Shown one piece after another: positions 1 through 64,000 of a DNA stretch of 64,000 nucleotides. Positions within the stretch are counted from its first letter, which is position 1, and every line of letters begins with the position of its first letter. Position numbers and translations under genes: made by a program. This stretch comes from Flagellimonas nanhaiensis (GTDB lineage: Bacteria > Bacteroidota > Bacteroidia > Flavobacteriales > Flavobacteriaceae). The stretch is taken from the NCBI RefSeq assembly GCF_003382275.1, contig NZ_QTJX01000001.1:62001-126000 (forward strand), written 5' to 3'. The notes under the pieces were generated by a model. It was given only the letters and a program-made list of their open reading frames with translations. It was not told the DNA's origin and searched no databases.

Positions 1-823
1 ACCCTAAAGGTATTCCAAAGCGTTGGGTAGTACCGACCACCACATCCACTCCCCATTCACCAGGAGAAGTAAGTAGTGCAAGACTCAATATATCGGCAGC
101 AACCGCCACCTTGATTTCATGGGTTTTGGCTGTTTTTACAAAATTGGCATAGTCATGAACTTGACCGTATTTTCCCGGATATTGCAGCATTGCACCATAA
201 AATCCTTCTGAAAAATCGAATGTTTCATGGTTGCCTACAACAAGTTCAATGCCCAATGGTTCAGATCGGGTCTGTAATAAGCTTAAAGTCTGGGGAAGTA
301 TTTCTTCGGAAACAAAAAACTTAACGGCACCTTCCTTTTTCTGCTGTCTTGATCTTATATCAAAAAGCATGGTCATGGCTTCGGCAGCTGCAGTACTCTC
401 ATCCAACAGGGAGGCATTGGCAATTTCCATTCCGGTTAGGTCACTGACCATGGTTTGGAAATTTAATAGTGCCTCCAATCTTCCCTGCGCTATTTCAGCT
501 TGATAGGGCGTATAGGCAGTATACCATCCGGGATTTTCAAGTATGTTACGCTTGATTACTGAAGGGGTCAAAGACTCGTGATAACCCAACCCAATATAAG
601 TTTTGAATACTTTATTTTTCTTGGATAGTTCATGGACATGACTTAAAAACTCATGTTCACTTATCCCTTCGGGAAGGTTTAAGGGTTTCTTAAGTCTAAT
701 ATCATCGGGAATGGTCTCGTGAATCAACTGGTCCATGGTGTCTGTCCCAATAGTCTCCAACATTTTGGGAAGATCTTTTTCCGTAATGCCTATATGTCTG
801 GCGGCAAACATTTCTGTATTCAT
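1..823 (-). CDS. gcvP: Glycine dehydrogenase (decarboxylating), P-protein, N-terminal part
   Basis: PLP-dependent P-protein of the glycine cleavage system, which decarboxylates glycine and passes the aminomethyl group to the lipoyl H-protein. Only the first 274 codons are present; the gene runs off the left edge. The start MNTEMFAARHIG and the stretch TPYQAEIAQGRLEAL followed by LTGMEIANASLLDE are typical of GcvP N-terminal domains. The PLP lysine lies in the missing part. The ATG chosen matches the family start; a GTG seven codons upstream is possible but less likely. It is transcribed divergently from the UbiA-like gene, with a good promoter in the gap. Confidence 0.95.
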   Translation of the reverse strand, partial: MNTEMFAARHIGITEKDLPKMLETIGTDTMDQLIHETIPDDIRLKKPLNLPEGISEHEFLSHVHELSKKNKVFKTYIGLGYHESLTPSVIKRNILENPGWYTAYTPYQAEIAQGRLEALLNFQTMVSDLTGMEIANASLLDESTAAAEAMTMLFDIRSRQQKKEGAVKFFVSEEILPQTLSLLQTRSEPLGIELVVGNHETFDFSEGFYGAMLQYPGKYGQVHDYANFVKTAKTHEIKVAVAADILSLALLTSPGEWGVDVVVGTTQRFGIPLG

Positions 824-843
824 GTTCAATCCAATAAAGTGCA

Positions 844-877
844 CAAAATTAGGGATTAATTCGACGAAAATAGGCAA
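844..877 (-). promoter_or_regulatory. Predicted promoter of gcvP
   Basis: On the minus strand a TTG (875-877) is followed after 23 nt by TAATTTTG (844-851), matching the Bacteroidota sigma-A pattern TTG / TAnnTTTG. Transcription would start about 15 nt before the gcvP ATG. The spacing is at the long end of the usual range. Confidence 0.5.
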
Positions 878-948
878 TTTTGAAAAGCTCTGGACCAAAG
901 TTGTTAACCAAAAATTAACCTTTGTAGTAGGCAATAGAATTTTGTTCA

Positions 949-1770
949 ATGAGGACGTTGAAATTCATTTTTGATTTTTATTTGGATGCCAGCATTCATG
1001 TTGCTTTGGCAGTAATTTCTCTTATGGGCTGTACTTTTTATTTCTTAAACATTTCCTGGAATCTTTCGTTGATGGGTTTTGTTTTTTTCAGTACTGTGGT
1101 ATGCTACAATTTTATCAAGTATGGGGTAGAGGCATACAAATACATTATTGTATCCAATTCGTACCATAAAGGGATTCAGGTATTCAGCTTTCTTTCATTT
1201 GGGCTTGCCATGTATTTTTTTGTTCAGTTGAACACTTCAATTTGGATTGCGGTAGTAGTATTGGGATTGTTATCCACCCTGTATGCAGTGCCATTACTAC
1301 CTGATGCTAAAAATTTAAGAAACCTTGCTGGTTTCAAAGTTTATATTGTGGCTTTAGTGTGGACGGGGTTTACGGTATTGCTTCCAGTTTTGGATGTTGA
1401 TTATTCCATTGGTTGGGATATTGGGGTGCTGATGGCGCAGCGTTTTATTTTGGTTTTGGTACTCTTGTTACCTTTTGAAATAAGGGATTTGAAATGGGAC
1501 GATCAAAACTTACGGACCTTGCCTCAGGTATTGGGAGTTAAAAAGACCATAGGTCTGGGCTTGGGTTTGACGATGCTATTCTTTACCCTAACTTTTTTAA
1601 AAGATGAAATTACCACTATGGAAATTTGGACGAGATTGGTTTTGGGTATTCTTTTGATTTCTGTCCTCTTGGTCAATCAAAAAAAACGTGGTGGGTATTT
1701 TGTTTCTTTTTGGGTTGAGGGTATTCCGATAATTTGGTTGGCAGTCCTACGGATGGCAAGTAACTTCTAG
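949..1770 (+). CDS. UbiA-like prenyltransferase-family membrane protein
   Basis: Polytopic inner-membrane protein of 273 residues with about eight hydrophobic segments, resembling the UbiA prenyltransferase superfamily found in many Flavobacteriia. The second Asp-rich loop appears as RDLKWDD (about residues 183-189). The first canonical NDxxDxxxD motif is not obvious; YNFIKYG stands in the corresponding place. Ordinary prenyl transfer to a quinone or haem precursor is therefore uncertain. It is divergent from gcvP. Its end is convergent with, and overlaps by 4 nt, the anti-sigma gene. No pathway partner lies nearby. Confidence 0.6.
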   Translation: MRTLKFIFDFYLDASIHVALAVISLMGCTFYFLNISWNLSLMGFVFFSTVVCYNFIKYGVEAYKYIIVSNSYHKGIQVFSFLSFGLAMYFFVQLNTSIWIAVVVLGLLSTLYAVPLLPDAKNLRNLAGFKVYIVALVWTGFTVLLPVLDVDYSIGWDIGVLMAQRFILVLVLLLPFEIRDLKWDDQNLRTLPQVLGVKKTIGLGLGLTMLFFTLTFLKDEITTMEIWTRLVLGILLISVLLVNQKKRGGYFVSFWVEGIPIIWLAVLRMASNF

Positions 1771-1997
1771 ATTCTTTTCTCCAAATCTTTTTTCATAGCG
1801 TCCTTTTCGCTTTCTGACAACACGTTCAATTCTGCCCGATCACAAAGCGAGGTCAACGCTTGGTTGCGTTTGGTGAACTTAGCACAAGTTTTGCAATACA
1901 AGATGTGCATGCGCAATTTTAGGATCTCCCAAAAGCTCGCTTCCTTGTATTGTGATCTATTGCAAATATTTGATGCCTCCTCACATGAAATCTTCAT
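1767..1997 (-). CDS. Small zinc-type anti-sigma factor candidate
   Basis: Soluble 76-residue protein encoded 2 nt after the ECF sigma gene. It carries H31-x3-C35-x2-C38 with cysteines upstream (C5, C12), the hallmark of ZAS-type zinc-binding anti-sigma domains. There is no membrane segment, so it would act in the cytoplasm by binding the sigma factor. I chose MKISCEE as the start because it avoids overlap with the sigma gene; an ATG four codons upstream would overlap it. Function is inferred from motif plus position. Confidence 0.65.
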   Translation of the reverse strand: MKISCEEASNICNRSQYKEASFWEILKLRMHILYCKTCAKFTKRNQALTSLCDRAELNVLSESEKDAMKKDLEKRI

Positions 1998-1999
1998 AA

Positions 2000-2554
2000 C
2001 TAAAACCAATTTTCATTTAAACAACCCATGAGTGCCGTTCTTGCCCGGTGAATCATCACCCAAAGGTTGGACGGATTTATTCCCAAATCATTACAAATGT
2101 CCTCGGTACTCATGCCCTGAATGGTTTTCATTTTGAATACCAACGATTGTTTTCTGGGCAATTTGGAGATACATTCCTGAATGGCCATTCCCAATTCCTC
2201 GTTTTCAAGTGCGTTATCGCCATCTTGACTAAAAGGGTCGGCTACTTGTTCTTCCAGCCAATCTCCTTCAGAATCTGAATCCGAACCATAACTGACACGA
2301 ACTTCGGCCTTGCCTTTTTTGGAATTGATTTTTCTGTAGTGATCAATCACCTTTCGCTTTAAAATTGCAATGAGCCAGGTTCGCTCGGCGGCATCGCCCT
2401 TGTAATTTTTAGCGGAATTGAGACCTGCGTAGAAGGTTTCCTGTACTAAATCTTTGGCAATCTCAGCGTCACTAACGCGTGCCACTGCATAGTTAAAAAG
2501 GTAATCTGCGTACTGGTCTACCCAATTTTGAGGATGAAGCTCGTGTAATGCCAT
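2000..2554 (-). CDS. ECF-family RNA polymerase sigma factor
   Basis: Sigma-70 family protein of 184 residues. Region 2 includes AKDLVQETFYAGL (about 33-45) and the -10 recognition part RTWLIAILKRKVIDHYRK. Region 4 is a helix-turn-helix, MSTEDICNDLGINPSNLWV, near residues 148-166. An acidic serine/aspartate-rich linker joins the two. It is the first gene of a two-gene unit with the zinc-type anti-sigma. This arrangement usually gives stress- or signal-responsive control, but the regulon is unknown. A TACTTTTG box on the minus strand at 2571-2578 is a plausible -7 element, without a clear -33 partner. Confidence 0.93.
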   Translation of the reverse strand: MALHELHPQNWVDQYADYLFNYAVARVSDAEIAKDLVQETFYAGLNSAKNYKGDAAERTWLIAILKRKVIDHYRKINSKKGKAEVRVSYGSDSDSEGDWLEEQVADPFSQDGDNALENEELGMAIQECISKLPRKQSLVFKMKTIQGMSTEDICNDLGINPSNLWVMIHRARTALMGCLNENWF

Positions 2555-2817
2555 ATCTGTTTAAGAATATCAAAAGTAATTGATTTTAGTTTATGATCTA
2601 TAGCTGTTACAAACGACGATAAAAATTATCACGAAAAGTTCATGAACCTGGACTTTAATCAAAGATTAACAATTTTCAGATGGAAACAACATAGATTAAC
2701 CTGAACTGATTTGGAAGAAAGTTGCTGGGAATAAATGATCCAAAATCACTGAAAGCTCAGAATATTTAGTAAATTACTAGTATTCAGCAGGATAAAACCA
2801 TAAATCAACCTCTTAAC

Positions 2818-3180
2818 ATGAAAAACTTTTCAACACTTACAGCCCTATTGGTCCTATTTAGCAGTTGCTACAGTTACAAGAATCTAAAACCTTTGGGAAA
2901 TGATTTTGTACAGGGTGAAAAATATGAGATAAGAATTGGAAATCGAGAAATGCAAAGAGTGTTGATCAAGCAGGTTACAGATTCTACCATAGTCGTTGAA
3001 CAGAATAAAACAGAGATAACCATTCAAAAGTCAATGATAACCGAAAGCAGGATTAGAAAGTTTGCTACAGGTAAAACCATTGTAGCTAGTACTTTAGGAG
3101 TATTGCTGATTATAGCCACCTTTGGTGTAATCTCATTGTCCAGCGGAGGTGGGGATGGTCCAATATTGGAATGTTGCTAA
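2818..3180 (+). CDS. Small hypothetical lipoprotein
   Basis: Protein of 120 residues with a lipoprotein signal (LFSSC, Cys17), then a short beta-type region, a hydrophobic segment (about 84-105) and a Gly-rich tail ending in two cysteines. It probably sits in the envelope. No domain was recognised. The stop codon overlaps that of the convergent peptidase gene. The 263 nt upstream hold no gene and no convincing promoter. Confidence 0.65.
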   Translation: MKNFSTLTALLVLFSSCYSYKNLKPLGNDFVQGEKYEIRIGNREMQRVLIKQVTDSTIVVEQNKTEITIQKSMITESRIRKFATGKTIVASTLGVLLIIATFGVISLSSGGGDGPILECC

Positions 3181-5207
3181 TCCTTCAATTTCAACAATCC
3201 CGCTCTCTCCAATAAGGGCTCAATTTTGGGCTCTGCCCCCCTAAAACGTTTGTAGAGTACCATGGGGTCTTCTGTTCCACCCTTAGAAAGCACATGTTCC
3301 TTGAATTTGTCTGCAATATCTTTATTGAAGATTCCATTTTCCTTGAAATAAGAAAAGGCGTCCGCATCCAACACCTCTGCCCATTTGTAGCTGTAATATC
3401 CTGAGGAATACCCACCTTGGAAAATATGAGAGAATGAAGTGCTCATGCAGGTTTCCGGAGTTTCAGGGAATAGATTGGTGTCTTTGAAGGCCCCTACTTC
3501 TTGAGCTTTTACATCTTTGATGTTGGAAGGGTCGGACCCGTGCCATGACATATCCAAAAAACCAAAGCTTAATTGACGAAGGGTTGCCATACCTTCTTGG
3601 AAAGTTGCGGATTCCTTTATCTTTTGAACCAAATCCATAGGAATAAGTTCTCCCGTTTTGTAATGGAAGGCAAAAAGCTCTAGAGCTTCTTTTTCATAAC
3701 ACCAATTTTCCATGATCTGACTTGGCAATTCAACAAAATCCCAATACACAGACGTCCCGGAAAGACCTGAATAGGTAGTGTTTGCCAACATACCATGGAG
3801 GGCGTGTCCAAATTCATGGAACAAGGTGGTCACCTCGTTAAAACTTAAGAGAGAGGGCTTGGTGGGTGTGGGTTTTGTGAAATTGCACACATTGGAAACA
3901 TGTGGACGACTATTTTGACCATTCAAAATGTACTGTGCTTTGTAAGAGGTCATCCAGGCGCCACCTCTTTTTCCCGGTCTTGGATGAAAATCGGCATAAA
4001 ATAGAGAAACCAGGTTTTTAGACTCATCGTAAACCTCAAAGGTCTTCACTTCAGCATGGTATTTGTCTATATCAAAAACCTCTTCAAAGGTGAGTCCGAA
4101 TAGTTTTTCGGCAACTTTAAAAACCCCAGAAATCACATTTTCCAGTTTAAAGTATGGTTTCAGTTTTTCATCATCAAGATTAAACAATTTTTGTTTTAGC
4201 TTTTCAGAATAGTAGGCACTGTCCCATTTCTGCAATTGACCAATACCATCCAAATCTTTGGCAAACGCTTCAAGTTCCGCAAACTCTCTTTCTGCAGCCG
4301 GCTTAGCTTTTTCTAAAAGTTCATTCAGGAAACTGAGGACTTTCTTTGGTGTTTCGGCCATTCGTTCTTCCAAAACAAAATGGGCATGTGTTTCATAACC
4401 TAAAAGGGTGGCCCTTTCCTGTCTTAGAGAAACAATTCTTAATATGTTGTTTTGGTTGTCAAGATCATCCTTATGAAAGCCTTTACTACCAAAAGCCAGG
4501 GAGAGCTGTTTGCGCAGGGCCCTATTCTTGGCATATTTCATAAAAGGGATATAGCTGGGATAATCCAAGGTAATCAGCCATCCTGTTTTATTTTTTGATT
4601 TTGCCAATTGGGCCGCGGCTTCTTTGGGTCCATCAGGCAGGCCATTTAAATCCTCCTCATTGGTTAAGTGAAGTTCATATTTATTGGTTTCGGCCAATAC
4701 GTTTTCTCCAAACTTCAATTTTAATTGAGCAAGTTCGGCATCGATTTCACGTAAGCGTTTTTTGTCCTTATCTCCAAGATTGGCACCATTTCTACTGAAC
4801 TTTTTATAGCTTTTCTCCAACAGGGTTTGTTGTTCGGGAGTAAGATTCAGGTTTTCTTTTTGCCCGTAAACCAGTTTTATCCTTTCAAAAAGTCCTTCAT
4901 TTAAAATGATGTCGTTGTTGAATTCAGAAAGAAGTGGAGAGACTTCCTGGGCTATTTTTTGGATTTCTTCGTTAGTCTCCGCAGAATTAAGATTGAAAAA
5001 AATACTGGAAATCCGGTCCAGCTGCTTGCCAGAGAAATCAAGAGCTTCCAAGGTATTGCCAAAACTTGCCGGTTCCGGATTTCCAACAATCTGCTCTATC
5101 TCTTTTTTGGCATTTTCAATGGCCTTAAGGAAAGCGGGTTTAAAATGTTCGTTCTTTATTTTAGAAAAGGGTGCTTTGTCAAATTCTTCAAGCAGGGGAT
5201 TATTCAT
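3177..5207 (-). CDS. M3-family metallopeptidase (Dcp / oligopeptidase A type)
   Basis: Zinc metallopeptidase of 676 residues, the usual size for peptidyl-dipeptidase Dcp and oligopeptidase A. The zinc site HEFGH is at residues 464-468 and the third ligand is in FVELPSQIMENW (E493). No signal peptide is seen, so it is probably cytoplasmic and degrades oligopeptides to di- and short peptides. It overlaps by 8 nt the upstream membrane-protein gene, suggesting one transcript. Confidence 0.92.
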   Translation of the reverse strand: MNNPLLEEFDKAPFSKIKNEHFKPAFLKAIENAKKEIEQIVGNPEPASFGNTLEALDFSGKQLDRISSIFFNLNSAETNEEIQKIAQEVSPLLSEFNNDIILNEGLFERIKLVYGQKENLNLTPEQQTLLEKSYKKFSRNGANLGDKDKKRLREIDAELAQLKLKFGENVLAETNKYELHLTNEEDLNGLPDGPKEAAAQLAKSKNKTGWLITLDYPSYIPFMKYAKNRALRKQLSLAFGSKGFHKDDLDNQNNILRIVSLRQERATLLGYETHAHFVLEERMAETPKKVLSFLNELLEKAKPAAEREFAELEAFAKDLDGIGQLQKWDSAYYSEKLKQKLFNLDDEKLKPYFKLENVISGVFKVAEKLFGLTFEEVFDIDKYHAEVKTFEVYDESKNLVSLFYADFHPRPGKRGGAWMTSYKAQYILNGQNSRPHVSNVCNFTKPTPTKPSLLSFNEVTTLFHEFGHALHGMLANTTYSGLSGTSVYWDFVELPSQIMENWCYEKEALELFAFHYKTGELIPMDLVQKIKESATFQEGMATLRQLSFGFLDMSWHGSDPSNIKDVKAQEVGAFKDTNLFPETPETCMSTSFSHIFQGGYSSGYYSYKWAEVLDADAFSYFKENGIFNKDIADKFKEHVLSKGGTEDPMVLYKRFRGAEPKIEPLLERAGLLKLKD

Positions 5208-5607
5208 AGGTATTTTTCTTCGTTTTTTTTAATCGTAAATGGGTCACTGTCAAATCGGAAACCAAAAAAGCAAAAGCAATTATTGAGGACAGCGCGGCTG
5301 CGGTCAGAAATGCAAAACCTCTGGCGGTATCCATGGTAATTCTGTTCATGGCCTCTTTGGCTTCTTCCGTGTATTCATGTAGGTCCACAAAACCATTTTG
5401 GTCCAGGTCAAAACTCAAGGCATGTTGCTTTAAATAGTGCCATCTTATTTCAACTATTATAAGGATCGCGGCATAGAAAGCAAAACACAACAAGGCACTT
5501 CTCCAAATACTTCTAGCATATGGATTCTGTACTTTTTTTCGTGCCAAAAGTATGATCAGTACGGCAAAAAGACCTAACAATATGCCTATTTCATTGTAGC
5601 CTAACAT
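5200..5607 (-). CDS. Membrane protein with a single EF-hand loop
   Basis: Protein of 135 residues with three predicted membrane helices (about 7-22, 37-53, 97-117). Between helices 2 and 3 lies a textbook 12-residue EF-hand loop, DLDQNGFVDLHE (67-78), with Asp, Asp, Asn, Gly, Asp and Glu at the calcium-ligand positions. Calcium binding at a membrane-flanking loop is inferred; the rest of the protein is unrecognised. It is co-transcribed with the Dcp-like peptidase. Confidence 0.65.
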   Translation of the reverse strand: MLGYNEIGILLGLFAVLIILLARKKVQNPYARSIWRSALLCFAFYAAILIIVEIRWHYLKQHALSFDLDQNGFVDLHEYTEEAKEAMNRITMDTARGFAFLTAAALSSIIAFAFLVSDLTVTHLRLKKTKKNTYE

Positions 5608-5622
5608 GAAGCTTTGCGGTTA

Positions 5623-6111
5623 TCACTTTCCCTTGATTTCTTCGGCTCCTTTGATTACTTTTTCTTTAAGACTTTGTTTGTACAATTCAACTTTGTCCAG
5701 AACGCACTTGTCAGCACTTCCAATAATCTGAGCTGCCAGAATTCCGGCATTTTTGGCACCATTAAGGGCAACAGTGGCTACGGGGACACCTCCTGGCATC
5801 TGGAGTATGGAAAGCACAGAATCCCAACCATCAATGGAATTGCTGCTCTTTACAGGAACCCCGATTACTGGAAGGGGAGACAATGAAGCAACCATCCCCG
5901 GTAAGTGGGCGGCCCCTCCTGCACCGGCTATGATTACGGAGAAACCATTTTTATGAGCGTTTTTCCCAAAATCGAAAAGTTTTTCCGGGGTTCTGTGGGC
6001 AGAGACGATGTCCATTTCCACCTCAATGTCAAATCCGCGTAAAATATCAACGGCATCTTGCATAACAGGAAGGTCACTTGTGCTTCCCATAATTACGGCT
6101 ACTTTGCTCAT
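5623..6111 (-). CDS. purE: N5-carboxyaminoimidazole ribonucleotide mutase
   Basis: Class I PurE of 162 residues, converting N5-CAIR to CAIR in purine synthesis. Family motifs are GSTSDLPVM near the N-terminus, VSAHRTP (about 38-44) and AGAGGAAHLPGM (about 63-74). It begins 5 nt after the purK stop, so the two genes form an operon acting on consecutive steps. Confidence 0.97.
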   Translation of the reverse strand: MSKVAVIMGSTSDLPVMQDAVDILRGFDIEVEMDIVSAHRTPEKLFDFGKNAHKNGFSVIIAGAGGAAHLPGMVASLSPLPVIGVPVKSSNSIDGWDSVLSILQMPGGVPVATVALNGAKNAGILAAQIIGSADKCVLDKVELYKQSLKEKVIKGAEEIKGK

Positions 6112-6116
6112 ATCTT

Positions 6117-7271
6117 TTATTTACTTATAACGTTAATGGTTTCCTTTACCTTTTGGGCCATCTGTCTTGCCCTTGTCATATCTTCATCCACAATGGTCAC
6201 ATGCCCCATTTTTCGGAATGGACGGGTTTGTTTTTTTCCATAGATATGTGGAGTTACCCCTTCCATATCCAATATGGTATCGATGTTTTCGTAAACCACA
6301 TCGCCGGTATATCCTTCTTTTCCCACAAGATTTACCATAACCCCGGCCACCTTGCTTTCCGTTTTTCCGAGGGGTAATCCCAATATGGCCCTTATATGTT
6401 GTTCAAATTGATTGGTGTAGCTGGCTTCAATGCTATAATGCCCACTGTTATGGGGCCTTGGAGCCACTTCGTTGACCAAAATTTGGTCGTCCTGTGTCTG
6501 GAACAGTTCCACGGCCAGAAGACCCACATGCTGTAGGTTTTTCGAAACTTTAAGGGCCACTTCAATAGCTTTTTTTGCAACGGAATCTTCAATTCTCCCA
6601 GGGCAGATTACGTATTCCACCTGATTGGCCTCGGGGTGAAATTCCATCTCCACTACAGGATAGGTTTTTGTTTCACCATTAGGGCTTCGAGCTACAATAA
6701 CCGCAAGTTCGTTCTTAAAATCCACCATTTGCTCCGCAATACATTCCACATTGGGTAAGTCTTTGAGGTCTTCCTTTGTTCTGACCACTTTTACTCCTTG
6801 TCCGTCATAGCCAAACTGGGCGCTCTTCCATACAAAAGGGAGTTGAAGTCCTCCATTGCTGAGACTATCTTCAATTTCTGAGGTATAGGCAAATCGGGAA
6901 AAAGGTGCGGTAGGGATTTGATTGTCGGTATAAAACAGTTTTTGGTTTGCCTTGTTTTGGATGATTCTAAGCGCCTTGGTAGGAGGGTACACAATCTTTC
7001 CTTCCTGTTCCAGCTTTTCCATCGCATCCAGATTTACATTTTCAATCTCAATGGTGAGGACATCCACATCTTTGCCAAAATTATAAACCGCATCAAAATC
7101 CATAAGGCTGCCCTCAACAAATTCGTTGCAGGCAATCTTACAGGGAGCTTCAGGTGAAGCATCCATGACTTTGGTATAAACGTCCCATTTTCGGGTTTCA
7201 TAGAGCAACATTTTGCCCAGCTGACCACCTCCTAAAATACCGAGTTTAAAGTTGGAAGAAAAGAAATGCAT
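6117..7271 (-). CDS. purK: N5-carboxyaminoimidazole ribonucleotide synthase
   Basis: ATP-grasp enzyme of 384 residues that carboxylates AIR with bicarbonate and ATP. The N-terminal GILGGGQLGKML (about 11-22), the central ATP-grasp segment and the late NEVAPRPHNSGHY are diagnostic. It is first in the purK-purE pair, divergent from the HPRT-adenylate kinase gene, so a purine synthesis unit and a purine salvage unit share one intergenic region. TATTTTTG on the minus strand at 7295-7302 could be its -7 box. Confidence 0.97.
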   Translation of the reverse strand: MHFFSSNFKLGILGGGQLGKMLLYETRKWDVYTKVMDASPEAPCKIACNEFVEGSLMDFDAVYNFGKDVDVLTIEIENVNLDAMEKLEQEGKIVYPPTKALRIIQNKANQKLFYTDNQIPTAPFSRFAYTSEIEDSLSNGGLQLPFVWKSAQFGYDGQGVKVVRTKEDLKDLPNVECIAEQMVDFKNELAVIVARSPNGETKTYPVVEMEFHPEANQVEYVICPGRIEDSVAKKAIEVALKVSKNLQHVGLLAVELFQTQDDQILVNEVAPRPHNSGHYSIEASYTNQFEQHIRAILGLPLGKTESKVAGVMVNLVGKEGYTGDVVYENIDTILDMEGVTPHIYGKKQTRPFRKMGHVTIVDEDMTRARQMAQKVKETINVISK

Positions 7272-7355
7272 TGACCTGCGAATTGGAATGAATGCAAAAA
7301 TACGGGAATTCCTTTAAGGGATGAAAATATCAGAAAAAAGCACCCCCAAAAATGT

Positions 7356-7363
7356 TATCTTTG
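7356..7363 (+). promoter_or_regulatory. Candidate -7 box of the hpt-adk gene
   Basis: TATCTTTG matches TAnnTTTG and lies 13 nt before the ATG. No convincing TTG is found 17-23 nt upstream, so this is only partial support for a promoter. Confidence 0.35.
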
Positions 7364-7376
7364 CCAACCTGATAGC

Positions 7377-8498
7377 ATGGAAGATAAGTTGATAAAACTT
7401 CACGATAAAGTATTCACGCCTTATTTAAAAGAGGAGGAAATATTGGCTGCCATTGAACGCATGGCGGAGAAAATCGCTGCGGACTACAAAAATGAGGTTC
7501 CTCTTTTTGTTGGCGTGCTCAACGGTGCGTTCATGTTTGTTTCAGATTTTTTGAAAGCTTATCAGCATCCATGTCAGGTTTCATTTGTGAGATTGAGTTC
7601 CTACCAAGGGTTGACCTCCACTGGAATTGTGGAGACCTTGTTGGATGTGTCGGATGATATTGAAGGTAAGAGTGTCATTATTTTAGAAGACGTCATCGAC
7701 ACCGGTAGGACTTTGAAAAAATTAGTTCACCTTTTTTCCAAGACCAACGCAAAAGAATTTAAAATCGCATCTCTTTTTCACAAGCCTGAGGTCTACAACG
7801 GGGAATATACCATTGACTACGTGGGCTTGGAAATTCCCGATAACTTCATAGTAGGTTACGGTTTGGACTATAATGAATTGGGGCGAAACTTAAGGGAAGT
7901 ATACCAGTTAAAACAACAAGATATGATCAATCTAGTGCTTTTTGGAAAGCCAGGAGCAGGAAAAGGGACCCAAGCAGAGGTTTTGAAGGAAAAATACAAT
8001 CTGAAGCATATCTCCACTGGAGATGTGTTCCGCTATAATATCAAAAATGGCACTGAATTGGGTATGTTGGCCAAGTCCTATATTGATCGAGGGGATTTGG
8101 TGCCTGATGAGGTAACTATAGATATGCTAAAGGCTGAAGTGGAAAAGAATCAAGATGCCGCTGGGTTCATTTTTGACGGTTTTCCACGTACCGAAGCACA
8201 GGCCGAAGCCTTGGACAATTTCTTGGAATCCAAAGAAATGAAGGTCAACGCAACCATTGCCCTCGAAGCTGAAGATGACATTCTAGTGGCTCGTTTGCTG
8301 GAACGTGGCAAAGAAAGTGGTCGTTCAGATGATCAGGATGAAAGTAAGATTCGTAACCGCTTTGACGAGTACAAACAAAAAACGGCACCTTTAAAGGCTT
8401 ACTACGAAAAACAAGGGAAGTTCCACTCCGTGAATGGTATTGGAGAAATCAAAGAGATTACCGAGCGCTTGAGCCAGGTAATTGATGCTTTGAAGTAA
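7377..8498 (+). CDS. Fused hypoxanthine phosphoribosyltransferase-adenylate kinase
   Basis: A single 373-residue frame holds two complete enzymes. Residues 1-178 are a type I phosphoribosyltransferase with the PRPP loop ILEDVIDTG (102-110), which salvages hypoxanthine and guanine. Residues 183-373 are adenylate kinase, starting MINLVLFGKPGAGKGTQ, with P-loop (190-197), STGD, FDGFPRT and a short LID (GRSDD), i.e. a short-type Adk without a zinc lid. The join is a few residues (QLKQQD). Adk commonly sits between secY and infA; here it does not. The gene is followed 34 nt later by obgE. Coupling salvage to AMP/ADP balance is an inference. Confidence 0.93.
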   Translation: MEDKLIKLHDKVFTPYLKEEEILAAIERMAEKIAADYKNEVPLFVGVLNGAFMFVSDFLKAYQHPCQVSFVRLSSYQGLTSTGIVETLLDVSDDIEGKSVIILEDVIDTGRTLKKLVHLFSKTNAKEFKIASLFHKPEVYNGEYTIDYVGLEIPDNFIVGYGLDYNELGRNLREVYQLKQQDMINLVLFGKPGAGKGTQAEVLKEKYNLKHISTGDVFRYNIKNGTELGMLAKSYIDRGDLVPDEVTIDMLKAEVEKNQDAAGFIFDGFPRTEAQAEALDNFLESKEMKVNATIALEAEDDILVARLLERGKESGRSDDQDESKIRNRFDEYKQKTAPLKAYYEKQGKFHSVNGIGEIKEITERLSQVIDALK

Positions 8499-8532
8499 TT
8501 GCTCTTCCGGAATTACCTTTAATAGTTAAAAA

Positions 8533-9534
8533 ATGACCGAAGGCAACTTTGTTGATTATGTGAAAGTGCATTTAGCCTCCGGAAATGGAGGCAAGGGCTC
8601 CGTGCATCTTCATCGCGAAAAATATATTGCCAAAGGCGGACCAGATGGGGGTGATGGAGGTCGCGGCGGTCATATCATTGTAAAGGGGAACAAAAATCTT
8701 TGGACCCTTATCCATTTTAAGTTCAAAAGACACTTTAAGGCCGGGCACGGGGAACACGGGAGCAAAAACCGTAGTACAGGTGCCGATGGGGGTGACGTAT
8801 ACTTGGAGGTGCCGCTAGGGACCGTAATCAGAGATACAGCTACTAATAAGATATTGTTTGAGATTACAGAAGACCAGGAAGAAAAGGTGATTTTGGAGGG
8901 AGGAAAAGGTGGTCGCGGAAACTGGCATTTCAAAAGTCCAACCAATCAGACCCCAAGGTATGCCCAACCGGGTATCCCTGGTCAGGAGACTCAAATTACA
9001 CTTGAACTCAAAGTTTTGGCAGACGTTGGGCTTGTAGGTTTTCCCAATGCCGGAAAATCGACCCTATTGTCGGTTATGACCTCGGCAAAGCCCAAAATTG
9101 CCGATTATGAGTTCACTACGCTCAAACCCAATTTGGGAATCGTTCAGCATCGCGATTTTAAGAGTTTTGTAATGGCCGATATTCCAGGAATAATTGAAGG
9201 GGCAGCAGAAGGAAAAGGTTTGGGACATTATTTTCTTAGGCATATAGAACGCAATGCAACGCTTCTTTTCTTAATACCTGCCGATAGTAAGGATATTAGC
9301 CAAGAATATGCCATTTTACTTGATGAGTTAAGGCGATATAACCCAGAACTTTTGGATAAGGACAGACTTGTGGCCATTTCCAAGAGCGATATGCTGGATG
9401 AAGAACTCATGGAAGAAATGCGGGCCGAAATGGAAGAGGATTTTAAGGATGTCCCCTTCCTTTTTATTTCTTCGGTAAGCGGTTTTGGGGTTCAACAACT
9501 CAAGGATAGACTTTGGGCGCTGTTGAACGAATAA
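8533..9534 (+). CDS. obgE: Obg-family GTPase
   Basis: Ribosome-associated GTPase of 333 residues involved in 50S assembly and stress responses. The glycine-rich OBG fold occupies the first ~157 residues ([22 protein letters not shown]). The G domain follows with [18 protein letters not shown] and SKSD. The C-terminal extension of some Obg proteins is absent, as in most Bacteroidota. It follows hpt-adk closely and is probably co-transcribed. Confidence 0.97.
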
Positions 9535-9578
9535 CCACCTGTATTCGTCATAGCAAACCAAATATTGATTAAATTTAA

Positions 9579-9596
9579 GGTAGTCCAAATACTACC
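9579..9596 (+). promoter_or_regulatory. Hairpin abutting the start codon of the DUF4136 gene
   Basis: GGTAGT and ACTACC form a perfect 6-bp stem around a CCAAAT loop, and the second arm ends directly at the ATG. In mRNA it would cover the ribosome-binding region; in DNA it could be an operator. Function is inferred only. Confidence 0.35.
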
Positions 9597-10115
9597 ATGC
9601 GATACCTTTTTGCCATAGCAATCTTTAGTCTGTTAATCTCTTGCGGCTCCGTAAGAGTAAATTATGATTATGACCGTGGCACTGATTTTTCAAACTATTC
9701 TACCTATAATTATTTTTCTGATATAGAATCAGGACTGAGTCAATTGGACGAAAAACGTCTGGTACGCATTTTAGATTCCACCTTGCAATCCAAAGGATAC
9801 CGTTTGGATGAGGAACCGGATTTTTACATCAATATTTTAAGTAATCAGTATCGGAGCGGCTCCAACAGCGCTGTTGGTGTAGGAATTGGTGGAACCGGAA
9901 GAAATGTAGGCGGCGGTGTTTCTGTTGGCTTGCCCATTGGGGGTTCAGGAATCCAGCGTCAAATACAGTTCGATTTTGTTGATTCACAAAAGGATGCACT
10001 TTTTTGGCAGGCCATTAGCGAAAGTGGGTATCGGGACAATGCTTCACCCAGTGTTAGGGAGTCTAGGTTGAGAGCAGTCGTAAAAAAGGTCTTTTCCAAG
10101 TTTCCTCCGGAATAA
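9597..10115 (+). CDS. DUF4136 domain-containing lipoprotein
   Basis: Lipoprotein of 172 residues with lipobox LLISC (Cys16). The DUF4136 pattern is seen as YDRGTDFSNYSTYNYF near the N-terminus, a Gly-rich turn region in the middle and ESRLRAVVKKVFSKFPP at the end. Family members are envelope proteins of unknown function. It stands alone between obgE and the S9 peptidase gene. Confidence 0.85.
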   Translation: MRYLFAIAIFSLLISCGSVRVNYDYDRGTDFSNYSTYNYFSDIESGLSQLDEKRLVRILDSTLQSKGYRLDEEPDFYINILSNQYRSGSNSAVGVGIGGTGRNVGGGVSVGLPIGGSGIQRQIQFDFVDSQKDALFWQAISESGYRDNASPSVRESRLRAVVKKVFSKFPPE

Positions 10116-10213
10116 ACAACATTTTTCAATAGCTTCTTAGTGTTAGTTTTTCCTCACAAATCTCCGTAAAGATTTTGTCTGGAGCTAAGGAATTGATTTA
10201 TAATGTGTAACAA

Positions 10214-10239
10214 TTGACTTTAAAACCAGTCTAATTTTG
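10214..10239 (+). promoter_or_regulatory. Candidate promoter of the S9 peptidase gene
   Basis: TAATTTTG (10232-10239) is a perfect TAnnTTTG box. The nearest TTG (10214-10216) is only 15 nt upstream, shorter than usual, so the -33 assignment is weak. Confidence 0.3.
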
Positions 10240-10280
10240 AAAGTCAGCGTCAATTTCAATCAAAAACTAATGAAAACACT

Positions 10281-12305
10281 ATGAAAACAACACAAAAGAT
10301 CAAAAATTTTTGTGGACTGTTCCTATTGTCTTTTTTGGGAATAGCCATAAATGCCCAGGATTTACCAGGAAATACAAGTTTGGTAAGCTCTGATGAAGAA
10401 CTACTCGCCCTTACCAAATTGGATGAAGGGGATTACAGGTACACCGTAGAGGATTATTTTGGAAACCCTAAAGGGTTTACCTTCAGATTTTCCCCTGACG
10501 GAAAATATCTTTCCTATCGCGAACGTGATGAAAATGGAAAACAACATATTTATGTAAAGAATTTGGCCACCGGTGAAGCCAAAATGGCTATTGAAGAAAA
10601 GGAAGAGTTGGTAAGGGGATACGGCTGGTTAAATAACCAAAGGTTATACTACCTCATGGACAAGGGAGGAAACGAGAACTATCATATTTATGCGGTGAAC
10701 CTAGATGGAAAAGACCTGAAGGACCTTACCCCTTTTGATGGGGTTCGGGCACAGTTTACAGAACTACTCCGGGAAGATAAGGACCACCTTATTGTTTCCA
10801 TGAACAAGAACAATCCTCAAGTCTTTGAGCCCTACAAAGTGAATCATATCACTGGTGAATTAACTCAACTTTACTCAAATGATGATCCGAACAACCCCAT
10901 TTTTGGCTACAATTTCGATAAGGATGGAAAACTCAAATCCTTCACCAGAATCAGGGATGGTGTGGAGCAGGATATCTATTACGAAGATGGTGATGAGGGA
11001 TATAAGTTGCTAAAAAGCCTAAACTGGAAAGACAATTTTGTCATTCAAAATTTTAATTACGGAACAGCGTATCCCCATGATGCCTACGTGGTCTCCAATT
11101 TGGAAAGTGACAAGGCTGAAATTCAGTTGTATGATCTTAAGGAAGACAAAATGATTGAAAGGGTCTTTGTCAACGATAGCTACGATGTGCAGAGTATGGG
11201 GCTTTCCCGTACCAGAAACTATGAGGTTGACTACTTTTCCTATGAAGGCGAAAAAAATATCCTAGTTCCTATTAGCGACCCTTACAAAGCATTGGATTCT
11301 AAAATGAAAGAAGAGCTTCCCGGCAAACAATATAGGGTTCTGGACACAACAGAAGATGAAAATCTCTTTATGGTCTATGTGGATAGTGACCGTTTATACG
11401 GTGTTTACTACGCGTACAATGTTGCCAAAAATGAGTTGGAAGAACTCTACAATACCATGCCCCAACTTAAGGAGGAGGATATGTCAGAAATGAGGCCAAT
11501 TACCTTTACCAGCAGAGATGGAATTACACTACATGGTTATATCACACTTCCAAAAGCTGCATTGGCAGGTGAAAAAGTCCCTGTAATTGTAAACCCTCAT
11601 GGGGGTCCACAAGGAATCAGGGATTCGTGGGGCTTTAATCCCGAAGCACAACTGTTTGCTAGTAGGGGTTATGCTACGCTACAGGTGAATTTCAGGATTT
11701 CAGGAGGATATGGAAGAGAGTTTTTGGAGTCCGGTTTTAAACAAATCGGAAGAAAGGCCATGGATGATGTTGAAGACGGATTAAAGTATGTTGTTGAACA
11801 AGGTTGGGTAGATGCCGACAAAGCAGCCATATATGGAGGTAGTCATGGAGGTTATGCGGTACTTCGCGGCTTGACCAAGACTCCAGACCTATATGCATGC
11901 GGAGTTGATTATGTGGGGGTTTCCAATTTGTTCACTTTTATGAAGACAATCCCACCATATTGGAAACCTTATCTTAAGATAATCAAAGAAATATGGTATG
12001 ATGAAGATGTTGCCGAAGAGAAAACAATCATGGAAGAAGTATCCCCCGTATATCATGTGGACAAAATTGAAAAGCCATTGTTCGTGGTCCAAGGAGCCAA
12101 TGACCCTAGGGTTAATATTGATGAGTCCGATCAGATAGTAAGTGCCCTTAGGGCAAAGGGTTTTGATGTACCCTATATGGTCAAATATGATGAAGGCCAC
12201 GGGTTTGGCAAAGAGGAAAACAGATTAGAACTTTACAAGGCCATGATGGGATTCTATGCCAAGCATTTGGACAAACAAGAGATTCCAAAACCCTTAAAGG
12301 ATTAA
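10281..12305 (+). CDS. S9-family (prolyl oligopeptidase-like) serine peptidase
   Basis: Exported peptidase of 674 residues. A signal peptide ends near NAQD (about residue 26). A beta-propeller-like region (about 40-400) precedes an alpha/beta-hydrolase catalytic domain with the oxyanion region VNPHGGPQG, nucleophile motif GGSHGGYAV and the late catalytic His in DEGHGFGKEENR. It probably acts in the periplasm on short peptides. A four-codon ORF (ATG at 10270) overlaps the start codon as ATGA. A strong terminator follows, so the gene appears monocistronic. Confidence 0.93.
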   Translation: MKTTQKIKNFCGLFLLSFLGIAINAQDLPGNTSLVSSDEELLALTKLDEGDYRYTVEDYFGNPKGFTFRFSPDGKYLSYRERDENGKQHIYVKNLATGEAKMAIEEKEELVRGYGWLNNQRLYYLMDKGGNENYHIYAVNLDGKDLKDLTPFDGVRAQFTELLREDKDHLIVSMNKNNPQVFEPYKVNHITGELTQLYSNDDPNNPIFGYNFDKDGKLKSFTRIRDGVEQDIYYEDGDEGYKLLKSLNWKDNFVIQNFNYGTAYPHDAYVVSNLESDKAEIQLYDLKEDKMIERVFVNDSYDVQSMGLSRTRNYEVDYFSYEGEKNILVPISDPYKALDSKMKEELPGKQYRVLDTTEDENLFMVYVDSDRLYGVYYAYNVAKNELEELYNTMPQLKEEDMSEMRPITFTSRDGITLHGYITLPKAALAGEKVPVIVNPHGGPQGIRDSWGFNPEAQLFASRGYATLQVNFRISGGYGREFLESGFKQIGRKAMDDVEDGLKYVVEQGWVDADKAAIYGGSHGGYAVLRGLTKTPDLYACGVDYVGVSNLFTFMKTIPPYWKPYLKIIKEIWYDEDVAEEKTIMEEVSPVYHVDKIEKPLFVVQGANDPRVNIDESDQIVSALRAKGFDVPYMVKYDEGHGFGKEENRLELYKAMMGFYAKHLDKQEIPKPLKD

Positions 12306-12326
12306 GATAGAGAATTGATATTCAAT

Positions 12327-12355
12327 AAAAAAGGAGCTTTTATAGCTCCTTTTTT
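12327..12355 (+). terminator. Intrinsic terminator after the S9 peptidase gene
   Basis: A perfect 12-bp stem (AAAAAAGGAGCT / AGCTCCTTTTTT) with a TTTAT loop, flanked by an A-run on one side and a T-run on the other. Confidence 0.9.
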
Positions 12356-12373
12356 ATTTGAAGAAAAATCAAG

Positions 12374-12493
12374 TCATGGTATAATACCGTTCACCAATTC
12401 CATTTTACCGCTGGCCATAATTTGCTTCTCTAAAGAAAGGTACTTAAGTACTTTAGCTGTGTTTAATTCAAAAAACCGAGCGCCATGATCACT
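12374..12493 (-). pseudogene. Possible C-terminal remnant of an unidentified gene
   Basis: A 39-codon start-less reading frame closed by TGA reads SDHGARFFELNTAKVLKYL then SLEKQIMASGKMELVNGIIP, with natural-looking composition, and is preceded in frame by TAA. It could be the tail of a decayed gene or chance. I do not recognise the family. Confidence 0.2.
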
Positions 12494-12559
12494 TTAGCAA
12501 AACTAGTAATTACGTTAGTCCTAGAAATTTTGATTTAATCAAAGAGTAAAACCTTAATT

Positions 12560-12793
12560 ATGAAAAAATTGAATACTGCACAGAAAACCATTTTGATATT
12601 GGGTATTTTAGGTCTACTAACAGCCATTTATGGTAAATTCAATGGTTGGGAATACAAGACTTATTTTATACTTTTCTATACCAGCACCTCTTTTATGTGG
12701 ATTGCCTTTTTAGATAGTAAGGAAAAGTGTTGTTATCCATTTAAAAGAAAAAAGACCAGAACTGATGTTAAAGGGTCTGGGATACCCTCATAA
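12560..12793 (+). CDS. Small two-helix membrane protein
   Basis: Protein of 77 residues with two hydrophobic segments (about 10-25 and 33-50) and a basic tail with a double cysteine. No domain was recognised. It lies 56 nt before the sensor kinase gene and may share its transcript. Confidence 0.55.
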   Translation: MKKLNTAQKTILILGILGLLTAIYGKFNGWEYKTYFILFYTSTSFMWIAFLDSKEKCCYPFKRKKTRTDVKGSGIPS

Positions 12794-12849
12794 AGTTAAA
12801 AACCAACATTTGGGTAAAAGGTATATTTGAAAAATTCTAGAGAAGACTA

Positions 12850-13908
12850 TTGGAACTGAGCAAAAAGAAGAACAACTATATTTTTTGGACACTCCAGATT
12901 GGGGGCTGGGGTTTCATTAACGTACTATCCGTTTTCACACTAAAACAAGTTAGTGTTGAATTTTTGGTGTATTCGGTGGTTCTGGGAACAATTATTGGAG
13001 TTTTTTCCACTTCGATTTTACGTTGGTATCTAAAAAGGAACATCCAATTTGACAAATTTGGATTTCAGGAGTTTCTTAAAGTTGGTATTTCATTTTTGGT
13101 AACAGCGGCACTTTTTGGGGCCTTAAACTTATTATTTGGTTTTTTGTACATCAAGTTTGGTCCAAGTTTGACAGAATCAGAGTTGAATTTATTCAAAATC
13201 TATGACAACCCTTGGATTCAGGTCATGAATTCACTTTTCCTTATTGGCGCCTGGGTGGTTACCTATCTGGTCATTAAATTACTTCTTAAACTAAATAAGG
13301 AACGCATTGAACGGCTGGAGCTTAATTCCCATTTAAAGCAGGCCCAATTGAATACATTAAAAGGGCAGATCAACCCTCATTTTATGTTCAACAGCCTTAA
13401 CAATATTCGTGGGTTAATGTTAGAGGATGTGGAAAAGTCCAGGGAAATGCTCACCAAACTTTCTGAAATACTCAGATATTCTCTCACCAAGAACAATATC
13501 AACGCTATCGCGGTCAAAGAGGAATTAGAGATGGTGGATAACTATATCGACCTTTCCAAGATCCAACTGGAAGACAGACTGGATTTTGAGAAGAGCATAG
13601 AGAAAGATACATTGGATGTACAAATTCCGCCCATGATCATTCAATTGTTGATTGAGAATGCCGTGAAGCATGGAATTTCCAATTTAAAGGCCGGAGGGAG
13701 AATATTGTTGGGCATCAACAAACTTAATGATGGTTTGCAAATTGAGGTACGGAATACCGGTAAACTCAAAATGTCAAAAGATTCTACCCAATTAGGTATA
13801 AAAAATATAAAGCAGCGCTTGAAATTACTCTACGCAGATAGTGCTTCCTTCTCGCTCGAGGAAATGGACAAAGAGGTCGTGGCCAAAATCAAAATTCCGT
13901 TGACATGA
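12850..13908 (+). CDS. LytS/YehU-type sensor histidine kinase
   Basis: Membrane histidine kinase of 352 residues. Four hydrophobic segments fill residues 10-145, followed by a PF06580-type domain with the phospho-acceptor in QINPHFMFNSLNNIRG (His177) and an ATPase N-box IENAVKHGI. An in-frame TAG lies 12 nt upstream and the first internal ATG is near residue 126, inside the last membrane helix, so translation must begin at a non-ATG codon; TTG is the best choice. The gene overlaps its response regulator by 4 nt (ATGA), which couples their translation. The signal sensed is unknown. Confidence 0.92.
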   Translation: MELSKKKNNYIFWTLQIGGWGFINVLSVFTLKQVSVEFLVYSVVLGTIIGVFSTSILRWYLKRNIQFDKFGFQEFLKVGISFLVTAALFGALNLLFGFLYIKFGPSLTESELNLFKIYDNPWIQVMNSLFLIGAWVVTYLVIKLLLKLNKERIERLELNSHLKQAQLNTLKGQINPHFMFNSLNNIRGLMLEDVEKSREMLTKLSEILRYSLTKNNINAIAVKEELEMVDNYIDLSKIQLEDRLDFEKSIEKDTLDVQIPPMIIQLLIENAVKHGISNLKAGGRILLGINKLNDGLQIEVRNTGKLKMSKDSTQLGIKNIKQRLKLLYADSASFSLEEMDKEVVAKIKIPLT

Positions 13909-14630
13909 AAATAAGGGCTGTCATAGTGGAGGATTCAAGACTGGCTCGAAACGAGTTGAAGGAGCTCATAAAAAAGTACGATGAACTTGAACTGGTAGGT
14001 GAGGCAGAAAATGTGGACAATGGGTATGATTTAATCCAAAAAGAGACTCCAGACCTATTGTTTTTGGATATCAATATGCCGGAAAAGGATGGTTTTGAGC
14101 TTTTGGAGATGTTGGATGAGGTCCCCATAACTGTTTTTACCACTGCTTTTGACGAATACGCCATAAAATCCTTTGAATACAATGCCTTGGATTACCTATT
14201 GAAACCTGTAAGTGAAAAGCGTTTTGCAATGGCTTTGGACAAGGTAAAGGCGCAATTAGCTGGAAACAAGGAGAAACCTTCAAAAGCCAAGAAGCTATCT
14301 GAGAACAGTCAAATATTCATCAAAGATGGAGAATCATGTTGGTTGGTTCGGATAGGTGAAATTTCCCAGTTTGAGATTGTAGGCAATTATACCCGCGTAT
14401 TTTTTGAGGATAAAAAACCCCTACTGTACAAATCCCTTAACCAAGTGGAGGAAAAACTCCCGGAGGAATCTTTTTTTAGGGCCAATAGGCAGCAGATAAT
14501 CAATACAAATTATGTGGAGAATGTGGTACCCTGGTTTAATGGCAAGCTCAAACTTAAAATGAAGAATGGCGAAGAAGTTGAAGTATCTAGGAGACAGTCC
14601 TACATTTTTAAAGATAAAATGAGCCTATAA
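13905..14630 (+). CDS. LytTR-family response regulator
   Basis: Regulator of 241 residues with an N-terminal receiver domain (phospho-acceptor D55 in FLDINMPEKDGF, LLKPVS near residue 102) and a C-terminal LytTR DNA-binding domain (about 135-241). It pairs with the kinase encoded immediately upstream. Target promoters cannot be read from this window. Confidence 0.95.
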   Translation: MKIRAVIVEDSRLARNELKELIKKYDELELVGEAENVDNGYDLIQKETPDLLFLDINMPEKDGFELLEMLDEVPITVFTTAFDEYAIKSFEYNALDYLLKPVSEKRFAMALDKVKAQLAGNKEKPSKAKKLSENSQIFIKDGESCWLVRIGEISQFEIVGNYTRVFFEDKKPLLYKSLNQVEEKLPEESFFRANRQQIINTNYVENVVPWFNGKLKLKMKNGEEVEVSRRQSYIFKDKMSL

Positions 14631-14643
14631 CTGTACTAGAAAT

Positions 14644-14678
14644 AAAAAGGACCTTCTTTAGATAGAAGGTCCTTTTTT
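14644..14678. terminator. Bidirectional terminator between the response regulator and DoxX-like genes
   Basis: A 14-bp stem (AAAAAGGACCTTCT / AGAAGGTCCTTTTT) with a 6-nt loop, and A/T runs on both sides. It ends 2 nt before the convergent DoxX-like stop, so it can serve both units. Confidence 0.9.
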
Positions 14679-14680
14679 CT

Positions 14681-15055
14681 TTAGGCGCGTAAAATATCTT
14701 TATAGCGATCTTTATACCCAATGAGGGCGGCTATGTTCAAAATTAATAGCCCTAAAGCTGGACCAATACCTTCTGGAGCCAAGGTGGCGTGAAAGAGTAC
14801 GGCGTTTACCGAAACACTCATTAAGATTACGGCCAATAAGGCACCATATTTGTTAAAAATTAGGGCAAGGCCCGCAACAATTTCAACTAAGGCAACCAAT
14901 GTCATGGTATGTGTCGATGACATCGCACCAAAGTAGCTCATGACATTTTCAGGCATTTCCCCCATTGGAATGAAATGGAAGAACTTGTTCAATCCGAATA
15001 TCAGGACAAACAATCCCAGCAGTATACGGACTACCATAAAAACTTTTGAATTCAT
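14681..15055 (-). CDS. DoxX-like small membrane protein
   Basis: Protein of 124 residues with four membrane helices, starting MNSKVFMVVRILLGLFVLIFGLN in the DoxX manner (NKFFHF after helix 1). DoxX proteins are loosely linked to redox and membrane functions. I placed the start at the MNSK methionine because the preceding 16 codons are unlike the family. Confidence 0.75.
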   Translation of the reverse strand: MNSKVFMVVRILLGLFVLIFGLNKFFHFIPMGEMPENVMSYFGAMSSTHTMTLVALVEIVAGLALIFNKYGALLAVILMSVSVNAVLFHATLAPEGIGPALGLLILNIAALIGYKDRYKDILRA

Positions 15056-15143
15056 AAGGTTTATTTTTAGTGATTGGATAATAAAAATAACCAAAAATTG
15101 CAAATATGATAAAAATAAAGCCTATTTCGCTTTGATTTTTTAG

Positions 15144-15929
15144 CTACAATGACTTCAAAAGACCTCCGTCAATAGGGATATTGGTACCCGTAATATAGGC
15201 AGCCTTATCTGAAGATAGAAAAGCGACTAAAAATCCATATTCCTCAGGATTTCCAATGCGTTTCATGGGAACTTGATTTTCCATGTTGGAACGGACTTCT
15301 TCCGCAGAAATTCCCATTTTTTCGGCTTTTTTGGCATTGAGTTGGGTAATTCTGTCCGTGTCAAAATATCCTGTCAACACATTATTAATGGTAATTCCAT
15401 CTTTGGCAATGTCGAAGGCAAGACTCTTTGCCCAAGTTACCACAGCAGCCCGTATTGAGTTGGACAGTGCCAAGTAATTCAACGGTTCTTTCACCGAAAT
15501 GGAAGCTACATTAACAATTCGGCCCCATTTCTTTTGTTGCATATGCTTTAGAGCCAGTTCGGTGGTGAAAACTACTGACTTAAAGAGAAGGTCAAAAGCC
15601 TCCTGGTAGTCGTTTACGCTCTTTTCAAGAGCTCCACCGCCTTGAGGCCCTTGTGTATTGTTGATCAAAATATCAATGGTATTGCTTTGAAAAAATGAAA
15701 CGATGGTTTTTTTGTAGGCATCAAAATCCGAAAAATCGACAACCAAAAATTGGTGTTTTTGACCATGGTCGGTGTTCAATGTGTCCAATACCTCCTTGAG
15801 TTTGGCCTCATTCCTTGCCATAAGTGTTACATTGGCCCCGCTTTCAGCGAGCTGGTAGGCTATAGCCTTTCCTATCCCTTTGCTGCTTCCTCCTACCAAA
15901 GCGTTTTTTCCGGTTAAAGTTATCTTCAT
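15144..15929 (-). CDS. Atypical short-chain dehydrogenase/reductase
   Basis: Rossmann-fold protein of 261 residues with cofactor motif GGSSKGIG (13-20), INNTQGP (about 89-95) and the C-terminal IDGGLLKSL. Counting from S143, the usual S-x12-Y-x3-K becomes S143-x12-S156-x3-R160, so the catalytic Tyr and Lys are replaced; alternatively Y152 lacks a Lys at +4. Normal SDR catalysis is therefore doubtful. It starts 2 nt after the cupin gene and probably forms an operon with the cupins; the substrate is unknown. Confidence 0.85.
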   Translation of the reverse strand: MKITLTGKNALVGGSSKGIGKAIAYQLAESGANVTLMARNEAKLKEVLDTLNTDHGQKHQFLVVDFSDFDAYKKTIVSFFQSNTIDILINNTQGPQGGGALEKSVNDYQEAFDLLFKSVVFTTELALKHMQQKKWGRIVNVASISVKEPLNYLALSNSIRAAVVTWAKSLAFDIAKDGITINNVLTGYFDTDRITQLNAKKAEKMGISAEEVRSNMENQVPMKRIGNPEEYGFLVAFLSSDKAAYITGTNIPIDGGLLKSL

Positions 15930-15931
15930 CG

Positions 15932-16243
15932 TTATTTGTATTCTTCCCTTGCAGGACTAAAAATATCCATTAATCTACAAGCAGTTAAGGCTTTTCCTCC
16001 GTGGGGAATGTTGGAGGGGATGATTACCACATCCCCAGGGCCATAAATTTTGGTTTCTCCACCTAAGGTGAATTCAAAAGAACCTTCAACAACATGCATA
16101 ATCTGTTCATGTACATGGTGGTGTTCCGGTACTTCCGCATGCTCTTCCACATTCCAAAAAACCCAGGTCATACTTTGGGAGTGGACCATTTTGCCATGGT
16201 AACCAGGCATTATTTCTTTGCTGGGTATGTTTTCTAAGTTCAT
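15932..16243 (-). CDS. Small cupin-domain protein
   Basis: Single cupin of 103 residues. Metal ligands are visible in PEHHHVHEQIMHVVEG (about 39-54) and the C-terminal His in NIPHGGKAL. There is no signal peptide, so it is cytoplasmic. It is flanked by a second, secreted cupin and the SDR gene, all on one strand. A decayed copy of its N-terminal region lies upstream at 16801-16866. Confidence 0.85.
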   Translation of the reverse strand: MNLENIPSKEIMPGYHGKMVHSQSMTWVFWNVEEHAEVPEHHHVHEQIMHVVEGSFEFTLGGETKIYGPGDVVIIPSNIPHGGKALTACRLMDIFSPAREEYK

Positions 16244-16252
16244 GAAGATTGT

Positions 16253-16735
16253 CTAGAGTTTTATTTTTGACTTAATTTTTTTTGCTACACTGTTATAGTA
16301 TTCTCTGCTGAGTTTTTCCGTCCAAATCGTTGGAGAGTTCCCGTAAATGGCTATATAGGATACCTTATTTTCTATTGATGAGGTGTGCCAATGCTCAATA
16401 TCTTTTTCACACTTGATGACATCTCCTTCTCTTATGATGATGGGGTCTTTTCCTCTCTCCTGATAATACCCTATTCCCTCTATTACAATTAATACCTGAG
16501 GAGTACTATGCTTGTGCCAGTCCAGCGTAGCATTTGGGCTAAACGTTGCTTGGGTAATATTATAATCCAGACCATCTTCTTCACTAAGCAAAAAATTCAG
16601 CCATGCATCTCCTAAATGATGCGTATTAGGCGCTTTAGCACCTTTGTCAGTGAATGATTTGATAGGATACTCGGAATTTTGAGCGCATACCGTAGTAGAT
16701 ATAGAGAGGACTAGGATGAATATGAATTTTTTCAT
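16253..16735 (-). CDS. Exported cupin-domain protein
   Basis: Protein of 160 residues with a signal peptide (MKKFIFILVLSISTTVCAQ) and a cupin fold: LDWHKHSTPQVLIVIEGIGYY carries two His and a Gly turn, and HWHTSS supplies the last ligand. It is probably periplasmic and metal-binding. I start it at the MKKF methionine, which gives a proper signal peptide. It is first in the cupin-cupin-SDR cluster. Confidence 0.8.
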   Translation of the reverse strand: MKKFIFILVLSISTTVCAQNSEYPIKSFTDKGAKAPNTHHLGDAWLNFLLSEEDGLDYNITQATFSPNATLDWHKHSTPQVLIVIEGIGYYQERGKDPIIIREGDVIKCEKDIEHWHTSSIENKVSYIAIYGNSPTIWTEKLSREYYNSVAKKIKSKIKL

Positions 16736-16800
16736 TTTTAAATGATTTGCTAACAGAAAAGTAATCAATACGGGTGAAATGATGCTATAAAGGTTACATT

Positions 16801-16866
16801 TTTTGGATAGGGTACTTTACCATGGTATCCCCGCATTATTTCCTTGGATTCTGTCTGATTAAAGTT
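16801..16866 (-). pseudogene. Decayed N-terminal remnant of a cupin paralogue
   Basis: The minus strand reads NFNQTESKEIMRGYHGKVPYPK, closely resembling the start of the small cupin (NLENIPSKEIMPGYHGKMVH). The DNA around AAATAATG and TACCATGG is also conserved. The ATG is replaced, the similarity ends after 22 codons, and the frame meets TGA at 16765-16767. This looks like the front end of a duplicated gene whose remainder was lost. Confidence 0.65.
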
Positions 16867-16964
16867 GTAGTTAGAAATTTTACTTCAATATAGAAATTAA
16901 TTAGGGGATTGGTTTGTTTGTTATGGAAGTGCCATTGGCTATTTTTGGGATATAATTTGTATTG

Positions 16965-18317
16965 ATGAACATCCATTTTATAGCCATTGGAGGAAGTGCC
17001 ATGCACAACCTGGCCCTAGCATTGAAACATAAGGGATATTTCATTACCGGGAGTGATGATGTAATTTTTGAACCTTCAAAAAGCCGTCTTGAAGCAGAAT
17101 CCCTGTTGCCTGAAGCTTTTGGTTGGTTTCCCGAAAAAATCCATGAGCAGTTGGATGCAGTGATTTTGGGAATGCATGCCAAATCGGACAACCCAGAGTT
17201 GCTCAAAGCCCAGGAGCTTGGCCTGAAGATATATTCATATCCAGAATTTCTTTATGAGCAATCTAAAATGAAGACAAGAGTGGTCATTGGAGGAAGTCAC
17301 GGTAAAACCACCATCACGTCCATGATTCTTCACGTATTGCATTATCATGAAATTGAGGTGGATTATATGGTGGGGGCACAATTGGAAGGCTTTGATAGAA
17401 TGGTACACTTGACCGAGGAGAATGATTTTATTGTTCTGGAAGGGGATGAGTATCTGTCCTCTCCAATTGATCGCAGGCCCAAATTTCATCTCTACAAACC
17501 AAATATTGCCCTGTTGAGCGGGATAGCATGGGATCATATCAATGTATTTCCCACGTTTGAGAACTATGTAGAGCAGTTTCAAATTTTTGTAGAAGGAATT
17601 GTTAATGGGGGCAGTATTACCTATAATGAAGAAGACCTTGAAGTAAAAAGAGTGGTAGAAGCGTCGGAGAACCCGATCAGAAAATTTCCCTATTCCACAC
17701 CAAATTATCAAGTAGAAAATGGTACTACCCTGTTGGAAACCCCGGAGGGAGAATTGCCCATTGAGATTTTTGGCAAACACAACCTCAACAATTTGGCCGG
17801 AGCTAAATGGATATGTCAGCAAATGGGTGTTGATGAAGCTGATTTTTATGAAGCAATAGCATCTTTCAAGGGAGCCTCAAAACGCATGGAGAAGATTGCC
17901 GAAGGTTCAAATAAAGTGGCATTTAAAGATTTTGCCCATTCTCCCAGCAAAGTAATGGCAACAACTAGGGCAGTTAAAGAGCAGTTCCCTGAAAGAAGGT
18001 TGCTTGCCTGTTTAGAGTTGCATACTTATAGCAGTCTCAATGCAGAGTTTTTGCAGGAGTACAAAGGAGCCTTGGACGCCGCTGACGATGCGGTTGTCTT
18101 TTATTCTCCTGACGCTGTTAAGATCAAAGGGTTGGAGGAAGTGACTTCAGAACAGATAGGTCTGGCTTTGAATAGGGAGGACCTTCAGATTTTTACGAAT
18201 TCCAAGGATTTTCAGGATTATCTTTTTAGACAAAATTTTGATGACACCACTTTACTGTTGATGAGCTCTGGGAATTATGGAGGGCTCAACTTTGATGAAG
18301 TGTCCAAGTTATTTTAA
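16965..18317 (+). CDS. mpl: UDP-N-acetylmuramate:L-alanyl-gamma-D-glutamyl-meso-diaminopimelate ligase
   Basis: Mur-ligase family enzyme of 450 residues that joins recycled murein tripeptide to UDP-MurNAc. The N-terminal HFIAIGGSAMHNLA replaces the MurC dinucleotide fold start, the ATP loop is GGSHGKTT (about 108-115), and the Mpl-like KDFAHSPSKV lies in the central region. The start is the ATG preceded by an in-frame TTG. It is a single-gene unit with a strong terminator. Confidence 0.93.
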   Translation: MNIHFIAIGGSAMHNLALALKHKGYFITGSDDVIFEPSKSRLEAESLLPEAFGWFPEKIHEQLDAVILGMHAKSDNPELLKAQELGLKIYSYPEFLYEQSKMKTRVVIGGSHGKTTITSMILHVLHYHEIEVDYMVGAQLEGFDRMVHLTEENDFIVLEGDEYLSSPIDRRPKFHLYKPNIALLSGIAWDHINVFPTFENYVEQFQIFVEGIVNGGSITYNEEDLEVKRVVEASENPIRKFPYSTPNYQVENGTTLLETPEGELPIEIFGKHNLNNLAGAKWICQQMGVDEADFYEAIASFKGASKRMEKIAEGSNKVAFKDFAHSPSKVMATTRAVKEQFPERRLLACLELHTYSSLNAEFLQEYKGALDAADDAVVFYSPDAVKIKGLEEVTSEQIGLALNREDLQIFTNSKDFQDYLFRQNFDDTTLLLMSSGNYGGLNFDEVSKLF

Positions 18318-18350
18318 AGCACCTTTTCAAAAGTCTTGAAAAGGTGCTTT
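18316..18350. terminator. Terminator hairpin between mpl and the convergent DoxX-like gene
   Basis: A perfect 15-bp stem (AAAGCACCTTTTCAA / TTGAAAAGGTGCTTT) with an AAGTC loop begins inside the mpl stop codon. Its symmetry suits both convergent genes; the T-run is short. Confidence 0.8.
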
Positions 18351-18368
18351 GGAATGTATAATTGTATT

Positions 18369-18773
18369 CTAGACTCTGTTCCAGACAAAAGATTTTTCGT
18401 CTTCCCGGATTTTCTCACTGCTTTCCAGTCTTTTGTATTGTATATAGGTCACCAGCAGAGGAATCAAGCAGAAAACTGCTGAAGCACCATTGCCATAATC
18501 AGAGATAAGATGGGCAATAAAACCAAGACTCAGATTCAGAAAGAAGCCGGCATAGACCCATTCAATAAACCATTGTCCTTTGTTTAGCACCAGTAGCATA
18601 ACCCCTAGCACTTGGGCAGCACCTAAAAGGTGAATCAAATGAGGCGGGTAACCTAAATTCTTGAATGTTTCCACAACAATTTCATAGTTGATAATGGAGT
18701 TGATTACGGCTCCAAGCATGGCTAGACTAAAAAAGGCCAAGCAGATACGATAAAGTAATTTGTTTGAACTCAT
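18369..18773 (-). CDS. DoxX-like four-helix membrane protein
   Basis: Membrane protein of 134 residues starting MSSNKLLYRICLAFFSL, with four hydrophobic segments and NLGYPPHLIHLLGAAQVLG between helices 1 and 2, as in the DoxX-like family. It differs from the other DoxX-like gene at 14.7-15.1 kb. The start is set at MSSN because the 38 upstream codons do not look like protein. Function is unknown. Confidence 0.75.
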   Translation of the reverse strand: MSSNKLLYRICLAFFSLAMLGAVINSIINYEIVVETFKNLGYPPHLIHLLGAAQVLGVMLLVLNKGQWFIEWVYAGFFLNLSLGFIAHLISDYGNGASAVFCLIPLLVTYIQYKRLESSEKIREDEKSFVWNRV

Positions 18774-19012
18774 AATGATAAAATTTGGTACCCTTAAGTT
18801 AAATAGGTCACTGCGGTTAGTTTGGAGACCTTCGGCGAGGAGGGAAAACCTGTAGGTGAATTGTTCATTGATAGCTTCCGATGGCATCTTGAACCACTAT
18901 ATGACGCTTTGTGAGAATCCCAGTTGATGGTTTACTGCTTTTTTGTCATAAATATGACCCATGGAACAGTAGTTGCCAGCGGTAGTACATGAGGTTTTCT
19001 TTTCAAAAAATC

Positions 19013-19159
19013 ATGAAGAAAACGCAACGTTTGGTTTCCGTTCTATTGGTAGCCTTTATGTTGGGGGTGTCCAATGTTGTCTTGGAAGAAGATAGAATGG
19101 TAAATGATTCCAGAAAAAAGGTGGAACAAAAGGAAATCCAAGATGTTGATGATGTATAA
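19013..19159 (+). CDS. Secreted or membrane-tethered 48-residue micro-protein
   Basis: MKKTQRLVSVLLVAFMLGVS is a good signal-like segment, followed by a charged tail (VVLEEDRMVNDSRKKVEQKE, then IQDVDDV). An in-frame ATG eight codons upstream (18989) could give 56 residues. It stands alone between the DoxX-like gene and radC. Composition supports coding, but homologues have not been checked. Confidence 0.5.
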   Translation: MKKTQRLVSVLLVAFMLGVSNVVLEEDRMVNDSRKKVEQKEIQDVDDV

Positions 19160-19485
19160 AGTCTTTGAGAATTACAGATTCTTAAGAAGTGTTTGGAATC
19201 GCACATCTACATAAATAGCCCCAAAATAGCTGAATTATTTTCCCACTCTTTGTTGAAATAGCATCTAAACATATTGTGCGGGACATATGACACAGTTTTT
19301 TTGTAAAATTGTATCTGCCTAAGGGCAAATTAAAAGGGGAGATAGGCAATGTTTCAACATTAAGCCAACCTCCATTTCTCCCGAATATTTTAAGAATCGA
19401 TTTACTTTTTAATTCGTACAAAGGGTTCCTTTTAAGGAATACCTACTTATGACAATTACATGAATTAATCCCCTATATTTAAACC
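19160..19485. other. Intergenic stretch before radC with no supported gene
   Basis: No convincing gene, repeat or RNA is seen. A minus-strand frame of 79 codons (19182-19421) exists but lacks recognisable motifs and has an unnatural composition. The radC promoter presumably lies in the last 60 nt but shows no clear TAnnTTTG box. Confidence 0.5.
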
Positions 19486-20184
19486 ATGCAAGAAAAAACT
19501 GCTACCTTTTCCATTAAAAATTGGGCTGATGATGATAGGCCAAGAGAAAAACTTGTGCTCAAGGGAAGTCCTGTATTATCTGATGCCGAATTGATTGCCA
19601 TTTTGATAGGTTCAGGGAACAAGAAAGAAAGTGCTGTTGAACTGTCAAAACGTATTTTGGCTTCCGTTGGGCACAACTTGAACGAGCTTGGAAAGCTATC
19701 GGTGAATCAATTGATGAAGTTTAAGGGAATAGGCGAGGCCAAAGCGGTTACTATAGCAGCTGCGCTGGAAGTTGGAAGGCGAAGAAGGGGAGAGGACACC
19801 GTGAAGGTGACCAAGATTAAGGGTAGCAGAGATGCCTTTGATTTGCTTTATCCAATGATGGGCGAATTGCAACATGAGGAATTTTGGATCGTGTACCTTA
19901 ACAACTCCAATAAAGTGATGCATAAGTCTCAGTTGAGCAAAGGAGGCATTACAGGGACTTTGGTTGATGTGCGTCTGGTGCTTAAGCAGGCTCTTGAACT
20001 AGGGGCAGTGGGCATTATTCTGGCCCACAACCATCCTTCTGGAACATTGAGACCGAGTACGGCAGATAAACAGATTACCGAAAAACTTAAGACAGCAACA
20101 GAGGCTTTGGATATTAAAATTTTGGACCATTTAATCTTGACCCAAAACGATTATTTAAGTTTTGCAGATCAAGGAATTTTGTGA
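19486..20184 (+). CDS. radC: RadC/JAB-domain protein
   Basis: Protein of 232 residues. Helix-hairpin-helix-like segment LMKFKGIGEAKAVTIAAALEV is near 77-97. The JAMM metal motif is HNHPSG with H181, H183, S186 and D194, plus an upstream Glu (131 or 132). Despite the name, a role in DNA repair is not established; JAB domains are metal-dependent hydrolase folds. It is followed 13 nt later by the polysaccharide-deacetylase-like gene. Confidence 0.95.
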   Translation: MQEKTATFSIKNWADDDRPREKLVLKGSPVLSDAELIAILIGSGNKKESAVELSKRILASVGHNLNELGKLSVNQLMKFKGIGEAKAVTIAAALEVGRRRRGEDTVKVTKIKGSRDAFDLLYPMMGELQHEEFWIVYLNNSNKVMHKSQLSKGGITGTLVDVRLVLKQALELGAVGIILAHNHPSGTLRPSTADKQITEKLKTATEALDIKILDHLILTQNDYLSFADQGIL

Positions 20185-20197
20185 TTGACGCAACCCT

Positions 20198-21493
20198 ATG
20201 TTATTGATATTTACCCATAAGATCACTAATCGCCTCACCTATACGGCAAAACATATTTTTGAAAAAATCCTGGATCTAGATGTCACCTTTACTACCAAAG
20301 TGGAGGATTTTATCAAACATTCAGGTCCAAAAATGACCTATTCCAAACAACCGCTTCAAAACGAATTTTTCTTGCGTAGCAATGATCTTTTGTTTGAACA
20401 AGGAATCAACGATATTGAGATCAAGGTTACGGAATGGGAAGGAGTTCCTTGTTTTTTTTCCACTGGTGAAAAAAGCTCGGTACCTTTTGATATTTTTTCT
20501 GCCAGTTTTTATCTGCTGAGCAGATATGAAGAATATCTCCCACATGTCAAGGATAGTGTTGGTCGGTTTCCGGTAAAGGATAGCGTTGCATATAAAAACA
20601 AATTTCTTGAGCTTCCAGTAATTGACTTATGGGCATACAAACTACTCTCTTTACTTACAGAACGTTTCCCCGATATTAAAAAACCCAATAGGGCGTTCAG
20701 TTTTACCTCAATTATTAATGTGACCACTTCACATTGCTACGCGATGAGGGGTGTGGCCAGAAATTTTGGTGGATTTCTATTGGATCTCGGCAAATTTAGG
20801 TTTCGGAGCTTTTGGGATAGAATTTTGGTGCTGTTGCGTTTCAGGAAGGACCCGTATGACAATTTTGACGAGTTGGTCGAGATTCATAAAAAGTTTCCCA
20901 TAAAAACCATGTTTTTCTTTCAATTTGCCAAACATTCGGCCCATGACAAGAACATCTCGCCCAACAACAACAAGTTTAGATATCTAATCAAATCGGTGGC
21001 AGATTACAGTGTTGTTTCGCTCAGTACTTCCTTCATTTCTTCTACGGACAAATCGGTTCTAAAAGAAGAGAAAAAGCAACTATCCAGTTTAATCAATAGG
21101 CCCATTAATTATTCTAGACTTCGGTATAATAGGGTTAGCGTGCCAACTACCTATAGAAATCTTGTAGAAACTGAGTTTACAGATGATTTTTCCATGGGCT
21201 ATACCCACGAAATAGGATTTCGGGCAGGAACCTGCACCCCTTTTTACTTTTATGACATCAATATGGAGGCTAGACAACCGCTAAAAGTACATCCCTTTGC
21301 CATGCACGACTATGCGCTTGTGGAATGTAAGAATAGGGAAGAGGTTTTTGAAAAAATGGATAAGCTTTATCGGCTAGTGAGAGAGGTGAATGGAAGTTTG
21401 GTGATAGTTTTTTCCAATGAGCTTTTGGGGGGCAAGCATAAGTTGAACTGGATGGAGTTGTACCAATCCCTATTAAGAAGGTACTATGTTTAG
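20198..21493 (+). CDS. Polysaccharide deacetylase-family protein (DUF7033-like N-terminus)
   Basis: Protein of 431 residues of a flavobacterial family. The N-terminal part has SRYEEYLPHVKDSVGRFP, and the C-terminal TIM-barrel-like part has DFSMGYTHEIGFRAGTC TPFYFYD. The usual deacetylase metal motif (D near strand 1, HxxxH) is not obvious: the strand-1 position reads FSFTSIINV rather than a T(F/Y)DxD type sequence. Catalytic activity is therefore uncertain. It overlaps the next gene by 8 nt. Confidence 0.7.
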   Translation: MLLIFTHKITNRLTYTAKHIFEKILDLDVTFTTKVEDFIKHSGPKMTYSKQPLQNEFFLRSNDLLFEQGINDIEIKVTEWEGVPCFFSTGEKSSVPFDIFSASFYLLSRYEEYLPHVKDSVGRFPVKDSVAYKNKFLELPVIDLWAYKLLSLLTERFPDIKKPNRAFSFTSIINVTTSHCYAMRGVARNFGGFLLDLGKFRFRSFWDRILVLLRFRKDPYDNFDELVEIHKKFPIKTMFFFQFAKHSAHDKNISPNNNKFRYLIKSVADYSVVSLSTSFISSTDKSVLKEEKKQLSSLINRPINYSRLRYNRVSVPTTYRNLVETEFTDDFSMGYTHEIGFRAGTCTPFYFYDINMEARQPLKVHPFAMHDYALVECKNREEVFEKMDKLYRLVREVNGSLVIVFSNELLGGKHKLNWMELYQSLLRRYYV

Positions 21494-22175
21494 AAAGAAT
21501 GTAACCGACATTTTTTTTGATTTGGACCACACGTTGTGGGATTTTGAAAAAAATTCAGCACTTACCTTTGGTAAAATCCTAAACGAGAACGGTCTGGATG
21601 TTGTTCTGGACGATTTTTTAGAGGTATATGCTCCAATAAATCTGGAATACTGGAAACTGTATCGAGAGAATAGAGTTAGCAAGTCAGAATTACGTTATCA
21701 ACGGTTACGGAGAAGCTTCGACCATATTGGGGTTACCGTTTCTGATGAAATGATCAATATCCTGGCTCATCAATACATTCAGCATTTATCCTCGTTTACC
21801 CATTTAATACCCAATACCGTTGAGGTGTTGGACTATTTGGCCCCAAAATATAAGTTGCACATCATAACCAATGGCTTTCAGGAAGTACAAGAGAAGAAAC
21901 TTAGAAAAGGCAATATCCACCATTATTTTGTAGAGGTAATCAACTCCGAAACAGCCGGAGTAAAAAAGCCACATCCCCAGATTTTTGAAATGGCCTTAAA
22001 AAAGGCATCGGTTGAACCTGAAAACGCATTAATGGTCGGGGACAATCTGGAAGCAGACATACAGGGGGCAATTTCTGTTGGAATGAAAGCACTGCATTTC
22101 AATGCTCATAGGGAATCTGAGCACCAAGTTTGTCAAATGATTAACGATCTTATTGAAATAAAAAGCATTTTGTAG
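21486..22175 (+). CDS. YjjG-family HAD phosphatase (noncanonical pyrimidine nucleotidase type)
   Basis: HAD-superfamily hydrolase of 229 residues. Motif I is FFDLDHTLWDF (nucleophile D12, acid D14), motif II is HIITNGFQE, motif III Lys lies in AGVKKPHPQIF and motif IV is MVGDNLEADIQGA. Family members dephosphorylate nucleoside monophosphates or related damaged nucleotides. It is translationally coupled to the upstream gene. A strong double inverted repeat begins in its last codons. Confidence 0.88.
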   Translation: MFRKNVTDIFFDLDHTLWDFEKNSALTFGKILNENGLDVVLDDFLEVYAPINLEYWKLYRENRVSKSELRYQRLRRSFDHIGVTVSDEMINILAHQYIQHLSSFTHLIPNTVEVLDYLAPKYKLHIITNGFQEVQEKKLRKGNIHHYFVEVINSETAGVKKPHPQIFEMALKKASVEPENALMVGDNLEADIQGAISVGMKALHFNAHRESEHQVCQMINDLIEIKSIL

Positions 22176-22230
22176 AGTTATAGTAGGGTGCGGCCAACCC
22201 TATGTTGTTTTACTAAAAAAATGCTTTTTA
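22159..22230 (+). promoter_or_regulatory. Double inverted repeat between the HAD and lipoprotein genes
   Basis: An outer perfect 13-bp pair (TAAAAAGCATTTT at 22159-22171, AAAATGCTTTTTA at 22218-22230) encloses an inner 6-bp hairpin (TAGGGT at 22184-22189, ACCCTA at 22197-22202). The left arm lies in the end of the HAD gene and the right arm ends 5 nt before the lipoprotein ATG. It could be a terminator, attenuator or mRNA processing structure. Confidence 0.5.
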
Positions 22231-22235
22231 CTGCT

Positions 22236-22787
22236 ATGAAAGGAATTTTTTTCCGCCCCTTTTTCTTCCTGCTCGTTCCATTGATATTTTTATCATGTAC
22301 TGAAGAACTGGATTTTGACCAGTTTGATGACCTGAGCGTTACACCAACATTGGCTTCCGGACTATTCTATCTGGAGTCTACAGAAGAATTCATCAATACT
22401 GTGAATGTATCTGGTGTTTTTTATGAGCAGACCTTCAATTTTGACCCATTCAATGAACAATTTGTGGCAGAACGCCTGCTAGAGGGAACACTTAGCTACG
22501 AAATTGAAAATACCACCAGTAAAAGAATAACACTGTTTATTGAATTTTTAGATGAAGCCGATACAGTATTAGATACAGAATCGTTCACAGTTGACCCCGC
22601 CCCATCTGGCACTCTTACTAGGGAAGTGGCTTATGGTCCGGCGGGAAGAAACATTGATATTTTAACCACCACATCGTCACTTAGGGTTACCGGTGGAAAC
22701 CTGAGCGATACAACGAGCACTTCTTCAGAATCAGAGCCTAAAATCATTCTAAGGTCAGCGGCGGAATTCTTATTCAGATTAAAATGA
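22236..22787 (+). CDS. Hypothetical lipoprotein
   Basis: Lipoprotein of 183 residues beginning MKGIFFRPFFFLLVPLIFLSC (Cys21). The mature part is acidic near its start, then beta-rich and Thr/Ser-rich toward the end. No domain was recognised. Its stop overlaps the start of the DUF5723 gene by 4 nt (ATGA), implying translational coupling and a shared role at the outer membrane. Confidence 0.75.
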   Translation: MKGIFFRPFFFLLVPLIFLSCTEELDFDQFDDLSVTPTLASGLFYLESTEEFINTVNVSGVFYEQTFNFDPFNEQFVAERLLEGTLSYEIENTTSKRITLFIEFLDEADTVLDTESFTVDPAPSGTLTREVAYGPAGRNIDILTTTSSLRVTGGNLSDTTSTSSESEPKIILRSAAEFLFRLK

Positions 22788-24238
22788 GGTTGGGCAAACT
22801 GTTTTTTGGTGCCGCTTTTTTCGGGGTTATTTCACTATGTGCCCAGAATAAACAATTGCTGTATGATTTTTATGAGATTCCACAGTCACTCATGATAAAT
22901 CCTGGGGTAAAGACCTTGGAAAAATGGCATACCGGAATCCCCGTTATTTCAGGATTGTCTTTTCAGGCGGCTACAAGCGGAGTTACCGTTCATGATCTTT
23001 TCGCCGATGATGGGATCGATTTTACCACTAAGGTTAGGGAAAGGGTCTTGGATGCAATGAGCAGAAAAGATGATTTTAGTACCACCAGCCAAATTGAAGG
23101 ATTCAATGTTGGGTTCCGGGGTAAGAACAGGCCAGACGATTATTATTCGTTTGGGATGTACGGAGAAACAGATATCATCGTCTATTGGCCTAGAGATTTG
23201 GCCATTTTGGCCTTCGAGGGCAACGGAGGGGCAAATATTGGAAGGAGTTTTGACCTGGGAGACCTGAGTTTAAGGGGAGAAATGGTCAATGTGTTCCATT
23301 TTGGAATCAACAGAAAGCTTAGCAATACCCTTACCGTTGGGGCGCGTGCCAAGTTGTACTCAAGTATTTTTCAATTTCAGTCTACGGGTAATTCAGGATC
23401 TTTTATAACCACCCAAGGGCAGAACAACATCTATACCAGTCGTATTGAAGCAAATATGCGACTTAGAACCGCTGGTGCAGATGAAATAATAGACATTTTA
23501 GAAGAAGATACCTCAACAACTCAAAAAGATTTAACGAGTCTATTTACAAAAAGAGTTCTGTTGGGAGGAAATCTAGGTGTTGGTTTCGATGCTGGCTTTA
23601 GCTATAATTTAAACCCTCAGACCACCATAACTGCCAGTGTTTTGGATGTTGGGTTTATCTATCATTCAAAAGATGTAAGAAACTTTACCCTTAAGGGTAG
23701 TGCCATAACAGAAGGTATTACCGTGTTTTTGCCTGAGGACATCAATGATGTGGACAACGATCTTTGGCAGGAGCTTGTGGACGATATAGAAGCATCCCTT
23801 CCCTACGAAGAAAATGACAATGGGTACATTTCTCTTAGACCCATTAAAGCCTACGGTTCCATTCGCTATGATTTTGGCCAAGCTGAGGATAGAATTGAAA
23901 ATTGCGGTTGTGGAATAAATGTTAAAGAGGCCTCTAACCCGGACTTATACCGGAACAGTGTCGGTGGGCAACTCTTTTTGCAATACCGTCCAAGAGGTAT
24001 ACAACCTGCCTTAACAGCATTTTATCAAAAGAGACTTGGAAGAGCATTTTCTTTTAAGACTACATATACCGTGGACAAATATTCACTTTCAAACGTGGGA
24101 TTGGGGCTCAATTTTCAGGCTGGGCCGGTCAATTTCTATGTAATGGGAGACAATCTTCTGGGTTATCAAAATATAGCCGATAGTCATTACGCATCTTTAC
24201 AGTTCGGATTTAATATTATATCTTGGAACGATAATTGA
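22784..24238 (+). CDS. DUF5723-like outer-membrane beta-barrel protein
   Basis: Protein of 484 residues with a signal peptide ending near CAQN, then LLYDFYEIPQSLMINPG and alternating beta segments to the C-terminus (NLLGYQNIADSHYASLQFGF). This fits DUF5723 proteins, barrel-like and related in style to PorV/PorP components. It lies in a three-gene exported-protein unit. A cysteine pair (CGCG) occurs near residue 374. Specific function is unknown. Confidence 0.75.
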   Translation: MRLGKLFFGAAFFGVISLCAQNKQLLYDFYEIPQSLMINPGVKTLEKWHTGIPVISGLSFQAATSGVTVHDLFADDGIDFTTKVRERVLDAMSRKDDFSTTSQIEGFNVGFRGKNRPDDYYSFGMYGETDIIVYWPRDLAILAFEGNGGANIGRSFDLGDLSLRGEMVNVFHFGINRKLSNTLTVGARAKLYSSIFQFQSTGNSGSFITTQGQNNIYTSRIEANMRLRTAGADEIIDILEEDTSTTQKDLTSLFTKRVLLGGNLGVGFDAGFSYNLNPQTTITASVLDVGFIYHSKDVRNFTLKGSAITEGITVFLPEDINDVDNDLWQELVDDIEASLPYEENDNGYISLRPIKAYGSIRYDFGQAEDRIENCGCGINVKEASNPDLYRNSVGGQLFLQYRPRGIQPALTAFYQKRLGRAFSFKTTYTVDKYSLSNVGLGLNFQAGPVNFYVMGDNLLGYQNIADSHYASLQFGFNIISWNDN

Positions 24239-24251
24239 TTATCCATTCCAT

Positions 24252-25130
24252 ATGAGATTCAAAGTAGTATGCATATTGGCGTTTGCAATAGGATTGCACG
24301 GTTCCATGAAGGGACAATTGAACGACTACAAGTACATTGTTGTGCCTAAAAGGTTTGAAGCTTTTAAGATAGAGAACAGGCACCAGACTAGTACAATGGT
24401 CAAGCATTTCTTTGCCCTTAATGGATTCAATGCTGTCTATGAAGACGTTATGCCCGAGGACTTGGCCAACAATAGATGTCTTGGATTAACGGCCGATCTT
24501 CTGGATAACTCATCCTTGTTTACCACCAAAACAATCATTGTCCTTAGAGATTGTCAGAATAACGAAGTCTTTAGAACGATTGAAGGAAGAAGTAGGTCCA
24601 AAGAGTTTAGAATTGCGTACAAAGAGGCCATTGAAAACTCTTTTGCCTCCTTTAAAAGTATGGACTATGCGTACAAACCAAAAAAAGAGGTAGTGGAAAA
24701 CAAAAAGGAAGCTCCCATTACAGTGAGTTTCAAAAATGATATTAAATCACTCGAAAATAAACCAGATTCTAAGGTTGTGGAGCAAGAAGCCACGCCAGAA
24801 AACCAAACTTATAAAGATAGAACTCCCAAACCTTCCACTATGACCAAAGTGGATAAAGTCGAAGAAATGGCTACTGAAATTGAAACGAAGAAACCCGTTT
24901 CAGAACCTCAAGGCTCTCTGCTTTATGCGCAACCTATAGATAATGGTTACCAGCTGATAGATAGTACCCCAAAGGTTATCATGAAACTCCAGAAAACATC
25001 CGTGGACAATATCTTTTTGGCGGATTATGATGGAAAGAATGGAATGGTATACAAAAAGGGTGACAAATGGTTGTTGGAATATTCAGAGAACGGAAAAACT
25101 CAACAGAAAGAACTCAATATTAAGTTCTAA
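24252..25130 (+). CDS. Hypothetical exported protein
   Basis: Protein of 292 residues with a signal peptide (MRFKVVCILAFAIGLHGSMKGQ), an N-terminal domain starting NDYKYIVVPKRFEAFKI, a charged Pro/Lys/Glu-rich linker (about 138-220) and a compact C-terminal part (YAQPIDNGYQLIDSTPKVIM). The N-terminal domain resembles DYKYIIVP-type flavobacterial envelope proteins I know only as hypothetical. It follows the DUF5723 gene by 13 nt. It overlaps the convergent rarA by 4 nt. Confidence 0.7.
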   Translation: MRFKVVCILAFAIGLHGSMKGQLNDYKYIVVPKRFEAFKIENRHQTSTMVKHFFALNGFNAVYEDVMPEDLANNRCLGLTADLLDNSSLFTTKTIIVLRDCQNNEVFRTIEGRSRSKEFRIAYKEAIENSFASFKSMDYAYKPKKEVVENKKEAPITVSFKNDIKSLENKPDSKVVEQEATPENQTYKDRTPKPSTMTKVDKVEEMATEIETKKPVSEPQGSLLYAQPIDNGYQLIDSTPKVIMKLQKTSVDNIFLADYDGKNGMVYKKGDKWLLEYSENGKTQQKELNIKF

Positions 25131-26404
25131 AACCCGTACTTATCCTTCCATCTCTTTTTTAGGAACTCTCTCATGGCATTTTCTCTTGGATTTTTACCTG
25201 GACGATAGAAACTGGTACCTGATATTTCCTCCGGAAGAAACTCAAAATCCACAAAGTTATCCTTGTGGTCGTGGGCATAATCATAGTTTTTACCATACCC
25301 TAAATCTTTCATCAGCTTGGTGGGTGCATTTCTTATGGCCAAAGGAACCGATAGGTCTCCGGTTTCCCTTACTTTTAACTGGGCTTCTTTTATGGCAAGA
25401 TAACTTGCATTGCTTTTGGGCGAACTGGCCATATAGGTGGCACATTGACTTAGGATAATCCTAGCTTCTGGGTATCCAATGGTATTTACAGCGTTAAAGG
25501 TAGCGTTCGCAAGCACTAGGGCAGTGGGATTGGCATTTCCAATATCCTCAGAGGCCAAAATGACCATTCTTCTGGCAATAAATTTCACGTCTTCACCACC
25601 CTCGATCATTCTGGCCAGCCAATATACCGCTGCATTGGGGTCACTACCTCTAATAGATTTAATGAAAGCGGAAATGATGTCGTAGTGTTGCTCTCCTGTT
25701 TTGTCGTAGAGCACCGTGTTCTTTTGTACTTTGTTAAGAACAGATTCATTGGTTATGGTGATATTGTCACCACTTTCAGAATTGACAATGAGTTCAAAAA
25801 TGTTCAATAGTTTTCTCCCATCTCCCCCTGACAACCTCAAAAGCGCTTCAGTTTCTTTTAGAGTTATCTTTTTAGATTTCAGGACTTGATCCGTATCCAA
25901 GGCTCTTTTTAAAAGAGCCTCTAGATCTTTCTTGTCAAACGGATTAAGGACATATACCTGACATCTGGATAAAAGGGCGGGAATCACCTCAAAACTGGGA
26001 TTCTCCGTTGTGGCACCAATCAGGGTGACCCAACCTTTCTCCACTGCCCCTAATAGCGAATCTTGCTGTGATTTACTGAACCTATGTATTTCATCAATAA
26101 ACAAGATTGGATTTTTAGAAGTAAAGAGCCCGCCACTCTGCTTGGCCTTTTCTATGACCTCCCTCACGTCCTTTACCCCGCTGCTTATGGCACTCAATGT
26201 GTAAAATGGCCTGTTGCTTTCTGTGGCTATAATATTGGCCAAAGTGGTCTTTCCCGTACCTGGAGGCCCCCAAAATATGAGAGATGGAACTATGCCGCTC
26301 TTAATTTGATGCGTTAATGCGCCTTCCTTACCAACCAGATGTTGCTGACTGATATAATCTTCTAAAGTTTTGGGCCGAATCCGTTCAGCCAAGGGTTCGT
26401 TCAT
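25127..26404 (-). CDS. rarA: Replication-associated recombination protein A (MgsA/RarA)
   Basis: AAA+ ATPase of 425 residues acting at stalled replication forks. Walker A is GPPGTGKTT (46-54), Walker B is LFIDEIHRFSKSQQD (about 99-113), sensor 1 is GATTENPSF, and the MgsA C-terminal part has RGSDPNAAVYWLARM and RPGKNPRENAMREFLKKRW. Length and motifs match the family. It is monocistronic and convergent with the exported-protein unit. Confidence 0.95.
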   Translation of the reverse strand: MNEPLAERIRPKTLEDYISQQHLVGKEGALTHQIKSGIVPSLIFWGPPGTGKTTLANIIATESNRPFYTLSAISSGVKDVREVIEKAKQSGGLFTSKNPILFIDEIHRFSKSQQDSLLGAVEKGWVTLIGATTENPSFEVIPALLSRCQVYVLNPFDKKDLEALLKRALDTDQVLKSKKITLKETEALLRLSGGDGRKLLNIFELIVNSESGDNITITNESVLNKVQKNTVLYDKTGEQHYDIISAFIKSIRGSDPNAAVYWLARMIEGGEDVKFIARRMVILASEDIGNANPTALVLANATFNAVNTIGYPEARIILSQCATYMASSPKSNASYLAIKEAQLKVRETGDLSVPLAIRNAPTKLMKDLGYGKNYDYAHDHKDNFVDFEFLPEEISGTSFYRPGKNPRENAMREFLKKRWKDKYGF

Positions 26405-26526
26405 AGGGATAAAAATAAGATAAAATTGTAGTCAGTTACTCACCATTTTTTACATGATTTAAGCATTCAACATGACAATTTGTGTAAATTGAGGGAAATG
26501 GTCGGATAATTGATTTAATCGATTCT

Positions 26527-27258
26527 ATGCATACAAAAGAGCATTATAAGTTCTCAAACAAGGTGCTTTTGGCCCCTTTGATAGGTGTACTTGCCATATG
26601 GACAGTATTTTGGGTCGAGGTTCGCTTTGGGATTAACTTTAATGATTTTGGAATTTACCCAAGAAGACTTTCAGGTCTAAAAGGTGTTCTCTTTGGACCT
26701 TTTATCCATGGGTCGTTGGAGCATCTCTACAACAATACGCTTCCCTTGGCCATATTGACAGGATTTCTCTATTATTTTTATAACAAAGCTGCAGGAAGGA
26801 CTCTTATTCTTGGGATTCTCATTTCAGGCATCATGACGTGGCTGATCGGAAGACAATCCTATCATATAGGAGCTAGTGGGGTCATTTATGTATTGGCAAG
26901 TTTCATCTTTTTCAAGGGAATATTTTCAAAGCATTTTCGATTGGTGGCCCTATCATTGGTGGTGGTATTTATATATGGTAGTATGATCTGGTATATTTTT
27001 CCCATAAAGGACGGTATTTCGTGGGAAGGCCACCTCTCTGGATTTTTGTCGGGACTATTGTTGGCCTTGACCATTAAAGTTGAGGTTCCCCAAGAGAGAA
27101 AGTATGATTGGGAAAAAGAGGATTTTACCGAGGAGGATGACCCATTTTTAAAACACTTTGATGAAGAGGGAAACTTTATAGAAGGTAACCTTGAGGAGCA
27201 GCCAGAGGATAGAACTGTCCGAATCAAATATCATTACAAATCTGACAAGAAAGATTAG
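26527..27258 (+). CDS. Rhomboid-family intramembrane serine protease
   Basis: Protein of 243 residues with six membrane helices. Catalytic Ser117 is in GASGVIY (115-121), His169 is in EGHLSGFLSG, and H66/N69 are in HLYNN. A charged cytoplasmic tail (about 188-243) follows. It cleaves transmembrane substrates not identifiable here. Its end is 3 nt from the convergent rlmB stop. Confidence 0.93.
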   Translation: MHTKEHYKFSNKVLLAPLIGVLAIWTVFWVEVRFGINFNDFGIYPRRLSGLKGVLFGPFIHGSLEHLYNNTLPLAILTGFLYYFYNKAAGRTLILGILISGIMTWLIGRQSYHIGASGVIYVLASFIFFKGIFSKHFRLVALSLVVVFIYGSMIWYIFPIKDGISWEGHLSGFLSGLLLALTIKVEVPQERKYDWEKEDFTEEDDPFLKHFDEEGNFIEGNLEEQPEDRTVRIKYHYKSDKKD

Positions 27259-27261
27259 AAC

Positions 27262-27993
27262 CTACTTTCTGCGTTGACGAACAACTTCATAGAGGAATAC
27301 CCCACAGGCTACGGAAACATTTAGAGAGCCTATTTTACCCAATAACGGAAGTTTGGCACTGCCATCTACCAATTTAAGTACGGAAGGGGAAATACCTTTG
27401 TCCTCGGCTCCCATCACAATAGCAGTGGGGCCTGCCATATTTACGTCATAAATTTCTTCCTCGGTTTTCTCCGTGGCCGCTATTACGCTAATGTTGGTGG
27501 ATTGAAGATAGAAAATAGCGTCCTTAAGATGATCCACCTTGGCTATTGGAACATTAAAAACCGCACCTGCAGAGGTTTTTACAGTATCGTCGGTAATGGG
27601 CGCCGCTCCTGTTTTGGGTACAATAATACCATGTACACCACAGCATTCAGCTGTTCTGATGATGGCCCCAAAATTTCTAACATCAGAAACTTGGTCCAGT
27701 AACAAAAAGAAGGGTTTCTCTTCATTTTGTACCACATTTTCCACCAGTGATTCAAAATTATGGAACTGCACAGGGGAAATCTGGGCAACCGCACCTTGGT
27801 GGTTATTTCTGGTCAGTCTGTTCAGCTTTTCAATGGGAACATACGAGCAGCTTATTCTCTTTTTTTTGAGGGTAACCTCTAGTTCCCTGAACAAGTCGCC
27901 TTTTAAGCCTTTTTGGAGAAAGATTTTGTTGATGGGCTGTTCTGCTTCAATTGCTTCCAATATTGCCCGTATTCCATAGATTTGTCCGCTCAT
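27262..27993 (-). CDS. rlmB: 23S rRNA (guanosine-2'-O)-methyltransferase RlmB
   Basis: SpoU/TrmH-family SAM methyltransferase of 243 residues. An N-terminal L30e-like substrate domain (GIRAILEAIEAEQPINKIFL) precedes the trefoil-knot domain with DQVSDVRNFGAIIRTAECCG, IVMGAEDKGIS and LNVSVACGVFLYE. It methylates G2251 in E. coli, with the equivalent site expected here. Closely related TrmH paralogues are the main alternative. Confidence 0.9.
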   Translation of the reverse strand: MSGQIYGIRAILEAIEAEQPINKIFLQKGLKGDLFRELEVTLKKKRISCSYVPIEKLNRLTRNNHQGAVAQISPVQFHNFESLVENVVQNEEKPFFLLLDQVSDVRNFGAIIRTAECCGVHGIIVPKTGAAPITDDTVKTSAGAVFNVPIAKVDHLKDAIFYLQSTNISVIAATEKTEEEIYDVNMAGPTAIVMGAEDKGISPSVLKLVDGSAKLPLLGKIGSLNVSVACGVFLYEVVRQRRK

Positions 27994-28029
27994 GACGATT
28001 ATTTGCTCAGTTGTTTTTGGAGGTTAGGC

Positions 28030-31000
28030 TCAAGAGGAAATTCTGTGAATTCCAAGTGGGCCATCGTTGACCGTATTGATCAGATATTGTCCATCACTTG
28101 AATTTGAAATCAACTCGAGACTTTTTACATTTCCATTCAAGAACAGACCTGAATCTTGTTGGGGAACACTTTTGTACCCATCTTTTCCATTAGATAACAA
28201 AATGACTCCCGACATGGCATCCAGTCTTGGGGTTTCCACTTCGGTTTCGTAAATATTTCCTGCGGTAACTACATCTTCAAAACCATCTTGGTCAACATCC
28301 AAAAAGACACAATCCAATAACGGAAATGTTTGACTCTCAATTGGAAGGATTTTCTTTTCAAAATTCATTTCACCCTTATTGATCAATAAAATGGATTGAA
28401 ATTCGGTGACACTGTTCTCGTAGGAGTTGTCAAGTTTTTCGCCATAAATATCAACAAGGGAAGCGTTGGCAAATTCTGAATAGGTTTCAAATTTCTCCTT
28501 TATAAAAGGCATTTGTTGAGAGGAACATTCCCTTCCCCGTACTGGAACATAGGTGCCATTGTATTTTTTGCTCAGGACAATATCGTTGGTGCCATTATCA
28601 TCAAAATCCGTGGCAAAGATTTTAAAGGGCTTTTCTTTGGAGGCCTTGAATTTGATATTTAGTCCAATGTTTCCAACAATATAATCTTTCAGTCCGTCAT
28701 TGTTTATGTCCGTTTCATGAATGGAAAACCACCATCCTTTTTCCTGTAAGGTGCTGTTGTCCTTTCCAATTCTTTCGAAAAATCCTTGCTTGTTCATGAA
28801 AACACCGATACCTGTCCACTCACCGACAACAATGAAATCCTCCCAACCGTCATTGTTGATATCCGTGGTCTGTATATCGTTTATGATGCCAAAATTCAAT
28901 AATTCAGGGGCGACTTTTTGGGTAACATCAACAAGTTTGCCCTCCATATTTTCATATAGGGTGGACTCTTGATGGTTGGGGTATTTCTGCGGAACCACTC
29001 TGTTTCCTACCAGAATATCTTTATCCCCATCTTTATCATAATCAATAACAGTTACCGATTTTCCATTTTTGGGATAGGAACTTAGGATACTGCTATTATG
29101 CTTTGAAAACTGCCCTTTGCCATCATTAAGGTATATCCTGTCTGTATGGTATGAGGAGTTTTCAGCAAACTCATTTCCACCGCTTACCACATATAGGTCC
29201 AAATCTTGGTCTCCATCAAAATCAAAGAAAATAGATTCCATGTCCTCATGCTGTGCATCTGCAGCTAGGGCAGGGGAGTTTACCTTTACAAATCCTTTAT
29301 TGGATTGTACAAAAACCTGTCCCGGTTGTCCAGAAGCACCTCCAACGTGAATATCTTCTAAACCGTCATTATTAATGTCCCCTTTAGTAATAAATGGTCC
29401 TATGGTGGATTGTTTGTAGGGGAGGAGTATCTCCTTTTCAAAGTCATCAAAAGCATTCTCCTTGTGAACGAAAGTCAAACCTATCTCTCTTTGATTGGAG
29501 GATGCGAAATACGAATCATTCGCTAGGCTTGATTTTGATAAGTTGGTGGCCTCCGTTTCTTTAAATGTGAGCGTTGTATTGGAAGGCACATTGAACTTTT
29601 GTTCCATTTTTCCAGATTTCCAATAGATGGTCACTGTGTCTACTGTCTGGTGGTTGCCCACTCCAAAAAAAGCTTTGTTTTCTTGTGCAGATCTGTACCC
29701 CCTGATTCTCTTTATTTCGACCATTTGGGAATTGCCGGCTATATCAATCTCCACCTTGGCAAATTCTTCTGACATGTCGCCTTCTGCAATGACTTTTAAA
29801 TAATTGCCCAGCTTATTTTCTATGGATAGATTTTGGTATAGAAAAGCTTCATCATCCATATTGTTGATGACAATATCCAAATCCCCATCATTATCAAAAT
29901 CACCGGAGGCAGCTCCATTGCTGAAAGAGAAATCACTCATGCCCCAATCTGAAGCAACATTTTTGAATTTGAGCTCAGAGGTTTTTTTATATAGGATATT
30001 GGGAAGCTTTTCAGAGGGCATAGACTCATATAGCTGCTTCTTTACCTCCAAAGGTACTTGGCCCCTATACTTTTGCTTTGCTTCAAATACTTGACGTTGT
30101 AGGTCATTATCCAACGCATAACGACGATATCCATTGGTCACGTGGATTTCCTTTTGCCCATCAAGGTCAAAATCGTTCATGAGTACAGACCAGCTCCAAT
30201 CGGTATTGGCCACTCCCGAAAGCTGCGAGATATTATTGAATTTGGCATCTCCAATGTTCTTCTGCAATGAGTTGTACATGTATTGGTGGTGGAACCCGGC
30301 CTTATTTACCAGATAGTCAAAACGTCTGGTGTTCATCGAGGCCATTAGGGTCTTGGAGCGTACGTGGTCATTAGCGGCCATGTCCAGAACAAAAATGTCC
30401 TGTAGGTTGTCATTATCCAAATCCGCAATGTCCATTCCCATTCCGTAGAAAGAAATTTGATTGGTGGATGATTTTATCTGATCTGTAAAAGTACCATCAT
30501 GGTTATTGATGTAGAGTACATCCGGAAGGTAGTAATCACTGGCCATGTACACATCCATCCATCCATCTTCATTTATATCGGCAACGGAAAGTCCAAGGCC
30601 ATAGATTGGTTTCTCCATTCCGGCAGCTTTGGTGACATCCACGAATTTTCCTTTATCATTTCGATATAGGTGAGAGGAGTTAAAATGTGTGGTTTCCTTA
30701 TCGGCGTTTACATACCTGCTGAACGTTATGGGGTCCATACCGTACAGTTCATTCTCGTTCATCACCAAACAGTCCAAATCTCCATCCTTGTCAAAATCAA
30801 AGAAAACGGACTGTGTACTGATGCCCATGTCAGCAAGGCCGTATTCTTCCGCTTTTTCCTGAAAGGTTCCGTCTTGTTGGTTGATAAACAGCAAATTTTT
30901 TCGCAAATCTCTAGTGTTCGGCCCTCCTTGGGAAACATAGATGTCCATCCAGCCATCATTATTTATGTCAACAAATGTGACCCCGTTGGACCAGTTTTTC

Positions 31001-31368
31001 CCTTGGTTAATTCCCGAAGTTTCAGTTACATTATCAAACGTTAATCCTCCTTTGTTGAAATAGATTTGGTTGGAAACCTGGTTGCCACAGAAGAAAATAT
31101 CGAGAAGACCATCATTGTTCAAATCTTCAACTCCAACACCGGCACCATTATAGAAATAGTCATAATCGAACAAATTGTGCATTGTAGCTACATCATGTTC
31201 TATATTGTTTGCAAAGGTAATGCCGCTGTTGCCGCTTTCTATTTTGGTAAATATCGCTTTTTTTTGAGTCGTGTCCTTGCTTGTTTGGGACTGTTCTTTA
31301 TCCTTTTCATTAGAGACACAACCGGTAACCAACAATAAAAGAAGCGGTATCCGAAAAAAATTGCTCAT
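28030..31368 (-). CDS. Giant FG-GAP/VCBS and ASPIC-UnbV repeat lipoprotein
   Basis: Surface lipoprotein candidate of 1112 residues with lipobox VTGC (Cys17). It contains many FG-GAP/VCBS blade repeats with calcium-like DxDxDG motifs (DLNNDGLLDIF, DFDKDGDLDC, DYDKDGDKDIL, DVDQDGFEDVV), forming probably two beta-propellers. An ASPIC/UnbV segment (RIRGYRSAQENKAFFGVG) lies near residues 560-580. Such proteins occur beside SusC/SusD systems and may bind polymers or partner proteins. It is the last gene of the minus-strand surface cluster and may have its own promoter. Confidence 0.88.
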   Translation of the reverse strand: MSNFFRIPLLLLLVTGCVSNEKDKEQSQTSKDTTQKKAIFTKIESGNSGITFANNIEHDVATMHNLFDYDYFYNGAGVGVEDLNNDGLLDIFFCGNQVSNQIYFNKGGLTFDNVTETSGINQGKNWSNGVTFVDINNDGWMDIYVSQGGPNTRDLRKNLLFINQQDGTFQEKAEEYGLADMGISTQSVFFDFDKDGDLDCLVMNENELYGMDPITFSRYVNADKETTHFNSSHLYRNDKGKFVDVTKAAGMEKPIYGLGLSVADINEDGWMDVYMASDYYLPDVLYINNHDGTFTDQIKSSTNQISFYGMGMDIADLDNDNLQDIFVLDMAANDHVRSKTLMASMNTRRFDYLVNKAGFHHQYMYNSLQKNIGDAKFNNISQLSGVANTDWSWSVLMNDFDLDGQKEIHVTNGYRRYALDNDLQRQVFEAKQKYRGQVPLEVKKQLYESMPSEKLPNILYKKTSELKFKNVASDWGMSDFSFSNGAASGDFDNDGDLDIVINNMDDEAFLYQNLSIENKLGNYLKVIAEGDMSEEFAKVEIDIAGNSQMVEIKRIRGYRSAQENKAFFGVGNHQTVDTVTIYWKSGKMEQKFNVPSNTTLTFKETEATNLSKSSLANDSYFASSNQREIGLTFVHKENAFDDFEKEILLPYKQSTIGPFITKGDINNDGLEDIHVGGASGQPGQVFVQSNKGFVKVNSPALAADAQHEDMESIFFDFDGDQDLDLYVVSGGNEFAENSSYHTDRIYLNDGKGQFSKHNSSILSSYPKNGKSVTVIDYDKDGDKDILVGNRVVPQKYPNHQESTLYENMEGKLVDVTQKVAPELLNFGIINDIQTTDINNDGWEDFIVVGEWTGIGVFMNKQGFFERIGKDNSTLQEKGWWFSIHETDINNDGLKDYIVGNIGLNIKFKASKEKPFKIFATDFDDNGTNDIVLSKKYNGTYVPVRGRECSSQQMPFIKEKFETYSEFANASLVDIYGEKLDNSYENSVTEFQSILLINKGEMNFEKKILPIESQTFPLLDCVFLDVDQDGFEDVVTAGNIYETEVETPRLDAMSGVILLSNGKDGYKSVPQQDSGLFLNGNVKSLELISNSSDGQYLINTVNDGPLGIHRISS

Positions 31369-31398
31369 AGAGTTCTTTCATTTTTAAGACCATGGCCC

Positions 31399-31429
31399 CG
31401 AAGATAAGTTTTCTGGACAGTTGTAACAA
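31399..31429 (-). promoter_or_regulatory. Candidate promoter of the FG-GAP lipoprotein gene
   Basis: On the minus strand TTG (31427-31429) is followed after 20 nt by TATCTTCG (31399-31406), one mismatch from TAnnTTTG. It sits just past the end of the upstream arylsulfotransferase-like gene. Confidence 0.35.
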
Positions 31430-31430
31430 A

Positions 31431-32792
31431 TCAAAGGCCTAAAGCCATAACGGCCGGGTCATCTTTGGCATAGTGGTACGCCCTCCAAAAGAATCCCTGT
31501 GACCAGAATTTCCAAACTACTTCTCCACTTTCAGTTACTTCCCAAACTCCAAAATCTCCTTCTGTAATGAGTCTATTGCCATTTGGCAGTCTTACTGAGC
31601 CAGATACTTTCGGGGAATAGAGATCGGGATTGGTGAAGCTCCATGCGATTTCGGGTTCATTGTCGGTATTTGGAGACAAAGCTAATGGACTGGGAAGCAG
31701 AAATTCATATACTGTGGACTGCTCAGGGGTCGCACCGTTACCATTAGTGAAGATTGAAATTTTACCCAAATCAACCCCATCTAAAAGAAGTGGATGGTGA
31801 TTGTTTCTAAAAAGTCTTTCTCCGATAGGATTGTTATATGCAGTTGGGTTTCCGAATCGGTAAATTAAATCTCCTCCTTTACCCAGATTTCCGCCGCTGT
31901 GGGAGGCAGCCTCCTCTACAGTCGTACTATGGTCAATGACCCATACTTCGTGATAAAAATTAACACTTAGGTAAATAAGGTCGTTGATTTCATCATATTC
32001 AATACCATTGGCGTGCATAATATCTCCCTCTTTATCCAGAACATAATTAAGGTTAATGAGCTGGGGATTATCGGCAATGGTTCCAAAATTTTCTTTGGTA
32101 TTGTCATGTTCTTGAACCAAGTGGTCCCAGGCATGCCATTCCCATACAATTTCATCTGTAGTAGAATCGATTTCAATGATGGCCTCTGGGAAAACATCTA
32201 TTCCCAAACTGGAACCGGCCAATTCTGCTTCGGCCATTGTCTTCTTTTCCCAGACAATGGTGATTACATTTCCGTTAGGCAGCAATTCCACATCATGATG
32301 GGTTATATATTCTTCGGTAGAATAATCAAAATTCCATTCTACGGTACTATCAGGGCTTACAAATTGTAGCTTACCTCCTTGACCTCCATATTCAATTTTG
32401 GGATCTTCTGCTTTCATAATGCCCACTAAGCGTCCATCTGGCAAAAGCTCCACATCGTTACCTATACCCGTGGGCAGGTCCCATTCATGTAAAATAGCGG
32501 ATTTTTTATCCATTAGGTAAACGCGATCGTTACCTGCATCATTTATAAGGACATAGCCATCGTATAGCAAGTCACTGTTCAACACTTCAACGGTGCCAGC
32601 TGTTTCTGGAGGAACCGTGGGAGGTGTATCATCATCCGTAGGTGTATCGTCAGATGGGGTGTCATCGGTAGGGGTTTCCGAGGTGGGATTCTCATTGTCT
32701 TGAGGTAGAGGCTCAGGCTCATCACCGGTACATGAAAAGATAAATAAAGAAAGCGCTATAGCAACTAGTGCATGGTAATATGTAGTTTTCAT
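31431..32792 (-). CDS. Arylsulfotransferase (ASST)-like lipoprotein
   Basis: Lipoprotein of 453 residues with lipobox IFSC (Cys21) and a Pro/Thr/Asp-rich linker, then a beta-propeller-like domain of the arylsulfotransferase type: GNDVELLPDGRLVG, THHDVELLPNGN, FRNNHHPLLL and VRLPNGNRLITEG. In the family a propeller His carries the sulfo group; which His is catalytic here cannot be settled by eye. Start is the MKTTYYH methionine. TAAATTTG on the minus strand (32807-32814) may be its -7 box. Surface location and aryl-sulfate chemistry are inferred. Confidence 0.8.
   Translation of the reverse strand: MKTTYYHALVAIALSLFIFSCTGDEPEPLPQDNENPTSETPTDDTPSDDTPTDDDTPPTVPPETAGTVEVLNSDLLYDGYVLINDAGNDRVYLMDKKSAILHEWDLPTGIGNDVELLPDGRLVGIMKAEDPKIEYGGQGGKLQFVSPDSTVEWNFDYSTEEYITHHDVELLPNGNVITIVWEKKTMAEAELAGSSLGIDVFPEAIIEIDSTTDEIVWEWHAWDHLVQEHDNTKENFGTIADNPQLINLNYVLDKEGDIMHANGIEYDEINDLIYLSVNFYHEVWVIDHSTTVEEAASHSGGNLGKGGDLIYRFGNPTAYNNPIGERLFRNNHHPLLLDGVDLGKISIFTNGNGATPEQSTVYEFLLPSPLALSPNTDNEPEIAWSFTNPDLYSPKVSGSVRLPNGNRLITEGDFGVWEVTESGEVVWKFWSQGFFWRAYHYAKDDPAVMALGL
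32622..32712 (-). repeat. Degenerate Asp/Thr/Pro tandem repeat encoding a lipoprotein linker
   Basis: Related units encode SETPTDD, TPSDD, TPTDDD and TPP in series just after the lipid-anchored Cys. The DNA repeats 'ggtgt/ggggt' and 'atcgtc/tcatc' blocks. It acts as a flexible, acidic spacer holding the propeller off the membrane. Confidence 0.6.
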
Positions 32793-32888
32793 AGAATCTT
32801 TTAAATCAAATTTAACCAAAATTTGGTGGTTATATGTCAGGCCAGAACGAAATTAGGAAGAGCTTGAAAATCAGATTATAGGGTAAAG

Positions 32889-32913
32889 AAAGGGGTGCCC
32901 ATGGCACCCCTTT
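32889..32913 (-). terminator. Terminator after the SusC-SusD-lipoprotein genes
   Basis: An 11-bp perfect stem (AAAGGGGTGCC / GGCACCCCTTT) with a 3-nt loop, flanked by T-rich sequence on both strands. It lies 30 nt past the lipoprotein stop and ahead of the arylsulfotransferase-like gene, so the two halves of the cluster are probably separate transcripts. Confidence 0.75.
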
Positions 32914-32942
32914 TGTATTTAATCATAAAATTAAGTCTTGCT

Positions 32943-34232
32943 CTATTCGCAAACAAGAAGCTCAATCTCACCTGCTGCTGCATCACCAAGTGCTACTGAA
33001 GCAGCGGTATTTCCGTTAGGATCGATAATCTTATAAGAAATCTCACCATCCCAATCTCCGGAAATAAAGGTTATTGTCAAAGTGGTAGCACCTTCAGGAA
33101 TTGTAAATGTTCCTTCAGCACTGTCTCCTGTCTCAACCAAGAAACTTTCTACATCACCACCATCAATTTGAACATCTAGACGTGCACCGTTCCAGCCGTC
33201 TCCATAGTCATCTGACATTTCGATAGTGTACTCTCCAGCATAAGGAGCATCGGCATTCAATTGGATACACTCTGTTACAACCACAGTATCAAAATACTCT
33301 GTTCCGCTTTCAGATGTAGTAACAACTCTTCCATCGGATGTAATAGCTTCATATCTTAAATTGAAACCATCGTTCAACCCAAGAAGATCAAATGATAGGT
33401 CAGGTCCGTACAAATCGTCCAAGGTAACTACAAAGTCCAAAGAAGCAATTCCTTCTGCATCAACAGTAAAGTCATCCGCGAGGGTGAAAGTTCTGAAAAT
33501 GGCCTCATCTTCTGAACGATCAATTCCATCGTCTTCAATACTTCTGTCGATAAAGCGACGATATACATTGATAGTTTCTACAAGACCTGCATCTACAAGT
33601 AGAGAGTCTCCTACAGACAATGTAACTGAATAGTCCTCATTAGGATTAGTAAGTGAAATCTCATTTGCATTAACGTCTGCTATTCCAAAAGCAATACCAT
33701 CATCAACAGTAAAGGTATATTGGTAAGGAGAGCTAAAGAAAGAACCACCACTAACGTTACCGGTTGTACTGGAATTATCAAAAGAACGACCGTCAGTCAA
33801 GAACAACGTCATATCTACTACAAACTGATCTCCAGGTAGTACGTCTATCAAGGCAACGCCTGTAGCGGAAAGAGCATCGTTAAGAGTAATACTGTAGTCG
33901 AAACTTGGAAGACCATCTGTTTGTCCAAATTCAGTTATTGTAGCCAACGCAGAACCAGAAACAGAATTTCCGTTACCATTGTTGTCCACAAAACTAACAG
34001 TGATTTCAACTCTATCGACCAAATCGCCTCCTTCAGCGTCTTGTTCTTGGATTGTCCATGTAAGCTCACTGGCAGTGTTGAACATGTCAAGAGCACCTGA
34101 GGACGCCAAGGTCCTTAAAATAGCTCCTGCCGTAAAGTTCTCCTGCACACCAACGGTGACCTTATCGTCTTCGCTACACGAGGCGATAAAGACCCCTAGA
34201 GCGAGCAGTATATAGATTTTTAAATTTTTCAT
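32943..34232 (-). CDS. SusCD-associated lipoprotein with a C-terminal DGWNG domain
   Basis: Lipoprotein of 429 residues starting MKNLKIYILLALGVFIASC (Cys19). The mature part has two or three beta-sandwich-like segments and ends in a domain with EMSDDYGDGWNGARLDV and TFISGDWDGEISY, a motif seen in various secreted bacterial proteins. It directly follows SusD (33 nt), the position of SusE/SusF-like accessory glycan- or ligand-binding lipoproteins. Start is at MKNL because this gives a proper lipoprotein signal. Ligand unknown. Confidence 0.78.
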   Translation of the reverse strand: MKNLKIYILLALGVFIASCSEDDKVTVGVQENFTAGAILRTLASSGALDMFNTASELTWTIQEQDAEGGDLVDRVEITVSFVDNNGNGNSVSGSALATITEFGQTDGLPSFDYSITLNDALSATGVALIDVLPGDQFVVDMTLFLTDGRSFDNSSTTGNVSGGSFFSSPYQYTFTVDDGIAFGIADVNANEISLTNPNEDYSVTLSVGDSLLVDAGLVETINVYRRFIDRSIEDDGIDRSEDEAIFRTFTLADDFTVDAEGIASLDFVVTLDDLYGPDLSFDLLGLNDGFNLRYEAITSDGRVVTTSESGTEYFDTVVVTECIQLNADAPYAGEYTIEMSDDYGDGWNGARLDVQIDGGDVESFLVETGDSAEGTFTIPEGATTLTITFISGDWDGEISYKIIDPNGNTAASVALGDAAAGEIELLVCE

Positions 34233-34264
34233 GAATTCTAAATTTATGTTCATTACAATTTTTT

Positions 34265-35983
34265 TTAGTTAGCTGGTGGTACTCCATTGTCATCCCAGAA
34301 AACAGCTTGTTGCTGATTTGCTTTTTGAGAGATATTAGAGTTGTTGTTCACAGCATTTGTAGGGTAATACATGGATTGAATAAACACATCTGGGTTCGGC
34401 TCCAAGTTAGGTTGCAACGTAGTAGGGAAATTGGTTCTTCTATAGAAGTTGTATGTCTCTACACCATTACCAAAGTGAGCAACAAAATACTGCTCTCCCA
34501 AAATGTCCCATTTTCCACTAGTGTCAGCATCATCAAAAGCAACACCTACTGCATTAACAAAGCTAGTTACATCTCCTGCTGTTGGGGCAAAAGAAGCATC
34601 TGCACCTGCAAAACGGCTTGCAGAGAAATCCTGAACTTTTGTAATGGATTTTTCAACTGCGGTCAAAAGAGCAGCTCTAGCACCAGGAACATCTCCGCTG
34701 GCCATCGCAGCTTCAGCAATCATAAAATCAACACCAAAGGAAGTCAAAAGGTTGCTAATACCGTTACCGCCTGATCCTGAGCCAAGAGCGATTTCACCAA
34801 AGCTGTCATCATCAAACTGTCCTCCAACAGGATATACCCCGTAAGCAGCTCTTAACAGTCCATCTGGTGGAATACCGTCTGCGTCACCATGATCACGACC
34901 CCAGTATCCATTGTCCAACCAGCAGAATGTAAATCCTCCATCTATGTAGTGCTGAGGAGGAGTTTCCAAAGAACAGTTCAAAGTCTCTTCGTTTGGATCA
35001 ACTCCGGGTGCTCCAGGAACACCTGGACTCTGACGATAGAAATAGTATCTAATCCTTGGATCTTCTGACGTGTCCATTAGGTTCATTAACCAGTTGGATT
35101 GATAATCACCACCACCAGTGTCCGTATAGTTGATTCCATATCTAGGGTGTCTTGTATCAGGTTGTGAAGCACTACCTGAAGACCAAGACCAAATCATATC
35201 CTCAGAAGTATCTGAAATATAGTTTCCACTTGCAAGAATAGAATTGAAGCTAGCCAAAGCACTGCTATCAACTAATCTACGCTGCATGTAGATTTTCATC
35301 TTCAAAGTATTGGCAGCTTTTACCCACATTTCATAGTCGCCAGCATAATAGTAGTCTATTGTTGGCTCTGCTGCTGCTGTGCTATTAAAATTGGCGATGG
35401 CTTGGTCCAAAAGAGCCAAACTAGCGTCATAAATGCTCGCCCCAGAATCCACAGCTGGGTTAAAGTTGGCCTCTCCTTCTGCAGTAATGGCTTCTGTGTA
35501 AGGTACATCTCCAAAGAAATCTACCATGGAAACCATTAAGAAAGCCTCGATAAACTGACCTATTCCAATATGGTGGGTAAGGCCTGCTTCTTCCGCTAAT
35601 GGATTCATTTTTCTTAAATCCGCTAAAATACCACGGTAGGCATTAATCCATTCATCATCCATGTCCGAACCTTGGTAGGCACTAACATAGTTTCTACCAC
35701 TCATATTCACGACACGTGATAGTTCCATTCCAATTTCAAAGAAACCGTCACCAGTGGTATTACCACCAGATTGCCAGTTATCATTTGCGTCAAAATCGGC
35801 ATCACCCTCAAACTGCCTAATGAAATCTTCTTGAATAGAGCTCAAGAAGAAATCTGCACTAGCTTGGTCTGGGGTAAGTGCATTTGGGTTTTGTGTGAGG
35901 TCCAATTCGGTAGTCTCACAGGAAACCATTGCTAACATGGTTCCAAGAACCGCTGTTGCTATATACTTATTAATATTTCTCAT
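34265..35983 (-). CDS. SusD/RagB-family nutrient-binding lipoprotein
   Basis: Lipoprotein of 572 residues from MRNINKY, with lipobox AMVSC and then ETTELDLTQNPNALTPDQAS, typical of SusD-like family 2. TPR-type helices carry conserved segments (YRGILADLRKMN, VKAANTLKMKIYMQRR, DFMIAEAAMASGD). It forms the lid over the SusC pore and captures ligand at the cell surface. An ATG three codons upstream is possible. It lies 22 nt downstream of susC-like. Confidence 0.94.
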   Translation of the reverse strand: MRNINKYIATAVLGTMLAMVSCETTELDLTQNPNALTPDQASADFFLSSIQEDFIRQFEGDADFDANDNWQSGGNTTGDGFFEIGMELSRVVNMSGRNYVSAYQGSDMDDEWINAYRGILADLRKMNPLAEEAGLTHHIGIGQFIEAFLMVSMVDFFGDVPYTEAITAEGEANFNPAVDSGASIYDASLALLDQAIANFNSTAAAEPTIDYYYAGDYEMWVKAANTLKMKIYMQRRLVDSSALASFNSILASGNYISDTSEDMIWSWSSGSASQPDTRHPRYGINYTDTGGGDYQSNWLMNLMDTSEDPRIRYYFYRQSPGVPGAPGVDPNEETLNCSLETPPQHYIDGGFTFCWLDNGYWGRDHGDADGIPPDGLLRAAYGVYPVGGQFDDDSFGEIALGSGSGGNGISNLLTSFGVDFMIAEAAMASGDVPGARAALLTAVEKSITKVQDFSASRFAGADASFAPTAGDVTSFVNAVGVAFDDADTSGKWDILGEQYFVAHFGNGVETYNFYRRTNFPTTLQPNLEPNPDVFIQSMYYPTNAVNNNSNISQKANQQQAVFWDDNGVPPAN

Positions 35984-36005
35984 TATTCTCATAGTTTTTT
36001 TAGTC

Positions 36006-39000
36006 TTAGAATGTTGCTTTTACACTCAACCCATATCTTCTTGAGCTAGGACCATTGATGAAATCAAATCCTTGTCCGTTGGTTACCCCAAGTCCCGCAG
36101 TGTTGGGGTCAAAGTTGGCTCCTTTAGGCGTGTTGAAAGCTCTGAACCAAAGGTTTTGACCAGAAACAGTAAAAGTCAAAGCACCAAATGGTGTCTTGTC
36201 CAAGAACTTACTTGGCAAGGAATAGCTCAAAGAAGCTTCTTGCAATCTTAGCGTAGTAGCATCATATACTTGCAACTCACTTGGACCGAACAGTATGTTA
36301 CTGAACCAAAAAGTAGAGTTGTTAATCTGAAGATTGTTAGGATTACCGCTAGCATCAACACCTGGAAGAATGTAAGTGTCCTCCCTGTCAATAGTTTCGG
36401 TAATCAAACCTCTACCAAGAAGGGTTGAAACAGTAGATGAATAAACATCACCTCCCTGAGTATAGTTCCACTGGAATCCTAAAGAGAAGTTCTTGTAGGA
36501 AATAGAGTTGCTAATGTTAGCTACCCAGTCAGGGTTTGGATCTCCGATTATACCATCTGTAGGATCTTGAACGTAGTTACCATCAGCACCTACAACAAAA
36601 TCTCCATTGTCATCTCTCAAAATACGGCTACCGAAGAAAACTCCAAGAGGCTCATCTTCAATTGCCGCGTTTCCTAGGTTAGAGAAACCTGAGTAAATAA
36701 CTTGATCGGTATCAAGACCTAGGTCAGTTACCGTAGTCTCGTAAGCTGTGAAGTTCACATTGGTTCTCCAGCTGAATCCGCCTTCTTCACTAGCTCTGAA
36801 CCACTCAACTCCAAGATCAGCTTCAACACCTTCAGATTCTATCTCACCAATGTTTGTTGCAGTAACTGTGAAACCAGTTGCAGGATCAAGAGGTCTGTCT
36901 AGAATCAGGTCATTTGTTTTACGCTGGTAAATAGAAGCGTCAAAAGTAATTCTGTTATTCCACCATCTTGACTCGATACCAAGTTCGATTTCTTCCAATG
37001 TTTCAGGTTGAAGGTTCTCGTTTCCTAAACGAACACCTGTAGTATTTGTAACTACGTTAGACCCTGTTCCATCTTGGGCATCTTGAGTGTCCAAGAAAAG
37101 AGTACTGGCAACAGGATAGTTACTTGTACCTGCATCAAAGTTTGCAGAAACACCAATACCACCACGAACTTTCAAGTAGTTAAGAATGTTCTCAGATTTC
37201 AAACCGTCAAAAGCAGCGGTTGGAATGAAGGATACACTGGCACTAGGGTAGAACTGAGACCTATTGTCTTTAGAGAAATTGGATACCCAATCGTTCCTAC
37301 CTGCCAATGTAACATATACTAAATTGTCATAATCAAAATCTGCCTGACCATAAACCCCAACAATGTTGTTTTCAACAAATGTTTGGATTTCGTTCTGGTT
37401 CAAGAAATTGAAGTGTCTTAGCACACCAAAAACTTGCTGACCATCACTTGCAACACCATTTTGATCAAATACATTTCTTCTTGAGGTAGCACCAACGTTA
37501 AAGGTACTTCCGATTTTTTCTGTTAGATCAAAATCACCGTTCAAGACCAAGTTGTGATCCCAAATTGTATTGGTGTTGTTCCAAGTTTCGTAAATACCGC
37601 TTACAGTTCTAGCTCCTGTACCAATACCTCCTTTATTTTGGAAGTTAGTGTTGTTCTCACTGTAGATATCAATACCAGCACGGTATATCAAGTTAAGATT
37701 ATCCGATAGGTCATACTGAATAGACGCTTGTCCAAAAACCCTATTGGTTTCTTGGTTTGATTCAGCGTTAGCCACAGTCCATAGTGGGTGCTGGATAGAG
37801 TTGTTCTGACGATAGTAAACACTACCACCGGTAATTGGGTCTTCGAAAGGAAGTCCTTGAACATCGATACTCCTTGGAGTAAACCAAAGGTGTCCAAAAA
37901 CAGAAGAACCTGTACCAGTTGCTCCGTTACCTTGGCTCAATGCCACAGGAGGAGAAGTAAACTTGGTTCTTGCATAGTTCAACGTACCACTAACGGTAAA
38001 CTTGTTGGACAAAATTGCTCTACCACCTACAGAAAGTGTGTTACGAGTAACTGAGTTGTTAGGTGTAAATCCGTTGTCCTTTAAGTGTCCATAGTTAAGG
38101 TTGTATCCAATTTTCCCGTCATCAGAAGCTCCTCTTACGTTAATGGAAGTATTGGCAACAGTACCTGTTTTAAAGAACCTTCCAACACTATCGTAAGGTC
38201 TCCACTCATACAAAGCACCCTGGAACTCAGGAAATGCAGCTTGAATGGCACTTGTAGAAGTTGAATAAGGGTGTCTTAGGAATCCTGGTGTTCCAGAAAG
38301 AGTACCATTAATGGCATTCTGGTTACCCCATCCTGAAGGTCCTTCTCTGTCAAAACTTGGTCCCCAGTTACTGAAGAACCATCCAAAAGATTGGTCAAAT
38401 CCATTACCATACTCATCCTGGTAATCAGGAAGCGAAGCAATTTCATTGAAGAAAAGTGATGAGTTTACTGTAATCTCTGTCTTTTTTGGTCCAGAAGCTC
38501 CAGCAGAACCACCTTTGGTAGTAATAAGGATAACCCCGTTACGACCTTGAGAACCATAGAGTGTGGCAGCAGCCAAACCTCTAAGAACGTTCACGCTTTC
38601 TATACTGTTTGGATCAAGATCCAAGAAACGGCTTGAACCATTGTTACCATTTACAAAGTCTTGACGGTCACCTTGCCTACCTTGAGAGTTTGTGTCAGAA
38701 CTAAAAGGTACACCATCCACAATAAAAAGGGCCTGGTTACTACCACTAAAAGTAGAAAGACCACGGATGATTACATTTGTTCCTGACCCAGAAAGACCAC
38801 TCTGGTTGGTAATCTGTACACCAGCCGCTTTACCTTGAAGCACACGGGCAACATCACCTTCTGGACGAGACTCCAAATCCTCTTCTCCAACTTCGGTCAC
38901 CGCATAACCTAATGCTTGTTTCTCCCTTTTAATACCAAGGGCGGTAACCACAACTTCTTCAAGAGCCTGGGTGTCTTCCTCCATTTGAAGGTTGATCACA

Positions 39001-39266
39001 TTCCCGGCGCCAACAGCCCTTCTAGCATCTTTTTGACCTATGTAAGTAAAAAGTAGTGTTTGGCCTTGACTTGCATTGATGGCGTAGTTTCCATCAAAAT
39101 CTGTTTGGGTACCATTGGTGGTCCCTTCTACGACAATGTTGACCCCAGGTAACGGAAGACCGTCAGCATCCGTAACAGTACCTGTAATCGTCTTGTCTTG
39201 TGCAAAGGATATATGCACAACAAACGCCAATAATAGCGTTAACAATCCATTAAGTTTTGTTCTCAT
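36006..39266 (-). CDS. SusC/RagA-family TonB-linked outer-membrane transporter
   Basis: TonB-dependent transporter of 1086 residues. Signal peptide ends near SFAQD; a carboxypeptidase-regulatory-like domain follows (GTVTDADGLPLPGVNIVVEG, about 28-95), then a TonB-box/plug region (EEVVVTALGIKREKQALGYA, and the plug with VIIRGLSTFSG and FIVDGVPF). The rest is a 22-strand barrel ending in Phe (SVKATF). It imports a ligand with the SusD-like partner encoded next. No sugar hydrolase lies nearby, so a glycan substrate cannot be assumed. Confidence 0.96.
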   Translation of the reverse strand: MRTKLNGLLTLLLAFVVHISFAQDKTITGTVTDADGLPLPGVNIVVEGTTNGTQTDFDGNYAINASQGQTLLFTYIGQKDARRAVGAGNVINLQMEEDTQALEEVVVTALGIKREKQALGYAVTEVGEEDLESRPEGDVARVLQGKAAGVQITNQSGLSGSGTNVIIRGLSTFSGSNQALFIVDGVPFSSDTNSQGRQGDRQDFVNGNNGSSRFLDLDPNSIESVNVLRGLAAATLYGSQGRNGVILITTKGGSAGASGPKKTEITVNSSLFFNEIASLPDYQDEYGNGFDQSFGWFFSNWGPSFDREGPSGWGNQNAINGTLSGTPGFLRHPYSTSTSAIQAAFPEFQGALYEWRPYDSVGRFFKTGTVANTSINVRGASDDGKIGYNLNYGHLKDNGFTPNNSVTRNTLSVGGRAILSNKFTVSGTLNYARTKFTSPPVALSQGNGATGTGSSVFGHLWFTPRSIDVQGLPFEDPITGGSVYYRQNNSIQHPLWTVANAESNQETNRVFGQASIQYDLSDNLNLIYRAGIDIYSENNTNFQNKGGIGTGARTVSGIYETWNNTNTIWDHNLVLNGDFDLTEKIGSTFNVGATSRRNVFDQNGVASDGQQVFGVLRHFNFLNQNEIQTFVENNIVGVYGQADFDYDNLVYVTLAGRNDWVSNFSKDNRSQFYPSASVSFIPTAAFDGLKSENILNYLKVRGGIGVSANFDAGTSNYPVASTLFLDTQDAQDGTGSNVVTNTTGVRLGNENLQPETLEEIELGIESRWWNNRITFDASIYQRKTNDLILDRPLDPATGFTVTATNIGEIESEGVEADLGVEWFRASEEGGFSWRTNVNFTAYETTVTDLGLDTDQVIYSGFSNLGNAAIEDEPLGVFFGSRILRDDNGDFVVGADGNYVQDPTDGIIGDPNPDWVANISNSISYKNFSLGFQWNYTQGGDVYSSTVSTLLGRGLITETIDREDTYILPGVDASGNPNNLQINNSTFWFSNILFGPSELQVYDATTLRLQEASLSYSLPSKFLDKTPFGALTFTVSGQNLWFRAFNTPKGANFDPNTAGLGVTNGQGFDFINGPSSRRYGLSVKATF

Positions 39267-39296
39267 TTTAAAATTATTTGAATTAGCTAGCCGCTA

Positions 39297-39324
39297 AAAT
39301 CATAATTTCATGTTAATAATCCAA
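39297..39324 (-). promoter_or_regulatory. Candidate promoter of the SusC-like gene
   Basis: Minus-strand TTG (39322-39324) is followed after 17 nt by TATGATTT (39297-39304), close to but not exactly TAnnTTTG. Transcription would start some 25 nt before the ATG. Confidence 0.3.
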
Positions 39325-39692
39325 ACTAATTTTACTAAAATTTTAAGAGAACCCCCCGTAAATGCGATAACTGCAAAATGATTAGCAATGATTATCAACT
39401 CATCAATTTGAGTGCTCTGGAATTATTCTGTTTGCAATTTTCATGCATTGGAAAAAAATATTCGGTTTAAAATATCAGCACTATTGAATTGTTTCTCCGG
39501 GAGTCGTATGGCGTAATATGATGGAGGTTTGTGGAATTAATCCAAAAGAAAATCTCGCTAAATGATGTTTTCGGATTTATACCTTAATTATATATACTAC
39601 TTTTTTGGTTGTTGTTTTATGGAAGAGAAGATTTTGAATTCATGCGGGGCATAGATTTTTTTTTCGATTAAAATAAATTTAATCTTCAAGGA
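39325..39692. other. AT-rich divergent intergenic region between the Sus cluster and rpsL
   Basis: No gene is supported here. It is AT-rich, with short inverted repeats such as ACTCA/TGAGT around TCAATT near 39400 and TGATTAGCAATGATTATCA near 39380, which could be regulator sites for the Sus-type genes. The rpsL promoter follows it. Confidence 0.4.
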
Positions 39693-39693
39693 T

Positions 39694-39741
39694 TTGAATT
39701 ATTCCTAAATATCACTACATTTGCAGCCCTCAAAAAGAGGG
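39694..39741 (+). promoter_or_regulatory. Promoter of the ribosomal superoperon with a 5' hairpin
   Basis: TTG (39694-39696), 19 nt, TACATTTG (39716-39723) is an exact match to the Bacteroidota sigma-A promoter with ideal spacing. Transcription would begin near 39728-39731, so the hairpin CCCTC-AAAAA-GAGGG (39727-39741) would sit at the very 5' end of the mRNA and could stabilise it or affect initiation. Confidence 0.75.
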
Positions 39742-39766
39742 TTATTTAGTTTTTAAAGGAAATTTA

Positions 39767-40141
39767 ATGCCAACAATTTCACAATTAGTACGAAAAGGAA
39801 GAGTCACAATTACCAAGAAGAGTAAATCGGCTGCTTTGGATTCGTGTCCTCAAAGAAGAGGGGTTTGTACGCGGGTTTATACCACCACGCCAAAGAAACC
39901 AAACTCAGCAATGCGAAAAGTTGCAAGGGTTAGGTTGACCAATGGTAAAGAGGTCAATGCGTATATCCCAGGAGAGGGGCACAACCTTCAGGAGCACTCG
40001 ATAGTATTGGTTAGAGGTGGAAGAGTAAAGGATTTGCCTGGTGTGCGATATCACATTGTCCGTGGTGCGTTAGATACTGCAGGAGTTGCAGGAAGAACGC
40101 AGCGTAGGTCAAAATATGGTGCCAAGCGTCCCAAAAAGTAA
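39767..40141 (+). CDS. rpsL: 30S ribosomal protein S12
   Basis: Decoding-centre protein of 124 residues, first gene of the superoperon. [28 protein letters not shown] and [14 protein letters not shown] are diagnostic. Lysines at 43 and 88, where changes give streptomycin resistance in other bacteria, are present. The family's universal order rpsL-rpsG-fusA follows. Confidence 0.99.
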
Positions 40142-40161
40142 TCAACTTTTAAGAAGAAGCA

Positions 40162-40638
40162 ATGAGAAAAAAGCAGGCAAAGAAAAGACCGTTGTTGCCA
40201 GATCCTAAGTTTAACGATCAGCTTGTTACGCGTTTTGTGAACATGATGATGTGGGATGGCAAAAAATCAGTTGCATTTAAGATTTTCTACGACGCAATAG
40301 ATATTGTGGACGAGAAAAATAACGACGAAGAAAAAACCGCTTTGGAGCTATGGAAAGATGCACTTTCCAATGTTATGCCCCATGTGGAGGTTCGCAGTAG
40401 AAGGGTAGGTGGGGCTACATTCCAGATTCCGATGCAAATTCGTCCAGACAGGAAGATATCCACTGCTATGAAGTGGTTGATTAGTTATGCAAGAAAGCGT
40501 AATGAAAAATCCATGGCTCAAAAATTGGCCGCTGAAATTTTAGCAGCAGCCAAGGAAGAAGGGGCGGCAGTCAAGAAAAGAGTAGATACACACAAAATGG
40601 CCGAGGCCAATAAAGCATTCTCACACTTTAGATTCTAG
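40162..40638 (+). CDS. rpsG: 30S ribosomal protein S7
   Basis: Protein of 158 residues that nucleates assembly of the 30S head and lies near the E site. [33 protein letters not shown] and the C-terminal [15 protein letters not shown] match S7. It lies 20 nt after rpsL and 8 nt before fusA. Confidence 0.99.
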
Positions 40639-40646
40639 TCAATACA

Positions 40647-42773
40647 ATGTCAAGAGATTTAAAATATACAAGGAATATAGGTATTGCAGCGCATATTGAT
40701 GCTGGAAAGACCACTACTACTGAGCGTATTCTTTTTTATACAGGTGTAAGTCATAAAATAGGTGAGGTGCACGATGGGGCAGCTACCATGGACTGGATGG
40801 AGCAAGAGCAAGAGCGTGGTATTACCATTACCTCTGCTGCTACAACATGTACTTGGCAGTTTCCTACGGAGAATGGAAAGCCTACTGCCGATGCAAAAGG
40901 ATACCACTTTAATATCATTGATACTCCCGGACACGTTGATTTTACCGTTGAGGTAAATCGTTCATTGCGTGTTTTGGATGGATTGGTCTTCTTGTTCAGT
41001 GCGGTTGATGGTGTTGAGCCTCAATCTGAAACTAACTGGAGATTGGCCGATAACTATAAAGTACCTCGAATCGGATTCGTGAACAAAATGGACCGTCAAG
41101 GTTCTAACTTCTTGAACGTGTGCAAGCAGGTTCGTGAAATGTTGGGATCCAATGCAGTGCCGATTGTTTTGCCAATTGGTGAGGAAGCTGATTTTAAAGG
41201 TATTGTTGATCTTGCCAAGAACAGGGCTATCGTTTGGCACGATGAGAACTTTGGTTCTACCTTCGATGTTATCGACATTCCTGCGGAAATGCAAGATGAA
41301 GTAAAAGAATACAGAGCTGCTTTGATAGAAGCTGTAGCAGAATATGATGAGGAGTTGATGGAGAAGTTCTTTGAGGACGAGGATTCCATTACTGAAGAAG
41401 AAGTTCATGCTGCCTTGAGAGCTGCTGTTATGGACAGGGCCATCATACCAATGGTTTGTGGGTCTTCCTTCAAAAATAAAGGAGTTCAATTCTTGTTGGA
41501 TGCTGTTTGTCGTTACTTGCCTTCTCCATTGGATAAGGATGATATCGTAGGAACAAATCCTGATACAGGAGGCGAAATTACTAGAAAGCCAGACCCAAAA
41601 GAGCCCTTTTCTGCTTTGGCATTTAAGATTGCTACCGATCCTTTCGTAGGTCGTTTGGCATTCTTTAGAGCTTATTCTGGTCGTTTGGATGCTGGGTCTT
41701 ACATTTTGAACAACCGTTCAGGTAAGAAAGAGCGTATTTCTCGTATCTATCAAATGCACTCCAATAAGCAAAATGCAATTGAGTACATAGAGGCTGGAGA
41801 TATTGGTGCTGCTGTTGGGTTTAAAGATATCAAGACTGGTGATACTATGTCTGATGAAAAACACCCGATTGTACTTGAAAGTATGGATTTCCCTGACCCG
41901 GTAATTGGTATTGCTGTTGAGCCAAAAACTAAGGCTGATGTGGATAAATTGGGTATGTCTTTGGCTAAATTGGCCGAAGAAGATCCAACCTTCCAGGTGA
42001 AAACTGATGAAGCTTCAGGTCAAACTATTATTTCAGGTATGGGTGAGCTTCACTTGGACATTATTGTAGATCGTCTACGACGTGAGTTCAAGGTTGAAGT
42101 AAACCAAGGTCAACCTCAAGTGGAGTACAAAGAAGCCTTGACAGCTGTTGCCAACCATAGAGAGGTTTACAAGAAACAAACCGGTGGTCGTGGTAAGTTT
42201 GCCGACATCGTATTTGTTATGGAACCTGCCGAAGAAGGTAAAGCTGGTCTTGAGTTTGTAAATGAGATTAAAGGAGGTAACATTCCTAAAGAATATATTC
42301 CATCTGTTGAAAAAGGTTTCAAAGAAGCTATGAAGAATGGTCCTTTGGCCGGGTTTGAGATGGATAGTATGAAAATTACTCTTAAGGATGGATCTTTCCA
42401 CCCTGTGGATTCTGATTCTCTTTCGTTTGAGCTTGCTGCAAAACTTGGATACAAGGAAGCTGCAAGAGCTGCAAGAGCTGTATTGATGGAGCCTATTATG
42501 AAACTGGAAGTACTTACTCCGGAAGAAAATATGGGTGATATCGTTGGTGACTTGAACCGAAGAAGAGGTCAGGTAAACAATATGGATGATAGAGCTGGTT
42601 CCAAAGTTGTAAAGGCAGAGGTTCCGCTTTCTGAAATGTTTGGATATGTAACTTCCTTGAGGACATTGTCTTCAGGTAGAGCTACGTCCACTATGGAATT
42701 TTCACACTATGCAGAAACTCCTTCCAACATAGCGGAAGAAGTAATCAAGACAGCAAAAGGAGTAACCGCTTAA
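40647..42773 (+). CDS. fusA: Translation elongation factor G
   Basis: Translocation GTPase of 708 residues. G motifs are [11 protein letters not shown] (15-25), the [11 protein letters not shown] switch, DTPGHVDF and NKMDR. Domains II to V follow in order, with the domain IV loop region [11 protein letters not shown] and the C-terminal [14 protein letters not shown]. Placement between rpsG and rpsJ without a tuf gene is common in Bacteroidota. Codon use is highly biased, fitting strong expression. Confidence 0.99.
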
Positions 42774-42783
42774 TTTCAGCAAG

Positions 42784-43089
42784 ATGAGTCAAAAAATTAG
42801 AATAAAATTGAAATCTTACGATCACAATTTGGTGGACAAATCTGCTGAAAAGATCGTGAAAACGGTAAAAACTACCGGTGCTGTGGTTACTGGACCAATT
42901 CCATTGCCAACGCACAAAAAAATATTTACGGTTTTGCGTTCACCTCACGTGAACAAGAAATCAAGGGAGCAGTTCCAGTTGAGTTCTTACAAGAGACTTT
43001 TGGATATTTATAGCTCCTCATCAAAAACCATTGATGCCCTTATGAAGTTGGAACTTCCAAGTGGTGTTGAGGTTGAGATAAAAGTGTAA
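42784..43089 (+). CDS. rpsJ: 30S ribosomal protein S10
   Basis: Protein of 101 residues, part of the 30S head. [20 protein letters not shown] and [21 protein letters not shown] are typical. It follows fusA by 10 nt and is separated from rplC by an unusually long structured gap, so it belongs transcriptionally to the rpsL-fusA block. Confidence 0.99.
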
Positions 43090-43093
43090 GTAT

Positions 43094-43215
43094 GTTCCAT
43101 CCTTTAGGATGGAGGACATGTCTCGAACGATGGTTCGGGAAAAACGGTGAAAGAAAAAATCTGGGTCAGAGCAGAAAATTTTCTTGACCCAATTTTTTTG
43201 CCAGAAAATTGGCAA
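43094..43215 (+). promoter_or_regulatory. Structured leader with terminator-like attenuator before rplC
   Basis: Four hairpins lie in series: TCCATCC/GGATGGA (43096-43113), TCTCGAAC/GTTCGGGA (43121-43140), TGGGTCA/TGACCCA (43162-43191) followed at once by seven T (43193-43199), and TTGCCA/TGGCAA (43198-43215), whose first arm overlaps that T-run. The third has intrinsic-terminator form. This fits an attenuator controlling everything from rplC onward. Which protein or signal acts on it is inference. Confidence 0.6.
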
Positions 43216-43252
43216 GCAATAAAAAGAGTAAACAATTAATAATTAATTAAAT

Positions 43253-43870
43253 ATGTCTGGGTTAATAGGTAGAAAAATCGGTATGACCAGCATCTTTGAC
43301 GAGAATGGAAAAAATGTTCCATGTACCGTTCTTGAAGCTGGACCATGCGTGGTTACCCAAGTCAGAACCGAAGAGGTGGACGGGTACAGTGCCCTTCAAC
43401 TAGGTTTCGATGACAAGGCAGAAAAGCGTGCAAACAAGGCCGAAGCCGGTCATGTTAAAAAAGCAGGCGCTTCTCCAAAGAAGAAAGTCGTTGAATTCCG
43501 TGATTTTGAAGGTGAATACAAATTGGGAGACACTGTTGGTGTTGATCTATTTGTAGAAGGAGAATTTGTTGATGTTATTGGAACATCAAAAGGAAAAGGC
43601 TTTCAAGGTGTTGTTAAAAGACACGGTTTTGGAGGTGTTGGACAAGCGACCCACGGTCAGCACAACAGATTAAGGGCTCCCGGGTCCATTGGTGCTGCAT
43701 CATATCCTGCAAGAGTTTTCAAAGGAATGAAAATGGCAGGAAGAATGGGTGGTGAAAGAGTAACAGTTCAAAACTTGAGAGTGTTGAAAGTGGTACCTGA
43801 GAAGAACCTTATTGTAGTTAAGGGCTGCGTTCCAGGTCACAAAAATGCTTACGTAACAATTGAGAAGTAA
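43253..43870 (+). CDS. rplC: 50S ribosomal protein L3
   Basis: Early-assembly 50S protein of 205 residues reaching toward the peptidyl-transferase centre. [15 protein letters not shown] and [21 protein letters not shown] are diagnostic. It is the first gene after the attenuator-like leader, and its stop overlaps the rplD start by one base (TAATG). Confidence 0.99.
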
Positions 43871-44499
43871 TGAAGGTTGCAGTTTTAGATATCAAAGGAA
43901 AAGAAACTGGAAGAAAGGTAGACCTTTCTGACGATGTTTTCGGTATAGAGCCCAATGAGCATGCCATCTATTTAGATGTAAAGCAATACTTGGCACACCA
44001 GAGACAAGGTACCCACAAATCCAAGGAAAGAGCTGAGATTGCCGGTAGTACCCGTAAGATCAAAAAGCAAAAAGGAACTGGTACCGCAAGGGCGGGTAGC
44101 ATCAAATCTCCTGTTTTTAGAGGAGGGGGTAGAATTTTTGGTCCAAGACCAAAGGATTACACCCAAAAATTGAACAAAAACGTTAAACGTTTGGCCCGTA
44201 AATCAGCCTTGAGCATCAAGTCAAAAGAGAAAGCGTTGGTCGTTGTGGAGGATTTCAATTTTGAAGCGCCAAAGACCAAAGATTTTGTTGCTTTCTTGAC
44301 ATCTCTTGGTATAGAAAATAAAAAGTCCTTGATCGTGTTGGGCGATACAAATAATAATGTATATTTGTCGTCGCGCAATTTGGAGCGTTCTGAGGTTGTA
44401 ACTAACTCAGAATTAAACACTTACAAGATTGTAAATGCAACCAATGTAGTGTTTACCGAGAGTGCGTTGGAAGGAATAGAATCAAACTTAAAGAAATAG
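43870..44499 (+). CDS. rplD: 50S ribosomal protein L4
   Basis: Protein of 209 residues lining the exit tunnel. The extended loop [24 protein letters not shown] (positions about 77-100) is typical. In E. coli L4 represses the S10 operon by attenuation; with a terminator-like leader just upstream of rplC, it is a natural candidate regulator here. Confidence 0.99.
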
Positions 44500-44506
44500 A
44501 AGTATC

Positions 44507-44797
44507 ATGAGTGTGTTGATAAGACCGATCATTACGGAAAAGATGACCGCTGACAGTGAGCTTTTTAATCGCTACGGTTTCTATGTTGACCCAAGGGCCA
44601 ACAAATTGGAGATTAAAGAAGCGGTTGAGGCAACTTATGGTGTTTCTGTGGAAAAAGTAAGGACCATGAACTATGGGCCAAGCCGTAAGAGCCGCTATAC
44701 CAAGACTGGAGTTCAGCATGGTAAGACAAATGCTATGAAAAAAGCAATTGTTGATGTGGCCGAAGGTGATATTATTGATTTTTACAGTAATCTATAA
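44507..44797 (+). CDS. rplW: 50S ribosomal protein L23
   Basis: Protein of 96 residues at the tunnel exit, a docking site for trigger factor and SRP. IRPIITEKMT and FYVDPRANKLEIKEAVEATY identify it. Seven nt separate it from rplD. Confidence 0.98.
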   Translation: MSVLIRPIITEKMTADSELFNRYGFYVDPRANKLEIKEAVEATYGVSVEKVRTMNYGPSRKSRYTKTGVQHGKTNAMKKAIVDVAEGDIIDFYSNL

Positions 44798-44806
44798 AGA
44801 CAGGAA

Positions 44807-45631
44807 ATGTCAGTAAGAAAATTAAAACCGATAACCCCTGGTCAGCGTTTTAGAGTAGTAAACGGATTTGACGCGATTACTACTGATAAGCCGGAGAAAA
44901 GCTTGCTTGCTCCGTTAAAAAAGACAGGTGGTAGGAACAGTCAAGGAAAAATGACCATGCGCCATAGAGGTGGAGGTCATAAAAGAAGGTATCGAATCAT
45001 CGATTTCAAAAGGGATAAGCAGGATGTTGAGGCCACAGTGGTTTCAATTCAGTATGATCCCAATAGAACTGCATTTATTGCTCTTGTTGAGTACAAGGAT
45101 GGGGAAAAACGATATGTTATTGCCCAAAATGGTATGCAGGTAGGGCAGAAAATATCTTCAGGAGCTAAATCTGCTCCAGAGATTGGTAATGCACTTCCGT
45201 TGAGCGATATTCCTTTGGGTACCATTATTTCCTGTATAGAGCTAAGACCGGGACAAGGAGCTGTAATGGCAAGAAGTGCTGGGACGTTTGCACAATTGAT
45301 GGCAAAGGACGGAAAGTTTGTTACCATTAAGCTTCCTTCCGGGGAGACCAGAATGATTTTGGCCACTTGTTTGGCTACGATAGGAGCGGTTTCCAACTCA
45401 GATCACCAATTGTTGGTTTCTGGAAAAGCTGGTAGAAGCAGATGGTTGGGTAGAAGACCTAGAACAAGACCAGTGGCCATGAACCCAGTTGATCACCCAA
45501 TGGGTGGTGGTGAAGGAAGGGCTTCCGGAGGTCACCCAAGATCTAAGAACGGTATTCCTGCAAAAGGATTCAGGACTCGTTCTAAGACAAAGGACAGCAA
45601 TAGATATATCATAGAACGTAGAAAGAAATAA
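44807..45631 (+). CDS. rplB: 50S ribosomal protein L2
   Basis: Protein of 274 residues, essential for subunit joining and peptidyl transfer. [20 protein letters not shown] and the conserved [19 protein letters not shown] with its key His are present. It lies 9 nt after rplW. Confidence 0.99.
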
Positions 45632-45643
45632 AAGACACAGTAA

Positions 45644-45922
45644 ATGGCACGTTCATTAAAAAAAGGACCATACGTTCATCATAGTCTGGAAAAGAAAGTA
45701 CAGGCAAATATAGATTCAGGTAAAAAGACAGTTATCAAAACTTGGTCAAGAGCCTCAATGATAACTCCTGATTTTGTAGGACAAACCATAGCAGTACACA
45801 ACGGTAGGCAATTTGTCCCTGTTTATGTTACTGAGAATATGGTAGGTCACAAACTTGGAGAATTTTCACCTACAAGATCTTTTAGAGGTCATGCAGGAGC
45901 CAAAAACAAAGGTAAAAAGTAA
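45644..45922 (+). CDS. rpsS: 30S ribosomal protein S19
   Basis: Protein of 92 residues in the 30S head near the A site. [19 protein letters not shown] and [18 protein letters not shown] match the family. Normal position between rplB and rplV. Confidence 0.99.
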
Positions 45923-45929
45923 GTAAGCA

Positions 45930-46337
45930 ATGGGAGTTCGTAAAAGACAAATGGCCGAGAGGTTAAAAGAAGAGAAAAAGCAGCTTGCTATTGCCAAGTT
46001 GAACAACTGCCCAACATCTCCAAGAAAGATGCGTTTGGTGGCGGATTTGGTTAGAGGAAAGCAGATTGAAATGGCCTTGGCTATTCTAAGGTTCAATCCT
46101 AAGGAAGCTTCAAGAAGGTTGGAAAAACTCCTTCTTTCTGCCATTGCCAACTGGGAAGCTAAAAACGAGGATGCCAGTATTGAAGATGCAGATCTTTATA
46201 TCAAGGAGATTCGTGTTGATGGCGGTACCATGCTAAAAAGATTGCGACCAGCTCCTCAAGGAAGGGCGCATAGAATTAGAAAACGTTCCAACCATGTTAC
46301 CATGATCTTGGAATCCAATAACAACGCTCAAAGCTAG
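45930..46337 (+). CDS. rplV: 50S ribosomal protein L22
   Basis: Protein of 135 residues whose hairpin lines the exit tunnel ([20 protein letters not shown]). It has a lysine-rich N-terminal extension of about 20 residues relative to the E. coli protein, common in Bacteroidota. Confidence 0.98.
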
Positions 46338-46345
46338 AAAGATAT

Positions 46346-47062
46346 ATGGGACAGAAGACCAATCCAATAGGAAATCGCTTAGGAATTATCAGAGGATGGG
46401 AATCCAACTGGTATGGCGGAAACGATTACGGTGATAAGCTGGCTGAGGATGATAAGATCAGAAAATATGTCCATGCACGTTTGGCAAAAGCCAGTGTGTC
46501 TAGGGTAATTATAGAAAGAACCTTAAAGTTGATCACCATTACCATTACCACGGCAAGACCTGGTATCATCATTGGTAAAGGAGGTCAGGAGGTTGACAAG
46601 CTTAAAGAAGAGCTTAAGAAAATCACCAATAAGGAGGTTCAGATCAATATCCATGAGATTAAAAGACCAGAACTTGATGCCAATTTGGTGGCTGCAAGTG
46701 TGGCTAGACAGATAGAGAGCAGAATTTCCTACCGAAGAGCAATCAAAATGGCAATTGCAGCTGCAATCCGTATGAATGCCGAAGGTATTAAAATTCAGAT
46801 TTCTGGACGTTTGAACGGAGCTGAAATGGCGCGTTCAGAATCCTACAAAGAAGGAAGGATTCCGTTGTCTACTTTTCGTGCAGATGTAGACTATGCTTTG
46901 CATGAAGCCCACACTACCTATGGTAGATTGGGAATCAAGGTTTGGATCATGAAAGGGGAAGTTTATGGAAAAAGAGAGCTTTCTCCATTGGTAGGATTGT
47001 CAAAAGGTCAATCAAAGGGCGGTAAACAAGATGGTTCAAAGAAACCACGCCGTAGAAAGTAA
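46346..47062 (+). CDS. rpsC: 30S ribosomal protein S3
   Basis: Protein of 238 residues at the mRNA entry site. [21 protein letters not shown], a KH motif with [13 protein letters not shown] (about 73-85) and the C-terminal domain [19 protein letters not shown] are seen. A basic tail ends in PRRRK. Confidence 0.99.
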
Positions 47063-47083
47063 TAAGATAAAGTTAGGTAAACG

Positions 47084-47503
47084 ATGTTACAGCCAAAAAG
47101 AACAAAATTTCGTAAAGCCCAAAAGGGGCGTATGAAAGGTAACTCCCAAAGAGGGCACCAGCTATCCAATGGCATGTTTGGTATAAAATCTTTGGATTCC
47201 CACTTCATTACGGCCCGTCAAATTGAGGCTGCACGTATTGCTGCGACAAGGTACATGAAGAGACAAGGGCAGTTGTGGATCAAAATATTTCCAGATAAAC
47301 CTATCACCAAAAAGCCTCTTGAGGTTCGTATGGGTAAAGGTAAAGGTGCCCCTGAGTATTGGGTGGCAGTTGTAAAGCCTGGAAGAATCATGTTTGAAGT
47401 GGCGGGTGTGCCTATGGATATAGCTAAAGAAGCACTCAGACTTGCTGCACAAAAGTTACCTGTTAAAACAAAATTTGTAGTAGCTAGGGATTATTCCGCT
47501 TAA
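47084..47503 (+). CDS. rplP: 50S ribosomal protein L16
   Basis: Protein of 139 residues near the A-site tRNA elbow. [20 protein letters not shown] and [20 protein letters not shown] are diagnostic. It is separated by 21 nt from rpsC. Confidence 0.99.
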
Positions 47504-47521
47504 TACTTAATTAGGAAGAAG

Positions 47522-47713
47522 ATGAAACAATCAGAGATAAAGGAACTTTCTATTGAAGAGCTAAAGGAAAAATTGGCCGATTTCAAAAAACAATATGCCG
47601 ATTTTAAAATGGCGCATGCCGTCACTCCTTTGGAAAATCCTATGCAGATTAGAAAAACTAGAAGGACAGTGGCAAGACTTGCAACAGAATTAACTAAAAG
47701 GGAATTACAATAA
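47522..47713 (+). CDS. rpmC: 50S ribosomal protein L29
   Basis: Small helical protein of 63 residues at the tunnel exit. [20 protein letters not shown] and [19 protein letters not shown] match L29. It forms the usual rplP-rpmC-rpsQ trio. Confidence 0.98.
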
Positions 47714-47726
47714 TTGGTTCTGCCTT

Positions 47727-47984
47727 ATGGAAAACAGAAATTTAAGAAAAGAAAGAATAGGCGTTGTTACCAGCAACAAAATGGAGAAATCAATTGTGGT
47801 TTCTGAGGTAAAACGAGTAAAACACCCTATGTACGGGAAGTTCGTTTTAAAGACCAAGAAGTATGTTGCCCATGACGAGAAAAATGATTGCAACGAAGGT
47901 GACACTGTTAAAATAATGGAAACCAGACCATTGAGTAAGACAAAATGTTGGAGGTTGGTTGAAATCCTAGAAAGAGCTAAATAA
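47727..47984 (+). CDS. rpsQ: 30S ribosomal protein S17
   Basis: Protein of 85 residues, an early 16S rRNA binder. [19 protein letters not shown] and [17 protein letters not shown] sequence ([14 protein letters not shown]) identify it. It is followed after 2 nt by rplN. Confidence 0.98.
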
Positions 47985-47986
47985 TT

Positions 47987-48355
47987 ATGGTACAGCAAGA
48001 ATCAAGATTAAAAGTAGCGGACAACACTGGGGCAAAAGAAGTTTTGACCATCCGTGTGCTTGGAGGAACAAAAAGAAGGTATGCTTCCCTTGGTGACAAA
48101 ATAGTGGTCACTGTAAAAGAAGCTACCCCAAATGGTACTGTAAAAAAAGGTTCTGTTTCAACAGCAGTAGTTGTTAGAACAAAGAAGGAAGTAAGAAGAC
48201 CTGATGGTTCTTACATCCGCTTTGATGATAATGCATGTGTGTTGTTGAACCCTACTGGTGAAATGAGAGGAACCCGTGTCTTTGGACCGGTGGCAAGAGA
48301 GCTTAGGGACAGACAGTTCATGAAGATTGTTTCATTGGCACCTGAAGTGCTGTAA
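47987..48355 (+). CDS. rplN: 50S ribosomal protein L14
   Basis: Protein of 122 residues at the subunit interface. [20 protein letters not shown] and [20 protein letters not shown] are typical. First gene of the classical spc section. Confidence 0.99.
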
Positions 48356-48372
48356 CAGAAATATTCAGAGAG

Positions 48373-48684
48373 ATGAAGTTGAAAATTAAAACAGGGGATA
48401 CGGTAAGGGTAATTACTGGCGACCATAAAGGAAGCGAGGGAAAAGTACTCAAGGTAGACCGTGAAAAGAACAAAGCTTTGGTTGAGGGTGTCAATATTGT
48501 ATCCAAACACGAAAAGCCAAGTGCTAACAATCCCCAAGGAGGAATAATACAAAAAGAGGCTCCAATACACATTTCCAATCTTTCGTTGATTGATCCTAAG
48601 TCTGGTGATGCCACGCGAGTGGGTTATGAAGTAAGAGATGGAAAGAAAGTTAGGTTTGCCAAAAAATCCAATGAAGTAATTTAG
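48373..48684 (+). CDS. rplX: 50S ribosomal protein L24
   Basis: Protein of 103 residues initiating 50S assembly. The KOW motif is [20 protein letters not shown] near the N-terminus, and the tail has [11 protein letters not shown]. It is 2 nt before rplE. Confidence 0.98.
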
Positions 48685-48686
48685 TC

Positions 48687-49238
48687 ATGAGTTACATACC
48701 AAGATTAAAGAAAGAATATAGGGAGCGCGTGATCAAGGCGCTGTCCGATGAGTTTGGATACCAAAACGTGATGCAGGTTCCAAAATTGGAGAAGATAGTG
48801 GTTAGCCGCGGAGTTGGTGCTGCCGTATCTGACAAAAAGTTGATAGATCATGCTGTGGATGAGTTGACCAATATTACAGGTCAAAAAGCTGTAGCTACTT
48901 TATCTAAAAAAGATGTTGCCTCCTTTAAGCTGAGAAAAGGTATGCCTATTGGTGCCAAAGTAACACTAAGAGGTGAGCGTATGTATGAGTTTTTGGACAG
49001 ATTGATTACTTCTGCCCTTCCTAGGGTTCGTGATTTTCAAGGAGTAAAAGCTACCGGTTTTGATGGAAGAGGAAATTATAACCTTGGAATTACGGAGCAG
49101 ATTATCTTTCCAGAAATCAACATTGACAAAATCAACAGAATCAACGGAATGGATATTACTTTTGTGACCTCCGCTGAGACTGATAAAGAAGCAAAATCAT
49201 TGTTAACCGAATTGGGAGTACCCTTTAAAAAGAACTAA
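48687..49238 (+). CDS. rplE: 50S ribosomal protein L5
   Basis: Protein of 183 residues in the central protuberance, binding 5S rRNA. LKEYRERV-like start ([13 protein letters not shown]), [17 protein letters not shown] and [20 protein letters not shown] are diagnostic. One nt separates it from rpsN. Confidence 0.99.
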
Positions 49239-49239
49239 T

Positions 49240-49509
49240 ATGGCCAAGGAATCAATGAAAGCCCGTGAGAGAAAAAGGGCAAAGATGGTTGCAAAGTATG
49301 CCGAGAAAAGAAAGGCTTTGAAAGAAGCTGGTGACTATGAAGCTTTGCAAAAGCTTCCTAAAAATGCATCTCCGGTACGTATGCGCAACCGTTGTAAATT
49401 GACCGGAAGACCAAGAGGTTATATGAGGACTTTTGGAATATCCAGGGTTACTTTTAGGGAAATGGCCAACAAAGGCTTAATTCCAGGAGTTAAAAAGGCA
49501 AGTTGGTAA
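49240..49509 (+). CDS. rpsN: 30S ribosomal protein S14 (zinc-independent type)
   Basis: Protein of 89 residues, the long form lacking the zinc ribbon: only one Cys is seen in [20 protein letters not shown] instead of two CxxC pairs. Normal spc position between rplE and rpsH. Together with the Cys-poor L36 it suggests reduced zinc demand. Confidence 0.98.
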
Positions 49510-49526
49510 ATAGATAAAGAAAAGAA

Positions 49527-49925
49527 ATGCTTACAGATCCAATTTCAGATTATTTGACCAGGATTAGAAATGCCAACATGGCAGGTCATAGGGTAGTGGA
49601 TATTCCCGCTTCCAATCTTAAAAAACAGATTACAAAAATATTGTTCGATCAGGGCTATATTTTGAGCTATAAATTTGAGGACGATAAGGTGCAAGGAAAC
49701 ATCAAAATTGCCCTTAAGTACGATAAGTTTACCAAGGAACCTGTCATTAAGAAGCTCCAAAGGGTAAGTAAGCCAGGTCTGCGTAAGTATGCAGGTTCAG
49801 GTGAATTGCCAAGGGTATTGAATGGTTTGGGTATTGCCATAGTGTCTACCTCTCATGGGGTAATGACCAGCAAACAGGCCAAGCAAGAGAACGTGGGCGG
49901 TGAAGTATTGTGCTACGTATATTAA
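49527..49925 (+). CDS. rpsH: 30S ribosomal protein S8
   Basis: Protein of 132 residues central to 30S platform assembly. [19 protein letters not shown] and the C-terminal [19 protein letters not shown] identify it. In E. coli S8 represses the spc operon; no S8-like site is evident to me here. Confidence 0.99.
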
Positions 49926-49944
49926 TTGAGAAAAGAGAAGAAAA

Positions 49945-50487
49945 ATGTCAAGAATAGGTAACAGTCCAGTTGCAGTACCTGAAGGGGTAACCATAGAGGT
50001 CAACAACAACGTTGTGACCGTTAAGGGTAAATTGGGTGAGCTTTCCCAGGACTTTTCAGGAGTAGCCGTAAAGGTTGAGGATGGAAGCGTTTTGGTAGAG
50101 AGATCCTCTGATTCCAAAGAGCATAGGGCAAAGCACGGATTGTACCGTGCACTCATTTCCAATATGGTAGAAGGAGTATCCAAAGGATGGACCAAGGAAT
50201 TGGAACTTGTTGGTGTAGGTTATAGAGCTAGCAATCAAGGACAGAAGTTGGATTTGGCCCTTGGGTTCTCGCATAACATTGTTATGAACATTGCTCCGGA
50301 AGTGAAAATTGAAACAATTTCCGAAAAAGGGAAAAACCCTATTGTTAAACTAACATCCCACGATAAGCAATTGGTTGGTCAGGTTGCCGCCAAAATAAGA
50401 TCTTTCCGTAAGCCAGAACCTTACAAAGGAAAAGGAATCAAGTTTGTGGGTGAACAACTAAGAAGAAAAGCAGGTAAATCAGCTTAA
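49945..50487 (+). CDS. rplF: 50S ribosomal protein L6
   Basis: Protein of 180 residues near the factor-binding site. [36 protein letters not shown] and the C-terminal [16 protein letters not shown] match L6. Confidence 0.99.
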
Positions 50488-50498
50488 TAATTAGGACT

Positions 50499-50852
50499 AT
50501 GGGACTATCTAAGACTGAAAGAAAATTACGCATAAGACGAAGAATACGAAAAGTATCTTTCGGAACTGAAGCAAAACCTAGGTTGTCTGTCTTCAGGAGC
50601 AACAAAGAAATATATGCACAGTTGATCGATGATAACAACGGTGTTACCTTGGCAGCAGCTTCGTCAAGAGACAAGGATGTTGAGGCTAAAGGAACCAAAA
50701 GTGAAGTAGCCAATGCAGTGGGTAAGGCCATCGCAGAGAAGGCACTCAAAATTGGTGTGGAGACCGTGGCTTTTGATAGAGGAGGAAACCTTTATCATGG
50801 TAGAGTAAAATCATTGGCCGAAGGTGCCAGGGAAGCAGGACTAAAATTCTAA
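50499..50852 (+). CDS. rplR: 50S ribosomal protein L18
   Basis: 5S rRNA-binding protein of 117 residues. [22 protein letters not shown] and the C-terminal [20 protein letters not shown] are typical. It ends 6 nt before rpsE. Confidence 0.99.
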
Positions 50853-50858
50853 AAAACT

Positions 50859-51383
50859 ATGTACCAGAAATACAAGAACGTAGAAACAGTTAAGCCAGGT
50901 GGACTGGAGTTGAAAGACAGATTGGTTGGCGTACAAAGGGTCACCAAAGTAACAAAAGGTGGTAGAGCCTTCGGTTTTTCGGCAATAGTTGTTGTTGGTG
51001 ATGAAAATGGCGTGGTTGGTCATGGTTTGGGGAAATCAAAAGAGGTGGCTACCGCAATTGCAAAGGCCATTGAAGATGCCAAGAAAAATTTGGTAAGAAT
51101 TCCCTTGAACAAAGGTACACTTCCTCATGAGCAAAAAGGAAAATACGGTGGAGCACGAGTATACATTCAGCCTGCATCGCATGGTACCGGGGTAATTGCC
51201 GGTGGAGCTGTAAGGGCGGTATTGGAAGCAGTAGGTGTACACGATGTGTTGTCAAAATCACAAGGGTCTTCCAACCCGCACAATGTTGTAAAAGCTACTT
51301 TTGATGCACTATTGCAACTAAGAAGTGCTGATGCCGTTGCAAAACAAAGAGGTGTTTCTTTGGAAAAAGTCTTTAAGGGATAA
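50859..51383 (+). CDS. rpsE: 30S ribosomal protein S5
   Basis: Fidelity-linked protein of 174 residues at the mRNA entry channel. The dsRNA-binding-like N-domain has [20 protein letters not shown]; the C-domain has [20 protein letters not shown]. Normal order rplR-rpsE-rpmD. Confidence 0.99.
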
Positions 51384-51395
51384 ATAGAGGATATT

Positions 51396-51575
51396 ATGTC
51401 AAAGATTAAGGTAAAACAGGTAAAAAGCGCTATCAAGAGACCACAGGATCAAAAAAGAACCTTGGAAGCACTTGGATTGCGTAAAATAGGACACGTTGTT
51501 GAGCATGATACAACACCTAGTATCCTTGGAATGATAAATAAGGTAAAACACTTGGTTTCCACCGAGGAAGCTTAA
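51396..51575 (+). CDS. rpmD: 50S ribosomal protein L30
   Basis: Short protein of 59 residues. MSKIKVKQVKSAIKRPQDQ, RTLEALGLRKIGHVVEH and the following NKVKHLV segment match L30. It lies 12 nt after rpsE and 15 nt before rplO. Confidence 0.97.
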   Translation: MSKIKVKQVKSAIKRPQDQKRTLEALGLRKIGHVVEHDTTPSILGMINKVKHLVSTEEA

Positions 51576-51590
51576 AATATATAGCAGGAC

Positions 51591-52043
51591 ATGGATTTAC
51601 ATAGTCTTAAACCGGCCGAAGGGGCTGTACATAAAGAAGGAAAACGTGTAGGAAGAGGAGAGGGCTCTGGAAAAGGTGGTACAGCTACCCGAGGGCACAA
51701 AGGTGCCAAATCCAGATCTGGATATTCCAAGAAAATTGGATTTGAAGGTGGTCAAATGCCATTGCAGAGACGTGTTCCTAAATTCGGTTTCAAAAACATA
51801 AACAGAAAGGAATACAAGGGCATCAACCTAAATAAACTCCAAGAGTTGGTGGACAAGGGTATTGTCAAAAAGGAAGTAACCTTGGAAATCTTGGTGGAGA
51901 ACAGATTGGCCCACAAAAATGATTTGGTGAAAATTTTGGGCAATGGAGAATTAAAAGCCGGCCTAAAAGTATCCGTACATAAATTTACTGCTTCCGCTAA
52001 AGCCGCTATCGAAGCTGCAGGAGGCGAAGCAATAAGTTTATAA
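51591..52043 (+). CDS. rplO: 50S ribosomal protein L15
   Basis: Protein of 150 residues in late 50S assembly. The N-terminal Gly/Lys-rich region (GRGEGSGKGGTATRGHKGAK) and FEGGQMPLQRRVPKFGF are diagnostic. It is followed after 11 nt by secY. Confidence 0.99.
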   Translation: MDLHSLKPAEGAVHKEGKRVGRGEGSGKGGTATRGHKGAKSRSGYSKKIGFEGGQMPLQRRVPKFGFKNINRKEYKGINLNKLQELVDKGIVKKEVTLEILVENRLAHKNDLVKILGNGELKAGLKVSVHKFTASAKAAIEAAGGEAISL

Positions 52044-52054
52044 GATAAAGAAGC

Positions 52055-53398
52055 ATGAAGAAATTTATTGAGACCATATCAAATATCTGGAAGATTGAAG
52101 AACTAAGACAACGTATCATAGTAACCCTTGGGTTACTTTTGGTATATCGTTTTGGTGCACAAATTGTTCTTCCTGGTATTGATACTACCCAATTGGCACA
52201 ATTGACCTCAAATACCGAACAAGGTATTTTGGGAATTCTTAATGCTTTTACAGGAGGAGCGTTTGCCAATGCATCGGTATTTGCATTGGGAATCATGCCT
52301 TACATTTCTGCTTCCATTGTGGTGCAATTGATGGGAATTGCGATTCCTTACTTGCAAAAACTACAGAAAGAAGGAGAAAGTGGAAGAAAGACCATCAACC
52401 AGATTACCAGATGGTTGACCATTGGAATCTGTATCGTCCAAGCACCTGCATATTTGTTCGGTCTTGGAGCGCTGGGAGTTCCAGACAGTGCCTTTGTATT
52501 GGGTAAAGGTCTGGATTTCATAATTCCAGCTGTAATTATCTTGGTGACCGGATGTGTTTTTGCTATGTGGTTGGGTGAGAAAATTACGGATAAAGGAATA
52601 GGAAATGGAATTTCGTTGTTGATTATGATCGGTATTATTGCTACAATGCCTCAATCATTTGTACAGGAATTCATTTCAAGAACTACCAACAATACAGGAG
52701 GAATCATGTTTATGTTGATCGAGGTGATTGTATGGTTCTTGGTGATCTTGGCCAGTGTGCTGTTGGTGATGGCTGTACGTCAGATTCCAGTGCAGTACGC
52801 AAGAAGAACTGCTTCCGGTGGTTACGAAAAGAATGTTATGGGGGCCAGACAGTACATTCCATTAAAGTTGAATGCCTCTGGGGTTATGCCCATCATTTTT
52901 GCACAAGCAATTATGTTCGCTCCAAGTCTTTTGGGAAGAACGTTTAACAATACAGCCGTAGGACAATGGATGGAAGTTCAGTTTGCCGATATTTTTGGTT
53001 TGGCTTACAACATCCTATTTGCTGTGTTGATTATAATTTTCACCTACTTCTATACAGCGATTACCGTGCCTACCAACAAAATGGCAGATGACCTTAAAAG
53101 AAGTGGTGGTTTTATTCCCGGTATTAGACCTGGAAAGGAAACTGGGGATTTTTTAGACAAGATTATGTCTTTGATCACATTACCTGGATCTGTTTTCTTG
53201 GCACTGTTGGCTGTGTTGCCCGCAGTAGTGGTCAAATTAATGGACGTGCAGGCCGGATGGGCGCTGTTTTATGGAGGAACATCTCTATTGATTATGGTAG
53301 GGGTGGCCATAGATACTGTACAACAGGTAAATTCATATTTGTTGAACAGGCATTATGACGGTTTGATGAAAACCGGTAAAAATAGAAAAGTAGCATAA
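52055..53398 (+). CDS. secY: Protein translocase subunit SecY
   Basis: Channel subunit of the Sec translocon, 447 residues with ten membrane helices. The plug/helix 2 region has FTGGAFANASVFALGIMPYI, and cytoplasmic loops have GIGNGISLLI and NVMGARQYIPLKLNASGVMP. In many bacteria adk and map follow; here infA begins 3 nt after the stop. Confidence 0.99.
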   Translation: MKKFIETISNIWKIEELRQRIIVTLGLLLVYRFGAQIVLPGIDTTQLAQLTSNTEQGILGILNAFTGGAFANASVFALGIMPYISASIVVQLMGIAIPYLQKLQKEGESGRKTINQITRWLTIGICIVQAPAYLFGLGALGVPDSAFVLGKGLDFIIPAVIILVTGCVFAMWLGEKITDKGIGNGISLLIMIGIIATMPQSFVQEFISRTTNNTGGIMFMLIEVIVWFLVILASVLLVMAVRQIPVQYARRTASGGYEKNVMGARQYIPLKLNASGVMPIIFAQAIMFAPSLLGRTFNNTAVGQWMEVQFADIFGLAYNILFAVLIIIFTYFYTAITVPTNKMADDLKRSGGFIPGIRPGKETGDFLDKIMSLITLPGSVFLALLAVLPAVVVKLMDVQAGWALFYGGTSLLIMVGVAIDTVQQVNSYLLNRHYDGLMKTGKNRKVA

Positions 53399-53401
53399 TT
53401 T

Positions 53402-53617
53402 ATGGCAAAACAGCCAGCAATAGAACAAGACGGGACCATTATTGAAGCATTGTCAAATGCAATGTTCAGGGTGGAGTTGGAGAACGGACATGTTGTTACG
53501 GCCCATATTTCTGGGAAGATGCGCATGCACTACATCAAATTGCTTCCTGGAGATAAGGTTAAGCTGGAAATGAGCCCGTATGATTTAACAAAAGCAAGAA
53601 TTACTTACAGATACTAA
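53402..53617 (+). CDS. infA: Translation initiation factor IF-1
   Basis: OB-fold protein of 71 residues that binds the A site during initiation. [20 protein letters not shown] and the [20 protein letters not shown] segment match IF-1. It is 3 nt from both secY and rpmJ. Confidence 0.98.
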
Positions 53618-53620
53618 GCG

Positions 53621-53737
53621 ATGAAAGTAAGAGCATCAATAAAGAAGAGAAGTGCCGAGTGCAAGATAGTTCGCAGAAAAGGCAGATTATACGTAATCAA
53701 CAAAAAGAATCCTAGATTTAAACAAAGACAAGGGTAA
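53621..53737 (+). CDS. rpmJ: 50S ribosomal protein L36 (zinc-independent type)
   Basis: Protein of 38 residues starting [20 protein letters not shown] and ending NPRFKQRQG. Of the four zinc ligands of the C+ form (Cys11, Cys14, Cys27, His33) only Cys14 remains. The sequence is otherwise normal, and it sits in its usual place between infA and rpsM. Confidence 0.97.
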
Positions 53738-53739
53738 TT

Positions 53740-54114
53740 ATGGCAAGAATTGCAGGGGTTGATATACCTAAACAAAAGCGTGGCGTTATTTCACTTACCT
53801 ACATTTACGGAATTGGTAAAAGTAGGGCACAAGAGATTTTGAAAAAAGCCCAGGTAAGCGAGGACACCAAGGTTTCTGACTGGAACGATGATGAAATTGG
53901 AAAGATCAGGGAAGCTGTTTCAGAATATACCATTGAAGGTGAGCTTCGTTCCGAAACCCAATTGAACATCAAGCGATTGATGGATATTGGTTGCTACAGA
54001 GGAATTCGTCACAGATCTGGATTGCCGTTGAGAGGTCAGCGTACCAAAAACAATTCTAGGACTAGAAAAGGAAAAAGAAAAACTGTTGCCAACAAGAAGA
54101 AGGCAACCAAATAA
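53740..54114 (+). CDS. rpsM: 30S ribosomal protein S13
   Basis: Head protein of 124 residues contacting the 50S and P-site t[23 protein letters not shown] and [20 protein letters not shown] are typical, with a basic tail. It is followed by an unusual 105-nt gap before rpsK. Confidence 0.99.
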
Positions 54115-54126
54115 TAATTAATTAAG

Positions 54127-54214
54127 TAGTCATTAGTATTTAGACGTTAGAAGAATCTGTTTGAAATGTAAAAGTCTAGGATTCCAATAACTAAGAGCTA
54201 ACAACTAGAAACTA
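54127..54214. repeat. Heptad-phased TAGnnnn inverted-repeat element
   Basis: The left arm (54127-54157) runs TAGTCAT TAGTATT TAGACGT TAGAAGA, and the right arm (54180-54214), read on the minus strand, runs TAGTTTC TAGTTGT TAGCTCT TAGTTAT TGGAATC. The arms form an imperfect palindrome with TAG every 7 nt around a short AT-rich centre. It interrupts an otherwise tightly packed operon. It looks like a dispersed non-coding repeat unit rather than a gene. Confidence 0.6.
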
Positions 54215-54219
54215 AAAAT

Positions 54220-54612
54220 ATGGCAAAGGCAAGTACCAAAACAGCTAAAAAACGCAAGGTAGTCGTAGAATCTACGGGCGAGGCACATATTGTTGCATCT
54301 TTCAACAACATCATTATATCCCTTACCAACAAAAATGGAGACGTAATTTCTTGGTCTTCTGCTGGAAAAATGGGATTCCGTGGGTCTAAAAAGAACACTC
54401 CTTATGCTGCTCAGATTGCAGCTGAGGATTGTGCCAAAGTGGCTCACGAAGCTGGATTGAGAAAAGTGAAGGTCTATGTAAAAGGACCAGGGAACGGTAG
54501 AGAATCTGCAATTCGATCTATTCACAATTCAGGAATTGAGGTTACTGAGATCATCGATGTTACCCCACTTCCACACAACGGATGTAGACCACCCAAAAGA
54601 AGAAGAGTTTAA
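54220..54612 (+). CDS. rpsK: 30S ribosomal protein S11
   Basis: Platform protein of 130 residues near the E site. [20 protein letters not shown], and the C-terminal [18 protein letters not shown] identify it. It is bounded on both sides by unusual non-coding gaps. Confidence 0.99.
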
Positions 54613-54629
54613 TAATCAAGTATAACTAT

Positions 54630-54702
54630 GGCCCATTAGGGTCTTCACGGAAAGTGCAGTTAGATTATCGAAGGATAAGCCTTAATTCATGATCGCACTT
54701 TC
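54630..54702 (+). promoter_or_regulatory. Structured leader before rpsD, candidate S4 autoregulatory site
   Basis: An 8-bp outer stem GAAAGTGC (54650-54657) / GCACTTTC (54695-54702) encloses a TTATC-GAAG-GATAA hairpin (54665-54678), with a CCC-ATTA-GGG hairpin just before (54632-54641). AAGG/CCTT inside allows an alternative fold. It ends 14 nt before the rpsD ATG. In other bacteria S4 represses its operon through a leader; the role here is inferred. Confidence 0.5.
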
Positions 54703-54715
54703 AAACTAAAAGAAG

Positions 54716-55321
54716 ATGGCAAGATACACAGGACCAAAAACAAAGATCGCCAGAAAATTTGGAGAAGCGATTTTTGGAGACGACAAGTCGTTTGAAAAGA
54801 AAAATTACCCTCCGGGACAACATGGTAACAACAGACGCCGTGGAAAGAAATCTGAATATGCGATCCAGTTAATGGAGAAGCAAAAAGCCAAATATACTTA
54901 CGGTATATTGGAAAGACAATTTAGAAACCTTTTTGACAAGGCCAACAGAAGTAAAGGAGTGACCGGTGAGGTTTTACTTCAATTGTGTGAGGCCCGTTTG
55001 GACAATGTAGTCTACAGAATGGGCATTGCTCCTTCAAGACGAGGTGCTAGACAATTAGTTTCCCATAGACATATTACTGTAAATGGTGAAATCGTTAATA
55101 TTCCATCCTATAACCTTAAAGCTGGGGATGTAGTTGGTGTTCGGGAAAAATCCAAATCCGTACAGTCAATTGAAGATTCCTTGGCTGCAAATAGCAGTGT
55201 TTACGAATGGATTACTTGGAATTCTGAACAGAAGGAAGGAACCTTTGTAGCTGTTCCAGAAAGACTTCAGATTCCTGAAAATATCAAGGAACAATTGATC
55301 GTCGAATTGTACTCTAAATAA
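54716..55321 (+). CDS. rpsD: 30S ribosomal protein S4
   Basis: Primary 16S rRNA binder of 201 residues. [20 protein letters not shown] and the S4 RNA-binding domain [20 protein letters not shown] are diagnostic. It follows a folded leader and precedes rpoA by 20 nt. Confidence 0.99.
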
Positions 55322-55341
55322 AATTCAACATTAGTCCTATT

Positions 55342-56334
55342 ATGGCATTACTTAATTTTCAGAAGCCCGATAAAGTTATAATGATAGATTCAACAGATTT
55401 CGAAGGGAAATTTGAATTTCGCCCTTTGGAACCTGGTTATGGATTAACAGTTGGGAATGCGCTGAGAAGAGTTTTGCTTTCCTCTTTGGAAGGCTTTGCT
55501 ATTACCTCTGTGCGCATAGATGGAGTTGAACATGAGTTTTCTGTTATTCCTGGCGTCGTTGAAGACGTTACAGAAATGATATTGAACCTAAAGCAGGTTC
55601 GTTTTAAAAGACAGATTGATGATGTTGAGAGCGAAACTGTTTCTGTTTCCGTGAGTGGAAAAGAACAGTTGACTGCAGGAGATTTCCAAAAGTTTATTTC
55701 CGGATACCAAGTACTAAATCCAGACTTGGTCATCTGCAACATGGATCCCAAAGTGAACATCAATTTGGAGATCATCATTGAAAAAGGACGTGGATACGTT
55801 CCAGCAGAGGAAAACAAAAAATCCAACGCACCTCTAGGTAGCATCGCTGTGGATTCTGTTTATACCCCGGTTAAAAATGTAAAATACAGCATTGAAAACT
55901 TTAGGGTAGAGCAAAAGACCGATTATGAAAAATTGGTTTTTGAAATCGTTACTGACGGTTCAATTCACCCAAAAGATGCACTTACAGAAGCAGCTAAGGT
56001 ACTGATTCACCACTTTATGTTGTTCTCTGATGAGCGTATTACGTTGGAGGCTGATGAAATTGCACAGACTGAAACTTACGATGAGGAATCTTTGCACATG
56101 CGTCAGCTATTGAAGACCAAATTGGTAGATATGGATTTGTCCGTTAGGGCATTGAACTGTCTTAAAGCTGCCGAGGTGGATACCTTAGGAGATTTGGTTT
56201 CCTTCAACAAGAACGATTTGATGAAGTTCAGAAACTTTGGTAAAAAATCATTGACTGAATTGGAAGAGTTGGTTATCAACAAAGGACTTCAATTTGGTAT
56301 GGACCTTTCCAAATATAAACTGGACAAAGATTAA
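55342..56334 (+). CDS. rpoA: RNA polymerase alpha subunit
   Basis: Protein of 330 residues. The N-terminal dimerisation domain has [20 protein letters not shown]; the C-terminal domain (about 255-330) binds upstream DNA and regulators, with [20 protein letters not shown]. Normal alpha-operon position between rpsD and rplQ. Confidence 0.99.
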
Positions 56335-56345
56335 TTAATCATATT

Positions 56346-56376
56346 TTGCTCCCCGTAAAAACGGGTCTGGAAGCAA
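56346..56376 (+). promoter_or_regulatory. Hairpin between rpoA and rplQ
   Basis: CCCGT-AAAA-ACGGG (56352-56365) is enclosed by a TTGCT/AGCAA pair (56346-56350, 56372-56376). It lacks a T-run, so it is not a standard terminator. It may tune rplQ expression or be a processing site. Confidence 0.4.
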
Positions 56377-56393
56377 GATGATAAAATAGAAAA

Positions 56394-56894
56394 ATGAGAC
56401 ACGGAAAGAAATTTAATCACTTGGGAAGAACGGCCGCTCACAGAAAGGCTATGTTGGCCAATATGGCATGTTCTCTAATTGAGCACAAGAGAATCAATAC
56501 CACTGTAGCCAAGGCAAAGGCCTTAAAGCGGTTTATTGAGCCTTTGATCACCAAGTCCAAGACAGAGAACAATCAGACTACCGAAAAAGGTATGCACAAC
56601 AGAAGGATTGTTTTCAGTAGCCTTAGGAGCAAACATGCGATTACCGAACTTTTTGGAGCCGTTGCTGAAAAAGTTGGTGACAGACCAGGAGGGTATACCA
56701 GGATCATTAAGCTGGGTAACCGTCTTGGGGACAATGCAGATATGGCCATGATAGAGTTGGTAGACTTCAACGAAGTTTACAACGCTGGTAAGCCCAAGAA
56801 GAAAACTACCAGAAGAAGTAGAAGAGGTGGAGGTAAAAAAGTGGAAGCAGCAGCTCCGGTCGCTGAAACCAAAACCGACGATTCTGAAGAATAG
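56394..56894 (+). CDS. rplQ: 50S ribosomal protein L17 with C-terminal extension
   Basis: Protein of 166 residues. [20 protein letters not shown] is the L17 signature. The core ends near residue 130 and is followed by a Lys/Arg-rich then Ala/acidic tail absent from the 116-127-residue proteins of most phyla, but common in Bacteroidota. Last gene of the superoperon, with a strong terminator after it. Confidence 0.98.
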
Positions 56895-56924
56895 AATAAA
56901 TGTTATTAACTATTGTATTAGTGG

Positions 56925-56956
56925 AAAAAGGATAAGTGAAAACTTATCCTTTTTTT
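56925..56956 (+). terminator. Terminator of the ribosomal superoperon
   Basis: A perfect 13-bp stem when the A/T flanks are included (AAAAAGGATAAGT / ACTTATCCTTTTT) with a GAAA loop and a run of seven T. It lies 30 nt past rplQ. Confidence 0.9.
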
Positions 56957-56988
56957 ATGTTTTTTTGTGAAACCATAATAAAAATCGC

Positions 56989-58101
56989 ATGAAGTATCAA
57001 GAAAGGAAAAAGGCACTATTATTATTGGCTGATGGAACCATTTTCTATGGAAAGTCTGTTGGCAACAAAGAAGGGACAGCTGTTGGCGAGGTATGTTTCA
57101 ATACGGGAATGACCGGATATCAAGAGATATTTACCGACCCATCCTATTTTGGCCAATTGATGGTAACCACCAACGCCCATATTGGAAATTATGGAGCACA
57201 TACCGAGGAAGTAGAATCCGATTCTATAAAAATAGCAGGCCTGATTTGTAAAAACTTCAGTTACGAATATTCAAGGCCCAGCTCAACCATGAGCCTTTTG
57301 GATTTCTTGGACAAAAACAACCTCTTTGCCATTTCCGATGTGGATACTAGAGCGTTGGTCAGCTACATACGGGATAATGGAGCAATGAACGCTTTAATAT
57401 CCACTAGAGTGGATGAAATTGACACTTTGAAAGAAGAGTTGAAGCAAGTGCCTAGTATGGAGGGTCTTGAGCTCTCTTCAAAAGTTTCTGCCAAAGAACC
57501 TTACTATTATGGGGATGAGAAAGCGGATTTTAAAATTTCCGCCCTTGATATAGGAATCAAAAAGAATATTTTGAGGAATCTTGCCAAAAGAGGAGCGTAC
57601 ATCAAAGTGTTTCCGTATAATACTTCTTTTGAGGAGATGAAAGCTTGGAATCCGGATGGATATTTCATATCCAATGGTCCTGGTGATCCAGAGCCTTTAA
57701 CCGATGCCATTGATGCGGCCAAAAAGATGATAGCCTCAGAAAAGCCATTGTTCGGTATATGTCTCGGACATCAGGTGTTGGCCCTCGCCAATGGGGTTTC
57801 CACCTATAAAATGCACCATGGACATAGGGGAATCAATCATCCTATTCTAAATTTAGTGACAGGAAAGGGGGAGATTACCTCACAGAACCACGGTTTTGCG
57901 GTAAACAGGGAAGAAGCCGAAGCGCATCCAGAGTTGGAGATTACCCATACCCATTTGAATGATCATACTGTAGCAGGTATCAAGATGAAGGATAAAGATG
58001 TTTTTTCAGTTCAATATCACCCTGAAGCAAGTCCGGGACCACATGATGCAGAATATCTTTTTGATGACTTTTTTGATGCGATAAAGAAGGAATCCAACTA
58101 A
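56989..58101 (+). CDS. carA: Carbamoyl-phosphate synthase small subunit
   Basis: Glutaminase subunit of 370 residues that passes ammonia to CarB for arginine and pyrimidine synthesis. The N-terminal LLLADGTIFYGKSVG and the class I amidotransferase site FGICLGHQVLA (nucleophile Cys) with the late HPEASPGPHD His/Glu are present. carB is not adjacent. It lies just after the superoperon terminator and upstream of eno. Confidence 0.97.
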   Translation: MKYQERKKALLLLADGTIFYGKSVGNKEGTAVGEVCFNTGMTGYQEIFTDPSYFGQLMVTTNAHIGNYGAHTEEVESDSIKIAGLICKNFSYEYSRPSSTMSLLDFLDKNNLFAISDVDTRALVSYIRDNGAMNALISTRVDEIDTLKEELKQVPSMEGLELSSKVSAKEPYYYGDEKADFKISALDIGIKKNILRNLAKRGAYIKVFPYNTSFEEMKAWNPDGYFISNGPGDPEPLTDAIDAAKKMIASEKPLFGICLGHQVLALANGVSTYKMHHGHRGINHPILNLVTGKGEITSQNHGFAVNREEAEAHPELEITHTHLNDHTVAGIKMKDKDVFSVQYHPEASPGPHDAEYLFDDFFDAIKKESN

Positions 58102-58176
58102 AACGTTATAGTTTATTTTTAGGTTATTATCAGCGTTTTATGAGACTTATCATGAAGCAAAACATGACTCCTTTTG

Positions 58177-58184
58177 TATCTTTG
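58177..58184 (+). promoter_or_regulatory. Candidate -7 box of eno
   Basis: TATCTTTG fits TAnnTTTG and lies 34 nt before the eno ATG; the same octamer precedes hpt-adk. No clear -33 TTG is found at the proper distance. Confidence 0.4.
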
Positions 58185-58212
58185 CGCAATTAATTTCAAC
58201 CATAAACTTTAG

Positions 58213-59508
<1,296 letters not shown>

Positions 59509-59532
59509 TTGATAATGATTTTTTAGCATACC

Positions 59533-59567
59533 AAAAGGCCTTTCCCAATACGGAAAGGCTTTTTTTT
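59533..59567 (+). terminator. Terminator after eno
   Basis: A G/C-centred stem (AAAAGGCCTTTCC / GGAAAGGCTTTT, one bulged base) followed by a T-run, 25 nt past the eno stop. Confidence 0.85.
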
Positions 59568-59630
59568 GCCACAGTAATAAACTTTATCTAAATTAAAGGA
59601 TCGAACCAACGAATCTAACAAACTTACCTA

Positions 59631-61175
59631 ATGAACAATTTTGTTTTTGTTGCGGCCGAAAATGATGCCTTGGCCAATTGTAAAGCGGGCGGAATGGGGG
59701 ATGTGGTCCGGGATGTGCCCAGACAGATTTCGGAACGTGGTGACAAGGTGCACGTGGTTGTACCTTCCTATGGAAGATTGCACCATGATGGTCTTTTCAA
59801 GACCAATCTTAATTTTGATTTGCGAGGACAGACTTACACTGCAGAGCTTTACGAAGTACAGCCCAAAAAGGACTTTCCCAATATTGTACATTATGTAATT
59901 CATCATCCAGAGATTGAGGCTGGAGATATAGCACATATTTACCACAATGATCCTGAAGAACCTTTTTATACTGATGCGATCAAATATTTCATATTTGGTA
60001 TTGCGGTAGCGGAAGCCATAAAAAAAGGAGCTTTTGGAACCGTAGATGTCATCCACTTGCACGATTGGCATTCCAGTTTATTACTTTTTCTGAGGGAATA
60101 CCATGATGACTATTCCAACTTGAGGGATATTCGAATTGTATATAGCATCCATAATCTGGCCATTCAAGGTATTCGTCCTTTTGATGACAATTATTCCTCA
60201 GTAAGAAATTGGTTCCCAAATGTCGTTTTTGATTATCGGGCTTTGATGGATTACCGTTACCAGGATTGCATTAATCTTATGGCCGTTGGCATTCGGTTTG
60301 CAGATGCAGTACACACGGTTTCCCCTTCATATAAGAAAGATGTTATGTTGCCCAGCTCTCCACCCGAATTCATTGGTGGCGAAGGACTGGAAAAAGACCT
60401 GCAACTAGCCAATGAAGAAGGTCGACTTTTTGGAATCCTGAATGGCTGTAACTACAAGAATATTAACGTGGAGGAGAAGGGCCAAATTTACAGGAATACA
60501 GTAAAGGCGCTCTTCAGATGGTTACAAATGGAAGATAAAAAGTACAAATCGGACTTTTTGGCCCACACGGGAGAGAAGATAATGGAATATGTGGGTAATC
60601 GTCCTAAATTTATTGTTTCGAGTGTAGCCAGGCTGACGGAGCAAAAATTCTACTTCTTCAAGCGTTCTCCCGAAGCCTTTGTTGAGATTTTGAAGAAATT
60701 GGAAAAAGTGGACGGTATTTTCATGCTTTTGGGTACAGGAGCTCCAGAATACGAAGAGTTGTTCAGAAAGATGAGTTACGATCACAAGAACTTCATTTTT
60801 ACCAATGGTCAGTCAGAGAGTTTGATCGACTCCATTTACCTGGAATCTGACCTATACTTTATGCCAAGTCTGTTTGAACCCTGCGGAATAAGTCAAATGT
60901 TGTCCATGCGTAATGGTAACCCATGTCTGGTGCACTACACCGGAGGGTTGCGAGATACTGTATCGCACATGAAAACGGGTTTTTGTTTTGATGGAGACAA
61001 TTACGACGAAAAAATCAAGAATATGTTGGATGTTTTTGACGAAGCTCTGGATGTTTTTCAAAATGACCAACCTAAGTGGAAAAAGATTCAGACAGCTGCA
61101 AAAAAGAAACGTTTCACCTGGAAAAAATCGGTGGATAATTACTACAAGGATCTCTATAAAATAGAAGGTAAATAG
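59631..61175 (+). CDS. Glycogen/starch synthase-like GT5 glycosyltransferase
   Basis: GT-B glycosyltransferase of 514 residues. The N-terminal ADP-glucose-type loop is CKAGGMGDVVRDVPRQ (the KxGGL motif), VIHLHDWHSSLLL lies in the N-domain, and the C-domain has FEPCGISQMLSMRNGNP with the conserved Glu and YTGGLRDTV. This points to alpha-1,4-glucan synthesis from a nucleotide-glucose donor. No glgB, glgC or glgP is nearby. An alternative is a related NDP-sugar transferase. Confidence 0.85.
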   Translation: MNNFVFVAAENDALANCKAGGMGDVVRDVPRQISERGDKVHVVVPSYGRLHHDGLFKTNLNFDLRGQTYTAELYEVQPKKDFPNIVHYVIHHPEIEAGDIAHIYHNDPEEPFYTDAIKYFIFGIAVAEAIKKGAFGTVDVIHLHDWHSSLLLFLREYHDDYSNLRDIRIVYSIHNLAIQGIRPFDDNYSSVRNWFPNVVFDYRALMDYRYQDCINLMAVGIRFADAVHTVSPSYKKDVMLPSSPPEFIGGEGLEKDLQLANEEGRLFGILNGCNYKNINVEEKGQIYRNTVKALFRWLQMEDKKYKSDFLAHTGEKIMEYVGNRPKFIVSSVARLTEQKFYFFKRSPEAFVEILKKLEKVDGIFMLLGTGAPEYEELFRKMSYDHKNFIFTNGQSESLIDSIYLESDLYFMPSLFEPCGISQMLSMRNGNPCLVHYTGGLRDTVSHMKTGFCFDGDNYDEKIKNMLDVFDEALDVFQNDQPKWKKIQTAAKKKRFTWKKSVDNYYKDLYKIEGK

Positions 61176-61234
61176 GAACGATGGCTACCCCATCAAAATT
61201 TACGTTAATGTATTTACAAATGCGGCCCAGATAA

Positions 61235-61265
61235 TTGTTAATGGGTATGCTTTTTCGTAATTTTA
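61235..61265 (+). promoter_or_regulatory. Candidate promoter of gltA
   Basis: TTG (61235-61237), 20 nt, TAATTTTA (61258-61265): one mismatch at the last base of TAnnTTTG. Start would be about 27 nt before the ATG. Confidence 0.45.
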
Positions 61266-61299
61266 ACACCCTATTTCTATTAATCTATTAAATCTAAAA

Positions 61300-62586
61300 A
61301 TGTCGTATAAAGCTACACTCGAATATGGGGGAGAACGGTACGAATTCCCGGTGATCAAAGGTACTGAAGATGAATTGGCAATTGATATCAAAACGCTGCG
61401 CGGAACCACTGGAATGGTTACTATTGACCCGGGTTACAAGAACACGGGTTCTTGTGAAAGTGCCATAACCTTTCTTGATGGAGAGAAAGGAATTCTGAGG
61501 TATCGAGGGTACTCCATTGAAGATTTAGCGGAAAAAGCGGATTTTCTGGAGGTAGCTTATCTTTTGATTTTTGGTGAATTGCCCAATGCCGAGCAACTAT
61601 CCAAATTTCATAACGATATAAAAGAAGAATCACATGTAGATGAAGAGATGAAAAAGATTTTGGATGCATTTCCAAAATCAGCGCACCCTATGGGTGTACT
61701 TTCTTCATTGACCAGTGCATTGGTGGCCTTTAATCCTACTTCAGTAGATGTTTCTTCGGAGGAGGCCATGTACCATTCCATTGTTCGCATTTTGGCCAAG
61801 TTTCCGGTATTGGTTGCATGGACTCAGCGCAAGAAAAAGGGACTTCCCTTGGATTATGGAGATGACACCCTCGGATATGTGGAGAACATTCATAAAATGA
61901 TGTTCAAAAAACCAAACCAAGAGTACAAAAAGGACCCGATTGTCATAGATGCTTTGGACAAACTTCTGATACTTCATGCGGATCATGAGCAAAACTGTTC
62001 TACATCTACCGTGCGTATTGTAGGATCATCCCATGCTGGACTATTTGCTTCTCTTTCTGCAGGGATATCTGCACTTTGGGGACCATTGCATGGAGGGGCC
62101 AACCAGGCAGTTTTGGAAATGTTGGAAGCCATTCAGGAAGATGGTGGAGATACCAAAAAATATATGGCCAAGGCCAAGGATAAAGAGGACCCTTTCAGAT
62201 TAATGGGCTTTGGACACAGAGTGTACAAGAATTTTGATCCACGTGCCAGAATCATCAAAAAATCAGCTGATGAAGTTTTGGGAAGCTTGGGGATAGAAGA
62301 CCCAATTTTGGATATTGCCAAAGGATTGGAGCAAGAAGCTTTGGAAGATCAATACTTTGTAGATAGAAAACTGTATCCCAATGTGGACTTTTACTCTGGA
62401 ATCATTTATCGTGCGTTGGGCATTCCAACCGAAATGTTCACGGTAATGTTTGCCTTGGGGCGACTGCCAGGTTGGATTTCGCAATGGCGTGAAATGAGAC
62501 TCAAAAAAGAGCCCATTGGAAGACCAAGACAGATTTACATTGGGGAAAACCAAAGACCCTTTGTCCCACTGAAAAAGAGAAAATAA
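61300..62586 (+). CDS. gltA: Citrate synthase
   Basis: Type II (hexameric-type) citrate synthase of 428 residues, entry enzyme of the TCA cycle. Catalytic segments are LHADHEQNCSTS, LWGPLHGGANQAVLEM and GFGHRVYKNFDPRA, and the C-terminal WREMRLKKEPIGRPRQIY. A strong terminator follows. Confidence 0.98.
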   Translation: MSYKATLEYGGERYEFPVIKGTEDELAIDIKTLRGTTGMVTIDPGYKNTGSCESAITFLDGEKGILRYRGYSIEDLAEKADFLEVAYLLIFGELPNAEQLSKFHNDIKEESHVDEEMKKILDAFPKSAHPMGVLSSLTSALVAFNPTSVDVSSEEAMYHSIVRILAKFPVLVAWTQRKKKGLPLDYGDDTLGYVENIHKMMFKKPNQEYKKDPIVIDALDKLLILHADHEQNCSTSTVRIVGSSHAGLFASLSAGISALWGPLHGGANQAVLEMLEAIQEDGGDTKKYMAKAKDKEDPFRLMGFGHRVYKNFDPRARIIKKSADEVLGSLGIEDPILDIAKGLEQEALEDQYFVDRKLYPNVDFYSGIIYRALGIPTEMFTVMFALGRLPGWISQWREMRLKKEPIGRPRQIYIGENQRPFVPLKKRK

Positions 62587-62589
62587 CAG

Positions 62590-62617
62590 AAAAGGTGGTT
62601 AAAAACCACCTTTTTTT
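62590..62617 (+). terminator. Terminator after gltA
   Basis: A near-perfect stem AAAAGGTGGTT / AACCACCTTTT with an AAA loop and a T-run of seven, 4 nt after the stop. Confidence 0.9.
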
Positions 62618-62724
62618 ATGCCTTAAACTTTTCCATTTCCTCAGAGTTAGACAAGTTTTACAATACGATTTCGACTTAGGAAATCATTGTATGGACTTTT
62701 GTCTTTTTTCTTTTTTTTGGGCCA

Positions 62725-62754
62725 TTGAAAATCGTGGGTAAAACACTAGATTTG
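62725..62754 (+). promoter_or_regulatory. Promoter of the DDAH-like gene
   Basis: TTG (62725-62727), 19 nt, TAGATTTG (62747-62754) is an exact match to the Bacteroidota promoter with ideal spacing. Transcription would start about 12 nt before the ATG. Confidence 0.65.
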
Positions 62755-62773
62755 CTCCAAATTTTGGTAAGGT

Positions 62774-63688
62774 ATGATGCAATTGAATATAGTCGATGAG
62801 ACTAGTCCTTTGAAAGCAGTGATTCTGGGAACGGCACATAGCTGTGGACCAACTCCCAGCGCAGAGGAAGCTTACGATCCAAAATCATTGGAACACATTT
62901 TGGCGGGAACCTATCCCAAAGAGGAGGATATGGTTCAGGAAATGGATGCCTTTTCAAAAGTGTTTGAAAAACATGGCATAAAGGTGTACAGACCGGAGAT
63001 TTTGGAAGATTGCAACCAGATTTTTGCCCGTGACATTGCTTTTGTCATTGAGGACAAATTGTTTCATGCCAATATTTTGCCAGATCGGGAACGCGAATTT
63101 ACGGCCATTCATGAGGTATTGGATCAAATCGACCCCAATAAGATCATTAGGCCACCGGAAGAAGTACATATTGAAGGCGGAGATGTAATGCCCTGGAACG
63201 ACTATATTTTTGTGGGCACCTATACTGGGGAGGATTACCCTGATTACATAACTGCGCGAACCAATAAAGAGGCGGTGGAGTACCTTAAGGAGATGTTCCC
63301 GCATAAGACAGTAAAGGCATTTGAACTCCGTAAGTCCAATACAGACCCCAAGGAGAATGCCCTGCATTTGGACTGTTGTTTTCAACCTGTTGGAAAAGAC
63401 AAGGCCATTTTGCACAAAAACGGCTTTTTGGTAGAAGAGGAGTACCAATGGTTGGTAGATTATTTTGGAAAGGAGAACGTTTTTGAGATCACCAAAGATG
63501 AGATGTACGAAATGTTCAGCAATGTCTTTTCCATTTCTCCAGAAGTAGTGGTTTCGGAAAAAAAGTTTACCAGATTGAACAACTGGCTAAGAGACCAAGG
63601 ATTTACCGTAGAGGAAATTCCGTATAGTGAAATAGCAAAGCAAGAAGGACTGTTACGGTGCAGTACCATGCCCCTGATCAGAGAATAG
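62774..63688 (+). CDS. Dimethylarginine dimethylaminohydrolase / amidinotransferase-like hydrolase
   Basis: Guanidino-group hydrolase fold of 304 residues. Catalytic residues are visible: Asp in ARDIAF (D87), EGGD (134-137), His198 in HLDCCF and the nucleophile Cys296 in LLRCSTMP. This fits DDAH or arginine-deiminase-like enzymes producing citrulline or ornithine-type products. It is followed 53 nt later by a ctlX-type gene, giving an arginine/citrulline catabolic unit. Exact substrate cannot be set by sequence alone. Confidence 0.85.
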   Translation: MMQLNIVDETSPLKAVILGTAHSCGPTPSAEEAYDPKSLEHILAGTYPKEEDMVQEMDAFSKVFEKHGIKVYRPEILEDCNQIFARDIAFVIEDKLFHANILPDREREFTAIHEVLDQIDPNKIIRPPEEVHIEGGDVMPWNDYIFVGTYTGEDYPDYITARTNKEAVEYLKEMFPHKTVKAFELRKSNTDPKENALHLDCCFQPVGKDKAILHKNGFLVEEEYQWLVDYFGKENVFEITKDEMYEMFSNVFSISPEVVVSEKKFTRLNNWLRDQGFTVEEIPYSEIAKQEGLLRCSTMPLIRE

Positions 63689-63741
63689 ATAGTTAAACCC
63701 CATATTTCTTGCTGCCACAAGAAAGTTAAAATTGAACAGAC

Positions 63742-64000
63742 TTGAGAAGACAGATTACCAACACCATTTTAATGGTTCGTCCGGTGAACTTTCGGATGAA
63801 CGAGCAGACCGCGGTCAACAATTACTTTCAAGAGGATTTGCACCTAAAAAAAGGCGACCTCAATCTAAAGGCACAACAGGAGTTTGACCAATTTGTTAAA
63901 GTACTCCGTGAGCACGGGGTGAATGTTATCGTGGTGGACGATAATATGGAGCAGGATACTCCAGACTCCATTTTTCCCAACAACTGGGTCTCTTTCCATG
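63742..64000 (+). CDS. ctlX: CtlX-type citrulline-utilisation hydrolase, N-terminal part
   Basis: Only the first 86 codons are present; the gene runs off the right edge. The segments RQITNTILMVRPVNFRMNEQ and DTPDSIFPNNWVSFH are typical of CtlX, an amidinotransferase-superfamily protein linked with citrulline use. The start is probably the TTG at the first position, since family members carry the RQxTNTILM stretch; an ATG ten codons in (MVRPVNF) is the alternative. Downstream of the DDAH-like gene, likely co-transcribed. Confidence 0.85.
   Translation, partial: MRRQITNTILMVRPVNFRMNEQTAVNNYFQEDLHLKKGDLNLKAQQEFDQFVKVLREHGVNVIVVDDNMEQDTPDSIFPNNWVSFH

Follow-up and report, generated by a model that had tools for sequence, protein, structure and literature searches.

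The window analysed here, a 64,000-nt stretch of the Flagellimonas nanhaiensis contig NZ_QTJX01000001.1, carries the ribosomal-protein genes from rpsL to rpoA. Within this cluster, rpsJ ends with its stop codon at 43089 and rplC starts at 43253, leaving a gap of 163 nt (43090-43252). Most of the other gaps between rpsL and rpoA are 21 nt or shorter in the ORF lists. Two apparent gaps are filled by genes, one by rpmD at 51396-51575 and another by a short ORF before rpsM that is read as rpmJ; wider gaps remain between rpsM and rpsK (105 nt) and between rpsK and rpsD (103 nt, with the known S4 leader inside). Once rpmD and the presumed rpmJ are placed, the rpsJ-rplC gap is the longest of the rpsL-rpoA region, and the ORF lists thus bear out the remark of a first-pass annotation that a 163-nt gap stands here amid mostly short ones. 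The gap region folds to −44.2 kcal/mol versus −28.4 ± 3.6 kcal/mol for shuffled sequences (z = −4.4, 0/200). The same annotation described four hairpins, including an intrinsic terminator with a run of seven T and a further hairpin overlapping that run. All four are present at 43091-43215, and the last of them (H4) indeed shares the final two T of the run. They are not of equal standing: family-wide conservation applies to P1, its flanks and the terminator, whereas H1 varies freely by eye and H4 is mainly a genus-level feature. The features of the locus are as follows.

39716..39723, plus strand: TACATTTG, a TAnnTTTG match 43 nt before rpsL, read from sequence
42784..43089, plus strand: rpsJ (uS10), ORF of 101 aa upstream of the element, the tblastn query that anchors the gaps in relatives
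43090..43252, plus strand: rpsJ-rplC gap, 163 nt, from the ORF lists and the fold z of −4.4
43091..43120, plus strand: H1 hairpin directly after rpsJ, from the MFE fold; its sequence and presence vary in relatives (by eye)
43116..43147, plus strand: conserved core ACAUG-P1-AAAACGG, putative ligand site, from alignments A1 and A2
43121..43140, plus strand: P1, 8-bp stem 43121-43128/43133-43140 with loop GAUG, from anchored covariation
43148..43161, plus strand: A-rich spacer with the P2 5' strand, from spacer-loop complementarity
43151..43157, plus strand: P2 5' strand AAGAAAA, pairing with 43179-43185, from complementarity and folding
43162..43191, plus strand: terminator hairpin, 7-bp stem 43162-43168/43185-43191, from covariation
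43179..43185, plus strand: P2 3' strand UUUUCUU, lying in the terminator loop and reaching into the 3' arm by one base
43193..43199, plus strand: T7 run, predicted transcript 3' end, from sequence; preceded by an A after the stem
about 43198..43215, plus strand: H4, hairpin UUGCCA/UGGCAA that overlaps the last two T of the run and is characteristic of the window's genus
43253..43870, plus strand: rplC (uL3), ORF of 205 aa, first gene of the putatively controlled cluster
54663..54694, plus strand: S4-Flavobacteria leader RF03141, in the rpsK-rpsD gap of the same cluster (48.4 bits versus a gathering score of 35.2)

Related loci were fetched through rplC, 80 in one set, in which an Allomuricauda genome at 97% is the nearest, and 30 in another that includes the window's own (n = 110). 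In 4 of the 110 loci rpsJ does not lie beside rplC, and the 106 readable gaps comprise 75 with the element, 18 long ones without it and 13 short ones. The 75 include the window and one identical pair (L002 and L086), and 31 of them are counted as the window's genus (L082-L111 and L002). The layout of the element is ACAUG, P1 (8 stem positions and a loop of 4-6 nt), AAAACGG, an A-rich spacer, the terminator hairpin and a T-rich tail. Its distribution was followed with two covariance models, R1 of the whole element and R2 of the core only. The window's genome contains one strong R1 match (E = 8.9e-15), the next standing at E = 0.75. Among 199 Flavobacteriaceae genomes, one per genus, R1 matches 165 at E <= 0.01, and these consist of 160 strong (E < 1e-11) and five weak cases (1.7e-4 to 3.4e-3); 16 of the 20 genomes with multiple matches were re-searched, and every extra match scored at most 34.4 bits. 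Across the order, 14 of 119 genomes match R1, nine strongly and all in the same family, the other five reaching at most 36.9 bits. In the phylum, 14 of 296 genomes match, 13 of them strongly and within the family and one outside it at 38.9 bits. The weak model matches, including this outside-family one, are treated as chance. R2 gave a similar picture in 196 genomes of the order, with 13 matches in the family at 40.9 bits or more and eight others at 31.1 bits or less. The best R2 match outside the family (31 bits, L321), likewise treated as chance, falls inside an open reading frame which by its likeness we take to encode uracil phosphoribosyltransferase. Within the window's genus, 31 of 36 genomes (window included) score at least 39.9 bits with R2, and the other five are also without an rplC match.

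The element keeps to one position. Context was checked for 47 strong matches, and each of them has rpsJ on one side and rplC on the other; all 223 elements extracted by pattern from 279 loci are upstream of rplC; none of 20 weak-match loci (L114, L150-L156, L168-L179) has an rpsJ or rplC match. For other families of the order, 18 of 19 gap regions were readable, and none has the element in the gap; these gaps measure 2-110 nt, with one of 288 nt, and a loose pattern match in one such locus (L198) falls outside its 29-nt gap. The element is found in 0 of 14 Flavobacterium loci of the 80-locus set, and no genome of the genus g147, which we guess to be Flavobacterium, matches R1, with 17 such genomes among the phylum set. 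As a separate observation, 20 of the 47 strong-match loci contain a core-pattern match with one or two mismatches some 1.5 kb downstream (for example L121 and L134, near 3020, in element orientation). These matches fall in presumed rplW (uL23) codons (..NVRPDRRTRYTKTG) and are probably chance products of conserved codons; the window's own locus (L113) has no such downstream match.

The most telling part of the element is the core, ACAUG-[8-bp hairpin]-AAAACGG, which is absent from the first-pass annotation. The core pattern fits 149 of 150 loci found with the covariance model, the exception being L286 with ACUUGUC. Letter conservation, as counted in the extracted elements, is partly imposed by the extraction pattern itself. 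When 56 distinct hairpins were aligned through their flanks, without use of structure, P1 showed 33 double-change cells; neither its paired fraction nor its double changes were reached by any of 2000 shuffles, which ignore relatedness, and the number of pair types was reached by one of 2000. This covariation is lost on sliding the partner strand. The middle positions of P1 hold standard pairs or else, for the most part, G-A and A-G combinations. This suggests that many genera have a tandem sheared G-A motif there, with ordinary pairing instead in some members of the window's genus. From the 72 distinct elements, 59 were aligned with MAFFT, omitting L029 and 12 elements from the window's genus; in this alignment P1 and the terminator together have 101 double-change cells versus 28.1 in shuffles (0/500), with changes on both sides in 14 of 18 pairs. 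RNAalifold recovers the P1 and terminator stems from no preset structure. A smaller alignment of 26, restricted to the core, gives the same picture; 15/500 shuffles reach its count of pairs with changes on both sides. Covariation among relatives, whose absence the first-pass annotation had set against its own proposal, is therefore found in both main stems. Two other ideas about the core were rejected. A leader peptide starting from the near-invariant ATG at 43118 has TGA or TAA as its third codon in many relatives, and there is no conserved reading frame after this ATG. In some members of the genus a GCACGC that precedes the core could pair with the P1 loop, but by eye this fails in others. 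The base of H1 in the window can pair with the conserved ACAUG.

The terminator also covaries: 8 of its 10 aligned pairs have changed on both sides, and 92.5% of the cells are paired. A terminator-like hairpin occurs in 75/75 core-bearing gaps by our own rule, of which the T-rich tail is a part and which chose a doubtful stem in a few. This terminator is missing from the output of a simple consensus scan, presumably owing to that scan's loop limit of 3-8. Over the region the scan found no excess of terminators (11 versus 13.6 in shuffles), and it is the comparison with relatives that decides the question. Under a loose rule, a hairpin resembling H4 follows the T-run in 31/31 elements of the window's genus and in 4/44 others. 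The H4 stems change yet stay paired (GCC/GGC, GUC/GAC).

Between core and terminator, the spacer is complementary to the U-rich strand directly before the terminator 3' arm. This alternative pairing, P2, which the first-pass annotation also lacks, takes the form AAGAAAA/UUUUCUU in the window and AAAAUAC/GUAUUUU, AAACAAA/UUUGUUU or CAAAAAUA/UAUUUUUG elsewhere; the position of the C or G differs by lineage, and the partner shifts with it. In a first test on 66 distinct elements, with arms misplaced for L003 and L029 in that run, the own spacer-loop pairing was better than all permutations (0/1000), and the same was true for the 42 elements outside the window's genus. Within the genus there is no such signal, permutations being as good in 707 of 1000 cases by energy and 999 by helix score. 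A larger set of 209 distinct elements, to which 100 more loci of other family genera and loci from the model searches contributed, gave 0/5000. Contrasts between nearest relatives are weak, with 8 better, 7 worse and 20 ties in the smaller set, and 25 better, 19 worse and 60 ties in the set of 209 with no distance limit. At a minimum rplC distance of 0.15 they favor P2, with 48 better, 13 worse and 38 ties, but for pairs that share branches and are not strictly independent.

The folding of P2 depends on how much of the RNA has been made. In transcripts cut at the P2 3' end, its median probability is 0.91 and exceeds 0.5 in 67 of 70 elements (L003 and L029 left out). The full-length fold prefers the terminator in 64/70, with a median of 0.99 for the terminator core, and P2 in 6/70 (L007, L037, L044, L058, L065, L069). 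For the window (L082), P2 has a probability of 0.90 in the cut transcript and of 0.0 in the full element. Nascent folds with P2 above 0.5 number 201/209 with the own spacer versus 88/209 with a spacer of another type, 114/209 with any swapped spacer and 37/209 with shuffled spacer letters. Because swapped or shuffled spacers pair less often than the own spacer, these models indicate that P2 is more than composition, to which the A-rich and U-rich letters contribute. The P2 3' strand stops 1-5 nt short of the five-pair core in the terminator 3' arm and in many cases overlaps the inner stem. The linker joining the P2 5' strand to the terminator 5' core measures 0-7 nt, and in 5/70 elements the P2 5' strand abuts directly on the terminator 5' arm. 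From this overlap and geometry we infer that P2 and the terminator are mutually exclusive. Their coexistence as one pseudoknot was considered and rejected, as by this geometry the linkers would be too short to bridge both stems. A pairing whose two strands change together from lineage to lineage, in competition with the terminator, points to the anatomy of a sensor, an antiterminator and a terminator.

Promoter matches indicate to which gene the element belongs. TAnnTTTG is the promoter element consensus used here. In 6 of the 75 element gaps (L003, L029, L037, L044, L065, L069), rpsJ is followed by a terminator-like hairpin, a TAnnTTTG match, the element and rplC, in this order. As the element lies behind the promoter match in 6/6 of these split gaps, it belongs to the rplC leader and not to the 3' end of rpsJ. 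The other 69 gaps have no TAnnTTTG match between rpsJ and the element, which therefore seems to lie inside a transcription unit. A TAnnTTTG match is also present in 14 of the 18 long gaps without the element (within L039-L064), with its end 48-81 nt upstream of rplC. F. hibernum has supplied an rplC promoter that is described as a tool in use (PMC6847099). Given these mostly promoter-bearing gaps and the F. hibernum promoter, Flavobacterium appears to have swapped attenuation for a separate rplC promoter.

The first-pass annotation had proposed an attenuator-like leader that parts rpsL-rpsG-fusA-rpsJ from rplC onward, and this idea is strengthened by the covariation, by the fixed place of the element throughout the family and by the element's retention beside rplC in split operons. 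Overall, the element is a real conserved RNA, not in Rfam 15, and most likely a transcription attenuator of S10-spc-alpha. In the proposed mechanism, the core would be transcribed first, then the P2 5' strand and the terminator 5' arm, next the P2 3' strand and, last, the terminator 3' arm and the U-run. The nascent RNA would first fold P1 and P2, with P2 serving as the antiterminator, a weak hairpin that delays the terminator. If P2 holds while the 3' arm and the U-run are made, polymerase would read through; if P2 is lost, the terminator would form and transcription would stop before rplC. As the core directly adjoins the spacer, a protein on P1 and AAAACGG could hide the P2 5' strand and cause termination, such that an excess of free ribosomal protein would feed back negatively on the cluster. 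The terminator wins the full-length fold in most elements, and readthrough would therefore be kinetic or assisted. We are highly confident in reading the element as an attenuator. Autogenous negative control by the element, argued by analogy, is probable. The complete proposal, a cis-acting transcription attenuator, probably autogenous, that sets the passage of polymerase from rpsJ into the S10-spc-alpha genes, is on balance favored, if slightly less firmly.

Control of S10-spc-alpha, the largest ribosomal-protein cluster, is textbook knowledge in E. coli. There, uL4 is described as stopping transcription of the S10-operon leader at a Rho-independent site, alongside a control of translation (PMC10931766). 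The Flavobacteriaceae element concerns the same cluster (rplC, rplD, rplW, rplB and onward) and likewise has predicted termination in a leader, but E. coli places its control upstream of rpsJ, in the 5' UTR of the S10 operon, and the element follows rpsJ; no relation in sequence or in Rfam to the E. coli S10 leader is seen. The nearest worked-out case known to us is B. subtilis rplJL, in which L10(L12)4 is reported to hold an anti-antiterminator and thereby to promote termination (PMC4538822). As described there, that system resembles the element in having a protein-binding structure and an antiterminator made before an intrinsic terminator in a ribosomal-protein operon (PMC4538822). It differs in genes and sequence, and the element is usually without a promoter match of its own. 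Moreover, the rplJL sensor is reported to share 8 nt with the antiterminator and to mimic 23S rRNA (PMC4538822), whereas the core here only adjoins the P2 strand.

Because of these B. subtilis rplJL and E. coli uL4 precedents, negative feedback by uL4, whose gene is the second after the element, is the first guess. As the ligand, uL4 is tentative, a guess by precedent only; uL3, uL23 or uL2 are possible ligands too, and the data do not single out uL4. The core was compared in two parts and without gaps with E. coli 16S, 23S and 5S rRNA, which gave nothing above 30 shuffles, and the same scan against a stretch of a Hymenobacter plasmid, itself unannotated but with rRNA genes recognised by sequence match, also gave nothing above 30 shuffles; neither the window's genome nor G005 yielded a 23S rRNA. 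Mimicry of rRNA by the core is thus not supported, as far as linear likeness to E. coli or Hymenobacter rRNA goes. It is conceivable, if rather doubtful, that the element represents a new RNA-binding mode, in which a ribosomal protein of the cluster, possibly one that is not known to autoregulate, such as uL3 or uL23, would read a core that does not copy its rRNA site and, through a single antiterminator/terminator switch within the operon, control nearly all of S10-spc-alpha apart from the str genes in most Flavobacteriaceae genera.

The same anatomy could also work with the opposite sign, with a bound factor, for example a Nus-type complex or a positively acting ribosomal protein, stabilising P1 and P2 and so promoting readthrough. 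A protein on the core, which adjoins P2, could equally clamp P2, and with the terminator as the default in 64/70 full-length folds, an activator would have the larger range. Nevertheless, feedback by ribosomal proteins is negative in both of the cited cases as described (PMC4538822; PMC10931766), and casual observation noticed no conserved boxA-like sequence, making this alternative unlikely. An intergenic terminator alone would give an expression step, and a hairpin of this kind in every core-bearing gap would be expected of a constitutive partial terminator that, sensing nothing, keeps the genes from rplC onward at a fixed lower dose than those for EF-G and uS7/uS12/uS10. This explanation is quite improbable, since it leaves the near-invariant ACAUG and AAAACGG flanks, the covariation of P1 and the spacer-loop matching unexplained. 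Conserved single-stranded ACAUG and AAAACGG beside a terminator would, in addition, fit a small RNA from the 3' end of the rpsJ transcript that acts in trans, with the core as the seed and the terminator as the end. A released terminated RNA is, however, expected in any attenuator model too, and the location of the element on the rplC side, behind the promoter match, in 6/6 split gaps and the lack of a strong second copy in the window's genome make such a small RNA very unlikely. Chance hairpins or an ordinary transcription-unit boundary, in keeping with a simple promoter/terminator scan of the region that finds no more sites than in shuffles, can hardly account for the fold z of −4.4, the family-wide conservation and the covariation.

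Among known RNAs, the attenuator proposed here has no counterpart in Rfam 15, in which, at the curated cut-off, the window matches only RF03141, elsewhere in the window. The loci of 20/20 relatives are without any match at the cut-off, and more permissive searching, applied to the gap in the window and to L016, gave only matches far below it. The relocation of the E. coli S10 leader, suggested by the first-pass annotation, is accordingly disfavored, and an independent RNA seems likelier because there is no Rfam match at the cut-off and the scan showed no likeness of the core to E. coli rRNA. The S4-Flavobacteria r-leader (RF03141; Eckert and Weinberg 2020, PMC7247131) is similar in being lineage-restricted and in belonging to the same cluster in the same bacteria. 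It is a 33-position model of different sequence that lies before rpsD, in contrast to the rplC element, which has a terminator and precedes rplC. For Flavobacteria, that 2020 r-leader survey lists leaders of S4, S15 and S16, and it also speaks of L19 leaders there (PMC7247131). The sole motif before rplC in its Table 1 is archaeal (PMC7247131): the L4-Archaeoglobi candidate, also predicted before rplC-rplD-rplW-rplB. This candidate is rated borderline by its authors (PMC7247131) and is set apart from the element here by the lack of any Rfam match at the cut-off. The main text of the attenuator survey of Naville and Gautheret names neither rplC nor this bacterial group. No description of the element or of the control of this cluster in Bacteroidota was found in a literature search that covered subscription papers thinly, and literature titles yielded no usable transcript-end study for this bacterial group.

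The significance of the element lies in its being small, with ready-made switch logic, in most of the sampled Flavobacteriaceae genera, and in the natural contrast offered by Flavobacterium, which lacks it and mostly has an rplC promoter match. By virtue of this spread, size, logic and contrast, autoregulation by ribosomal proteins becomes directly testable in the phylum. The element also poses a fresh problem of RNA-protein recognition and merits a covariance model in Rfam.

Elsewhere in the cluster, the 105-nt rpsM-rpsK gap (54115-54219) has no unusual structure (z = −0.6) and no Rfam match at the cut-off, and the 103-nt rpsK-rpsD gap that houses RF03141 folds better than shuffles (z = −3.0, 1/200). 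At the upstream end, TACATTTG is a possible promoter, read from its letters, whose transcript would reach the element. It is followed in the rpsL leader by a GC-rich hairpin at 39725-39743, and the region 39716-39743 could be a str-operon leader; the surrounding 39630-39766 folds with z = −1.4 versus shuffles.
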